Part shown: one piece after another, positions 1-64,000 of the stretch
Numbering within the stretch: position 1 is the stretch's first letter
How the letters are laid out: every line of letters starts with the position of its first letter
Source of the DNA: Diaporthe sp. PMI_573
Taxonomy: Eukaryota > Ascomycota > Sordariomycetes > Diaporthales > Diaporthaceae
Length of the DNA stretch: 64,000 nucleotides
Assembly: GCA_021399435.1 (NCBI GenBank)
Contig: JAJTUP010000008.1
Span: 930,001 to 994,000, forward strand
Direction of reading: 5' to 3'
Position numbers and translations under genes: made by a program
The notes under the pieces: model-generated
The model's database searches: none
Told to the model about the DNA's origin: nothing
Seen by the model: only the letters and a program-made list of their open reading frames with translations

Positions 1-610
1 CGACCGTGTTCTCTCTTCTGCCCTTTGCGCTTGTTCCGTTCGCCTTCGCCATGTTCGTCCTGGTAGAGGCTCTCGTCACCAAGGGCTGGGTGCCGGTGTT
101 CGCATACGGGTGGGACCACTGGGTGAACAAGACGGGAGTTATTGGCGCGATTGGTGGAATGGGGTTCTTGTCTGTGATCTTGTGCAACGTAAGTTCTTCT
201 GCCAAGGTGGCAAGCGTGACCTCTATAACGTCTCTTGAGCATATACTGACCTGCATCAGTTCGCGGGAACCAACATCGGCACGACCATCCTCTTATCCCG
301 GGTTATCCAGGCGTGGGCGGAAATACACAACCAGAACGGCATCCCCATCTCTGACCGGACCTTCTGGGCCACCGTGTATGCCATGGCACTGGGTGTCAAC
401 TACGGTGCCTTCAGCACCGCCTTCAGCGCGTCCTTGGCCGGCATGCTGTGGAGGGACATCCTGGCCAGGAAGAACATAAAGGTTCGGCAGCTCGAGTTCG
501 CCCGTATCAACTTCCCTATCATCGCCATATCCATGATAATAGGATCGGTCATCCTCATTGGGGAAGTATACATAATGAGGAGCGACACCAGGCCATACAG
601 CCTGGGATGA
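1..610 (+). CDS. CitMHS/ArsB-type membrane permease, 3' end (partial)
   Basis: Last two exons of a gene whose 5' part lies before the window: <1-188 and 260-610, reading from base 3. The intron 189-259 starts GTAAGT, ends CAG and leaves the frame in phase 0. The product is strongly hydrophobic. It has a segment with the GTNIGTT motif, which resembles the signature of the citrate-transporter-like / ArsB-NhaD ion transporter superfamily, followed by amphipathic and membrane segments and a short C-terminal tail. By family it would move an anion or act as an ion antiporter across a membrane; the substrate cannot be told. The stop is TGA at 608-610. Family assignment rests on a short C-terminal part and is moderate. 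Confidence 0.6.
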
Positions 611-2265
611 CGCCTTCCTACCCTTACAGGCAGTGACGTCACGGCAGCATTGGTATCGATGCTTTCAAAGTTAGGCTTCCCCTTCGAGGAATCCCTGTAT
701 TGATACGGAATACCTCTACCGAAGAAGAGGGCGTCATTTCAATGATCCGGAAGGCGGAAGGGCGGGATACCCAACTCCACTGAACTTGATCATGGTGTCC
801 GGCGTTAAAAACATATGTACCATATCTGGGCCCGAAGCCTCATGCCATGGTCTTGCCACATATTTGAACAAGAGAAGCCTCGCTCCGGCAGCAGAGTAAA
901 GAAGAAAAAAAAAGGACTGCATTACTTTGGCGCTTTGGAGTCGTCATCGAAAGTACACCATTGGGTGCAACAACCTCGCAGGGCGAGGAACATATACCTC
1001 AGGGCCAGCATTCATGACTAGATAACTGCATGTTACTAGAGACATTGCTGCAAATTTGATAAATCAAATAAATTTCGTAATGGTACATTTGCCCCTGATG
1101 TAACTTGTATAGTGTTTTGAATCACTCTGGGTTATTTTCTAGAAGAACTTGGAATGTCCATGGTCAGGTAGGGGTATTTCCAACGGGCAACTCCCACGAT
1201 GTTACATCGTTCAACAGCAGCACCACGACTGTGGTGTATACGTGAAACGGCTAACCTACCTGGATTGCTTATGCAAGAAAGAGCCTGGTCGAACATATAT
1301 ATCAGATCTCGGCAATGGAATCAGGGCAGCAGCTGACATCTTGGCTTTGAATGCCTGATGCGTCTCGGCGAGAGGCACACCTTCGAATCACCCGTAATTC
1401 GGGCGCCGAAGTGTAGTCCTCCAGCTACGATGCCAGGAATTTGGCTCGAGGAAGGGGAATGAATCACTTAGTCCCCACCCATTTAAGTAACGAGGCCTCC
1501 TTGGACCCGCTCAAGTATCATAACATTTGCCAACCGCGATGAAGTCAAAGACACTGCAACTTACGGATCCGGAGTAATCAACTGTATCATAATCAGGTGT
1601 TGGGGTCATCGGAGTTAAGAGTACCCCGGGAGTCATGATGAAAGGAAGCCGGGCACCCAAGGTTCCCGCTTCTTGCGTCGCAATCGGTCCGGATCGGGAA
1701 AGTCAGTGCTGAGAACAAAGCCGTCAAGCGGTCATTTCCCCGGTTCAGACGCCTGTGGATCGGGGCGAGAATTGGTTCAAATTGCGTCAAGAGCTTATCG
1801 GGCTAGCAATTCACGACCCCCACTGGGGAAGCTCCCCTCCACGGCGCAATTTCAATAAAGATCAGCGGCCAGCCCGAGCGTTTCAGCCCCAGTTTCCATC
1901 TCGGGCAACCATTATCCTAAATAATGAACGGGCACGAGCATAATCAAACAATGGCAAGTGAAGAATTATATGAGCAAGTGGGAAAATGGAACCACCCCTA
2001 TATTGGAGGCCGCGGCTTGCATCCGTCCTCGACAGTGAATAAAACGGCAGACTCACCCAATAGAGCAGCAGTGAATTTCTCTTATGGCATACTGCACAGG
2101 TGACACAACTCAAATCGATCTTCGACTTATGAACTTTTTTAATCCTTTAACAACTAATCAACTTGAAGCGATCGACAAACGCTCAACGGCTACCTTTCTC
2201 ACACGTACCGTGCCTGGACCAACTTGAGCCACCTAATTAATCCCTGTCTGCCGCGACTCGCCACC
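611..2265. other. intergenic, nothing recognised
   Basis: No convincing coding frame; the open frames are under 80 codons with no recognisable product. The stretch around 1030-1140 is clearly AT-rich. The last 100 bases presumably carry the promoter of the next gene. Confidence 0.5.
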
Positions 2266-2340
2266 ATGACCACCATGACCACCATGACCACCATGACCAC
2301 CATGACCACCATGACCACCATGACCACCATGACCACCACC
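2266..2340 (+). repeat. 9-bp minisatellite of start codons (ATGACCACC x8)
   Basis: Eight perfect copies of ATGACCACC at 2266-2337 plus one extra ACC. Each unit ends in ACC directly before the next ATG, so every copy presents an ATG in a CCACC-ATG-A context close to the eukaryotic optimum. Confidence 0.95.
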
Positions 2341-2775
2341 ATGGAGCCACTCCCGCTGATCAAAGAGGACATACCCATGGTCGAGGACCTGGAGACGCCC
2401 TTCTTCTGGCCCATCGCCTTCAAGAACACCTTCAAGCTGATCCAGCGGATCGTGACGGGCAAGGTCGAGAACGACATGACGGCCGCCCGCAGCCTGCACG
2501 CCCTGGTGCGCAAGCAGCTCGCCGTCGCCGCCAAGGAGAACTTCCGCGAGACGGTGGCGCTCACCTACCCGGAGACGGGGGAGCAGGCCAACTTCGAGCT
2601 CATGATCGAGACGGTCATGCTGCGGACGCTTGTCGAGGGCGCGCCACTGGACACGGACGCCCGCGAGGAGATGGCCGTGCTGGTCGAGAACTGGATCAGC
2701 CTGCCTGGCATACAGGAGTCGACTGAGAAGTTCTTGAGGTACCTCCGGCCGAGGCTTTGGAAGGGGAGTGTGTGA
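2266..2775 (+). CDS. hypothetical protein with repeat-encoded (MTT)8 N-terminus
   Basis: A single-exon frame of 169 codons. The first ATG is at 2266 in a GCCACCATGAC context. It is followed by seven more in-frame ATGs, one every 9 nt, then a further ATG at 2341, so the N-terminus reads (Met-Thr-Thr)8-Thr-Met-Glu-Pro. The remaining 144 residues are mostly helical-looking and acidic/hydrophobic, with no signal peptide, membrane segment or motif I recognise. GC-rich third positions support real coding. Any of the nine Met codons could initiate, and the Met at 2341 gives the non-repetitive form. Function unknown. Confidence 0.6.
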   Translation: MTTMTTMTTMTTMTTMTTMTTMTTTMEPLPLIKEDIPMVEDLETPFFWPIAFKNTFKLIQRIVTGKVENDMTAARSLHALVRKQLAVAAKENFRETVALTYPETGEQANFELMIETVMLRTLVEGAPLDTDAREEMAVLVENWISLPGIQESTEKFLRYLRPRLWKGSV

Positions 2776-4295
2776 ATGAGGGTACCTGGGAATTTGGAAA
2801 TGGAGATTGAAGGTAAAGCCTTGTGCATTCCAGTCTGACCTCCCCGCCAGCCATGTTGACACATCTCACAGCAAACGCATGTTATTGATACCCGGCAGCA
2901 AATCTGTCACAGCCACGGAAGGATCGGCCAGAGACCACGACACGGCCTCGAAAAGCGCGCGAGCCGTGCGAGACTGCCAATTACACAGCAACAAGTCAAG
3001 AAGGATTTGGAATGGGGTGCTTGTCAAGTCTAGGCAGTGTTCGGGGAGTTTTGCGCCAGCGCCAATAGCAACAGGCGCCAGTGGACGAGGTCAAAGCCTT
3101 CCTCGAACTCTTCTGACCCGAGCTTTTGAGCCACGTTTGTAGAGTGGCTTGAGAAGGGACAATCTTTGGAGACACGGCACAAGGAAGTCACAAAGTGAGA
3201 GGGAAGGCCCCAGGAATGGAAGGAGTGAGATGGAAACTCTTGCAAACGTGCGAGCCGTTTGTCATGGTACATCAAACGTCATTGAACAACGCAGGAAGCC
3301 ACCATGGCTCAAGGCGTGAATGCAGGCGTTCGGCCCTGGAATCGAATGCCAACATTCGAGCGGGTTGGACGGCGGTAAACCAAATCTCACGGACCGATGA
3401 AATCAGTCGAGTGAGCACATCAATACATTTACTTAATTAATGAAACTGATAGCCCTGGCGGCAAGAATTATCGGGTTGGCAAGTGTATTCCTGGCAATCT
3501 CCATTAATATGTGTCTCGTTAGACCAACTCAAACCATGATTGGCCTGCTGGACGTTGTCAGCTTCTGTTTGTACTTGGGTACGGTACTGTAGTCATCTGA
3601 TCACAAACCTCATCCAAGACTCACTTCCCTCCCCGGGCACAATCGCTTCGTATCAAAGTGAGACACGCCACCTCTCCTGTATATGAAGTCAAAACATGTC
3701 TCTGGTTGACTTCAAGGCACATCCACACGCCCAACTGAGATCACACAATGCTACTGGCTGAATGCGTTTTCAGCATGTGCCAACGACATGTCGAGTTTCC
3801 CAGCTCACGGAAAACCGCAACTTCTGTGGGTCTCGGATAGCGTTCGTGAAGAGGTGCCAGGATGTCGGCACCTCTTGCGGCAAGCCTATGGTATACTTTC
3901 GGTATGAATGCATGCCAAGTGTGGGTAGGGACGATCGCTCTGTTAGTCGACTTGGTGGCCAAGGCAAGCGAGGCACGCAAGGGATAGACGGTCGCACCTG
4001 CTGACTCAGCGTCCCCGCGGATTCGAGACATGGGTGGTGGTCTAGTTGGAATGGAAATGGGATGGGATCTAGAACGAAGCTCTGCGAAACACTCCCACAC
4101 CACCTCCTCAACCTCTTGGCCATTTGAGACGCATTCTTTCCTATTCTTGGCACCTTATATCATCACCGTATCCATTGGTGCGCTCATTCATTTGCGCAGT
4201 ATTTCTACAGACACTTGTCTAGAAGCCTGCTCGTCTTCCCTTGCGAGTTTGCCCCTCGCCTTGAACCTGCGAGCAAGGAATAGCAAACAGCAAAC
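2776..4295. other. intergenic, nothing recognised
   Basis: No gene-like frame. Short open frames on both strands (for example 3741-4103 on the minus strand) have no recognisable product. The 3' part is the presumed promoter and leader of the RGG-protein gene. Confidence 0.45.
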
Positions 4296-5516
4296 ATGGA
4301 TGACCAATTCGGGGGCAGAACCGACGATGACTTGTTCGCCGACGAGTTTGAGCCCGTTGCCGAAGGGGAACCTCAAGTCTCCTCGGAACCTGCGCCAGTA
4401 CTAGTCCCCGTCGCTAATGATACTCCCGCACCTGCGAGCCAAACTTCCTCGCCCGCACCTTTGTCTGTGGAGACTGGTGTAGAGACTGGTGCAGCGCACC
4501 AGGCGCATGCTCCCGCAGCAACGGGCGACAGCGCGACAGCTTCAGCGGCGACAGCATCCAGCACGCCAGTTTCCAATGCGACAACAGCACCCCCGCAGAA
4601 GTTGGGCCTGATGCAGTCACGACACGCCCCCCCGCCCGCGTCGGCGCCACGCGCGCCGCGCAACCACCGCGGCAACAACCAGAGCCACAACAACCGCAAC
4701 CATGCGGGGGCGTCACCCAGCCCATCAAGCCCTGCCCCGTCGTCCTCGGCCAGACAGGACACCCGGCCAAACAAGCCCACCCCGGCCTCGGACGCCCGCG
4801 CCGGGTCCGGCGCAAACCCACGCACCAAGCTTACCGAGGCTGAGCTGGCCGAAAAGATGAAGAAGATGCGCGTCCTGAACGATGAGAAGACGCGCCGGTT
4901 CAAGAAGGTGGAGGAGGACGAGCAGTCCCATGCCATGGCCATGGAGAAGGCGTCCGCAGAGCAGCGCAAGCGCCGGCAAGAAGAGAACGAGCGCCGTAGG
5001 AGAGAGGCTACTGATAAGAGACAGCTGGACGACGAGCGCGAGAAGAATAGGCGGAGGAAACTGAACGCGCTGGGTGCCAGGGAGAGCAGCTGGGACGAGG
5101 GTAAGGAGGAGAGGCTACAGGAGGAGGACCGGAGACGAGGTACATCCAACTTTAGGGGCGCGAACGGAGGCATTCGTGGCTCGGCGAGTCTGAGAGGCGG
5201 TGGTAGGGGCATCAGCAGCATCGTCGACGCAACTTCAGACACGGGCTTCATGTATGGCCGCGGGGGAAGGGGCGGCAGGGGCGGGAGAGGGCGAGGAGGC
5301 CGTGGCGACCACTCCGGCACGCCACCGCCGTCGGGGAATAAGGACCCCATGCTCACGTCCGAAGAATTCCCTGCCTTGCCATCCGCCCCGGCGTCGAACG
5401 CGAAGGTCGCCTCTGTCGCCAAGACAGGCCTCAACTCACCGACGTCGCCGCTCGGGCAGTGGGATGACGAGATGGCCGCGATGGATGCGAAGACTGCCGC
5501 CGCGACCGAACCCTAG
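4296..5516 (+). CDS. RGG-box, intrinsically disordered putative RNA-binding protein
   Basis: Intronless, 406 residues, ATG in a CAAACATGG context. In order: an acidic N-terminus (about 1-45); a long Ala/Pro/Ser-rich low-complexity part with an Asn/His-rich patch (45-175); a highly charged predicted coiled coil rich in Glu/Arg/Lys (about 178-265); an RGG/GRGG block (about 315-340); and a C-terminal SEEFPALP motif followed by an acidic tail. RGG boxes bind RNA and are usual targets of arginine methylation, so a cytoplasmic mRNP or translation-linked role is likely, but no folded RNA-binding domain is visible and I cannot name an orthologue. The complementary frame is also open for long stretches because of GC-rich codon use; it is taken as a shadow. 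Confidence 0.8.
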   Translation: MDDQFGGRTDDDLFADEFEPVAEGEPQVSSEPAPVLVPVANDTPAPASQTSSPAPLSVETGVETGAAHQAHAPAATGDSATASAATASSTPVSNATTAPPQKLGLMQSRHAPPPASAPRAPRNHRGNNQSHNNRNHAGASPSPSSPAPSSSARQDTRPNKPTPASDARAGSGANPRTKLTEAELAEKMKKMRVLNDEKTRRFKKVEEDEQSHAMAMEKASAEQRKRRQEENERRRREATDKRQLDDEREKNRRRKLNALGARESSWDEGKEERLQEEDRRRGTSNFRGANGGIRGSASLRGGGRGISSIVDATSDTGFMYGRGGRGGRGGRGRGGRGDHSGTPPPSGNKDPMLTSEEFPALPSAPASNAKVASVAKTGLNSPTSPLGQWDDEMAAMDAKTAAATEP

Positions 5517-6598
5517 GTGGTTCCACGATGCAGGCAATGTCGATCCCCCGTATTGAGAAGCTTCTCAGGCCCTTCGAGGTGCTTAAAGTGCAGAGTCCGT
5601 CTCCGGTCCGGAAACTCCCGCCGGTCCAAAGACTCCCCCGGGTACAAAGTCTCCCGCCGGTACAAAGCTTCTCGCCGGTACAAAGTCTCCCGTCGAGGAT
5701 CCTCAAGAAAAAAGTCTTCCGCCGAGAACGCTCAGGAATTATCAAACTGATGATGCCATGTACAAGCCCGGCCTTAAGGACTTGTAATCAGCGGGAACGA
5801 CATACCACCCTACCTCACATCTAGAGGTGCATTCTGGGCAAGCAGGTTTTTTTCCTACTCAGTAGTGACGGCAGGCGCCGCAGCGATTATGAAGCAATGA
5901 GATCGGGATACCAGAGCAACAAGAGTGTGCAAAAGCGGAATGATTTGCAAGTAGATCATATTCAAAGCCGAGAAAAAATCGACATGCACATGTCCTAGAC
6001 CGTGCTTTGTGACGTTGTGATCGCGAGGGGCTTTGACGGTTTGCAAACCTGAGTGTCTTTTCCTCTACTCCAATTCGTTCCGAGTCACGTCCGTTCTTTT
6101 CATTATCATTCTCCTGGGTGGAGAGGGGACGAGTAGTAAATATCCATTGATTGGACTTGGTCGACGGTATGATAGGAGAGCATAGTCCCTGCTGTGTTTT
6201 TGGTATCAAATTATGCAAGGCGAAAGCAATTCTCGATTTTCCCCGTCCGTACAGATTCCATAACGCCTCCAACACCGGAGCAAGTGCAACGCCGCACACT
6301 GGACCAAGCATTGTTCTTGACGCTCAATGCCTCACCACACCCCTAGCAGCACGCTCCACCTCAGTGGTCCTGCTCGCGATCGACCATGCTAACACGTAGC
6401 AATCCATGGCCGAATATTCCCGGTAAGGCTCGTCGTATGAAACGAACCAAGCGCGTCCGTACTGCTGGATGCGTCATGCCCAACAGATATTACCTCCTCA
6501 TCCGCTCGTGTCAACAACACAAGCCGCAAGGCACGTTCGCCTCGGTGTTTTTTTTTTTTGAGCTACGCGGGGAGTTCAGATTCTTCGAGGTGGCCGTC
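5517..6598. other. intergenic between convergent genes, with minisatellite
   Basis: 3' flanks of the RGG gene (plus) and LUC7 (minus). Contains the 18-bp repeat at 5603-5692 and a T12 run at 6548-6559. No other gene seen. Confidence 0.5.
5603..5692 (+). repeat. 18-bp tandem repeat, 5 copies
   Basis: Five head-to-tail units of the form CCGGTACAAAGTCTCCCG with a few substitutions each, about 90 bp after the stop of the RGG gene and so probably in its 3' UTR. In one frame the units read as the hexapeptide PVQSLP and variants, but no convincing gene supports translation. Confidence 0.85.
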
Positions 6599-7520
6599 CT
6601 ACCAACCGCCACGATAGCCTCTTCCCCGGCCTCTGTACCCGCCACCGCCACCCCTTGGGCCTCTTGGGCCACGACCCCAGTCACCGCCGCCGCCCGGTCC
6701 GGTCGGCACACCTCCCATCTCCATATCACCGCCGTCGCCCATAGGCATCGGCCGCGGCCTCCCCCGCATCTCCTTGGGAAAGCTGTCGAACGTCTTACGC
6801 ATCTGCGCGTACCCCAGATGCATCTTCCCGTAAAAGTGATCCGCCAGCCGGCGGTCGTTGTCCAACCGCGAGAGGTACGCGCCACAGACGTCGCAGACCT
6901 GCAGTTTCTGGTGGCCCGAGGGGCCCGATGTGTCGCTGAGGGCCTTGAGCTCCTTCTCGCGCTCGACCTTTTGCTGCTGGGCCTGGCGGACCTTGAAGAA
7001 CTCGTCGTAGGCGCGCCCCACCTCGTCCAGCTCGCCCAGGATCTCCACCTCCAGCAGGCCGTTATTAATCGTCGCGGACAGGTCGGAGATGGACTTGAGG
7101 AGCACGTTGGTCTGGCGGATCTCGTCGGGCGTCTTCTCCAGCCGCCGCTGGGCCACGTCGATTCGCCGGTTGCACTCGTCGATGTACTTCTGCAGGTCCC
7201 GCATGTAATCGTGCTCGAAGCCATAGCGCTTACGTTCGGGATCTGGGAGCGCCTCGAACTCGGCCTTGAGCGCTTCCGAGTGGACTTTGGGGCAGGGGCC
7301 GAGGTCCTGCTTCGTGTTGGTGAAGAGGTCGTGGGGGCAGGTTCCGGCGATGTAGGAGCGGCACGCTTTGGGGTCGGTCAAAGATATCTGCGAGGACCTA
7401 GCTGCCATGCCACCGCCCATGAGCTGCTCTGTAGTGCTGTCAGTCTCATCTGAACCCGCTCGTGAGGCTGAGAGGGGGAGGGGGTTTCATACCGAGCAGC
7501 TTTCTTTGCTCTGCCGCCAT
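6599..7520 (-). CDS. LUC7: LUC7-family U1 snRNP-associated splicing factor
   Basis: Two exons on the minus strand: 7493-7520 (28 nt, starting MAAEQRKLL) and 6599-7428, joined across a GTATGA...CAG intron; 285 residues, normal for fungal LUC7. LUC7 is a U1 snRNP component that helps choose 5' splice sites. Visible features: the N-terminal EQLMG segment created by the splice, a CCCH-type zinc finger (CRSYIAGTC...CPKVH), a central coiled coil, a second C2H2-type finger (CDVCGAYL...HFYGKMH), and a Gly/Arg-rich tail of RG repeats. The tiny first exon is required to reach the conserved start. It lies head-to-head with GPI16, whose ATG is 421 bp away. Confidence 0.95.
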
Positions 7521-7941
7521 GGTGGGCTGTGTTGATGCTTCCTGTCGTTCCCTACAGTACTACACTCCGTAGGAGTATGGGAAAGGAACGGGAAAAGGCG
7601 GTGTTCAGAGCTGCGAAGCCGAGTAGTCTACTCGTTCTTGTCGAGCGGCAGAACGAAGTACGACAATGCGCTCGGCTGGCGCTTGGGAGGGCGGCAGAAT
7701 TTCTTGCGCCGGCAGGCATCCAAGCACCTCTGAACGCACCTAGGTAGGCCAAACCTTGTTCAGCTGAGGTGCCCCAGAGCCCCTGTAACGGCTCTGCGTC
7801 ACTGGCCTGTCAGCACCCCTGCTCGCCTAGGACCCCCGGGAGCTAGCTGTCAACACCACCGCCTCTCGACAGAGTGGGCTTGAGAATAGATAGTTCAACC
7901 AGGAGTCGCACGCAGCTTCCGATGGACGGATCATAGCCACG
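7521..7941. promoter_or_regulatory. shared divergent promoter region, LUC7 / GPI16
   Basis: A 421-bp gap between two divergently transcribed housekeeping genes must hold both promoters. No clear TATA element is seen in either direction. Confidence 0.5.
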
Positions 7942-9867
7942 ATGCGGCACGTCATTACCTTTCTTTGTCTGATTATTTCTCTCGTGATACCCATCGCTGC
8001 GTCCGACTACCATGAGCAGCTCGTCCTGAAGCCGCTGCCCCTGTCAGCCCTCCTCGCGAGCTTCAATTTCCGATCCAACACGACCCGCTCCCAGTTCGAA
8101 GCACATAACTTTCGATTCTTCCCGCGCTCTCTCGCCCAGATACTGGAGTACTCAGGCACAAAGGAGCTCCACCTGCGCTTCAGTCTAGGGAGATGGGACG
8201 CCGAGAGCTGGGGCGTCCGGCCATGGGGCGGCACGAGAGAAGGAGGCACAGGTGTTGAGCTGTGGGCATGGCTTGATGCGGACACGGAAGAAGAGTATGG
8301 CGAGATCAGGTCTAGGAATTCCGAGCAGGATCAGCAGCTAACTCGTCGTCCACAGAGCCGACAACAAGTGGTTAACCCTCACGAATGCCTTGTCGGGCTT
8401 GTTCTGCGCCTCACTAAACTTCATCGACTCAACGCGGACAATCCGGCCGGCTATGTCATTCCAGCTCGAAGGCGACCACTCTGACGCAGTGGCATCCAAC
8501 CTTCACCTGCTACATGGAACACTCCCTCGGGAAGTGGTATGCACAGAGAACTTGACGCCGTTCCTGAAGCTGCTTCCCTGCAAGGGGAAGGCCGGCATTG
8601 CGAGTCTGCTCGACGGACACAAAGTGTTTGACTCCTCTTGGCAGAGCATGGCCATTGACGTGCGGCCAGTCTGTCCTGAGGGCGGCGAGTGTGTGCTCGA
8701 GATCGACCAGTCTATTGACATGGTTCTTGACATCGATCGGTCCAAGAGGCCAAGAGGTCCGTCACAGCACTTGCACGGCAAATTAGACTCGTTACTGACA
8801 CAAGTACAGATAATCCCATTCCACGCCCAGTTCCTGGCCACGAGCTCAAGTGCAACACCTCCAAGGAGTATCACTCAGACGACACTTGCTTCCCCGTCGA
8901 GTACAGCATCGGCCAGGACTGGTCCATTTCGAAAATATTTGGCAAGCCTATCCAGGGCACATGCCCCTTGGCTGATGCCGAGGTGGCCCCTGTGTGCTTG
9001 GAAGTGCCAGATAGCAGACCTGTCTGGGTCACCGACGGTGTCAACGAGTTTAGAAACAACGGTGAGCGGAGACGCTGCTATAATGCCAGCCCAGAGACAA
9101 CGATCGATCTCATTCTGCCCCCGATCGAGAGAGAAGGTGAAAATGCCCAGGTTGCCACCGAGGAATACGTTCAACCGGACATTCCCCCACTCTACGCCGA
9201 GCGCAGTCTTATGGGGCATGGCCAAGAGCGTGGAGGCGTCCAGACCATCCTCACGAACCCTAGCGACACGGAGGACGTGGAATTCGTTTATATGGAGTCC
9301 CTTCCGTGGTTCATGCGGATATACCTGCACACTTTGGAGGCCCGAACCGTGGGTTCTTCTGGTGGAAAACAGCAGGAAGTCATCCAGGACATCGTCTACA
9401 GACCGGCCCTCGATCGGCAACGAGGAACACAACTCGAAGTGAAGCTTCGTATCCCGCCCCGTTCCACAGTCTTCCTGACTTATGACTTCGAGAAGTCTAT
9501 CCTGCGGTACACAGAGTACCCGCCCGATGCAAACAGAGGGTTTGACGTGGCCGGCGCAGTCATCACCATCCTAAACAGTGACAAGTCGACCTCCAACCTC
9601 CGGACTACGGCACTGCTGCTCAACCTCCCGACCCCAGATTTCAGCATGCCGTACAACGTTATTATCTTCACTTCTACAGCTATAGCCCTGGCCTTTGGCG
9701 GCATGTTCAATCTCCTCGTCCGAAGATTCGTTGCTGCGGATGAAGGGCCTGAGGTCACTCTGACCAGGCTGAAGAATAAGATCAAGGGGCATTTTGGCGC
9801 TCGCCTGGCAAGCTTGTTTGCTAGAGGCGGGACAGCGCCAGCACCAGCTGTGGAAAGCAAGGGATAG
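7942..9867 (+). CDS. GPI16: GPI transamidase subunit (PIG-T / Gpi16)
   Basis: Three exons: 7942-8294, 8356-8756, 8810-9867; 603 residues. Gpi16/PIG-T is the ER-membrane, lumen-facing subunit of the GPI transamidase that attaches GPI anchors to secretory proteins. The sequence shows an N-terminal signal peptide (hydrophobic residues 3-20), the conserved early block LRFSLGRWD...SWG, a TLTNALSGLFCASLNF block produced exactly by the first splice, many Cys and N-glycosylation sites in the lumenal part, and one C-terminal membrane span (about residues 535-560) before a basic tail. Both introns are GT-AG and of normal size (61 and 53 nt). Frame, length and topology fit the family. Confidence 0.93.
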
Positions 9868-10091
9868 GTAATATGTAAAGAATATACAATTGTTGCAATA
9901 TCCGCTGCTTCCTATATCGCAATTTACTCGGATCCATCTACTGAACGGGCCGACCTGAGTCTCATGAACGATGTCATCACAAGTCGGAGGCATTCCACAT
10001 GCGCATGCGCCCTGAGATTGACACCGTACAGATATTTAGTACCAAGGCATTCTCCCTTGCCCATGCTAATCTTCCTTGCCAAGCGCCCAAC

Positions 10092-11323
10092 CTAAACAAA
10101 AAGGGACGGTCCATCAGACCCAGTGTGTGTCCTCATCCGAGCGTACATATGCTGCCCATGCGTCGTCGGACCGACAACCAGCATGGACCTCCGTTTCCCC
10201 CTGTCAGACGAATCCATCCTCGGCATCAGCGGACTCAAGACCTCAGGGCACCGCATCATTGCGGCCCGCGGCGTTGGCTGGAACGTCCCACCGGGGGGGT
10301 GCACAAGCCAGTCCAGCGAGTGGTCGCTCGGCGGCGGCCACGTGTAGTGAGGCATCAGGTTGCCCCAGACCCAGCGCCCGGACCGGGTCCACCGGCCCAT
10401 GAGACACCCATCGAGAACGCGTGCGCGCGTGGCCGCCGCCTCGACCTTGTCCCAGAGGAGCCCGGCCAGGAGGACCAGCTTGTCGGCGAGGAGGTAGCAG
10501 AGGCGTTCCTTCATGTTGATGTAGAGGGTGGGGCTCTCCGTGAGGGCCTTGCCGATCAGGTCCGCCGAGGCTGCTGTCGGCCGGGCGCCTACTTGTGTTG
10601 AGTAGGCCACGCCCAGTGTTGTGCCGAACAGGACGAGGAACAGTGCTTGAAGCGTTGGTCTTGGGGCTTTCTCGAGCGTGTCTGACTGGAGGTGCTGGTC
10701 GAGCTTTTCGAGAAGTGACGAGCCGGCTAGGTAGCTCGTTCGGTGCAGGTCGCAGACTGACAGCCGCTGTGATGGGTTTCTGTGGTCTCGCCATGCCGTG
10801 TATGCGAGCGTGGTGGAGAGGACAAAATCCTGGAACCGCAAGATCGTTACTCTGTCCAGGCCGTTTTCAAGGGCTTGGCCCAAGGCGTGGCTCGTGAGCT
10901 GGGACACGAAGTCTGTCTCGTGGTGCGGGACGTCCTCGTTGATGATCCAGCTCAGGCATTTCTGGGCAAGATGTTCGGTGTCTGGGGGTGATGTTGAAAA
11001 TGGAACTGGGTATTCACGGGCGTGAAGCGCCCTCAACTTTTCGATGAGCAGTGTTTGGTCCTGCTCCGTGATGGCTGGGTATCAGCGCGGTCAGCAAGCC
11101 TGTTTTGTTCTTTGGTCCTTGATTTTGACTTACCATGTCGAAATATATCGAATTCTGTAAATCGCGTGCCAGTCCGTTCTTTCTGAACTGCAACCACCTG
11201 CTCTACTTGATCAAGGAATCGGCTCTCAGGTCTCTCGTCTCGCAGTAATTCCCGTTTGGCGGGACTTGAATGGAAAGCTGAGTCGTGTGCTTCATACGCC
11301 GGTGCTGGGTCAATTTGCGCCAT
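10092..11323 (-). CDS. uncharacterised fungal protein
   Basis: Two exons on the minus strand: 11134-11323 and 10092-11074, joined by an intron GTAAGT...CCCAG; 390 residues. I do not recognise the family with certainty. There is no signal peptide. The middle part is helical with a hydrophobic segment (LQALFLVLFGTTLGVAYST), reminiscent of the helical middle-homology region of fungal Zn-cluster transcription factors, but no Zn2Cys6 cluster is present. The last 80 residues are Pro/Arg-rich and may lie beyond the conserved core or come from a missed intron. Convergent with GPI16, with a 224-bp gap. Confidence 0.55.
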
Positions 11324-13642
11324 GAGGAGGGACAGTTCGTTTCTCTCTGAAAATGATGCTCGTACGAATGCAGCCAGTATTGAGATGAAGGTCTGTATTT
11401 GATTTGATGATATGGACTTGCCCTGGCTCCTCTATTTCACAACATGTGCGGAGCAACTGAACGTAAGCCTGCGGCCCCATCCGCTACCTATATAAGTACC
11501 TGTAGGTTCCCGATTTGGGAATTGTTGATCGAGCGTCGCACGATGGCGGACATTGAAGGGTTGAGGCTCTACAGTAGGAATTAAACTAGCATGAATCTAC
11601 CTAGCATGGGAAAGGCCAGGGCGATCGCCGGCGCCACAGTGGGCGTCCAGAACGCCGATATACACCGCCATTGGGCGGATTCGGAACGTCTTCAGCTGGT
11701 GTCTGACCCCTGCACTGTGGAGGATCTGCAAGGAATCGGTTACGGTGGCTCGTAGCGGCCAATCAACCCAGGCGCCCGGCCCAAGCGGGGACTTTCTCAG
11801 CTGAAAGGGCGACCACACGAGCTGAACTGGGCAATCCGAAACAGGCAATCAGTCAGAGCAAGTGAAGCACGTATTGTGCTACGTCGGCAATCTACACGAG
11901 CTTTTGACCTCGTGGTCGAGAAGCAAGTTGCGACGAATTTTGTGTACTCAGGGATTCTAGATCTTCGCGATCGGAATTGTCCCGCATTCTAGGCCCACAA
12001 AATGAATGCCACTCCACGATCACGCCCTTCTCTTATGGGTTGCTTGTTCAATTGCTAAATTGTGTGCGGAAAGCGAGGGAGAGACCGAGGAAAGAGAGTA
12101 TACTCTAGACTTTTATTCATGTTTGTTCTATTGCTCCATGGGAGGCTTGACCTCCGATGGGACCAGGGCTAGAATCGCCGCATCAGTCCATCTTCAAATG
12201 TTGCTCGTGCGCTGTCCACTGATGTACTCGCGCCCACATCGATCAGTGGCTGCCTTAGCCTGGTTACACAAAACAGTGGGTTAGAAAACGGCGAGAATCC
12301 CACCAATGCTGCAACGTCTGACTGGTTGGGCAAATTTATAAGCATTGAGCCATTTGCAGCCAGAACCTGCTTTCTGACCTAGAGCACAGGCGGGCTTGGC
12401 TGGTCAAGAGGAGACATCCAGGGGTCGGACGACTGACAGTCAATATACTCTAGGTAATTTCCAGTATGGAAATGATGGAAATTTTTCAAAACGTGACTCT
12501 CTGAAAACGAGGCTGACTTAAGACACATGTCATAACTAACAATTGAAATTCCGCAAAGAGCAGGACAACCAGTCGAAAGCAAAAAGAGTGGTGCAAAAAA
12601 GCGACGCAGAGGATTCAAGCTCAGTAGTCACCCTGGACCTGGAGCCTAAATTATGAATTTCAAGGGAACCGTTGCCCGTCTATTGGATGTCGGTGACAAT
12701 CAGCTTGCCGGTCAGGTTCCAGAGGCCCTGTGTCAGATCCCTACTCTGCAGTTCTTCAACGTGTCGAACAATTGTTTCAGCAAGCCCCTGGGCCCGGCTT
12801 GCAAGGAGTTGCTCACCAAAGAGATCCTGGATGTCTCTTTCAACTGCATAAGACGCTAAAAAGCAGAAGACGAATTGCTCTGGAGTCTACTGAATGGAGT
12901 GTTTAAGCGTTTACCACTGTATGAAGGGACCGCCTACATACTACTTAAGAAGCGTACGTACACGGATTAAAAACGAAACCACCTACCAGATTGATAACTT
13001 GCAGCACGGCTTCAATTGGCATTCTCAGACTGCAGAAGCCCAGAAGCATCGCACAACACAGGTGAAACTGCGATTCTCTTCATCGCGATATTTCTCTTTT
13101 TGGTATAATCATTCTTTGCTTCACTGACCAAAGGATCTTTGTGTGTTCCGGGTTGGCATTGATGTGTCAATATCCATCGAGGAGTGTTTCCTGGCCTGGG
13201 AATGGAAGCCTATGCATTTCGCCCTGGAATATTTCAAGGTTGATTGATTCGGAGGGAAACCCCAGGGTTGCATGCTTTGGTGCCTACCCCAGCAGAGAGG
13301 CAGGGTCCACATGAAATATGGCGCCCGGCTAGACGCGTCGTCGCGTTGCGATTTGAGACACACAAAGCCCAACGCTTCACTGTGTCACTCACCCAATCGG
13401 CCACTACGACATTCACTGCAGCTGTCTGCAGGCCACAATCGCGGTTTTTCCTTTTCAGTATTGATCGTGAAGAAGAGGCGGCCTATCAACTTCTTCCCAT
13501 TCTTTCTTCAGTAGCAGCAGTGCCGCCATTTCCTCATTGCACTGCTCGCGCATCCACTCACATTTTGTATTTCCGCTGACACCACATACTCCGGCTCCTG
13601 GAACTTGGAGCCTCGCAAGCGTTGAACGTCTTGCAGTTTTCC
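11324..13642. other. intergenic with an LRR-protein relic
   Basis: No intact gene. Open frames at 11597-11848 (minus) and 12006-12284 (plus) have no recognisable product. The only coding trace is the LRR fragment at 12653-12859. Confidence 0.45.
12653..12859 (+). pseudogene. leucine-rich-repeat protein fragment (3' relic)
   Basis: A 68-codon frame with two LRR-like units: LLDVGDNQLAGQVPEALC followed by LQFFNVSNNCF, then a Cys-containing C-terminal cap (KEILDVSFNCI). This matches the end of secreted fungal L-domain/LRR proteins. Immediately upstream another frame reads VVTLDLE, also LRR-like, before a stop at the join, so the relic probably extends upstream with a frameshift. No start region, signal peptide or full repeat array is present. 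Confidence 0.5.
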
Positions 13643-16055
13643 ATGGCTATCAACAACACCAACGAAGACGCCACCATGGCGCCCACCCCTTCGAAAGCCA
13701 TCATCCCCAAGACCACAAGGTTCATCCAGTCTGAGAACCACCGCGACCTCTTGGACATTGTCGATAAGCTCCGTTCACGAGGAGTCAGCCACTATGTCGA
13801 CCTCCCCCAGATCATCGTGTGTGGAAGTCAATCCTCCGGCAAAAGTGCAACTCTTGAGGCCCTCTCGGGAATCCCTTTTCCCACGGCCGAGGGCCTGTGC
13901 ACGCGTTTTGCTACCGAGTTGATTCTCCGTCGGGGAGATAAGACTGAAATCAGTATCCATATCAATCCGGGAGCAGGCCGTACGGCGGAGGACAGGGTGG
14001 CATTGGCTGCATTCTCCCCAAAGACGAGCGAACGTAACCATATTGGGAAGATCATTGAGTCGGCAAAGAGCGTTATGGGCCTGACAGGAGAAGGAGCCAA
14101 AGTGTTCAGTACCGACGTTCTTCGGATAGAGCTCGTTTCGCCCGAGCAGCCCAACTTGACGATTGTTGACCTGCCCGGCTTGTTCGGTGCCTCTGACAAG
14201 AACCAAACGGATGCAGACTCTACCATCGTCCAGAAATTGGTGACGAACTACATGAATCAGCGCCGTAGCATAATTCTGGCCGTGGTCGCTGCTGATAATG
14301 CCTTTGCCAATCAACCAGTCACCAAACTCGCACGAGACATCGATCCATCTGGCCACAGAACTCTTGGGCTGCTTACAAAGCCAGACAAGATCGACAGAGG
14401 ATCGGACAGCGAGAGGTACTATGTCGACCTGGCTCAGAATCAGAATGTCAAGTTGACGTTGGGCTGGCACGTGTTGCGCAACAAAGGATACGACACCATT
14501 GATGACAATTCAGAGCAGCGCGACAAACGAGAAGCGGAGTTCTTCGCGGACTCTGCATGGAGCGTGTTGGAACTTGAACAGCTCGGCGTGGAAACCCTGC
14601 GGAAGCGATTGCGTGAGGTTCTCTGGAACCAGATCCGCCAGGGACTTCCGGGAGTCAAATCCGACGTCCAGACAGGCATTCGTGACTGCCACAACAAACT
14701 GACCCAGCTCGGTTCAGCGAGAGACAGTAGGAAGAGCAAACAGAAATATCTCCTGCACATCAGCAGTCGTCTGACCAAGTTAATACGGGCTGCTATCGAC
14801 GGGGTCTACGCTGATCGCTTCTTCGAATGCTACCCTGGCCAACGGGACGCCTTTGAGCGGCGGCTGAGGGCAAATGTGCAGAAAACACTCACCGACTATT
14901 CGAAAGAGATGACCGCAGATGGACATTCACTGGAGGTAGTGGAGGATGACATGGACCCTGTTCGAACTTCCAAATATGTCTACCGCAATGAATATCTGCA
15001 CACGGTCAAGACGTCGATGGAGGAGTGTCGTGCGCGTGAGCTTCCGGGAACATACGTGAGTAAACCACTTCCATACCGGCCAAGCCAGCCAGACCATTTC
15101 TAAACGTGGATAAACTTAGAACCCAATGGTGGTCGGCGATCTGTTCAGCAGGCAGTGCAAGCCTTGGCAAGCCATCACCCAGAAACTGGTCGAGCTGATT
15201 CACGAGGCGGCCGCCATCACTTTCAACAAGCTGCTTTCGGAAATTTGCGATGCCAACACCAAGAATCGGCTGATGAAGGGCATCATTCAGCCAAAACTGC
15301 ATGACCTGCGGCAGCAACTTCAAAACCATGTTGCCGAGCTCTTGGAGCCGCACCTATCCGTTCATCCCATCACCTACAACGAGTACCTGACGGACACAGT
15401 GCAACAGATCCAGGGTGACCGCCACAAGCGTAAATTCGATGCCACGGCTATCAAGATGTGTAAATACGATACGGAAACCGCACTTGATGTGCCTTCGACC
15501 AGTGTGTCCCTGGGTTACCTTTTGCGTTCGCTACTCGAAGCAACCAAACCGAACCCGAGAGAATACGCGGCTTCGCTTGCTGCGGATGTCACTGCAGCTT
15601 ACTACAAGGTAAGAAGTGACTGTAAGACCATGTTCCTTCTGAAGCTTACACCATTTACAACAGGTTGCTCTGAAAAAGTTTGTCGACGATGTTAGCGTCA
15701 ACGCGGTCGAGGTGTGCCTCATTCAAAGACTACCTGAAGTGTAAGTGTCCCATTCAGCATGTTCCTTACCGGTTGTCCGTATGACCATTTGCTTCAACAA
15801 GGGAGATACCCGCAGAGGCTGTTGCAGCAATTATAGAACGCAACAAGTCAAGCTAATAAATGTTTGCCTAGATTCTCACCCGAGGTTGTCTGGGACCTTG
15901 AGGATGAGCAAATCGACAACCTTGGAGCCGAAGATGACGGTACCATCAAGAACCGCAATGATTTACAGGAGAAACTGGGTGTTCTTGAGGATGGCTTGAG
16001 AGAGCTCGACGCTTTTACGGCTCGGCCTGATGCGTCCACCAGCCTTGCTGCGTGA
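13643..16055 (+). CDS. dynamin-superfamily GTPase (fungal Mx/Vps1-like)
   Basis: Four exons: 13643-15055, 15120-15608, 15664-15740, 15872-16055; 720 residues. The N-terminal dynamin GTPase domain has all G motifs: P-loop GSQSSGKSA (about residue 56), the switch Thr in LCTRFATEL, DLPGL and TKPD. The middle/stalk region and C-terminal GED-like helices follow. Such proteins self-assemble and remodel membranes; this type, with no PH or Pro-rich domain, is the expanded fungal class often annotated as interferon-induced GTP-binding Mx-like. The last intron (15741-15871, 131 nt) is twice the length of the others and contains a usable acceptor at 15800-15801. Start chosen at the first in-frame ATG; another Met lies 11 residues on. 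Confidence 0.9.
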
Positions 16056-17053
16056 TCCACCGCGCTTTGGGATGAACTTGGACGTCGCTAAGCAAGACGG
16101 CATAACAACTCGCACAGCCCTCCGTCCAGCATTCAATCACAGATGGTCAAGGACAGGGTCAATAGGCATTGAGTAAATTATTGTGCATGAGTAAATAACA
16201 ATCCAAGGGGGGGGTATTGTCATCTACGGGGGAAAGGAAGGAGACACCGCTATTCCATGTGTCCTCAGCCATCATTCTTGGCCCGAGACTACGGCTAATG
16301 CTTTGACCGAGAATTAGATGAGCGCAGACTGTGTAGCTGACTGTGAAACAATGAAACATGCAGGTGAACCTGGAAGTGTTTCCTGACGTTGTAAAAACCG
16401 CAATCCTCGGGCTTCAACCACACCAATCAAGCCCTGGTTGAGCGATTTACCGGCAGAACCAAGACGGGAGGCAACACCTGCCCAGGCTGCCCAGGCGGAA
16501 CAATGAGGCAAAGCTTTACTACCTAGTGAGCCTCAGCTGCCAAAATGTCATGCACGCTCTGACCTCACGGCGAGGGAGCTGCAAGGTGTATTCGGGGCTG
16601 GAAGCCGGGGATGTAACTAGAAGATCTGATGGCCCTTGGCCCGGTTGCTTGGCCGACTTGGCCCAGAGATCTGATGTCGTCATTCGATAACAAGTGAGAC
16701 CGTAGCCTGCTTGCCAATGCTAGAAATGACATGGTGGTATTCCGAATGAACGCATCTGTCGTTGTACAGGGCCATTTTTGATCACGGGTCGTTAAACATC
16801 AAAGTACTTATAGTTCGTGTGCCCGCCTCAGTCTAGTTGGGAACGGCCACAACCCACTTGGAACTCCAATCTGCGAACCAGAGAAATCCATTGGTCAATC
16901 GTGTCTGATCAGGCCACCTATCAAATTGTTTGATCTAGGGTTTAGACATTTCACAACAAACCCTGTTGATCTTCTGCCTCATCAATCGAAACAGAACAAA
17001 ACAAGACCTCTTGGCTGCATCGGGAGAAGCGCCAAGCCTCTTCCACACTCAGA
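16056..17053. other. intergenic, nothing recognised
   Basis: No gene-like frame. The stretch is moderately AT-rich and ends in the promoter and leader of the small secreted protein. Confidence 0.45.
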
Positions 17054-17239
17054 ATGAAGTTCACACAGTTATTTACATTCCTATCCCTGGGCCTCGCTGC
17101 CTATGCGCAGTATACTGGACCATGCACCAAGTCCAACTGCGGTGCATCCGGGGAGGTCTGCAGAGGGGGAGCAATTTGTGCACCGTACCCTTCAACGGAC
17201 CCAGCACTTCGGCAAGGCTGCACATGCAGCAATGGCTAA
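17054..17239 (+). CDS. small secreted cysteine-rich protein (effector candidate)
   Basis: A 61-residue single-exon frame with a clear signal peptide (MKFTQLFTFLSLGLAAYA, cleavage likely after Ala18). The mature part of about 43 residues has six cysteines spaced C-x4-C-x6-C-x5-C-x13-C-x-C, an even number compatible with three disulfides. Size, secretion signal and Cys content are typical of fungal effectors or small antimicrobial-type secreted proteins. No family is recognised. It sits next to the NLP gene in a gene-poor stretch. The frame stops at TAA (17237-17239); no intron is needed. Confidence 0.65.
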   Translation: MKFTQLFTFLSLGLAAYAQYTGPCTKSNCGASGEVCRGGAICAPYPSTDPALRQGCTCSNG

Positions 17240-17592
17240 TGGTAGGACTTCAACAACAATTTATCACAAATTCAACTGGTCCATGCTAACATAGAAGCTG
17301 ATAGTTCAGGGCTGTACCGGCCACGTCAGCGCGCTGTCGTTGCGAAAGCGGACATCCGGGGCTTTACTCTCATGTGGATCATACTTATTCTTGTTAAACA
17401 GATCCTTGGATTGGTGCTACATATAAATTAAGTACAGTTTGGAATTTAGATAATTAATCATGGCGTGTTTAAATAGTAGATGTCAGGTCAGCTTCGCACA
17501 AGATCAGAACCAAGTTCTGCTGCGCATGCAGGAGAGCGACTTGTTCATGATAGAATCACTTCAACAGCTCCATGTAAAACGCTTGAATACGA
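17240..17592. other. short intergenic stretch, nothing recognised
   Basis: AT-rich 353 bp between the small secreted protein and the NLP gene (convergent 3' ends). No gene seen. Confidence 0.45.
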
Positions 17593-18432
17593 CTAGAAAG
17601 CTGTGGAGTATGCGTCAGCCAGGTACGACTGGAAGTTAGAGTCCTTGAAAGACGCCGTCGCATCGCCAAAGTCGGTCGTGTCCAGCGCCGCGCGGGCCGC
17701 GTCCGTCAGCTCCTCCCAGGCGATCAGCGGCTGTGTGCCGCCCTCGGTGGTGGTGAAGATGAGAGTGTGGTCCACGGGCCAGTAGCTGATATACCCGACG
17801 TAGGGGTTGGTGCCGTCGAATGTGGCGGTGCCGCTCACGTAGCCGCCGTGCTCGCTGACGACCATGGCTACAAATGTGGCGTCGGATGAGTTCTCCGAGA
17901 GGAAGACGACGGCGTTCTCCCAGTCATGCCGGTGGCCGAGCCCGTCGGATGGCTCGTCTTTTGGCATGTACCTGCATATAGTTGTAAATTTGAAGAGTCG
18001 GTCATGCTGCAGGGTTTGCTTCAACTCACCAGCTGTACATGATTGCGAAGTATTCCTCGTATGCGGAAGCTCGTGCATACACCTGGCCGGTGCTGGAAGA
18101 ACATCCAGCACTCGAACCTCCTGTCGGGCTAAGTCCACCACTAACAGAAGGACTGTCAATGTTTCTTGTTGGTTGTCTTGGAATATCTGTCGTTGAATTA
18201 CTCACGAGGTATTTCCGTCGGCGTCCACTGCAGGGAAGGGGACGCAGCCATTGAAGACTTTGAGATATGGCTTATATGCCAGCATCAAATCCCCTTCGCT
18301 ATTGTTCGGCACCGCTTCGTCAAACCCAACAACCGCGTCATGGTCGATGACGGCACGAGGCTTGAGGGCAGTGGGTTTGCATAGGGCAGTTGTGACCGCG
18401 AGGGTGGCCATCAGCAATGAGCGAGGAGCCAT
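17593..18432 (-). CDS. NLP, necrosis- and ethylene-inducing (NPP1-type) secreted protein
   Basis: Three exons on the minus strand: 18206-18432, 18030-18152, 17593-17971; 242 residues, the usual length. NLPs are secreted proteins; cytolytic members act on eudicot plasma membranes. Seen here: an N-terminal signal peptide (about 18 residues), the two N-terminal cysteines typical of type 1 NLPs (one in NGCVPF, one in exon 2), and an intact GHRHDWE heptapeptide near the start of exon 3. Both introns are 50-60 nt and GT-AG. No frameshift or premature stop, so the gene appears intact; whether it is cytolytic or non-toxic cannot be told from these motifs. Confidence 0.92.
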
Positions 18433-19740
18433 TATAAGTTGTCCCTACGATGGGTGGTCGAGCAACGTGCTGCGGAGTTGGAAACGGGAGGACCGGTTAT
18501 GGACGGACAGATTGATTCCATCATCGGGAGAGGGCTGTCGCTGCTTTAAGTAAGGCCTTGTGCGTAGATGTCGATGCTACCCAACACTAGGTTCTATATA
18601 AATGCTTTCCCATCCAGTGACCGAGTATTCGATGCTTGAGCCCCTATAGGAAACGAGTGCCGTGCGTGCCGCTGTATCCCATAGATCTTTTCATTACGCT
18701 GAAGGGAACTATCACGTTGCTAGTTGGGGTTCAGGCCAGGGGCCTTGCGGTCACCTGCGAATGAAAGCACTCACTTGACCATGTTGGAGGCTGAAAAGGA
18801 TCGATGTCCCCGCGATGCCTAACGTCTAGTCAATAATGCTTGGCAAGCATACCGTTCTTCACGTAGGATATAGCGGGATAGTATGTGCATAGATGCCATC
18901 TCTTGTCCAAATGCGGAGCACCCCCGAGGCGCTATGGTCGATGTGATCGGGGGTGTGCCAAGAAAGGAAACGCCTTTGGTCAAGCGAGCATGGGAGGGTC
19001 AAGAGGACGCGCAAGCCTTCGCGTTGATCACAGCCCAATCACTTGTGCATGTCCCATTTATGAGGAGCTGCCATTGGAGACTGCATGTCTGTGCACGGCC
19101 GTTGAAATCAATGTCGAATCTCCCGCGGCTGTGAGTTATCTCCGGCCGCTTCTCAAGCTGTCAGGCCGCTGGGTCAAAGACTATGATACTACTAGTGATG
19201 ACGGTCGAGCACCTGCATTAGAGTCCCCGGCCCGTCCCATATCGCGCGTTATCAAGATCGTCTGAATTTCGTACGCGCTTCAGCAGCAACGCCAGAACGG
19301 CTCCGGTGCCACTGTTAAGCCCGAACCCCTTGCTCCTTATTAGTTCTGTCGCACATCGGCTCTTCTCTCCAGGAACTGCAAGTTGCTTAACGAACAGCGT
19401 CCTGCTGGGACTGAGGCGAGTGGTCAACATCTTCTTCCCGCTACACGAGATCAACCTATACATAAACAGCATTTATCTGCGTGAGCGTGATCGGGCTCCC
19501 CTCCTTGACAGCAATTTGTAGAAGCCTAGGACACAGAAGACAGACCAGTACTTGTGAGCAGCCGTTTACGTTCTGCGGGATCTGTGAATCTCGAGTCCTG
19601 TTACCTGACGACAACATGGACTGCAATGTTTTCTGAAACTGCAAAACATTTGAGAGGCTATAGCCTACCTGGGCATGATATCTCGCGTTGAGGATAACAG
19701 TTCTATTATGTCGACTTTCAGGAAATTCAAAAGGAGAGAG

Positions 19741-19748
19741 AAAAAAAA
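19741..19748 (-). terminator. RNA polymerase III terminator (T8)
   Basis: Eight T residues on the minus strand, starting 15 nt after the tRNA discriminator base: the normal Pol III stop signal. Confidence 0.85.
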
Positions 19749-19763
19749 GATATCCAAATTGGA

Positions 19764-19912
19764 GGGTCTGGCCGGGGATTGAACCCGGGACTGGGTGATT
19801 GTTAGTTATGCTGCAAATTTTGCAAGTGGATCTGTTCGAAATGACTTACCCTCGCGCAGTGAAGCTTCAGGGTGTTCCCTAAGCGCGAATCATACCACTA
19901 GACCACCAGACC
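19764..19912 (-). tRNA. tRNA-Pro(AGG): tRNA-Pro(AGG) with two introns
   Basis: Minus strand. Exons are 19912-19877, 19858-19850 and 19790-19764, giving a 72-nt tRNA. All stems pair: acceptor GGTCTGG/CCAGACC (7 bp), D stem GTC/GAT, anticodon stem CGCGC/GCGCG, T stem CCGGG/CCCGG. The anticodon loop is TTAGGGT (anticodon AGG) and the discriminator is C73, as in cytoplasmic eukaryotic tRNA-Pro. Box A (TGGTCTAGTGG) and a box-B-type GGTTCAATCCC are intact, and a T8 terminator follows. The first intron (19876-19859, 18 nt) is at the canonical site after position 37 and contains CCCT complementary to the anticodon. A second insertion of 59 nt (19849-19791) splits the variable loop and has spliceosomal-intron signals. 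Confidence 0.9.
19791..19849 (-). other. 59-nt spliceosomal-type intron inside the tRNA variable loop
   Basis: Begins GTAAGT, has a branch-type CTAAC 10 nt before the 3' end region, and ends CCCAG, with the length of a normal intron in this genome. Removing exactly GT...AG gives variable loop AGGTC followed by the perfect T stem. GGGT at the 5' junction could pair with ACCC at the 3' junction. Confidence 0.8.
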
Positions 19913-22300
19913 AAGTGTTTCTGTTGAGACGCCTACTTGGGTGGACGCCTTGCTTGCCGCACAGTTTAAGTAGCCAGCCCAGCCATTGGCACAAGCCAGA
20001 GAAGAGAGCCTTTGACATGCAGTCTCGATCCCTCTTTCTCTTCCCTTCTGACCCACATCTCTTCCGAGCTTTTGGCACGCAGTTTACTGAAATAATCCAA
20101 TGTCCGGATTACCCAGGGAATATGTAGTCTCTAGACTTGGATATTATAAGGCAATTGGCCTCTGCGAATTTCCAGGCGAGTAGCTCATGGAATCAACGCA
20201 CGGCCTACTCCGGATGCTGCTTTGAGGATGCCGGCTCGGCTTGCACGTCCAGCTGTCGCTGTGCCCGCGAGCAGGCGCCGCGAGCTCGGTACTTGGCCGA
20301 AGCAGGATTTCGAACCTTAAATTGGACGGCCACATGATGTACTGGTGCTTGGGATTCAGAGCCCGAGTCGACGCCCCGGAAGAGAACCGAAGGGTTCCAT
20401 GTGAGGATCAAGCACGCATGTGCAAGCAGTTCAGTACGGAGATCATTTCCGCGGCGACGTGTGGCAAGCTCAGTGAGTCAATGCACAAGAGGGCAATTTT
20501 GGTGAGGTAATCTTGAGAAAGCTTTCTTACGCGACAGGTAAGCCTTCCCAATCAGCCCGAATCAGTCCCACTTATCTTCGGCGAATTGGCAGGCGGGATT
20601 TTGTCCGCTTCTTTTCGCTTGGCGGCCAAAAGCTTTTTCCCCGTGGGGCAGTTGAGAACAGTGCCCACTCGTGTGCTTGGGTCCACCTGAGCGCTTGCTG
20701 GAATCCGGGCCCAACACCCCCACGAACCGTAGGAGCGAGAGAATTAGTAATGTCCAACGGCAACCCAGTATTGTTCCCTATCGGTGCGTTTGACCATGGT
20801 TCGGTGCATACCAGGAAAATAGCGCAGAGTAGCGGCACGCCACTAAGGCAGCATGATATATTGCCAGACCGAAGATATCCCGGAACCTCGATGCTTTAGC
20901 TCCTCGACACGAGGACCTTACGGCGGACGTCGGCTAGCCGTCGGGACAGGAACCCCTTTGAAATTGGCATCAGTCAGTTGGCTTCCCCCCTTGTTGGGAT
21001 GACGGTCTTGGCCTTTCTTGGCTGCGTGGCCAGAGAAGCTCGAGTGAATCTGGCAGTCTGGGGACCCCGCAAGTGATCCGGTAAGTTGGGTGCGCCTGAC
21101 CATGGCCCTCGGGTGTGTGGAGGGCCAATTAAAACCAGCACCGGGCGTCTTGGCACAGCACGACTTCAGTTGAACGGGGCCACTGCTGGGGACCTTCGTG
21201 TCGGGTCTGGCCAGCTCTCTCATGGATCCAGCCTGTCTCGCTAAGTCCCTGCTGCGTGGCAGGTCACGCGAATGCAACGGCGCTCGACCTCACTGTAACT
21301 CTTGAACAGCATGCCGGGACGACGCATATTGCTCAACACTGCTTGATATATACCAGTCAAAGCCTCTTAGTTGCTTAGTTTTTTCTGGCCCGTAACTGTG
21401 TTAGAGAAATAGTAGGGTGTCGTGCATGAGATCGCGTCGCGAAAATTACAGCATTGGTCTAGTCTGCTCGCCCTCATCCTTGATTACCACCCGCCCCCAA
21501 CGCTAGAGATCTGATGGTTGATCTCCGGCACTCCCTGCTCGCAGTGCCGCCAGATCCTGCCTCGCCGGTATGAGACCCGCCAACTGGCTTCCCGGTAACC
21601 GGTTCCTGGCCAGTCACGACAGTTCTAACCACAAACACCCTTCGCTTGACCGATCGTCAGACGCCACGTACAAAGTAGGGCCGAAGCCTGTGCCGCACCC
21701 CGACAGGAGACGACAAGGAGTTGCCTGGGGTCTCAACGCGGGGGAGGCTTGGAAATGGCCTGAGGTCGCCCTCTTCCGTCGTCGACACCGGCTGCGTCCT
21801 GCGTCCCCGCGCAGGAGGTGGATATCCCTCCGCCAGGATTGTTGTTCGTTTCTCCCTGTGCTTACCTCGGCAGGGTTGGCCGTTTCTGGTAATCCGACGG
21901 ATTAATATCCGATTCCAACCCCCTCCTTGACAGGCCTGTACAAGCGAAGCTGTGCCGCCTCGCCTCCCCAACTAGCTGATTTGTTTGTGAGATATGAGCC
22001 AACTTGTTAGGTGATGGCTCGGGATCGTGATCGGGGCAGAGGTACCACGCCGCGCTGACAATGACATATATATGTATGTGTCCAAGACCTCGATTTTCCT
22101 CGGCGAAGGAGGGGGGAAGACGGGGAAGCCCACAAATGCGTGGTTTTGAGGAGTTGACCGCTTGGGTTTCCGGTCTTGGAGGCTCGTGAAGTGGTTCCAT
22201 CCATCCTTGGTCTTCTGGACACAGGGGTTCCTGTAGTACAATATGTACCTCTCCCACCCCTCGAGCGAAGCGGCTCCTTCCCTCGGCGTGGCCAAGGGAC

Positions 22301-22306
22301 TATAAG
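22301..22306 (+). promoter_or_regulatory. TATA-like box of the MFS transporter gene
   Basis: TATAAG 160 bp before the ATG at 22466, followed by a pyrimidine-rich leader. Confidence 0.5.
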
Positions 22307-22465
22307 ACCCTCCAGTCCCGCGATTCGTTTGCCCAGCCGTCAACCAAGGCCTCTAAGCTCTCCAAGCATTCTCCCGTCCCCCCTCCCGTCTTCTTACTCG
22401 TCCCGCCAAGTCCACCTACTCGCACGCCACAAGCTCGGCGACAGGCTGGGCGACAAGACGTCAAA

Positions 22466-24231
22466 ATGGCTGGTGGTGTCAAGAAGCCCGTCAATGTCTT
22501 CCGGCTGAAGAACCTTGGCCTGCCCCGGGAGGTCTTCAACTGGCGGCTTTGGTTCTCCGTCTTCTCTTTCGGCCTCCTGGGAGCGGCGAGAGGGGTCGAT
22601 GAAGGGCTCATCAGCGGGGCTTTCAACTCCAAAGACTTCCAGGCTACTATTAACTATGATTCCTACGACGAGGTCGCAAAGGCCAACATCAAGGCCAACG
22701 TCTCGGCAATGGTCCAGATTGGTTCCGTCGGCGGCGCTCTTTTCGCCTTCATCATAGCAGACCGGATCGGCCGTATCTGGGCCACCCGTGTCCTCTGGTC
22801 AGTGTCACTTTTCTCTTGCAACGGATCCCCGACTTTCATGTTTTGGAATGTTCTAGAATGCAACACTTTAGGATCCGTAGCAGGACTAACGTCACCATTA
22901 GCATGTTCTGGGTCGTGGGAATTGCCATGTTCATGGGCAACAACGGCAGCCTGCCTCTTATCTACGCCGGTCGCTTCATTGCAGGCTTGGGTGTCGGGCA
23001 AACGCCTGTTGTCGGACCAGTCTACATCGCTGAGATTGCCCCCGCGCCCATCCGAGGTCTCTGCACCTGCATATTCACCGGCTTCGTCTACCTGGGCATT
23101 GTCCTCGCTTATTTCGCCAACTACGGATGCCAGATCAACATTGGCGACACCACTCACGCCCGGTGGCTGATCCCTACCAGCGTCCACATCATGTTCGCCG
23201 GCCTCAGCTTCATCCTGACCTTCCTCCAGTACGAGTCGCCTCGCTTCCTCATCAAGCAGAACAAGCCTGACAAGGCTCTCCACAACATGTCGCGGCTGCG
23301 TCACCTCCCACCCGACCACCCTTACGTCACGGAGGAGATCGCCGCCATCACCGTGCAGCACCACGAGGAGATGGAGGCCACAAAGGGCACGACCTTCTGG
23401 GGCATGATCAAGGAGTTGCTCTTCATCCCCTCCAACCTGTACAGGTTCTACCTGGCCATCGGCGCCCAGCTTATGAGCCAGTGGAGCGGCGCCGGTTCGA
23501 TCACCCTCTACGCACCAGACTTGTTCGCACTGATGGGCATCACGGGCACAAACGAGTCACTGCTCGTCACCGCCGTCTTCGGAATCGTCAAGCTCGTCGC
23601 CGCCATCGGCTGCGCCCTCTTCCTGGTCGACGTCATCGGCCGCAAGCGCTCGCTGCTTATCGGCATCACCCTGCAGGCCATCGCCATGGTCTACGTGGCC
23701 GGCTTCCTGACCGGTGTCCCCGAGCTCGGCATAGTCGAAGACTACGAGCTTACCCCTGCCGAGACGGGCCCCTCCAAGGGCGCGATCTTCATGATCTATC
23801 TGTCTGGCTTCGGCTGGGCTCTGGGTTGGAACTCGATGCAGTACCTGCTCACGGCCGAGCTGTTCCCCCTGCGCATCCGTGCCCTGGCCACCTCGATCGC
23901 CATGACGGCCCACTTCGCCAACCAGTACGGCAACTCGCGCGCGCTACCCAACATGCTGCTGCCTCTCTCCTCGGGAGGCATCACGCCCAGCGGCACGTTC
24001 TGGTGCTTCGCGGCCGTCACCGTCCTCGGCGGCGTCTGGGTCTGGTTCTTCGTCCCCGAGACCTCGGGCCGCAGTCTTGAGAGCATGGACCGCCTGTTCG
24101 CCCTGCCATGGTACAAGATCGGACTCCACGGCAACAAGGATGCCGATGAGCTCGACGTGATTCATGACAAGAAGTTTGAGGAGGCCGGCGCGTCTCAGGC
24201 GGATCACGTTGAGAAGAGCGAGAGGGTGTAA
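22466..24231 (+). CDS. MFS sugar transporter, quinate-permease-like
   Basis: Two exons, 22466-22797 and 22902-24231; 553 residues. Twelve-span sugar-porter family protein: first loop signature DRIGRIWATRV, GRFIAGLGVGQ, the PESPRF-equivalent YESPRFL after helix 6, DVIGRKRS, and the PETSGRS motif after helix 12. The VLCMFWVVGIAMFMG stretch made across the splice, together with the GRFIAGLGVGQT and IRGLCTC segments, resembles fungal quinate/plant-phenolic permeases rather than hexose transporters; the substrate is inferred. The C-terminal tail is hydrophilic. The single intron is an introner-like element (copy A). The TGC codon at the join is Cys, as in relatives. Confidence 0.9.
22798..22901 (+). 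repeat. introner-like element copy A (intron of MFS gene)
   Basis: 104-nt intron GTCAGT...CATTAG with GGACTAAC branch region. 101 of 104 bases equal copy B at 40711; same family as copies C, D and E. A 12-position inverted repeat (positions 20-31 with 74-85, one mismatch) can form an internal stem. Confidence 0.93.
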
Positions 24232-25636
24232 TATCCCAGTATTCATATAGGTAGCTTTGTAGCTTGCAGTGTTGCACGCCTCCTCTTCAGATACAATGGC
24301 ACACGCGTACATGTCAATTTTAGAATGAAATTCATGAAGTTCAAATCATTTCTACTCCGTATTTGTATTCATTCACTGGTTGATCGTAGGGTGACGTGTG
24401 ATAACAGTAGAAGAAAAGACTCCAAGCTGGCAAATGTGACGTCTAATTCATACCAATATGTTCATCCCAGTTGTATTGATCATTTGGATCCCCGTGAGCC
24501 ACAAAGCTTCATGAGCTTTTGCCAAAACGGAGACTCAAGCATTAGACACAATCGGTAATTTTTTCATTGATGACTTGCAGCAGCGGAGATACCGCGAACT
24601 TCGAACACAACGACAGGAGAGCATGTGGCACGCAGCGGCTCTATCTCACGACCCAGACAATCCAGTAGTCACAAAGCGATTACAAAATTACGAGAAGTAA
24701 ATTACTGATAATCAACCTCCGGGAACGCTATGGCGACCCCGAAACGCTGACTCGTTAAAGAACGATAAGGCCATATGAAAAATTGCTGCTCTGTTACAAG
24801 GGGCTAGTGTGTGTGTATAGGGCTTGCGGTTTTCAACGACAATCTCTAAGGGGGTCTAAGGGTCCTTGAGGTTCCAGGATCCTCCCTGGATACAAATGCT
24901 AGACTCGCGCCATATATAGTCCATCGAGTATGGATGCCTGAGGCTCCTATTTCCTCAGCTGGCCCACAGGGCCCGCTGGCTGCCTAACGTACTCCTCCAA
25001 GGGTGGGTTTCCTTCGTGTGGCATGCTCCTCTTCACGAATACGAAATCCACATGTAGGTGATCAGCTCGGCGGAGTCCATTACAAGAGTCCGCTGTATAC
25101 AACACGGGATGGCTTCCTATTACTTTCAAGTTTACGAAGCCATTTGTCACTGTATTATTACCGGAGCAGGACCTCCAGCTATATTAAAGCCGCACTACTT
25201 AAGTAGCAAACCCCCACGATTCAACATACATCGGGCAACCCCTAGGCTTGGAATTTAATCGCGCAGTTGTCGGATGTACTGCCACGGCAAGGTATTGTGT
25301 TCCTCGACAGTACTGATAGGCTCGACGATGCTGTTTTCCCTTTCATTCTTTTCAAAAGCCTAACCGCGGCCTCTCTGCTTAGGGAGGAGCAGCTGCTAGC
25401 CCTAGAGATCAACGACTGGACGAAAAGGCTCGAAAATTAATGCTGCAATCGCGTTGTAATATTCTGTTGATCATAATTACCCTCATCACTGCCGATCTAC
25501 AAATTGAATCTCTCCCATCTCTGACAATGCAGCACTTCAAAAAGGATCTCCTAGAATTGACTCAGACCTATGCAAATTTCCATTTCAAACTTCCTTAGAA
25601 CTCGAGCTCTGCCTTTACAGGCATAATTCCATCTGC
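24232..25636. other. intergenic, nothing recognised
   Basis: 3' flanks of the MFS gene (plus) and the subtilase (minus). AT-rich in places; no gene seen. Confidence 0.45.
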
Positions 25637-27007
25637 TTAAGCGGCACCGTTGTACGCAAGCAGGTTAGGGGTGCCCGAGGGGACCCCCGTGACTACCCCC
25701 GAGATGGCGTTGTTACGGATGTAAGTGCACAGCGCCGCAGGGGTCATTGATCCCTGCAGAGCGAGGAAGTAGGCGCCCAGGCCGGCGACGTGAGGAGAAG
25801 CCATGGAGGTTCCGGACAGGGTTGCCTGCGGTGTGTGTTAGCGTCAGCTACTTGGCCCCGAAGGTGACGACCGTGCAGGTCCTAGTGTGATGAATATCAA
25901 CTTACGGTAGCACTGGTGCTTCCAATGTAGGAGCTGACGATGCTGCTTCCGGGGGCGAGGATGTCGACGACGGAGCCGTAGTTGGAGTAAGACGCCAGAG
26001 CGTCAGAGCTGGTGGTCGCGCCGACGGTGCAGGCGCTCGTCTCGGAAGCAGGGGAGTAGTTAGCTGCGTTGGCAGCGCTGTTTCCAGCGGCGACGGCGAG
26101 GAAGACACCGGCCTGGACGAGAGCAGCGGCGGCCGAGTTCACGGCGGTGGACCTGCTGCCGCCGAGCGACATGTTGGCCACGGAGGAGCAAGACCGCTTG
26201 GGGGCATCAGTCGCGACGTAGTTGATACCAGAGATGACGCCCGAGTTGGTACCGGACCCGCTGGCGTCGAGAACCTTGACACCGTACAGAGTAACCAGCT
26301 TGGCCACACCGTAGGTGCTGCCGCCGATGGTGCCGGCAACGTGAGTGCCGTGTCCGTTGCCGTCAGTGTTGCTGCTGTCGGCGTAGTTGGCGAGGAATGT
26401 AGCCCGGCCGCCGAATTGAGAATGGGTGGTGAGGATGCCGGTGTCAATGATATAGGCGCACACTCCGCTGCCGGCGGAGGTGTCGTAGACATAGGGGGTC
26501 AGCGTCCGGGCCCTGTGCGAAATGCGTCCAAGGCCCCAAGAAGCAGCAGTCTGGCTGGTTAGGGCACGCTTGGCTGTCTCGGTGGTGGACACCTCCTCAG
26601 GGACGTAGTCGATCTTGATGATGGCATCCTGCTCAATGAACTCGACCTAATGCCGGGAAAATATCAGAATCAGCCAGTGTGTTCTCAAATGGGGCTGACT
26701 TCAAGTCACTCTCACTTACGTCTTCCAGCTCCGCGATGGCCTCAAGAGCCTCGGCAGAGATCTGAGCTGCGAGCCCCTTGAACTGCTGGTCGGCGTCCCA
26801 CTTCTGGTAGGCCTCGCCCTCGAACAGGTCGTTGACATGGTCGATGGACGCCTGCGAAACGTCATCCTTCATCTTCACGATGTACTTGTTCTCGAGAAGA
26901 GCTTCGACGTCCCGGGGCTTCAGAATAGGGGCAGAGCCGACTGAGCGTTTCTGGCCTGGAAGGGCCAGTGCCAGGGGCAACAGAGACAGAATCGCAGCGG
27001 TCTTCAT
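25637..27007 (-). CDS. secreted subtilisin-like serine protease (S8, proteinase K-like)
   Basis: Three exons on the minus strand: 26720-27007, 25906-26646, 25637-25825; 405 residues. A signal peptide (residues 1-16), an I9-type inhibitor propeptide (about 40-110, ending in the IKIDYVPEE region) and the catalytic domain follow in order. The triad is complete: Asp in YIIDTGI, His in NGHGTHVAGT, Ser in SGTSMASPHVAG; the oxyanion Asn is in AAGNSAAN. The SGTSMASPH block starts just after the second intron. Extracellular protein degradation is expected from the family. Introns are 73 and 80 nt. Confidence 0.95.
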
Positions 27008-28429
27008 TTCGATGAGATTTCTAGAATGACTGGACTAGTATCGAGTTGAGCTGAGCTGATCTGGGTCTTCACAGTGACGTCGTCGCGGTGAGGTGTGGAC
27101 TGAAGATGAGAGTATTGAGGCAAGTTCATGGCCCGTGAGACCTCTTATAGTGATCTTCAATCCGCTGCTTGAGACCTTCACGATATCTACTGTCTAATCT
27201 CCTTCCTTTTACAGACAACAAGTTTATGATGGCGCCATCTACTTCCGCGGACACCAAGACTCACAACACTACATCAGAGAAGCAATCAGGAAGGAGGATC
27301 GACACTTTCGCCTATATTGCCTTATCACTATTCTTGGACGTTGGTGAATGTAACTCGGCCAGGTGATATTTGAGCCTAAGACATGTGCCATTGCATTTCC
27401 AAGTTTACTACGTGCGAGGTGCACCCCAATTGCATAGTCGCCTTCCATAAACGAAGAGATAACGGGTGCGCGCTCAACAATCTGTCGAATGGCGATGGAG
27501 AGAACAATTCCGAGGTAGCAGAACACCGTGCGCGAGTCCAAGCGAGAGGGTGTGAAGGAGTTGTCAGCAGAGTCCATCACTGCCGGCGAGCAGGTGTTGT
27601 TGCTGAGTGCAGTTGAGACTATTGATAGGAAGCGATCTTAGGCCAGGCAACTTGCAGCCCGAGCACTGACCGCAAAGATAGGATAGGCGTTCTTCCTGCC
27701 TATCCTGATCAGCAGCGTCTTCCATATGCAGGCTGCGAGTGGTCGTATATCTGGATTCTAGACGCGCAGCTCGATATCTACGGGCTTGGCTAGTCTTGGC
27801 TCGCAGTAAATGCTACCCCAGGTTTTCTATCAAGGTTCACATGATAACGGAATTATGTTACTGCTAGGAATTTGATAGTGCGTCGCCTAATGGTCGACTT
27901 TGGGAGCCCGGCGCGGCGGAATGTGGGCGAATCATACCCATGGGGGCCTTTTGAACCGAACGAGGTTGATATCTCGCGAGGGGGCTTCATACAGCACAGT
28001 TTGCTGTCAATTTGCCTGTATTGAACAGTAGCTTTAAAACCTGCTACAAGGATTGGGAACTATGTCTCCGCACATCAACACGTACTTGTTGAATTGCCGC
28101 ACATATTAGCCCGATGGTGTTTCTCGGGTCTCGGATAACGATAATATCATCTTGCAGTGTTGGGGCGGCCGGGAGGGGGTGTGCTGTTGTTCTACCACGG
28201 CGCCGTCGTACAAAATCAACCTTGCCAGGATACCCATGAGCATGACCAGGGTTCTTTGCCTGATTCGGTTAGGCCAAAGCAGTTACAACGTGTGTCCATC
28301 AAACGTCAGATTTTCTACCAGTCACCTGCAGCACGGCCAACGAGTCACTCCTAACGACTCCTCAGTCCTTGCTTTTGCAAGCTCCAGGCTTCGGGATCCG
28401 CGGTGCACATCAAGCCGGGCATTGCTCGT
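27008..28429. other. divergent intergenic region
   Basis: Lies between the subtilase (minus) and the phosphatase (plus), so it holds both promoters. A 103-codon minus-strand frame at 27269-27580 has no recognised product. Confidence 0.45.
27144..27149 (-). promoter_or_regulatory. TATA-like box of the subtilase gene
   Basis: TATAAG on the minus strand about 137 bp before the ATG at 27007. Confidence 0.5.
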
Positions 28430-29689
28430 ATGGGTCCTCCACGCCTGCCAGGTGACATCATACCGAATCCACAACCCAAGATGTCAAGCTCTGTCTCCAC
28501 TGCCTGGCTCGACCTCTTTGACAGGCACCAGGCCCCGGACGCCGAGTCGTGCTTCAAGAGTTACGATGCCCTCGACACGCTCGACAGCTTCTCCAGTGTC
28601 AGCTTCCTCAAGGACTTCATCTGGGCCGAGATCAGGACATGGGTAGCAAATAACACCGACTCCCTGTCTCTCATCAGCCATGAGGACTTGGACGGGCCGG
28701 GCCGCGTCTTCCTGGGGGGCATGAACCATGCTCTCAATGACGAGACCCTCCGCCAGCACGACATCTCTGCCGCCATCAGCATCCACCCAAAGGACCTTCT
28801 CGCATGGCACCCCACAGACCCCTCGTACGCCCTGCGTCGCTTCTCGGACCCCACCTCTCCATGCTCAGTCAAGTATCACCTTATGATCCCTCTTGAGGAT
28901 AAGGCGAACGCGGACCTCATGGAATATTTTGGAAAGAGTAACGACTTCCTGCAAACACACCTGAGAGAGGGCCACAACATCCTGGTCCACTGCAAGTCCG
29001 GCCGGTCACGCTCAGTCGCTGCGGTGATTGCATACCTGCAGCGGAAGTATTACGACACGGTAATCCAGCCACAAAACTTGCCTCTGGATGAGGCCCTAAG
29101 CAAAATGATAGCATACCGTGAGGCCGTCACGGAGAGTGTTCGCGTCCAACGCCTGCCGGTTCCTATCATCATGGAGCGTTTTGAGGACTTGCTCCGGCTA
29201 TATGATTATCAGCTCCTAGGCCATCCCGCTTACCAAGAGAAGCTGGCTAATTTGTTCTCTCCGCCGCCGGCCCCCGAGAAGAAACCAGTAGAGTTACAGA
29301 GAGCCGAGTCACAGACAACAGACTCGCAAACGACAGACTCGCAAACGCTGAGCTCGCAAGGGACGTGGTCGGTGATGACAAGTTCTCAGATAGACTTGGA
29401 GCATCCTGCCGGGCTGAAGAGGGTCAAGAAGAAGGGCGGCGCGGCAATCCTCAAGCTCGCTGTCGCCATTGTCTTCTTCAATAACAACCAGAAGCCACCG
29501 ATCCCCGTTGTTGAGCGCTTGTTCGAGATCAATGAGGCCTACTTCTGGGAGATGGAGGGTGCTGACTACCAAGGCGTCAAGTACAAGGACTCGGGACATA
29601 TTCATCGTGGTATTTGTGCCTTCTACGCCCAGTTCGCCGATGAATATGGCTATGAAGCACCAACGGCCGTCTCACAGCTCTCGGACTGA
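28430..29689 (+). CDS. dual-specificity protein phosphatase-like protein
   Basis: Intronless, 419 residues from the first in-frame ATG; a second Met follows at 28481. The cysteine phosphatase P-loop HCKSGRSRS is at residues 187-195, with Cys188 as nucleophile and Arg194 for phosphate binding, inside a DSP-type fold (GGMNHALNDETLRQHDISAAISI before it). The general-acid candidate is the Asp in PLEDKANAD. After residue 285 comes a low-complexity linker with tandem DSQTT units, then a basic KRVKKKGG patch and an unusual C-terminal domain of about 90 residues that I do not recognise. Role in dephosphorylation is inferred from the P-loop; the substrate is unknown. Confidence 0.8.
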   Translation: MGPPRLPGDIIPNPQPKMSSSVSTAWLDLFDRHQAPDAESCFKSYDALDTLDSFSSVSFLKDFIWAEIRTWVANNTDSLSLISHEDLDGPGRVFLGGMNHALNDETLRQHDISAAISIHPKDLLAWHPTDPSYALRRFSDPTSPCSVKYHLMIPLEDKANADLMEYFGKSNDFLQTHLREGHNILVHCKSGRSRSVAAVIAYLQRKYYDTVIQPQNLPLDEALSKMIAYREAVTESVRVQRLPVPIIMERFEDLLRLYDYQLLGHPAYQEKLANLFSPPPAPEKKPVELQRAESQTTDSQTTDSQTLSSQGTWSVMTSSQIDLEHPAGLKRVKKKGGAAILKLAVAIVFFNNNQKPPIPVVERLFEINEAYFWEMEGADYQGVKYKDSGHIHRGICAFYAQFADEYGYEAPTAVSQLSD

Positions 29690-30584
29690 TAACGCGGGCT
29701 GGGGGCAAGGTAGACCTCGCATAACGACTTAAGACGTGATGACGCATTTCATAGCACTTACCACAGACTTGATTCTACTGCATCATGTTCAATTTTAGAC
29801 TAGATTCGGTACATGAGCTAGCATCCCGAAGAAAATCGATACAAGCCGAATGATCAAGTTTGCCAGTGAGTGATGTGATCTTCATATCGTGGTCGGTTCT
29901 GGAATGGGAAGCGTACTGACGGTATATGCTCCAATGTATTCGCAACAAGACCAGCATTCAATCAGTTGGAGACCAAAGGTCGAGCTGGGATACGTGAGCG
30001 CACAATCGGCCCATTTTGCTCGAGGAGTGGATGACCGAGCACCAAAACGCCATAGGTTGAACCCAGTAGACAAATGATGCCTTGATCCTAACTTCTATGA
30101 CATTTACACATATTGGTCTCTTCGACTAGGAAATCAACAACTGTTCAAGACTCTTTCGCAATATCTTTGTTGGCGTCTAGCAGGCCTAGCGAGCCGCATC
30201 AGATCTGAGCCTTTGGGCGAGACGTGCCAATGACGTGTTATAAGTTGGGCATCTACTTATATATATATTCATGTGTAGGTAGTGGAAGATCTGCTCCAGA
30301 TCCATCCTATTCTTAGAAAGTGGTGTTGCTTGTTCCAGCTTGTGAGACAGTATACTGACTTGGGCAGTAATCTACCATTAATACTATGTACCAAAGCCTC
30401 AGAGGATGCCCCATGCCCAGGCTTACATACAGCCTCTCGATGCTTGAATGGCGTCAACTTAGAGTGTGCTTGGATGTCATTGATAGACTTTGAGTCACAC
30501 GGGTCCTCCAAGAATAAGAAGGTACCCAAATACTAAATACGTCTAATCTAGTTTATTAAACGACTCATCTTTGAGGTGAAATAC
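29690..30584. other. intergenic between convergent genes
   Basis: AT-rich 3' flanks of the phosphatase and the C2H2 gene. No gene seen. Confidence 0.45.
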
Positions 30585-33131
30585 TTAGATAAACCCCTGC
30601 TGCGCCTGCACAGCCGTCGGTTTCAGGCCACTTGCCCCAGCTAGCTGGTCATTAAGCCCCATCCTGCTGCCCTTCATCTGCAGCCTCGGGCCCGGCGCGG
30701 GCACTCCGGGCGTCAGAGACTGATCCCCGTACTGGGCCGCCCAGTCCACCTCCTCGTCCTCGCTCATCCGGTTCGCCGCCGAGTACGGTGCCGTTCCAGG
30801 AGGCTGGTTGGTATTAGCTGCCGGGGTCATGAAGGCGGACAGCTGGTCCGCGTAGCCGTTGTAGCCCTCGCACTGGCAGGGCTCCATCTGGCAGGACTCG
30901 CACTGCTCCATGGCCAGGCCCGAGTCACGCTGGTATTTCTTGTCGTCGTCGTCGCTGGTGGTGGTAGTGGTGCCGTTGAACTTGACGCCTTGGACCCAGT
31001 CCTTGAACGGGAGCCGCGGGCTCTCGACCTGCATGCCGCTCATGCTGAAGGTGCTCGAACGCGTTGCTGGCCTGGACCTGCTGCTTGACACCGCGGGCAC
31101 TGGGTCCTGTGAGTACACGGAGGACGAGGTGCTGGCCGGCGAGACGGTCGTCCTCGGCGGGATCTGTTGGGGTGCCTGTGACTGCCGGCGGCCAAGGGAC
31201 TTTGGCGATGACAGCTGACTTGCGCTCCTGCCGTGGATCGTCGAGGCCCTTAGGGCGATTCCGTCAAAATTGCGCATGGAGAACCGTGACATGCGCGAGG
31301 AATCGCTCTTGGTCTTTTCAGACGCGCTGGTAGGCGGGCTTTCGCCGCTGGCGCTGATGCGGCACTTCCTGTTGACCTTTGCCCTGTGCTGCTCGAAGAC
31401 AAGCTGGAACTGCCCAGCCAAGAAGAAACACACGTCTTCGGACTGTTCAGGCAGAAGCTTCCGAAGACTTTCACTTAGGTCGGCCCTGAGCTCGGCTTGG
31501 CTGTCGTCCAGCTTCTGCTCCATCTCGACCATCTCAACCACGGGGAGATATTCTAGGCGTCAAATCAGCCACCCGCGTGTAAATGAACAATGTCTATATA
31601 GCCACCATGAATCACTCACCTGAATCTAGAGGGGACACGTCCTGGGGAAAGAGAAGTTTGCAGATCTGTTCCCAGGTTTGTACACTGTGTCTCGGTGTCC
31701 GGTCGGCAAGAGCCCGATCCATCTCCTCTGTGATCCCTTCCTCTACCACAATATCCGAGGCAGCGCCATTAGGTTCGCACAATTGGTCCACAGACACCAT
31801 CAGATGCTCGGACAAATCAGATTGGTTCCGGAAGCTCGCCTTGCATCGTGGGCAAGAGTGCGCCGGCCCGCATGTTCTGTGGTAGGTCCTGATGTGGTGC
31901 CTGTCTGGGCGTTAGCCTTTGCCATCCGCGCGGAGAATTGAAGACATACTTGAGCTCTTGTATGCCGAAAAACGGCTTCTTGGCACAATGCTCATGGTCG
32001 CGGATGTTGAAGGTGAGGGGGTTCCTCTTCCGAAAAGGACACGAATATGGCCTCGACGCGTCGCTCAGTCTCGCTCTCATACCGCGGCCGCCTTTACCGA
32101 ATCCATACAGGTTCTTGTACATACTTCCCTTGGAATTATCGTATGCAAAAGGGTCTTCCTCATCACCGCTGCTGACGCCGTACCTGGCACGACTCTCTGA
32201 GACCTCGTTTTCTGAGAGCTGCCCCGAAGTCCTAGATTGCGTATCCAAATCCGTGGCGTATGGCTTGGAGTTTCTGGACCGGTACTGAGCAAGGGCCCAT
32301 GGCGGGTGTTCCTTCTGAACAGTAGTCGATACTTCCTGGAGACACCTCTGCGAGGCATCCTGGACCTTGGGCGGCACCGTGGCCTTGGGTCCCCTGACGC
32401 CATAGCCCTCTCGCAGGATAGATGCAGCGATCCTTGAGGTGAGTGCTGCACTCGGGTCGGCGTCGACAGTGTCGTGTGGGTAACTATCCCTTAGGAGGTC
32501 CGTCTTAGCCAAGCCACTCTTTCTTCTCCCCGGTGGTGGAGCCATCAGGCTGATTGTGCATGTGGCTGTCAATGCACTGCTTCGCGCATGTGTCAAGGTT
32601 ATATGATGTTTGGTTGGGGGTCACTCACTCAAAGACCCGATGCGAGGCCCGCCTCATGCTGACTGATGAGGACCTTAGAGGGTGGGTGGTCGCCCTTTTG
32701 AGATTCTTCTTTGTATCTTCGGCACACGCGTCGTCCCGCATCCGAAGGGGTAGACCAAGACTCTGTGGTCTCCCGGCAGCTAGTTGAGGCTGACTAGCTT
32801 TTACCTCAGACGGCCCCTCTGAGTTGTGCTGGTACTGGGGGCCGAACCCTGCCTGGCTACCGGACATGATATCCGTGGGGACAAAAGCCGGGTCGCTATA
32901 GTCTGCTGTGTCAAACACAGGAGACCCGAAGCCGTCTAGCGATGGAGCGGGGCTTCCTGAATGGGAGGATAGCGTTGACACTGAACAAGTCATAGACTCT
33001 GGATAGGAATTATCGGGAATAGCGTGTGGTCTTTGTCTTTGGTCTGTTTTCGTCCTGGTGCCGTGGGATAAAGAGCGTGGGGATCCCGCGTATAGAGATC
33101 TGAGATCCATATTCGCGCGGCGGTCTGTCAT
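30585..33131 (-). CDS. fungal C2H2-type zinc-finger protein, putative regulator
   Basis: Four exons on the minus strand: 32629-33131, 31950-32549, 31620-31900, 30585-31552; 783 residues. The first 330 residues are disordered and Ser/Pro-rich. The core CPFRKRNPLTFNIRDHEHC followed by a helix and HHIRTYHRT is the characteristic degenerate C2H2 finger of a fungal family; a second finger CPRCKASF...LSEHL follows. Both are completed only when the intron at 31901-31949 is removed. A conserved helical TWEQICKLLFP segment follows, then a long disordered tail with an Asp/Thr-rich patch and a Cys-rich CESCQMEPCQC stretch. Nucleic-acid binding is inferred; targets unknown. Confidence 0.82.
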
Positions 33132-34124
33132 GATTCTATTTGCAGCGCTTCGTAGCCGCCGGTGGAACGGCCCGCAATGTGTGATGCTTGGATGTCTAGA
33201 AAAGCAAAGTATACAAGGGATGCATGCATGCGGTGAGAAGACAGCGGTTGAGGAAATTCAGAGAAATGTCACGGAACAAACAGTGCAGACAAGGATCGAG
33301 CAACCAGAGTGGGAAACAAAAACGCGAAGTCGAGGTGAGGTAAACTAGCCCCCAGAGCCCCCATTCGATATAAAAAGAAACATGATCAAACGAAACAAGA
33401 AGGCCGCACCCAAGGCGGTGGACCACGACCACGACCAAGACCACGAGCTGGACCTGGGGCGGCGGGAGGCTGGTAAGCCAAGGGGCCAGGGGCTGTTCAT
33501 CAGTCCCCTGTCCAATGGGGCTCTACGCGCCGCCCTCGCATTTGGCTCCACGAGATTTGGCCCGTCGCAGATGCACGTAATTGGCCAGGGCGGCCAATTG
33601 GCGCTGAGCAATCAGAAGCGCCAATTGCCTTAGCTGGACCTCGAGCAAAAGTCATCAGGAGGGTAGCGCCCAATGGATCTTGTCAATGTTGATCTTACAT
33701 GACGTACCGCGACCTGTCAACGGCATTACCGGTGGTTCACGCGACATTGCGGATTCGCTCGGCTGCAATGAAAGTCTTCGTGGCGAGAGAGCAAAACAGT
33801 CCACACTGCTCCTCTTTTGTTGGAAAGGGAGAAAGGGTCGAGCGGCCAGGGTAAGGGTTGATCAGCTTCACCACACCACTCGCACAACACTCCTTCTTGC
33901 ATCGTTTCATATTCGAAATTGCACCAATGAGTAAAGAATGCATTGTCGTGTAACTGGTGTTTTCCAGCATTGAAAAGTCAATACTGCTCAAACTTGTAGA
34001 CTCATGGTGTGGTCTTCCCATCATAATACCGTTGAACGTATTCTTCACATTACCGTAGCTTACAAAAGTTTCATTTTCCATCTCATCCTCACAAAACACC
34101 ACCATATATGTGGATCCTGGTGTC
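33132..34124. other. intergenic with clustered inverted repeats
   Basis: Upstream of the C2H2 gene and downstream of the DUF3176 gene. Holds overlapping palindromes at 33579-33627. An open frame at 33382-33633 is His/Asp-rich and unconvincing. Confidence 0.45.
33579..33627. repeat. two overlapping inverted repeats around GCCAATT
   Basis: AATTGGCC (33579-33586) with GGCCAATT (33592-33599), and CAATTGGCGCT (33595-33605) with AGCGCCAATTG (33617-33627). Four CCAAT-containing arms lie in 49 bp. Confidence 0.8.
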
Positions 34125-36268
34125 TTAGTACACGCGTTCAGCCCGTAGTAACCCACCTGCACCAATGTCTTCATCCAGCCTCACCTTGACATCTCTAGCA
34201 ATCAGCCGCTGAAACTCGAACTCGCCCACGTCAGCGAACCTCTCCGTAACATCAGGCTCCAACCCGTGGAACAACACCGCCAGCACACTACTCTTCCAAA
34301 GCTTGGCGTTGCACCTCCAGCTGCGGTACACTGCCTGCGCCAGGAACGACGCTGTCAAGGCGACTGAAAGTACGAGCGGGGCAATGAAGCCCCAGCGGAC
34401 AAAGACGAACGACTCATTCCTGAGAGCGGTTCCGTTGACGGCCTCGGCGCCCCAGAGGCTGCGGAACGCCACAGTCAGGGACACACTCAGGTCGTCCATG
34501 AGCATATCGAGGCCAGATGGGTACTCGTAATAATTCCAGTAAAAGGCCTGCACAATGTCCGTGTCGAAGAAGGTAGCACCTGACGAGATGCCTACCGTGA
34601 GGTTGACGGCGATCGGCGCGTTCTCGGCAGATTTCAGGGTTGTGTTGATGGCAGAGTCGGTCCGCGTCGCAGACCCGTTCGCGAAGAGCTGCGCGAACCA
34701 TGACTGCATGCCGAGCATGGCCTCAGCTGAGAGCAAATACTCTGTGGCTGGAGATGTGGTGTTGTGTGCGGAGGAGTCGGCCGTGACAACAATAGGGGCC
34801 AACTCAGACATGGAGTCCTTGGAGGTCATGACGGTCTTGTTCTCGACTGTGTGAGTTACGTTTTCGACAAGTTCTCCGTTGATGATATGAGACTTGATCG
34901 TCTGCACACAAGCGCTAAGGACACACTGGCGAGCCCAGGGCTGCGTGTTACCCGCCTGGGCAGTGTTGCTCTCAGTGCCCATGAATGTCAACTTCATGAT
35001 GGTTGACCATGATGCTCCACCCTCTGTCGACAGGAACTATGTCAACGAGTCAGCCGCCGTCCAGACTCGGCAGTCAAGGCCGAGATACGCTTACCTGGGA
35101 TGTCATACTGAACACATCACTACTGTTTAAAACTTGCCCTGACAACAACCTGAATCCGCAGTCATCACCGCCGGTTGCACAATCACGTTGAAGAAAGGGG
35201 GTCATGTCCGTGCAGGTATTGCAGACAGCGAGGGTGTTGAAAGGCTCCCAAGTGCAGTTGCCGGTCTCGCAGTTGACAGGAAGACTGGTCCAGGGCTTAT
35301 TATTCTCGGCAAATAGTGCGTTATAGACGGCTGACTTGATAGGAAGGACAGGGACGAAAGGCACTGCTGAGTCGACGCTTGGCAAGGCGACGGTGAAGTT
35401 CATGGCCCGGTAGTTGGTTGCACCCACTTCAGACTCATGTGCCAAGGTGCGATAGATGACCACCTGCTGAGCAAAAGGAGACAAGAAGAGAGCCACGATC
35501 ACGGCGACAGCACCGAGCGAGCCGTATAGCCTATGACGCATGTAGTGTAAGCAGCAGGGATAAAGCAGGTCAATGACACGATCCACAGCCAGTTCCTGCG
35601 ACGACTTACCCGCCACGAAGCCTCCGTAGCATGTTGATAGCCCCCCATGCCCCTCGGCTTGCCTCGTCAAGAACCTCCATATCCGCCAATGGAGCATAGC
35701 CATTCCTCATTCTCTCCCACTTCAGCTGGCCCAGCCCGCTTGACAAGGGCACTGTCATGGCTGCGTTGGCTACCGTCGTCAGGACGGCGATCAAAGCGTT
35801 CAGTGTGATCTCGTAGGGCCAGCTCGGCAGCGGCTTTCCCTCGTACCGGGCGAGGAGGGCCATGATGCTTGCGACAGCACCGATTGCGAATAGCATGGCG
35901 ACCCCCTCCCAGGCCCAGCTGCCTGTTTTCCGAGGCATCCTGATGTTCTTTAATTTCGACGATGAGGATAGCCTGCTGTACTTTGTTCCAGACTTTGATC
36001 CGGTCGAGTTCTTGTCGGAGATGAAGGCGACATTTTGTGCCTGAAACCCCGGTGATGGTGCCCCGTCAACCCTCGCCGTGTTCTCCACGAAATTGTTGGA
36101 TTTGGGAGCGAGATAGGCTGTGTTCAGATAGACAGCAGCCGGGTCGTAAGCTGTAGGCCCACTGAAGACTGTCTCGTCACTCTGGTCACTCCTACTGCCA
36201 TCGCTGGGGAAGCGGGCATGCCGCGACTGTGCCTGATATGGCTGGGCGTACTGCTGCGGCGGGTCCAT
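34125..36268 (-). CDS. DUF3176 family membrane protein
   Basis: Three exons on the minus strand: 35610-36268, 35095-35530, 34125-35036; 668 residues. A disordered N-terminus (1-110) is followed by WEGVAMLFAIGAVASIMALLA and WPYEITLNALIAVLTTVANAAM, the two N-terminal spans typical of DUF3176, then LKWERM. A third span (LGAVAVIVALFLSPFAQQVV) begins right after the first intron. A large Cys- and N-glycosylation-rich loop with CETGNCTWEPFNTLAVC follows, and a last span (FIAPLVLSVALTASFLAQAVY) precedes the cytoplasmic tail. The family is expanded in filamentous fungi and has no known function. At the second intron the TAG acceptor at 35037-35038 keeps the frame; a nearby CAG 13 nt on would not. Confidence 0.88.
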
Positions 36269-37351
36269 CGCTACCTTGTGCAGAGAAGGTACCTCCTGGG
36301 AATGTAGATGCTGGAGGAGGTTGTGAAAGCTCTAAGGTTTGGAGGAAATATTCAAGCCTTTATCGAGAGGAAGAGCACCCCATGACACACATTATTCTCC
36401 CTTGCTTCCGCCGGGCGGCAGCTACCACAGTAGAATGCAGGCTGCGTACACATCCACTACAGTATGGCCAACGAGGTCACACTAACAGAGTCAAGCTGAG
36501 CCTCCGATTTCAGCTCGTGGAGATACGCAAAGTCTGCTGCAGAGAGAGTGGGCTCACAATGGATACGCTGGTATATTAGTCTATGCTACCATTCGTTAAT
36601 TTACTTGCGTACCACCAACATTTTTTTCGTGGCTAAATGCTGCAGAACAAGACGTGATGCGCTGTCACACAATTGGCTGCCTGGGGCCGATAAGCCGGTG
36701 TGTTGGCCGCCGTAGGGTGCAACCTTCTCTGCGAATGGGCTTACTGTGTGCTTGGCAGACCTGCCGCGACCCCCACCCAAAGAGCGGAGCCGTCAAAAGG
36801 TATCATTGATGAGGAGAAGGATAAGGCTGTGGAATGCGTCTTCTTGCCGAAACAGGGAGGTCGCCGGACCGATTTCCAATATTAGATCTCGATGGGCTGG
36901 ATGGAGTGGAGGGATAGTCGAAGCTGTGTGAGAACATCTTGCATGCAAGTGCCATTGGATGTTTGCCAGGCTGCCCATTTGTGCACTTGAGCAGGTGTGC
37001 TTGTGGGACCCAAATCTGGGTTTTCATGTCGTGCTGATGCGCACATGATATAGGCTGCTGACCACTGAACTATTCGTGCTATTGGAATCCTGCATACATA
37101 CTTACCGTGGTGGGATTTGCAGGCAATCTGGACGGCTTGAAGGGTGCATAACTGTTGCGCAGTGCGCAACAGTGAACAAGTTACACAACAGATAAGCAGT
37201 TTTTAGTGTACAAGTCACGTCATAAGTTCTCAAAACTGTGGGCTTCAGGGTGAGTATGAGCTAAATGAGGCTTGTATTCCAGGAAACTATCCTGAAAACA
37301 CAGTTATACCAAGACTCTGATTGTACTCATCAGAAGGAGTCTCCCAGTCTA
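36269..37351. other. intergenic up to the transposon
   Basis: Promoter side of the DUF3176 gene, then sequence without recognisable genes. The last two bases (TA, 37350-37351) are the transposon's target-site duplication. Confidence 0.45.
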
Positions 37352-37393
37352 ACGTGCCCGGCCCGGATCTCGGCCCACCCCCGTTCTCGGCCG
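37352..37393 (+). repeat. left terminal inverted repeat of the pogo-type element
   Basis: 42 bp, identical to the reverse complement of 39162-39203. Confidence 0.95.
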
Positions 37394-37512
37394 GCCCACA
37401 CCCGCGTTCACGCGTGCACGCGTCTGTACCCACCCCCTATAAAATCAACGTTTTCTTCACGAGGACTTTTTTTCTGGTCACCAAACTTCTTCCAGGCATT
37501 ATTCTTGTTATC

Positions 37513-39154
37513 ATGAAGCCCTATGGTGAAATTGAGATGCACGACGCCATCGTGGCGGTCAGGGATGGCATGCCCGTCAGGGAGGCTTCCAGGACCTGGC
37601 ATATTCCACGCTCAACACTTCAAAGTCGTCTCGCCGGCTGCCAAAGCCATCACGTCGCCGCCAACCCTCTGAGGGTTCTTTCTAACTATCAGGAGGACCA
37701 ATTGGCGATGTTTTTGGTCAACCAAAGCAGCCTTGGCCATGCCCTAACTCGCTGGGAAACGAGGGCCCTGGCGGCCCGTCTGGGCTCCTCGGGGAAGGAG
37801 GTCGATCCTCTCGGAAAAAAGTGGCTAAGGGCCTTCCTCCTTTGTCACCCTATCCTCCGAAGCCGTAAGTATTAGCGCGTTAAAGCAAAGCGGCTTAGGG
37901 CAGCCACCAAACAGAACGTCGGGTCGTGGTTTGACTTCATAGGGCTACCTATCGTAAAGGCAATTAAGCCGGCCAACCGATGGAACGCCGACGAGAGTGG
38001 GCTTATAGAGGGCAAGTCAGAAAAGGCCCTAACTATCGGCTATTCTAACGGCAGCGAGCTTCTTTAGAAGGACTTTAATTTAAGAGCGTGGACCTCCTTC
38101 CTCGAGTATATCTCTGCCACGGGCAAGTCCCTGATTCCTCTAATTATTTTCAAAAGACTAAGCATTTAGCAACAATGGTTTCCTATCGCCCTTAAAGATC
38201 ACGACGGCTGGCAGTTCACAGCAACGAAAAAGGGGTAGATAGAGGAACCTATTACTATCCACTGGCTTCGGAGGGTCTTCCTTCCGCTGACGGCGCCGGA
38301 AGACCCCTCTAAATGGCGCCTTCTCGTGATCGATGGGCACCACACACACACAACGGTGGATTTTATGTGGGAATGCTTCTCGAATAAGGTATATATCGTT
38401 TTTTTTGCCAGCCCATACCTCACATATGCTTCAACCGCTAGATATGGCGGTCTTCGGCCCTCTAAAGACTGCCTTCAAGAAGCATCTCGGCCAACAAGGA
38501 GGGCACGATTTATCGTCAGTCGTAGCAAAGAAACGTTTCCTTTATTACTATCACAAGGCCCAAATAGAGGCACTTACAGAGTCAAATATCTATTCTGGCT
38601 GGCGGGCAACGGGTCTTTGGCCGTTATCTAAGCATAGGGCACTTGGAAGCCACTTTATCAAAGACAACCGCGTAAAGGAAGCAAAAACGCTGGAATTGGC
38701 TGCTGGCGATGGCTTCAGTAGCCATTTTTGCACCGATAAGTGCTTTTGTCTGCCGCGAGGGACCTTTTTTGCGACCCCTAAGCGGTCTCAAGAGCTACGT
38801 GGCATGGTGGCCCGGTATGCCCGTCGGAAGCAACTGAGCCCCACACAACGACTCCTCTTCAGGAAAATTCTCAAGAGCTGGGACCAGAAAGACGTTAGTC
38901 TGACGATGTCCTCACAAAAAGCCCAGGAGCTGGAACGCCAAATTGAAGTCAGCAGGGCGGTCCGAAGGAAGAAGGTTCAACTTGACCCAAATGAGCTTTT
39001 CGCCAGCATTGAGGCTATTCAGAGGACCCAAATAGAAGCCGGCGTGGTACCAGAAGATAGCGACGGGTCAGAAGAGTCAGAAACACCATCAGAAATGGGG
39101 TCAACTATCGTGGTGGCGGTGGCGTCGGCGTCACGGCGAAGGCGGCGTGGGTGA
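37513..39154 (+). pseudogene. broken pogo-type DDE transposase
   Basis: The frame from ATG 37513 shows a psq-type helix-turn-helix (about residues 1-45), a CENP-B-like second DNA-binding part, then DDE catalytic blocks: NADESGL (first Asp), LLVIDGHHTH (second Asp) and LQPLDMAVFGP (third Asp). It is interrupted by four TAG stops at 37873, 38065, 38167 and 38236, and by a one-base excess in a T8 run (38399-38406) that moves the third Asp block to another frame. The C-terminal 240 residues then run open to TGA at 39152. Each TAG can be derived from CAG or TGG by a single C-to-T or G-to-A change in a CpA/TpG context. No functional protein can be made from this copy. Confidence 0.9.
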
Positions 39155-39161
39155 CGGAGGG

Positions 39162-39203
39162 CGGCCGAGAACGGGGGTGGGCCGAGATCCGGGCCGGGCA
39201 CGT
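39162..39203 (-). repeat. right terminal inverted repeat of the pogo-type element
   Basis: 42 bp, perfect inverted copy of 37352-37393; followed by TA. Confidence 0.95.
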
Positions 39204-40266
39204 TATCCAAGTGATTGGTCCCCTTCAAATTATTGTTATTCTAACGACCTCCATGACTAGGACTTCCATAGTTGCCACTGCCTTTTCGTAGCTGCCTCTG
39301 AACTCATACCACCATGGCTACTGAAAACCACCGGCAAACAAACATATAACTTTCTAGATTGAACCCAAATTCCTCTTAATATTGCGTACTGCGCTACCAT
39401 GACGGACCCATCGAGGACTAAAAAACGATGCGGCTTCTACGTATTTACACAGTGCGGCAAGTGCCTAGGTAATTATACTTGAGTTTAGGACACAAGCAGG
39501 CGGGCGCAAAATACAACTATATGTACCTACACATATCACCAACGTATTCAACACGCAACTACCAATTGATGCGAACGTGTGTGCTCCGACTTGCTTGAAC
39601 CTAGTCACAGTCAAGGGCCTAACCGGATGAGAATTTCACAGGTAAGTCCAGTTTCTATTCCTGAAGGAATATTACTATGTACTCATCTTCGAATGAAATG
39701 CAACTGGTGTTTATGCCGACAACCAACGTCGAGAACCACATAGTGTGATCTGAGACAAGCAAAGGAGCCAAATGCTGATATGGCGCGCGTAGTTAGGAGG
39801 CCACCCAGACTCTTCCCAATACTACATGTGACGTCCCAGTCAATCAGATCAGCTCATCAAGGCTAAATGGAAGAATCATCCAGTACGCTTTGGGTAGTCA
39901 CTAATTGCTACTCAAGCGCGTCAGATCTTAGCATTGCGGCAAAATTGGTAGAGGTCTTTCGGCTACGGATATTCTTTCATGTCGAGGCTGCATGATTGGT
40001 GGGATCTGGCTCGATGTAACACAGAGACACTCCCTTGCATGAACATATGCAACTAGTAGAGAATGTTGATCTCTTCCGGAACCCCTCTCGATAAGAACAC
40101 CGTTGCACTGCAGTGGTACAAAGTTTGTGCATTAGTTCTCACTTGCGCGTATTTTGTATGCTCTGATGTCGTACGACGGTCTCAGCAACTTTTCACTTCC
40201 GTCTTGTTCCTCCCACTTTTCAATTCTTCAACCACTAGTGGCGACAACACACCACAGCCGAGCATC
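39204..40266. other. intergenic, nothing recognised
   Basis: Between the transposon and the amino-acid permease; holds the permease promoter. No gene seen. Confidence 0.45.
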
Positions 40267-42560
40267 ATGAACATCATAGAGAAGAAGATCGGGGCCGAAA
40301 AGGTTGAATCGATCAACCAAGATTCTGCGAGCGAAAATGTCGACGAGAAGACCGGAACTGCCGAGGATCGCGCTGATATGTTACGCATGGGAAAGGTCCA
40401 GGAGCTTAGGGTATGGATATTCCACAAATGGTTTCATTCATGTCTGATGACTGATCATTTTGTAGCGAAACTTTCGCTTCGTGTCTATATGGGCCTTCTC
40501 CATGATCTTGGTCGCATCTTGGGAATGCTCTTTGGTGTAAGTATAGAAGAACGCTGAAACCAAAGACAGGCTCCCTTCATCTATGGCTCCTGCTGACTTT
40601 TCCACGAAAATGATACAGACTTGCTAGTGTCAGTTTGTTTAATGGTGGAACGGCGGGATACATTTGGATATTTTTCATCTGCTGGATGGGTTTCATGCTC
40701 GTGAACACCAGTCAGTGTCACTTTTCTCTTGCAACGGATCCCTGACTTTCATGTTTTGGAATGTTCTAGGATGCAACGCTTTAGGATCCGTAGCAGGACT
40801 AACGTCACCATTAGGCATGGCAGAAATGGCATCTATGTGAGTGATATTTCAAATCGTTGCTCTGCTCGAGTAGCCTACTGATGCTATTTAGGGCTCCAAC
40901 AACTGGCGGGCAGTATCACTGGATATCCGAGTTCTCGCCGAAAAAGCACCAGAAGTTCCTCAGTTATATTATGGGCTGGCTTTGCGTCCTCGGCTGGCAA
41001 GGAGGTTGTGGTAAGATCACTCTTCTCCTGTCACAGATCCCCATCTTTTATGTTCTGGGATGTTCTAGAATGCAACACTTCAAGACCCGTAGCAGGACTA
41101 ACTTCATGCTGTAGCAAGCTCCTCTTTTATGGCTGGTACAATGATCCAGGGGCTTGTTGCGCTTAATCATCCAGAAACTTACGTGCCTGAAGGATGGCAC
41201 GGCACCCTACTTACGATAGCTGTCGCTGCCTTTGCCGTGTTCTTCAACACATTTCTCGCAAGACATCTCCCGGCTATCGAGTCTGGCTTGTTAGTGATCC
41301 ATTTCGGTGCATTCATAGGCATCCTTGCAACACTATGGGCCATGTCACCAAATATATCCAATGCCATGGTATTCACACAGTTCTACGATGGCGGAGGCTG
41401 GAATAGCCTCGGCATCAGTACCCTTGCGGGAATCACATCAGGCATAATACCCTTACTAGGTGCTGACGCGGCAGCCCATATGTCAGTGTCATTCTTCTTC
41501 TTCTACGAATCCCCGTCTTTCATGGTTTGGAATGTTCCAGAACGCATCACTTTAGGACCCGGAGCAGGACTAACTTAACATGTAGGGTATGTCTTTCACG
41601 TGTATTTCCTTTCCCACAGATGGCTAGACGGGGGCATTCTGTTCACAGGATGACTTGGCTACCATGTGGCATTCTTTCCAATTCTGCAGTAGGAACTTGA
41701 AGCCTGTCTTGGAAGATTCTGAGAAGATGTCACAGAAGAGTAGAGGCCAAATTCGGAATACTTGTAAAATGATTTAAGCCACTGACAAGCTTTCACAGTC
41801 TGAAGAACTACAATCTGCAAGCAAAACCATTCCGAGATCGATGATACTCACCACGGCCGTGAACGGACTCCTAGCCTGGATCATGATCATCACATTCACC
41901 TTCTGCGTGGGGTCCAATGTCGACGACATCCTAGCAACACCCACGGGGTACCCATACATGGCGCTATTCTACAACTCCACAAAATCGGCAGCCTCGGCAA
42001 CGATAATGTCAGTGTTTATCCTTCTGATGCTGATCAGCTCAAACCTGTCCATCGTGGCCACAGCCTCGAGGCAGCTCTTCGCCTTCGCCAGGGACGAGGG
42101 TCTACCGTTCTCGACTTGGTTCGCCAGAGTGTCACGGAACAAGCTTCCCATGAACGCCATCATCGTGACTTTTATCACTTCCACTCTGCTCTCCCTCATC
42201 AACATTGGCTCGGCCACGGCTCTCAATTCTATCACGTCTCTTTCGACAAACGCGCTATTATCGAGTTACATTTGCTCTATTGGCTGCATGATCTGGCGCC
42301 GATGGACGGGCGCCCCTTTGCTTCCAAGCCACTTCAGTCTGGGGCGTTGGGGACTGCTCCTGAATGTTGCTTCTGTGGCATTCTTGATCTTTGCGTTCAT
42401 TTTCTCTTTCTTCCCTGTGTCGCCAAATCCAGATGCAACTGTAATGAACTGGAACATCCTCATATATGGTGTTGTGGTTGTCTTTTCTATACTGTATTAC
42501 TTCTTGAAGGGACGTCATAGCTATGTGGGGCCCGTTGAGTACGTGAGAAAGTTAGACTAA
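40267..42560 (+). CDS. amino-acid/GABA permease (APC family), intron-rich
   Basis: Eight exons: 40267-40410, 40466-40536, 40619-40710, 40815-40836, 40892-41010, 41115-41481, the single base 41586, and 41799-42560; 525 residues, normal for fungal GABA/choline-type permeases. Family marks: ELRRNFRF before helix 1, LFNGGTAGYIW, MAEMASMAPTTGGQYHW, GADAAAHMSEEL, and about 12 hydrophobic spans. It would import an amino acid or amine across the plasma membrane. Three of the seven introns (40711, 41011, 41482) are introner-like elements. The HMSEEL motif is correct only if G41586 is kept as a 1-nt exon between copy D and the 212-nt intron 41587-41798. No stop or frameshift otherwise, so the gene appears intact. 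Confidence 0.88.
40711..40814 (+). repeat. introner-like element copy B (permease intron)
   Basis: 104 nt, GTCAGT...CATTAG, differing from copy A at three positions only. Confidence 0.93.
41011..41114 (+). repeat. introner-like element copy C (permease intron, diverged)
   Basis: 104 nt, GTAAGA...CTGTAG. Shares TGTTCTAGAATGCAACACTT and GTAGCAGGACTAAC with copy A, with a one-base shift in register; ends and stem have diverged. Confidence 0.85.
41482..41585 (+). repeat. introner-like element copy D (permease intron, diverged)
   Basis: 104 nt, GTCAGT...ATGTAG, about 82% identical to copy A by position. It ends one base before the donor of the next intron. Confidence 0.88.
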
Positions 42561-42822
42561 GGAGCTGGTGAAGAAGATTACATGCGCAAAGTAGGTAAAA
42601 AGAGCGTGTCATAATATTATGATTGAGATACATCTATTGAATTGCCTGCATTCGGTCCTCATATTGGACCAGAATAAGCAGGGAAGTTTCCAGCAACGGT
42701 GGCTGTTTCGAAAAATAGAAAAGCCCAATGATCCTGCCAAGCCTCAGACCTGTTCACGGCGCCTTGAAGTCTTGGATCCCTTGGATCACAAAGAACTACC
42801 ACTTCGTTTCGGCAACTGTTGT

Positions 42823-43553
42823 TCAAGTAGCAGTCCCGTACTTAAGTAGGACTGGGAAGCTATCGTCATGCATCAACCCCTCCGCGTTCCAACGCAGGGA
42901 GTAGATCCCGTCTGTACTAGTTGACTGAGCCCAGAACTGCGATTCCAAGTTTGAATTATCGTTGTAGACCAGCTGCGTGGCGAAAAGACCGAAGCCCGTG
43001 ACTGTGCCGTTCATCTCGCTGATCGTCGCCATCGGGGAAACACCAACGGAATTGAAAGGGTCCGCGTGCATAATGTAAAGAGATCCGATGTCAATAGTAC
43101 CGTTAGCCAGCGTTGCGTTGGCCATCCAGTTCTCGTCAGTGATCGCGGAACTGCGCATAGACAATTAGCTTGATTTGCTTTGAACTTATATGGTAATTAT
43201 GTGCATTGGTGTCTTTTCTTTTCTTCTTTGAAAGTTCCGGGGGGGGGTGGCTTTGTTGACTCACAGACTCCATTTTACGGGGGCGAGATTTGCTGAGGTG
43301 TTCTCTGGGCTGGCTGTAACGTAGAGCTTGCCTACGGTAGATCTTAGCATGGTATAGAACCGTGGCCAGCGTGCGGAATTCTCTCACTGTCGTTGAGCCC
43401 GTATGAGATGGGCCAGTCTGCGGCTCCTTGACCGTACGCATAGAGAACGACGTCGCTCACAATGCTGCGTTTCAAGTTTCCATTTGGAATAGTCAAGGCT
43501 GAAGCCAGGCTCATTTGGAGAGACAAAAGAGTGACAAGATTCAATGGCTGCAT
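42823..43553 (-). CDS. small secreted protein of unknown function
   Basis: Three exons on the minus strand: 43388-43553, 43265-43331, 42823-43150; 186 residues. The N-terminus has a signal peptide (about residues 1-20, ending SALT). The rest is a compact, mostly beta-looking domain with several N-glycosylation sites and no catalytic motif I know. Such single-domain secreted proteins of about 190 residues are common and uncharacterised in filamentous fungi. Introns are 56 and 114 nt, both GT-AG, and are needed to link the three open stretches. Its 3' end is convergent with the amino-acid permease. Confidence 0.65.
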
Positions 43554-44665
43554 TTTGACAGCTGGCCTTCAGGAGTAATGAGTGTCAGGGAGGAGTTGAA
43601 TGAGTGACGAAGTCGATAGAGAAGGAATGGCAGAATGTTCCCTTTTTTTGGCAATTGACGAGGAGTACAGAAAACGTAGCGCTTGTGGGCTACATATAGA
43701 GAGGTCCAGGGAAGTTCTGTTGTAAGTAGACCCACTTATCGTCGCCTTGCAAAGCCAGCATCTTGGACTACGCAGTCTCCAATTTCAGGAGAAAGCACTT
43801 GAACATGGCCACTTCTCAAGCTCTCAGATCGCTCACAGGGAGACTCGTTCAGCATCAGAGCTCACGAATACCCAATCTAGCATACTGTAGCCATTCAGGT
43901 ACGTAAGCCAGTGAGATGACCCGCGATTCATCTCTTTGAGACTCCGAGCCTCATGGACAAGCGTAATCGCCGGTCGTCATCACCGGCACTTGTCTTGGAA
44001 TGCACGGGCGATGTCTTGCAGGACGCGAATCTCTTGTTTCCCCACGAGGTGTACGGGCCGCTGTTCGCCAAGCCCTCATTGGCGAAGGCGACTGTCAAGC
44101 TTTGGGGGTGGGTTAAGCATGACTTAGTTAGCAACGGGGCTCCACTACTTTATGTTGATCGCAATTCGACATCTCCCAACACTGCACCCAAAGCTTTTAC
44201 GTTGCAGAGCGTTCGATTATCGTGGGCGGCCCATGATGAGCATTGATGATGAGTCCCTGGGGCTCGACCACGGAGATCTGCACCCACGATTCTCATGTCC
44301 GACGTGGTCCGGAACACTGGAACCCCACAGCCCGGGCTCGAATAAGGCTCACTCAATTGGGCATGGCAATAGTATTCTGGATACCCTATTGAACGGGGAC
44401 GAGTTGATGAGAAGACTCGTCATGTTTCGATGAGGCTGTGAAGTAATGTCATATTCCGTCTCAGAACTCTTCCATTGTGTGCAATTCCAGGAGCTTGCCG
44501 TGGGCCACAATGTTATAAAAGAAACCAGGCATCCCCAAGGTTCAGATTGCAACACTCTTTCCAGCAGCATCGCATTCGTACGAAAACTGTCATTCTTTTG
44601 ACCTTGTCGCTCCTTCTTTCACTACACGTCTCTCCTTGAGGGACAGACTTGATCACACCGCCGCG
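43554..44665. other. divergent intergenic region, small secreted protein / laccase
   Basis: Holds both promoters. A 97-codon frame at 43953-44246 (plus) has no recognised product and is not called. Confidence 0.45.
44514..44520 (+). promoter_or_regulatory. TATA box of the laccase gene
   Basis: TATAAAA 146 bp before the ATG at 44666, followed by a pyrimidine-rich leader. Confidence 0.65.
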
Positions 44666-46617
44666 ATGTTTTGTCAATCTTTTATTCTAACCTCGCTACT
44701 TGCCTTGCCAAGTAGTTTTGCAGCTGCCGTGCCGTCCGAAAATTCCACATCAGCATGCGTGAACTCTCCTTCGACGAGATCATGCTGGAGCGAGGGTTTC
44801 GATATTTCGACTGATTGGTACGAATCAGTGCCCGACACTGGTGTCACTCGAGAGTACTGGTTCAATATTGAAAATGGCACTGCCTCTCCAGACGGTGTTG
44901 AAATCCCCGTAATGACCATCAATGGATCTCTTCCGGGTCCAACCATTATCGCTGATTGGGGCGACTGGGTCGGTCAGTATTTCCACGATTACCAGCGCGA
45001 AAACGCACGGTACTGACGAACTCGCGAATAAGTCGTGCACGTAATCAATGCACTTCAGAACAACGGAACTTCTATTCACTTCCACGGCATCAGACAGAAC
45101 TGGACCAACTACAACGATGGAGTACCAAGCGTCACCCAGTGTCCAATTGCCCCCGGGGACAGCTTCACCTACAAGTGGCGCGCGACCCAATACGGGTCCT
45201 CTTGGTATCATTCGCATTTCTACGTTCAGGCATGGGACGGAGTGTTTGGTGGTATACTGATAAATGGCCCTGCGACTGCGAACTATGACGTTGATCTGGG
45301 TAACTTGCTGCTCACAGACTGGTACCACGTATGTCGGATTCTATATGAAGAACTCCGAATCTTACCGACGCTGACGAATGCGCTACAATAGGATACTGCC
45401 GATAACCTTGCCCTGCAGGCCTCTATCTCTGGCCCTCCGACGGCTGCAAACGGCCTTATTAATGGCACGAATGTATACAACGAGACAGGTTCCCGCTTTG
45501 AGACAACCTTTGAGGCTGGGAAGAGGTACCGGCTGCGTCTTGTGAACACAGGAGCAGACAACCACATGAGGTTTATGATTGACAACCATACTCTTGAGGT
45601 TATTTCTACGGACTTTGTGCCCATCGTGCCTTACAACACTACCAACCTCTCGATTGGGCTTGGTCAGAGATATGATGTTATTGTGCAAGCAAAGGAGCAG
45701 ACCAGCGGCAACTTCTGGCTCCGCGCTATCCCGCAGGAGTCATGCTCGGATAATGACAGCGGTAAGTCACATAAACTGACCCGGCGCTCACCAGGAGGCT
45801 CCCGCTGACTTTTCTGTGTCGCCACAGCCGACAACATCAAGGGAATAATCAGATACGGCAACTCAACCGACGATCCTACAACGTCTGCGTACGACTACCA
45901 AGACTCCTGTAGCGACGAAGAGATGACCAAACTCGTTCCCTACCTAAGCATGTCAGCCGCCGACAGCTGGGACGTGGAGGAGTACCAAGACGCGGGTGTC
46001 CAGGTGACCGAGAACGCCCTGCTATGGACCATGGGCGGGTATTCGTTCCACAGCGAGTGGGACTATCCCACCGTGCAGCAGGCCCTCGAGGGCAACGACA
46101 CATGGACCGAGAAGCAGCGCGTGTTTCAGCTCCCCGAGGTCGACAAGTGGGTGTACATGGCCATCTCCTCCGTCTTCGCCGCGGACCACCCGATCCACCT
46201 GCACGGGCACGACTTCTGGATCCTGGATCAGGGGTTCGGGACGTGGAATAACGACACGAGCAATTTTGTCCTTGAGAACGCCCCGCGAAGGGATGTTGCC
46301 ATGCTGCCCGCGAGCGGCCATTTGGTCATTGCCTTCAAGACCGATAATCCTGGCGTGAGTTCCCCTGAAGGAGTGCTACACCAAATTTAATTCTGCTGTA
46401 CACGTGCTGAAAAACTTCTGCTCCTCAGGCCTGGCTGCTGCATTGCCATATCGCGTGGCACACTTCTGAGGGTCTCGCCGTCCAGTTCCTTGAGCGAGAG
46501 GATGAGATGGTGAGCACTGCTGGTGTTCTGGACAGCGATGCAATCAACGGCACGTGCGCGAACTGGAACTCATATGCCAATAAAGTCGAAATCGACCAAT
46601 TCGACAGTGGAGTGTGA
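44666..46617 (+). CDS. ascomycete laccase (multicopper oxidase)
   Basis: Five exons: 44666-44972, 45033-45328, 45392-45761, 45828-46354, 46429-46617; 562 residues. Secreted phenol oxidase using three Cu sites to reduce O2 to water. A signal peptide (residues 1-19) is followed by a Cys-containing N-terminal segment. All four copper signatures are present: HFHGIRQ, WYHSHF, HPIHLHGHDF and HCHIAWHTSEGL, the residue ten after the Cys being Leu (non-coordinating, high-potential type). The protein ends in DSGV, the C-terminal plug/processing motif of ascomycete laccases. Introns are 60, 63, 66 and 74 nt. Many N-glycosylation sites. Likely acts on lignin-derived or plant phenolics. Confidence 0.95.
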
Positions 46618-46851
46618 TGGAAGAGTTCAAGCACTTGGGATTTGCACGCTGCTAATGTGGAAGCCTTTCTTCTCTTTGTACATGTCCTTGTCGCCTTGGT
46701 GAGGCGCAGGTTGAGCTCATTTTAATACGGGTAGGAGTCAAGGTTGAGGTCTCATATGAATACACTCGTTCTATATATATCAGAAAAATTGTCTTCCGAC
46801 AAACAATGAAATTATCAATACCTAGACATGGCCTCATACGAGTGATTTTGA

Positions 46852-48488
46852 TCAGGCCCAGTCGTCTCCCCACCACCTATCCTCCCCCCACGGAGGTACA
46901 CCTGGGCCTTTGAATATCTTGCCTCCTTTCCAAACGAATTTGATGTTGTTCTTTTCTTGTAGAACACGGACATCTTCAACCGGGTTCGCTGTCAGGCCGA
47001 GAATATCCGCCTCATAGCCGACCTTCAGCTGTCCAGTCTTCGGCGCCTGTGCGCCTATTGTGAGGGGACCATTGGCGGTGGCTGCCTTGATTGCCTCAAG
47101 GTTACTGAGGCCGGCCTTAACAGCATACTCAAGCTCCAGTGCCATATTGACACCCGGCGGCGTATCAGTCCCCAGAGCGAATGTGCAGCCGGCTTCGATT
47201 GCCAGCTTGTAAGCCGCTAGGTGATACGCACCGCAGAGCTTCGCCTTCTCCCAACTCGACGGGTCTAACCCCTCCCCCCCTGTCGAGAGGAGGAATTCTG
47301 TGACGAGCCCTAACACATGTTAATCAACTGCTACGATATTTCACAACAAGATAGAAGAGTGACCGTAAAAGGAGAAGAAAGGCACTTACTGGTAGCCACG
47401 TAAACAGTTCCAGTCTCTTTGATGAGGTCAATGCACTCTTGGTCGGCGAATGACACATGCTCCACCGTCTTCACCCCGGCCTTAACTGCTGCCAATATAC
47501 CCGCCTTTGCGTGGACATGCGCCGCCACAGAACGGCCCTGCCTCGCTGCCTCTTCAACAATGACCTTGAGCTCCTCCTCGCTAAACTGCGCGTACTGGAC
47601 TTCATCGTCCCTGGACATGACCCCACCTGAGGCCAATACCTTGATGCATTTTGCGCCCCTTCGGATCTGCAGCCTCACTGCCCGGCGGCACTCATCCACA
47701 CCATCAACAATACAGCTGAAAGTCGACCCAAAATGGCCCGGAGTGACCTTCATGACCCCGAGGTTCTCATACACCACCCCAGCGGGCAAGTTGAAGACGT
47801 CCCCATGGCCGGCGGTCTGCGACAGGCAAGCACCAGCCCCGTAGATATTCGGCCCCACAATCTCCCCCTCGTTGATTGCCTTCGCGACCTCGCACCCAAA
47901 GCCGCCCACGTCGCGCAGGCTCGTATACCCGCGCTGGATCGCCTCCCAGCACCCGCGGGCGAGCCGTGCGCCGCCCGAAGCAGGGTGAAGAGTGACAATT
48001 CCCATGTAGCCAGGCCCTTCCTCGCCGGTGGTGCTGCCGCCGCCCAAGTGGACGTGGACGTCCCACAGCCCGGGCATTATATACTGGACACTGTAAGACC
48101 GGTGCGGCGCTGAGGTATACTTGTCCGGAATTTCGGATTGCTGGCCGACCCAAGCGATGAGCTTGTTCTCTATCACCAACGCGGCGTTGCTGAAGGGCTC
48201 ACCATCGCCCGGGATCAGAAGGTCAGCTTTGACTATGGTGAATGACTTCTTTTTTGTTGCCGCGACGGCGGCAGCAGTTTGACCTTGACCTGGCGCTCGG
48301 ATAGTCATCCCGTAAGCCATGGAATATAATTGCTGGGGAAAGCGGTGTGCCTCTGAGGACGTAGCAGCAGTGCGCAATGGCATGTCCGCAAAGGACTCGG
48401 AGTCATTACGCATTTGCTCGTCGTCAGCGACGGCCGAGACAGCGACTCCCGAGCCCTGATCTTGTGGTTCAGCTGTTCGTCTGGTCAT
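46852..48488 (-). CDS. amidohydrolase (imidazolonepropionase / Xaa-Pro-dipeptidase-like)
   Basis: Two exons on the minus strand: 47390-48488 and 46852-47309; 518 residues. TIM-barrel metal-dependent hydrolase: HVHLGG (first metal site), IKVLASGG (carboxylated Lys candidate), AAHVHAKAG and VEHVSF (metal His), and LGTDTPPG (catalytic Asp), followed by the C-terminal beta domain (ADILGLTANPVEDVRVL). No signal peptide. The first about 75 residues are polar and not part of the enzyme core, so initiation at a later Met (MAYGMTIRAP) is possible. The substrate is unknown; the family cleaves amides of small molecules or dipeptides. Its 3' end converges with the laccase. Confidence 0.88.
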
Positions 48489-48529
48489 GCTGTTCAACAG
48501 ATTGCATGAGCCAGGCAGTGATTGATTCC

Positions 48530-48560
<31 letters not shown>

Positions 48561-49266
48561 GCAAAAGCTTGATGAGGAACAGGGAGATAAGGACAGATGA
48601 CAGCGTGGAGGTTGCGGGGCTCAGAGGATTACATGGCTGCGTGGATGGAGATCGGAACGTAAATCTGCCGCTAGCTCCCCTGTAGGAAGGTGAGACATGC
48701 AACAAGACTTTACCACAATAGAAGAGACAGTGTCGTGTCACCGAAATTCACCACCAGCATGCCAATTGATTGTGCGGAACGGCCGGAATACTATACATGT
48801 GGTTTCTTGCCGATAAGGTCAACGATGGTGCTGCACACATGAAACCGATAATTAAAGGTCAAGCACATGGACCTTTACGCCGTCTTGTTATCAGTGAAAA
48901 CGACTGGGGGCTTCCTGCAACTCGATGTGAGCCCTGCCCAGGTGGTCGCAAGGCTGATTACCTGTCAAGACTCAACAGACACCCCCAAGTCCACAAAAGA
49001 AGAGGTGGTCTACGTTGCCTCGAGTATCAATTCTCAAATTGTGGAAGGAACGGTGCAGTCGCCGCATGAAAGCTTGGTAAGGACGACAATGACAATTGCA
49101 TTGCATTACTTTGGACTTGTGATGGCTGGCTTCCTCTTCTTTCTGTCATGCTCTTTCACATTCGGTAAATCCTCTCTATGCGCTTCTCCCCAGAAAGCTT
49201 CGGGGCAGTATTTTGATACCAGTCTTTGCAATCGATTTTAAGATACCGACTCAGACTTAGCCAGAA
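48489..49266. other. divergent intergenic region with a 27-bp A tract
   Basis: Holds the amidohydrolase promoter (minus) and that of the next plus-strand gene. A 124-codon frame at 48867-49241 has no recognised product. Confidence 0.45.
48530..48556. repeat. A27 homopolymer
   Basis: 27 consecutive A on the plus strand, thus a T27 tract about 42 bp before the chosen ATG of the amidohydrolase. Confidence 0.95.
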
Positions 49267-50047
49267 TGCCCAAGCCAGACCTCGAAGACAGCATAGACGA
49301 GCTTTCTCCCGACCAGATGGCAAAGGTTCTCAAGAATCTTGCCGCTGATGCTGCCACCAAAGAAAGCGTGGTGGCCGCCGTGCAGCTGGCCCACGAGCAG
49401 GTAAGCCAAAATTACGCCCCCTCGAATCTTGAACACAAGGTCTGACAAATGTCATTCGTCTCCTTAGCCTCTGGGAAAAGCAGTCACTAGACGGTCATTT
49501 CTTGGTCGTGTTGCGAGAACCGTTGGACGAAAGTCCAAGCCGGAGGCATTTTACAAAGACGAGTACAGCATCCGCAGAGACAATCACGCCGAACCCGAAG
49601 ACTACGCCTAGTGATACAAACACGAGCGCAGTATCCTCAGAGACAATCAGGCCAAACCCGGCTACCACACGTCATGATATCCAAATATGCTATAATTGCC
49701 TCAAACCTTTTCGGCTCTCGATGCAAGACAAGCCGCATGTGTTCTCAGGCTGTAGGGGGACATCCAGGTATGTAGACCTATCAAGACTGATTTCGAGCGA
49801 GAGCTGCAACACAGACACACTCTGACCACTCGGTCGTTGCACAGGCAGGATGGAAAAGCTCCAAAATGTTCTTGGTGCCGAGAGATTGGAACAAGTGAAG
49901 CAGGGGTACGCGGCCAAGGGGGACCCAGTCCCTGACAAATTCTGGACTTGCTGTCACAGCGTCCGATTCTCACCCGGGTGCAATGTACTCCCACGCCATG
50001 TCTGCTCCGAGGAAATGCCTTTTTACGCAGCGCCCAAAGGCGCCTAG
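49266..50047 (+). CDS. uncharacterised protein with CxxC / CC-GC Cys motifs, uncertain exon 2
   Basis: Proposed exons 49266-49400, 49484-49767, 49849-50047; 205 residues. Exon 1 encodes a helical MPKPDLEDSIDELSP start; exon 2 a Thr/Ser/Pro-rich linker built from a 63-bp tandem repeat and then CYNCLKPF; exon 3 a helical part and FWTCCHSVRFSPGC...H, which together look like a Cys/His metal site. The stronger acceptor at 49466-49467 gives another frame (SIRRDN repeats) that stops after 47 codons at TAG 49609. The acceptor before exon 3 is a CAG/GCAG pair, and only the second keeps the frame. The gene may be intact, alternatively spliced or decaying; function not recognised. Confidence 0.4.
49561..49686 (+). 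repeat. 63-bp tandem duplication inside an exon
   Basis: 49561-49623 and 49624-49686 are direct copies, well matched over the first 45 bases (for example TCAGAGACAATCA versus GCAGAGACAATCA). A multiple of three, so the frame is kept. Confidence 0.75.
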
Positions 50048-51036
50048 GAGGAGCCGGAGTGAGCAACAATTCATCTGCAAGGTTGCTGTTTCTGAATGTT
50101 ACGCGGAGAGAGAGTGTCTCATGGCGTATTCAACAATTTATGACAGGAGGCTTCGCCGTGGGGAGTTGCGCAGCATGGTGTGGTGACCTCTTCGTTCGTC
50201 AGCCCCCCCGAGAGAGTCTTTGTCGCAGATCTCTACTGGTTCCTATGAACTATCATAATGAGTACCGAGCCTTACAGGCCCGCTTCTTCAGCACTATTTT
50301 CGCCTCGTTCAGTCATCGCCTGTCCATCAGTCCAGCAAAGGCTCTTTTTTTTTTGTCCCCAGGTCCTTTTCACTGGTGCGCAACTCAGCATGCTTGGTGG
50401 AAGTCTGGTCGGGACTGGCACCCTTTCCCCATTCAGGCGTATCGAGGGCACCCCCATGCATCCGGATGACCCCTGTAGCCATTGCGCCGCGAAGGGGAGC
50501 TCCATCGCTGCTGCGTGAGCTGTGGTTCGAGCTATAGCCTAAAGTTGACACATCCGCCGCCTCTGTCGTCAATGCCGCGCCCCAGTCAATTGTGGGCGTT
50601 ATTCAGCTGCTGTGTTGAGATGAAATGATGGCAGACTTTGAGCGGTAGGATTCAACGCGCCTAGGTGCCCAGTTGATCAACAGAAGCTTGCCGCTGAGGC
50701 CCACTAATCGGCCCCCGTGGCGGTCTCGGCTGCCTCGGTGGTTCGCCCGCGATTCAGAGATGCACCAATCCACATGGGTCCCGGGGTTGCATCGAGGAGT
50801 TCAGCTGCGTGGGACTAGCCACCCATTTCCCGACCGAAGTGGAATGGCTTCCTGCAGTGCTACCCCCCAGTGCGGCTCCTTTTGTAAGGCCCGTTGCCAG
50901 CAGACTCTTCTTTTTTGCACTTCTCCTCTCGCAGAGTCTCATTGCTGCGCTGGCGTTCTGAGGGGATTTGCTCAACCTCCGTCCCAGAAGAACCATCCCA
51001 GAAGAACCATCCCACCATGGACAACCTCGTCCCAAT
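50048..51036. other. intergenic, nothing recognised
   Basis: Includes a T9 run near 50347 and presumably the promoter and leader of the CorA-like gene. Open frames on both strands have no recognised product. Confidence 0.4.
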
Positions 51037-53138
51037 ATGCCAAGAACAAGCATGAAAGGCCCTAGGCTCGGGCCGGGCCCATTTCCTGTCCGGGAGTGGT
51101 TGACGGCCTATTCCCACGGGGATGTCAATAGGCACGAGGAATTGCAAAAATGGCGTTGGGGCCCTGACGGCTGGATAAGTCCCGCTCCCAAGTCGTAGGC
51201 ATTGCACACTACTCCCTTCTTGTTCGGCACGAGTTCTGACATGACTTTTGGGATAGGGGTCCATACTTGATCCATGTCAAATCATTGGCCTCTCGATGGC
51301 CGCACCTGCAACTTCTGGCCGACTTCATGGACGTTGGCACGCATCCCATTAGATGGAACCCGCAAGCCCCAGGCGCGTATCCTGCTGACCCTACTAAGAG
51401 AGGTACGCTCAACTTCTCTAAACGCATACCAGCGTTCTAAAGCTAGGAAGGTTCCTGCTGACTGCGGTCTTGCGGGCGTTGTCTCCGAGCCTGACTGATA
51501 ACGTTCTGCAGAAAAATGCAAACATGAGCGCATGAAAAGGACTAATATATGCCTTCTGGAGTATCCAAAAGAAGGCCCTGGCGTTGAGGAAAAACGATTC
51601 ACTGATATTGGCGAACTGAAGGACTGCCTTGCTGAGATGAGCGAGAATGAGTCTGTGACCACCAGACTCTTTGTGGTAGAGGACCTATCTCGCGACGTTA
51701 TCGAGGTTCTCGGGTGTCACTTCAAAATTGACCCGTCTTTCTTCCGAGAACACATCGTTGACTACGCTTGGTATAACACTAGTAAGGAGCACGAAACGGC
51801 AGGATAAAATTAGGCCATTCCTTGCTTCTGCGATCATTTGGCTGACAGAGTCCACGTCAGGCGACTGGTGGCGTGACCCACCCAATCTGGACCTAGTCTC
51901 CAGACGCCAAAACTGGTTCCAGCTTCGTTTCGTGAGAGCGAGGAATTTCCTTAACAGCAGGCTCTTTTCCCAGGGCGTTGAAGATTCCAAACAATTCAAC
52001 GTTTTCCGCCGATTGGATCGCGATTTCAACAGCAATAACTTTTGGGACAAGCACGACAAAGAAGAGGCCAAGGTGGGACTCACTCGAAGCAGGGCGACGT
52101 GCTGGATCCAAGCGCCAGGGAAGAAGGACGGCATCACATACGGCATACTCCTACTGGATCCAACCGTCAAAACTGGAAATCCCTTGTGGCTGAAGTATCG
52201 AAACTGGGAAAAGATACCACCCGTGGGGGAGCCTCTTCCAAAAACCCCCAAGCCACCCAGCGATAACTTCTTTGAAGATTTTATATACTGGGCCAAAAGG
52301 CCCGACATGTTCAGTTTCCCGGAGTCAGGCAGCTCCTCATCCCCAATTTGCGTCCCGACGCAGGCCCTACTGCACCTTGTCTGCACGGAGTGGCTCACCA
52401 TGGTAGACTACATCAAGACGCGTCTAAACCAAGTCGACTGGGGCATCGCCTTTCCGAACGACTTCCTGGAGAAGGAGGAGCAGATCGACGAGCACCTCAC
52501 CAAGCTTCACCACTGGAGGCGGGTGGTGCCACTCTACCGCGAGATGATCGCTGAGACGTTCCTACGCGTGTTCCGGGAGACGGCGCACCCGAACAGAATG
52601 CATCCGGGTCGCAACATCCACGAGCCGGCCCCCAAGTCTGCCAGTGCTTTGGGCGAGATGATGGACACCGAATGCATCAACGCGTACCAGCAGGACTTTG
52701 CTCTTGTGCTGGGGTACATGGAGGAATTCCAGAGCAGGATTGACCGACTGACGGATGTTGTCACCGCGGTGATTAACATGGGCGATTCTCGGAGGGGCTA
52801 TAAGGACAACAAAAACCTGCGTATGTCATCCCATCCCGCCTTCTGCTTTGTTCCTTCAATCATTTAGCTAACATGCTGAAGAATGGTTGACCTGGCTCGC
52901 TACTTTCTTCATCCCGCTCAGTTTCGTCGCGACGCTGCTATCAATGACAACGGACCCCATTGAGCAACTTGGCCCTATCACCCGACTGTGGGCAATGATA
53001 GCGGTACCAAGCGGGCTGACGATCATGATTATAGTAGGCGTCTTTAGCGTTGCCACGTGGAGGAGGGCGATTCGGAAGTTCTGGTCTGAATTCCCGTGGT
53101 TCGGGGAGGCCAGGCCTTTCAAACCAAAGAGGGCTTGA
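51037..53138 (+). CDS. CorA-like membrane protein (fungal Mg2+ transporter-related)
   Basis: Five exons: 51037-51194, 51257-51402, 51512-51781, 51861-52820, 52882-53138; 596 residues. A large soluble N-terminal part contains IDPSFFREHI, a central WWRDPPNLDLVSRRQNWFQLRF block and long helices. It is followed by two closely spaced C-terminal spans (WLTWLATFFIPLSFVATLLSM and GLTIMIIVGVFSVATW) and a short basic tail. This is the architecture of the CorA superfamily, and the region before the first span (DRLTDVVTAVINMGDSRR) corresponds to its stalk helix. The GMN ion-selectivity motif is not seen, as in many fungal CorA-like proteins, so Mg2+ transport is uncertain. The start is the first in-frame ATG; an upstream exon is possible. 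Confidence 0.72.
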
Positions 53139-53859
53139 GAGGTCAAGGTTTGTGCATATGGGGCATCGAGACTGTATGAGGTGGCATCTACAACAGCGAA
53201 ACAGCACGTTGGTCGCTGTCCATCAGGTCAGGACTTGTCATTTTCTCTTTTCCCATATATCACGATTTACGACTGCATGATAAATAGCGACCTTTACTGC
53301 TTTGAGGCGATTAAGGAGAATTAGCTACTTCTCGAGACCATAAGAGCCAATGTTGTCCGTTGTGTCCGGTTAAGAGCCTTCGCTGTATCTCCCGATTGAA
53401 CACGCCTTGTGATAGATGAGCCGTGAAGTCATATGTACCGCTGCGGGGGCCGTCAGTCGGAAGGCCTCAGATATGCTTGGTGCAGAAGAATCATCAGTCT
53501 CAGCACCAGATACCATCCTGACCGCACAAGCACCTCGCCAGGCGAGAGGCGGATGCTTTCCGGCGCCGCAGAGAGACGAGTCCGGCACGCGATTAAGATC
53601 ATTCATACACTTGTACCGGGGAGAAAGTAATTGAAGAGGCAGAAGTCTCTTTGGAAATTGTGATCAGTGAAGCCTACGGTGGTTCAGCTATGTACATGGA
53701 AATGCTATATATGTCCTGCAAGAAGCAAAAGTGAATCTTCTATCTTGCGCCACGACTCCGCGATCAGGCTCACTGGAGATCATGTGTTGTTTTTGATGCA
53801 ACGGCGCGTCTGTCATGCCACCATCCTGGAACAGGTGTGCACATCTTCTGGACCGAGAT
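53139..53859. other. intergenic between convergent genes
   Basis: 3' flanks of the CorA-like gene and the GH7 gene. No gene seen. Confidence 0.45.
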
Positions 53860-55372
53860 TTAGAGGGCGTTAAACGTACTGTTGATAGTACCATACTTGA
53901 TGTTCCTAATGGTGACGTTAGTCCTGCTACGGATCCTAAAGTGTTGCATTCCAAAACATAAAAGTCGGGGATCTGTTGCAAGAGAAAAGTGACACTGACG
54001 AGTAGATGACGGTGGCATCAGCAGCGCTGTCCTCAATGTCGGCAGGGGCTCCGGAGCTGGTCGGGCAACTGCCACGCTCGACACCAGGCTGGGTGGAGTC
54101 GGTTGGGTATGTGGAGTCGAGCCAGAGCATGTTGGCGTAGTGCTGCGGAATTTAGGTCAGTGCTAGGTATTGAAAGATATTCAGGTGAAAGAAACTTACG
54201 TCATCCCACAGAGACATGACCAAGACCATACCGGACTTCATGGCGGTCGTCATGGAGTCGAAGCCGCCCTTCTCCTTGAAGGTATCGGTGTTGTTGGTAG
54301 CAGCCTTCTGGGCGGTGCAGAAATCAGGGGTGATGGAGTTGCCAGAGACGCCCTCCAGGTTGGACTCAGCATTGCCAATGGTCTTGCCGTCCTGAACGTA
54401 GAAGCGCTTGATCTCGCTCAGAGCACCGGCATCGTTAGTGAGGAACTGGGTGACAACAGTGAACACCTTAGAAGTATCCACAAATTCAGAGCCCTTTCCA
54501 TAGTAAGAGGTGTTTCCGAAGCGGTAAGGGTTGAAGTCACATCCGTCGGCGTCACAGACACCAGCGTTGCGCTCGGAGGAGTAGGTACCTCCGCAGCTGT
54601 CCCCAGAACACATCGTCTGGGAGGTATTAGAACAACTGTGAGGAGTCAGGGCAGTAGAGACGACGTTGGCCTCCCAGACGTCCATTTCTGAACAACATGA
54701 TCCCATCTCACCCACGCCCGAATTGACATCATTGGAGGACGGGGTCCATCCGTCAACATTGGCCTGGCCGTTGATGAACTTCAGGTCACGAGGGCACTGA
54801 GCATCACAGTAGCCAGTTCCATACTTGGCACCAGCCTTGTTGCCGGCGTACTTGGACAAGCCACCGTCGGCGTCCATGGAGACGAAGTACAAGGCTCCGT
54901 TCAGGCCGCAGGGCAACTTGGAGACGTCGACATCGAAGGTGAACTCCTTGCCCAGAAGGTCAAACATCTGGTACTCGGTGTCCGAGGCCATCAGGAAAGT
55001 ACGGCTACCGACGTTCTTGTCAGTGCCCTGGGTGACGAAGCTAAGCTTCAGGGCAGTGTCGTCGGACGTGATGCCGTAGGTGGCCTCGTAGTCAGCGCCA
55101 TCGACGCAGCAGTTGGAAGCGCAGGTCTCGTCGTCGGGGCAGAGAGCAGAATTCCACTCGCTTCCGGTGTAGCAGTTGGTCGAACCGGAGGTGTCGTGAG
55201 TCCAACGCCAGTTGGCATCAATCGTCACACTTCCAGATGTGTTTGTGCAACCGGAAGCAGTGCACTCAGCCCAGCTCAAGGCCGGCTTTGTCTCGGTGGT
55301 GGTTGTGCAGGCTTGCTGCGCGCGGCTCGCCGCGGCGAAGAGGGCAGAAACAAGGGCAGCTCGCTGCGCCAT
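53860..55372 (-). CDS. GH7 cellobiohydrolase, single-domain (no CBM1)
   Basis: Three exons on the minus strand: 54200-55372, 54000-54142, 53860-53905; 453 residues. Secreted exo-cellulase releasing cellobiose from reducing ends. A signal peptide (about residues 1-18) precedes the GH7 domain starting [16 protein letters not shown]. The catalytic triad Glu229, Asp231, Glu234 lies in [12 protein letters not shown]; the many paired cysteines of the family are present. The protein ends with the family's terminal strand (IYSNIKYG...) and lacks a linker and cellulose-binding module. The second intron is introner-like copy E, separating the last 46 nt of coding sequence. The first intron is 57 nt with a normal GTAAGT donor. 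Confidence 0.95.
53906..53999 (-). repeat. introner-like element copy E (GH7 intron)
   Basis: 94 nt on the minus strand, GTCAGT...CATTAG. Equals copy A except for two substitutions and a 10-nt deletion between two AATG repeats. Confidence 0.93.
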
Positions 55373-58300
55373 CTTGGGAAAGACAGAAGATAGTTGGAAA
55401 AGGGTTTGAAGAAAAAGAATGTAGTGCTGAACCAGACTTGCTGATGATGAGGATGAGGATGGTCCAAACCGATGTCCCGATGAGTGGGATGTTGTCCGTA
55501 CTTATACCAGAAACACCACGTCTCCTCGCCGGCAGGGCTGCCCATACTTTCGGCCGCAATCCGCCATGGCCATCCGCAACAAAGTTCTACAGATGGTCCG
55601 AGGCGGTGGTAACAGACAAGTCGCGCCGTCACTCCATCATCAACCCTTCCGGGTTCGTCAGATGCGCTTCCACTGCAATTTTCCAGACGGAGTCGGGACT
55701 CGGTCAAGGCCCCAATTCAATCCTCACCAGACTCGGGGATTGGCTTCACTTGAAGTCCACAGTCCTGCGTCACAGTAGCCGCCATGAGTCGTCCCGGGTT
55801 GGGTCGGCGCCGTCAAGGGGCTTAGAGTTCGCTAAGCGTAATGCCGGCAGGGGAGGTTGACGGGATGTTACCCCTGATGGGAGCATCATGTTTATTCAGA
55901 CCATGCCTAAACGGTGTTTCCTACCCCGGGCGATCGAATCGCAGGGTTTCTCCACAGCGGCAGAGGCTTGCCATTCTTGGACCCAAAGCTTGTGCCTGAC
56001 AAGCAGTCTGGGATGATGCCAGTGGGCAGATTGTGCGGGCATTGGTGGGGACGTGAGCTGCTCTTCTGTATGGAACAGCTGATGTTTTGTTTCGACGGGG
56101 CCGAAATGCTACCTTGAACGAAGATCTGCCTCGAACCGTGATGTGGCGGTGGGCCGCTCACAGGGTCGTCGACTGTTCCCCATGGTCTTTGGCCTTGCCG
56201 AGAGTCCCACGATCTCGCTTTGCTAGAGAATGAGTACTTTGTGGAAGTAAGAACAGCAAGGGACGTGTTGCTTAGGATGACCTGTGTGCTGGGGAGAAGA
56301 AGCTCGACCCATTTTTTTCTGTGATTGACCGAGTAAGCCCGGAAGAGGGTCGCGTCAATGACCGTGCGAGCTGACTGTATGTACCAATAGCCGACAGTAT
56401 AAGCCTACTTTGCTACTAATAAGTCACTTGCAGTAGAGCACTGCGAAAGGCTTCGTGCATAAAATAAATTTTAAGCCGCATTGTTACCGTTGTACTAAGG
56501 GACAAGCTTGAAATTGGCTGCGCTTACCTTGGCTGTGAAGCTTGATCCGGGAGGGTAGGGCTGAATGGTCTCATCCCACCCTTAGCCTGTGAGCATCTGG
56601 CCGCACCATTTCGATTGCTATGCAGCGACCCTATTGCAGTCCTCCAGCAACGATCACAGTAGCCAGGCTTGATGCTCGCTGGACCAATTTTTGCATTCTC
56701 CCCCAGTGACGGATGTCATGGTCACTCGGTCTCCGGTCGGATGTGTTTCCGAACGAAAAGGCTGCCTCCCTGAAATATACAGCTGTCACATTTGTTCTCT
56801 CCACCCACCAGCATACAGTACGTAAATCCTGCTGCATTACGTTTCATTCTGATCGTCGCTCGAACGTCCTTGGTGGAAAAAAGTAGCCTGGCGGTGGTTC
56901 ATCCCAAGTACTCTGCAGTTGATTTTCGCGGTCCGGAGATCGGATGATCTGGGGTCAAAAATGCGTCTCCACCACTGGCGCTGCCGGGGGTCCAGGGTGA
57001 TTCGTTATGCATGAAACATGTTCCTCGCAAAACCCACGTCGGCGCTTGCACTCGGTTCTGACAAGGCTACACTACTCAAGCTTTACGGTGAATGTAGGTG
57101 CATAGCAAATCAAGTGATGTCTAAGAGGTGATGTGAGGGAGTGTGTGATCATAATAGCATCTAGAATTATACAGTTCCTGAAAACGGTTCGGCAATGTAC
57201 GTTTGTATGATGGAATTAACTCTGTGCGCACTCATTAGCTCACCGAGCAGCCTCGGCAGGTATCTTGTCAGGCAGGCCCACCTCCTGAACCACTGATCGA
57301 CGAAACAGCAACTTTTCCCAGGGCTATGCTTCCTGGATCACCCGCAAGGATGTCTGTCCCTGTTGGAGATAGACTCTACCGCCTTAAGCCCCTTTCTTGA
57401 GCAATTTACAAAAAACATGTCAGGCCCTACGGCTATGAAGCTGAAACATCATCGTCACTCTCACTTGACTCGATCCGATGAGCTTGGATTCGGCACGTGG
57501 TCAGGACGGACCCAAATAGAATCAACGGGAGAACAGTGAGTAACTCTGGCCCTGTGTGTTTGTTTGGATCAATGAAATGCACATCATCCGGCCGTCCGAC
57601 CGAAGGCGGCATCCCCTGTTTCACATATAGGGAGCGCCGGCCGTTCCGGCACCCGTGGTCGCGCAGCGGCGAGGACTACGGAAGGACAATGCATAGCTGA
57701 GTAATTCCCTCAGATATCACAAGAGGGTTTCCGACTACTGCAAGCCCGTACGAGATGTTCATTTCTTTCTTGACTTCACTGTTTGTGGAGAAAACTTGCC
57801 TGCCCCCTAGGTAAGCTCCATTTGCACAATTTCGACGTCTGGCGGATAAAGAATTGATGTTGCTTGCGTTGGGAATATCTCAAGAACCCTGGATAATTCT
57901 TCTTGATATCTTCTTCCCAAATGCCTGGGAGGTGAAGTCGATGTTGGTTCCTATTGCTGTCCCGAGGGCGACTCTTTCGTGGCGTCACATATATGTGGCT
58001 ATGCTGCATCTCTGGTCTTGAAAGTCGTGTCCTTTTTTTTTGTTCTGATTGTCTTTCCATGTTGATTTGCGCTGTTGCCATAGCCAACCACTGCTTTCTA
58101 TGACACTTGAGCCCTGGCTCCCAGACTTCTCCTGGGAACGTACTTAGCTTTACAAAGTCATGGTAGACATTGGACAAGGTTTCGATCAATCGCGTAGACT
58201 TCATCGGCAGATTGAGATGCTGAATACTGAATATAGACGGCTTCCTTTGCACCCTCGCAAAGGTTGAAGGCGAGGCAAGGAGCACCTTGTTGATTGAGCC

Positions 58301-59613
58301 CGAGAAGACGAGTCCATAGTAAGAATTTGCCAGTGGTAAATACAGAAGTGCTCAATCCCGTCTTCTCTGTGGATATCCTGACCGTTCATGAAGTCACTGC
58401 AAACAAAACAGCTGTCATGTTACCATGTCGGTGATTTCACATGAACAAGCTGTACCTAAAGATTGAACGCGGCAGCATTCTAGAGGACATGATTATTGAT
58501 AACCGTCTAGCACTAGCAAGAATGCATCCTATTGGAACATCATTTTAAGGACATATCTGATAATACACTTAAAATTATAGTCACTGTGCTTGTTTGAAGT
58601 GCTATCATGGTGTATTTGAGAAAGTCAGAGTGAGCCTGACTGCTCAGGCAGAAACCTAGATAACGAGACGTTATTTGTCATTTGTGCAAATTGTCCATCG
58701 CTAGTGACCTGTTCCTCGCATAATTCCGTTACGACGATTGGAAGCACAGGAATTTGAAACTTTTAGTCTAATACTGCCGATTGGTGGACGGCGTCCGTCT
58801 CCAGAGACTGCACCATGTTGATCTTTGGATTGTACAGACCGTCCTACCCAAAGGAACCTGGCTCCATGTTTGACACAAATTTTGGTACTGTCCGGAAAGA
58901 TTAGTGATAAATTGTTGTTTTCGCGTCAAAAGGGCGATCACTAAATGTCCTTCAGAGTGAAGTAATTCATCACTTGCAAGTGAACTGCCACATATATATG
59001 TGGAGATCCGCGGACGTTGAGTTACCAACCAGAGCCATTACATGGAAAATGCATAACAATAGATGCTACAACTGTTCACTTGGAAAGCGATCCGGCATTG
59101 TACCCTGAATTTTACTGTCTATTCATGGATAGTGTGGCGATAAAGTCGTTGGTATCGTTTGGACAACGCGTTTGGCAGGGCACGCCCGTAGTCCACCGGT
59201 CTCAACCGCTCAAAAACATGCTTGCCAATTTATGTCACCATTGCAATTGAAATCACTCTTTCGTGCATTTGGGTGTTTGGCACCTAGCGTTTCCGTTGCT
59301 GTAACTGTTACGTGCCAGTGTTCACGTGAGGGCCCGAGCGTGAGGCTCCTCGGCCTGTCACTGTTTCAGGTATCTTCTCGGGCTTCACAGACGCCTCATC
59401 TGATCTTGGCTCCCTGCTACGTTTCTCGGCGGCTACGTCAATCCGTCGATATCACTTTTGAAACGTGACCTTATTTCAACTTTCTGTCAACATCCTCAAG
59501 CTTTTACTGACACCTTTCAACGTCACAAAACTATCCGCCACGGTTAATCAGGTGAACCTTGCCAGCGCACATCCCGCCTTCTCGGCGTCGCATTTAAAAG
59601 ACCTCATTTGCCA
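55373..59613. other. 4.2-kb stretch without a supported gene
   Basis: Begins with the GH7 promoter. The longest frame (57776-58285, minus, 169 codons) overlaps other open frames and has no recognised product. No repeat, RNA gene or transposon end was identified. Confidence 0.4.
55501..55506 (-). promoter_or_regulatory. TATA-like box of the GH7 gene
   Basis: TATAAG on the minus strand about 129 bp before the ATG at 55372. Confidence 0.55.
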
Positions 59614-60980
59614 ATGTCGAACCGGCCGATCTGCGGCACGGACACGCCAGACCCGTGGCTCGTGGCGGCCCACGGAAAGTTCTACCTTACCTTTACGTTG
59701 GGCAACCGGGTCGAAATCTGGCAGTCAGCCCAGCTCGAGAACTTTTGGGAGTGTCAGAAGAGTGTCATCTGGGTAAGTCTGACCGGACTTCTATCATCTC
59801 TTGCAATGGCTATTAACATACACTTCTGCACAGCAACCACCGCCTGGCTCACCATGGTCTGCCGACGTCTGTAAGTGTCTCGCAAGAACTCATCGCCTCC
59901 TGCGTGTGACTCATACACCGCTTTGTGTAGCTGATTTGAGTTTCAGGGGCTCCTGAACTGCATCATCTCAACGGCGTGTGGTACATTTACACCTGCGCGG
60001 CCCCTCCAGGGGTTGGAAATCCGGGTCATCGCACTGTGCTTCTGAAATCCACCAATGCCGATCCCATGGACCCCAGAGGCTGGCAGTTTCTTGGTCCACT
60101 GAAGGGAATGCCCGATCACTGGTCCATTGACGCAACAGTCTTCTCAATCAATGGCCACGACCTGTACTGCTGCTGGTCGGGATGGCCGCTCGGTGACCAC
60201 AGCGATACCCAGCAGGACCTCTTCCTCATCAAAATGGCATCGCCCGAGGAGGCCATCCGCGACACGCTCGTCTGCATTTCCAAAGCAGACCAGTCTTGGG
60301 AGCGACCTGATGATGGGCGGCGAGGCGTGAACGAAGGACCGACATGGGTTAACTTCCCTCCAGCTGGGTTCCGCGGCATCGTCTATTCGGCCCACGGGAG
60401 CTGGACCAGCGACTACAAACTGGCCTTGCTGGCGCTGGTCGGGCAAGACCCTCTGCGTCCCGAGAGCTGGTTAAAGAGGCAGTCACCACTTTTGGTGAGC
60501 GACAAGCATCGAGGTGGCCCCTTCGGGCCTGGCCATGCGAGCTTCCTGCCAAGCCCCTATAATGACGGACGGATATTCTGCGTCTATCATGGGACTGAGA
60601 AGGAGGGCGAGGGCTGGTAGGTGTTGCTCCACACTTCCCTAGGGATCAACAACACCCAAGTGCTCTGCACCACAGCGTGGATTCCGACACATGGCGTTTT
60701 ATACGGGTGTGTAGCAGCAACCTCAGGGGCAGCCATACTGACAAAGTGGTACAGGAACAACAGAAAAGCGCGAGTCATGAACTTGGGCACAGAGTGCTTC
60801 GCGCCGAATGCCTCACCCATCTGCTGCGCCTACCAGGGCGGTTTCCCGGGCGTCGGGCCTGTGGGTGGCAATACTCGCAACAAGGTGGAAGACACGATTG
60901 GCAAGATCGTGGACAAGGCACCGACGCAGGTCAGAGGGCAGCTGCAGGGAATGTTTGGGAAGGCGAAGAAGTTCTTCTAG
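59614..60980 (+). CDS. GH43-like glycoside hydrolase, apparently not secreted
   Basis: Four exons: 59614-59772, 59834-59870 (37 nt), 59947-60616, 60755-60980; 363 residues. Five-bladed propeller pattern of clan GH-F: GTDTPDPWLV with the catalytic-base Asp, APELHHLNGVWYIYTC, the acidic residues around DHWSIDATVF, and NEGPTW with the likely acid Glu. Family members remove arabinose, xylose or galactose from plant polysaccharides. No signal peptide precedes the domain, so it is either intracellular or a missed upstream exon encodes one. The last 50 residues (a CCAYQGG region, Gly-rich, then a basic amphipathic helix) are not part of the usual domain. Confidence 0.75.
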
Positions 60981-61609
60981 TTGTGGGCAGATTGGCTCGA
61001 GATGCTGCAGTTGCCATCTCGCAAAAGGCTGTCTCGATTGATTTGCGTAGTCAGCCAATGCGTCTCTGGGATTCTTTCCACTGGTAAACTTGAGGTTCCA
61101 ACTCTTGGTTTGATTTGAGATAAAGATCAACAGAGTAACATCAATTCAGAAGCCCTCAGAGATCCAGCTTCGTGAGTGGGATTGTGATGCAGTCGCCCCC
61201 AGAGGCCAGCCACACAACATGTCCACCAAGGGCAAAGGTACGCCGTGCAGGTGTGACCCCCTCCCGGCCATTGTGGGCCGACGTTGGGTCCGTTGGGTCC
61301 TGCTTGCCCTGCGCCTCCCAAAAAGGAGCCACTGTTTTGGGAGCAGCAGCCAGGCAGCTCACAACCAAGGCCGCCTACCTACACAGTAGACAGCACCAAC
61401 AACAAACAACATTGTAACTTCGGCGTCCCTTTTCGGCACACCGCATGACTTGCGCGGTTCAAGACATTCTCTATTTCAAGCACCCAGGCCGGCTTTCAAG
61501 ATATCCATTCGTTCGCCATCAATTAATTACTCTTCATCATTTACTCACCGATAATTTCTGGCCATAGAATCTTACGCACCTTTCTTTGCAAGACTTTTTC
61601 CACGGCACA
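60981..61609. other. intergenic, promoter of the SGNH hydrolase
   Basis: No gene seen; the last 150 bases are a pyrimidine-rich leader. Confidence 0.45.
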
Positions 61610-62539
61610 ATGACTGAAGGCGAATCTCCGGCTTCTGCCAGCACGCGGCCTCCGAGGGATGACATCCTAGCCGCGGCTCAGAGAACCAGCAAATTCAAAG
61701 ACAGATCCCTTGACACCGCAAGACGTCACCTGGAGTCGGTGAAGCACAGAGGGCACGAAGTGGAAATTTGCTTGCTCGGAGACTCGATGATTGAGCGCAT
61801 GTCAACTACCGGACAATGGGAAACTCTTCAGCCATGGCCGTCAACGATCATGTTACCCGATTCCAACATCCAGGCCCTGAAAGTCCTCGCGGATCACAAC
61901 GAGGCTCCCATCGCCCGAAAGGAGGGGGTCGCAAACTTCGGCTGCGGCGGCGACAAGATCGAGCACGTCCTTTTCCGTGTCATTGGTGATCAGGGTAATG
62001 ATCTAAGAGGGTTGGCAAACGAGTTGCATCCGGCCGAGGACCACTCCACTCAACAGCGTCCGAAGCTATGGGTCATCCAAGCTGGCACGAACAACCTCAC
62101 CCCTAAGAAGGGTCTCAACGATAACAGCTTGGATTCAATGGAGGTTCTGCTTAGAACATTGCACGGCCTGACCTGCCCAGGATCCAGATTCTTGCTGACC
62201 GGGCTGTTCTATCGCACGGACGTGTCAAACGAACTAGTTGACAAAGCAAATGCTGCATTGCAAGCTCTCGTCGCCAAGCTCCAGCAGGAATTCCCTGGTG
62301 TACCACAGTCATCGGAGCAGAGTCACGGCGGGAAAGAAAAAGATCCCGCTCACCACAAGAGGTCGCAGTCCGATGTCAGTGGAGTTGAAAACTTGACAGC
62401 ACAGCCACATACCTTCGAGTTCTTGCCAGCACCGCAAATGTATGTGGATGGCGGGTTGTTGGAAGATCATGTTCACTTGAACCGGGAGGGATACCGCCAA
62501 TGGATGCAGACGCTGGTGCGGAAAGTAGAGCAGATGTAG
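61610..62539 (+). CDS. SGNH/GDSL-type hydrolase (PAF-acetylhydrolase-like)
   Basis: Intronless, 309 residues from the ATG in CACAATGAC. SGNH blocks in order: LLGDSMIERM (catalytic Ser), NFGCGGDKIEHVLFR (block II Gly), WVIQAGTNNL (block III, GTNN) and LLEDHVHLNREGY (Asp and His). The arrangement resembles the alpha subunits of PAF acetylhydrolase 1b. An insertion of about 40 polar residues (SEQSHGGKEKD...) lies before the last block. No signal peptide, so a cytosolic esterase is likely; the substrate is unknown. Confidence 0.88.
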   Translation: MTEGESPASASTRPPRDDILAAAQRTSKFKDRSLDTARRHLESVKHRGHEVEICLLGDSMIERMSTTGQWETLQPWPSTIMLPDSNIQALKVLADHNEAPIARKEGVANFGCGGDKIEHVLFRVIGDQGNDLRGLANELHPAEDHSTQQRPKLWVIQAGTNNLTPKKGLNDNSLDSMEVLLRTLHGLTCPGSRFLLTGLFYRTDVSNELVDKANAALQALVAKLQQEFPGVPQSSEQSHGGKEKDPAHHKRSQSDVSGVENLTAQPHTFEFLPAPQMYVDGGLLEDHVHLNREGYRQWMQTLVRKVEQM

Positions 62540-64000
62540 CGGCTCTCACCACAACGACCGCGTAGCCACAAGCCTGGAAACCGGAGCGTTACATTCGGGG
62601 ATAACGATAACATCCGTTCCTTCAACCCGACTGATACCGTGAATGAGGGCCAACAGAGCTCTGAGTAGGGAACCGGGAGCCACGTAGGTCCAAAGTCAGC
62701 AGGGACCTCACTGCTTGGTCGGGCACTCGACAAGGAAAAGAAAAGGCACAATGTGCCGATTCCGACCACAGAATCACCCCCGGATGCCCCAGTGTACACC
62801 CTTCGTCCCCTATGGGAACCAGCACCAGAGACAGAGCATTAACCACATGGCATAGGAATCAGCGTGTTTGTGTGCTTTTAGTGGGATTATTCTTCAATTT
62901 CAAAGCTAGCGTACAGAGACCATGAGGATACACAATAATACGACGTTGCTTCGGTCATTTCTCCTTGGTTGACACGTGGAACTGACACCTTGCTCGATTC
63001 CGTCAAGACGGCGACCACCACATACATTACTACAGTAACACAGCCGCATTCTTCGACAAGCACAAAACGTCATTACGGAGCCCCTATAGCTTGCTTACCT
63101 TTTAACTGGTTATTCTGTAGTGGCTTGTCCCACAGAAAAGTATCCCATAATATGGGGCTTTGCTATAGGAGATTATTCTAAGGAGGCTATTCCATAGGAG
63201 TTCATTCCACGAGAGTGACTCCACAGGAGGTTGCATTGCTCAGGTCTCCACGCTGTCCCCGCGTATTTCGTATGCTCATGGAACTGAGGCGTGTTTGTTG
63301 TTGTGGTGATCACTGACTAAGCCTTGTGCCAGGTTTTGCGGTCTACTCCTTATCATGCTCTGAAACTTACCGATTATTATATAGAAACACATCTCGCATA
63401 CAAATGATCATCATCCGAGTACCCACACGTGTTGTACGAAACATGGTAATTTGGCATAGACAGTTTGACATAGTTACAAGGCAAAGTATCTCAACATACA
63501 GATCATTCTCGCTCCAATGAAGAGGAGCGCCCTGGAAGCAACCCTTGGGGGTAATCTCCGCGAACATGCAGCCAATGCCACCCATGCACGCAATGTAGCA
63601 TTCAAAGCGGCGGTCTGCTGTGACATCGCCTAACCGGACGGCCGTCCATAGGTACAAGAATGGCCCCAGGGTCGTCTTGGGTAGTCACGGGGTCTGATTC
63701 CTCCTGCGCTCCCTGCAGTAGTGCTTTGTCCCGTCGGAAAGTTTCTACAACTACAACCAGCCTCTCACCTAATAGGACGTGTACCTGGATGATGTGCCTG
63801 TGGCACAATGCAGCCTTCAGTTTAGTCATGCTCGCCGCCGTTGAGTACCAGAACATCTCGACAACGCAGCAATTTGCATTCGGCGGCAGCATTGGTAATC
63901 ATTGCTGCTAAATTTCGATGCGAAAGGTAAATCATTGGCCGGAGCGGACATTGTTTTGAAGTGTTCGGCATGTTCGTCCGATAAGTATTCGCCGACAAGC
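62540..64000. other. window end, no supported gene
   Basis: Short open frames near 63602-63911 on both strands overlap each other and have no recognised product. Contains a degenerate short repeat at 63161-63230. Confidence 0.4.
63161..63230 (+). repeat. degenerate 14-17-bp tandem repeat
   Basis: Four or five imperfect units of the kind ATTCCATAGGAG separated by a few bases; order and spacing are visible but conservation is weak. Confidence 0.5.

Follow-up and report, generated by a model that had tools for sequence, protein, structure and literature searches.

The window, a stretch of 64,000 nucleotides of Diaporthe sp. PMI_573, carries on its minus strand a tRNA-Pro(AGG) gene that is interrupted at two places. 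The features of this gene are the following:

19764..19912, minus strand: whole tRNA-Pro(AGG) gene as far as the discriminator base, with its two introns (sequence reading and ARAGORN)
19850..19912, minus strand: exon 1, tRNA positions 1-46, with the canonical intron lying within it
19895..19905, minus strand: TGGTCTAGTGG, box A of the Pol III internal promoter by its motif
19878..19880, minus strand: anticodon AGG (ARAGORN)
19859..19876, minus strand: canonical anticodon-loop intron of 18 nt, TSEN type (ARAGORN, i(37,18))
19791..19849, minus strand: spliceosomal-type GT-AG intron of 59 nt in the variable loop, at 46/47 (equivalent cut at 45/46)
19844..19849, minus strand: GTAAGT, 5′ splice-site-like, start of the insert
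19801..19805, minus strand: CTAAC, branch-site-like, its second A 11 nt from the final intron base
19791..19793, minus strand: CAG, 3′ splice-site-like, end of the insert
19764..19790, minus strand: exon 2, with the T arm, the 3′ acceptor strand and the discriminator C
19775..19785, minus strand: GGTTCAATCCC, box B by its motif, lying whole within exon 2
19741..19748, minus strand: T8 run downstream of the gene, a Pol III terminator by its position

The sequence-only reading had placed these boundaries and motifs on the minus strand, and its coordinates proved correct to the base. It had also proposed that deleting the stretch from GT to AG gives back an ordinary tRNA-Pro. Indeed, ARAGORN reported no tRNA when the 59 nt were left in, and a tRNA-Pro(AGG) with its canonical intron when they were removed; neither ARAGORN nor Rfam found a tRNA in the intact window sequence. 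The same product is obtained from two cuts one base apart, GT..AG or GG..CA. When the bases of the insert were shuffled singly, splice signals recurred at the ends in 1 of 300,000 shuffles and a looser pattern in 2 of 200,000, both patterns having been written after the inserts had been seen, so that the tests were not blind. A plasmid collection searched for the sequence gave no match. Among the mRNA genes of the window, a GH7 gene has an intron of 57 nt (54199-54143) that reads GTAAGT..CTGAC..CAG and is backed by a Diaporthe protein alignment. The window is enriched in intron-like motifs: it has 14, the tRNA insert included, whereas 20 simulations gave 2.7 on average and never more than 6. 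Among named proteins, the nearest to two proteins of the window come from Diaporthe (86% and 93% identity), as fits a fungus of the Diaporthales; for the first of the two, a metagenome protein is nearer still (91%).

We searched the assembly to which the window belongs (83.7 Mb). At least nine of its tRNA genes, the window gene included, contain an extra GT-AG insert: two Pro(AGG), two Pro(UGG), two initiator Met, one Arg(CCG) and two Lys(CUU), which makes four amino acids. The inserts are 50 to 66 nt long and occupy six sites, with tRNA position numbers assigned by hand from the printed sequences: 23/24 in initiator Met, 26/27 in Arg, 46/47, 48/49 and 49/50 in Pro, and 53/54 in Lys. With the window gene and an ungapped tRNA-Pro motif as queries, seven tRNA-Pro genes were found in ten places (four AGG, two UGG and one CGG, anticodons read partly by eye). 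An insert of the form GTAAGT..CTAAC..CAG is present in both UGG genes and in two of the four AGG genes; the other two AGG genes and the single CGG gene are free of it. We then joined 17 tRNA genes from this genome into one query. With the best 40 of 55 candidates scored and 12 places read, it added the five remaining genes:

contigs C133 and C24: initiator Met genes, with an insert GTGAGT..CTAAC..CAG in the D arm
contig C169: Arg(CCG) gene, with an insert GTAAGG..CTAAT..TAG ahead of the anticodon stem
contigs C134 and C133: Lys(CUU) genes, with an insert GTAAGA..TTAAC..CAG at the boundary of T stem and T loop

Two more joined queries, one of them of yeast tRNAs and reaching Gly and His genes only, yielded no further interrupted gene, and neither did 19 more printed loci. 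Of the 97 distinct tRNA-like loci listed by these searches, nine carry a GT-AG insert away from the anticodon loop. The printed sequences of 79 loci were read, and the remaining 18 were seen as unbroken matches only. Among the 79 loci that were read, three being set aside (L016, L017 and L018), none has a clear insert outside the anticodon loop that is not of the GT-AG type. These counts are a lower bound, the census being one of best-scoring candidates in which several isoacceptors, Glu among them, were not identified. A genome search with RF00005 listed none of the nine interrupted genes among its best 63 of 2509 candidates. As for the loci set aside, L017 and L018 (C61:54685-54833 and C191:100827-100975) are near-identical tRNA-like genes of 149 nt with two box-B-like stretches and an ill-defined anticodon arm. 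L016 (C140:502911-503054) is tRNA-like and 144 nt long, with a long middle part that has no explanation and a long T run downstream.

In all nine genes, a GT..AG cut gives back the tRNA exons. It is the sole possible cut in three of them, and in the other six a second cut, shifted by one base and not of the GT..AG kind, is equivalent; among the Pro genes excision is unique in three of four, the window gene being the exception. The inserts begin with GTAAGT (four), GTGAGT (two), GTAAGA (two) or GTAAGG (one). The fungal consensus for the 5′ splice site is GTRAGT, which six inserts match fully and from which three depart at the sixth base. The branch motif is CTAAC in six inserts, TTAAC in two and CTAAT in one; in all nine, the last (C/T)TAA(C/T) has its A 9-12 nt upstream of the final intron base. 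The signals of the Arg(CCG) insert are weaker (GTAAGG, CTAAT, TAG). In single-base shuffles of each insert, its splice-signal pattern, loosened after all nine had been seen, recurred 0 to 3 times in 200,000. TTTT is absent from every insert, but with a chance probability of 0.23 this is not significant. The idea that the inserts are introner elements was tried and rejected: a whole interrupted gene used as query matched tRNA-Pro genes only, so that dispersed copies of the insert did not show up in this search, which skips very common words.

With the inserts in place, ARAGORN gave the expected tRNA for none of the nine genes (the initiator Met gene on C133 was named Val and the Arg gene Ile), and with the inserts removed it did so for eight. 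The ninth, the Lys(CUU) gene on C133, was then called Leu(caa), probably owing to a duplicated stretch in its canonical intron. This gene (L076, C133:618693-618871) carries there a duplicated CTTACTGAGCC, which repeats the anticodon region. A canonical anticodon-loop intron accompanies the insert in six of the nine genes, the four Pro and the two Lys, as recognised by ARAGORN in five and by eye in the Lys gene on C133. The proposal that a tRNA gene may hold an intron of spliceosomal type is supported by eight more genes with the same splice signals as the window gene.

Canonical tRNA introns of eukaryotes are of the TSEN type and lie at position 37/38. In the window gene it is the separate 18-nt intron that sits there, after base 37, while the inserts occupy six other sites; judged by their motifs, they bear the signals of the spliceosome and not the position of TSEN introns. 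They share their host genes with canonical introns, and differ from them by lying outside the anticodon loop and by having GT-AG ends and a branch motif. The inserts could instead be non-canonical introns like those of Cyanidioschyzon, nucleomorphs and Crenarchaeota, cut by TSEN and having GT-AG ends by coincidence. Such introns are indeed known from a red alga, nucleomorphs and archaea, and the archaeal positions given in the part of the source consulted include 25/26, 45/46 and 53/54 (PMC4090602), which coincide with some of the sites, or equivalent cuts, found here. The enzyme also seems to be available: two genes of the genome match the PF01974 endonuclease domain over the cut-off, and a third match falls below it, which suggests that TSEN subunits are encoded and that both splicing systems are likely present. 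What makes this explanation very unlikely is that GT..AG ends and a spaced branch motif recur in all nine inserts, and that the precursors folded, those of the four Pro genes, have no common predicted fold at their junctions (by eye). Strict bulge-helix-bulge structures were found at none of the four, and relaxed scores did not exceed those of shuffled inserts; the anticodon-loop introns of these genes, taken as control, had none either, so that this test does not separate the two kinds of intron. The GGGT/ACCC pairing that had been put forward as a means of bringing the junctions together is, by eye, confined to the window gene, which weakens that alternative. In both Pro(UGG) precursors (L012 and L013), an intron stretch ACCCxCUG is predicted to pair with the 3′ junction and the T stem (CAG/CGGGU). 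This pairing counts among the points against a spliceosomal reading.

Could these be dead gene copies, broken by insertions? Four of the isoacceptors concerned, Pro(AGG), initiator Met, Arg(CCG) and Lys(CUU), out of five in all, also have intron-free copies, and their interrupted copies could thus be silent; the genome also contains truncated tRNA-like copies (L065, L067 and L104-L106). The sequence-only reading had held that intron-free copies, together with decay of the interrupted one, would speak against its proposal. The copies exist, and the decay is not visible. Indeed, once spliced, the Pro(AGG) genes on C196 (the window gene) and C141 agree at all 71 nt, the intron-free gene on C136 carries the same sequence and the copy on C24 differs by one base (by eye). 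The two spliced Pro(UGG) sequences are identical to each other, both interrupted initiator Met genes equal the intron-free one at every base, and the three Lys exon blocks are those of four intron-free Lys copies. Two exon bases set the Arg(CCG) gene apart from its intron-free copy, a C changed to T and a G changed to A; as assigned by hand, they are the two partners of a single pair in the anticodon stem.

The inserts of paralogous Pro genes, by contrast with these exons, do not exceed partly shuffled controls in their similarity to each other: the AGG pair has 42 matches (controls: mean 38.9, maximum 45, 300 shuffles) and the UGG pair 35 (controls: mean 36.3, maximum 41, 300 shuffles), the two UGG inserts being similar in their first bases. 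The initiator Met pair and the Lys pair are still similar by eye. Conserved exons beside diverged Pro inserts are what one would predict for genes in which exons are put to use and introns discarded. Moreover, both Pro(UGG) genes are interrupted, and no intron-free one was found among the best-scoring candidates of two genome searches, the second with spliced Pro(UGG) as query; within this scope, Pro(UGG) appears to be the only affected isoacceptor that depends on removal of the insert. Together with the GT..AG cut common to all nine genes and the paired change in Arg(CCG), these observations weaken the dead-copy alternative, and we regard it as very unlikely.

Splicing by the spliceosome is normally coupled to Pol II. 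On this ground, the tRNAs might be embedded in Pol II transcripts and lose their introns there, the Pol III transcript remaining unspliced. The genes themselves argue for Pol III. In all nine, a run of at least four T begins 2-27 nt past the acceptor strand. Box A is present (the boxes were located for the window gene and read by eye in the others), and box B lies whole in an exon in seven of the nine genes (by eye). Both Lys inserts interrupt box B; there, the terminal AG of the intron together with TTCGACCCC forms a new AGTTCGACC, and with box B rebuilt in this way at the 3′ splice site, the promoter is probably retained in the unspliced gene. Box B is thus kept or rebuilt in all nine genes.

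A U6 snRNA gene of the genome (L034/L054, C138:750600-750950) is interrupted likewise. With exon limits set by comparison with U6, it has two introns, 52 and 64 nt long, that run from GT to AG and contain CTAAC. One intron splits the ACAGAGA box, and each holds a box-B-like AGTTCGATTCC. With T runs, box B and U6 all pointing the same way, we consider splicing confined to Pol II transcripts highly improbable. The genome also has partial or rearranged U6-like copies (L033 at C138:744998, L035 at C173:238167 and L036 at C134:24188). The copy on C173 keeps an intron GTGAGT..CTAAC..TAG, and its upstream DNA resembles, by eye, that of the copy on C138. Finally, the search of the genome for U6 scored highest on a divergent intron-free U6-like gene (L032, C35:1172277-1172375), which departs from U6 in segments that are conserved elsewhere and has a TATA-like stretch upstream.

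Altogether, the insert of the window gene, like the eight others, is very probably an intron of the major spliceosome that would be removed from a Pol III pre-tRNA. Pol III would transcribe the interrupted precursor and snRNPs would excise the insert as a lariat, while TSEN and tRNA ligase would separately take out the anticodon-loop intron. Six genes (four Pro and two Lys) would need both machines, and the two initiator Met genes and the Arg gene the spliceosome alone. It is also probable, with slightly less assurance, that the spliceosome serves as a tRNA-maturation enzyme of this nuclear genome, acting on nine or more tRNA genes, among them two for initiator Met and every Pro(UGG) gene found, with introns gained at six positions and TSEN and spliceosome acting on one precursor in six genes. 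This reading is drawn from the sequence of the genes.

One of the closest known cases is U6 of Schizosaccharomyces pombe, a published interrupted U6 gene with an mRNA-type intron (PMC10581693, as far as the consulted part of this source goes). The likeness lies in an mRNA-type intron within a Pol III-type RNA gene, and a U6 gene, here with two introns, is interrupted in the present genome too. Here, the host is a tRNA, the transcript of six genes would be handled by two splicing machines, and the positions of the inserts vary among paralogues. According to the consulted parts of PMC4090602 and PMC3978253, non-canonical tRNA introns occur in archaea, in nucleomorphs and in a red alga, while tRNA genes of other eukaryotes with short insertions in their arms have been regarded as pseudogenes. 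The introns of Cyanidioschyzon merolae, nucleomorphs and Crenarchaeota described there resemble those found here in lying outside the anticodon loop and in that some genes have two or more. They are ascribed in these parts to the splicing endonuclease, often acting through a bulge-helix-bulge, many nucleomorph ones having no defined motif. In contrast, the inserts found here share splice-site and branch signals. A 2026 review, in the part consulted, lists tRNA splicing as independent of the spliceosome (PMC13149111). That such genes may escape notice is suggested by the failure of ARAGORN on all nine, and by the description of tRNAscan-SE 2.0, whose search for non-canonical introns is, in the part consulted, described for the archaeal model (PMC8450103).

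In the searched part of the PMC literature, outside which most subscription journals and all preprints lie, we recognised, by titles and abstract openings, no earlier report that places a spliceosomal intron within a tRNA gene of a nuclear genome. To our knowledge, none was known before, and what would be new here is the presence of spliceosomal introns in this class of host genes.

The introns of tRNAs and those of mRNAs are regarded as two distinct worlds, each with machines of its own. If the inserts are spliced, the spliceosome makes tRNAs in this fungus. Short Pol III transcripts whose exons measure about 20 nt would then be within its reach, and the supply of tRNAs would be tied to splicing capacity. 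The introns of these tRNA genes may also serve as a natural test of intron gain in non-coding genes.
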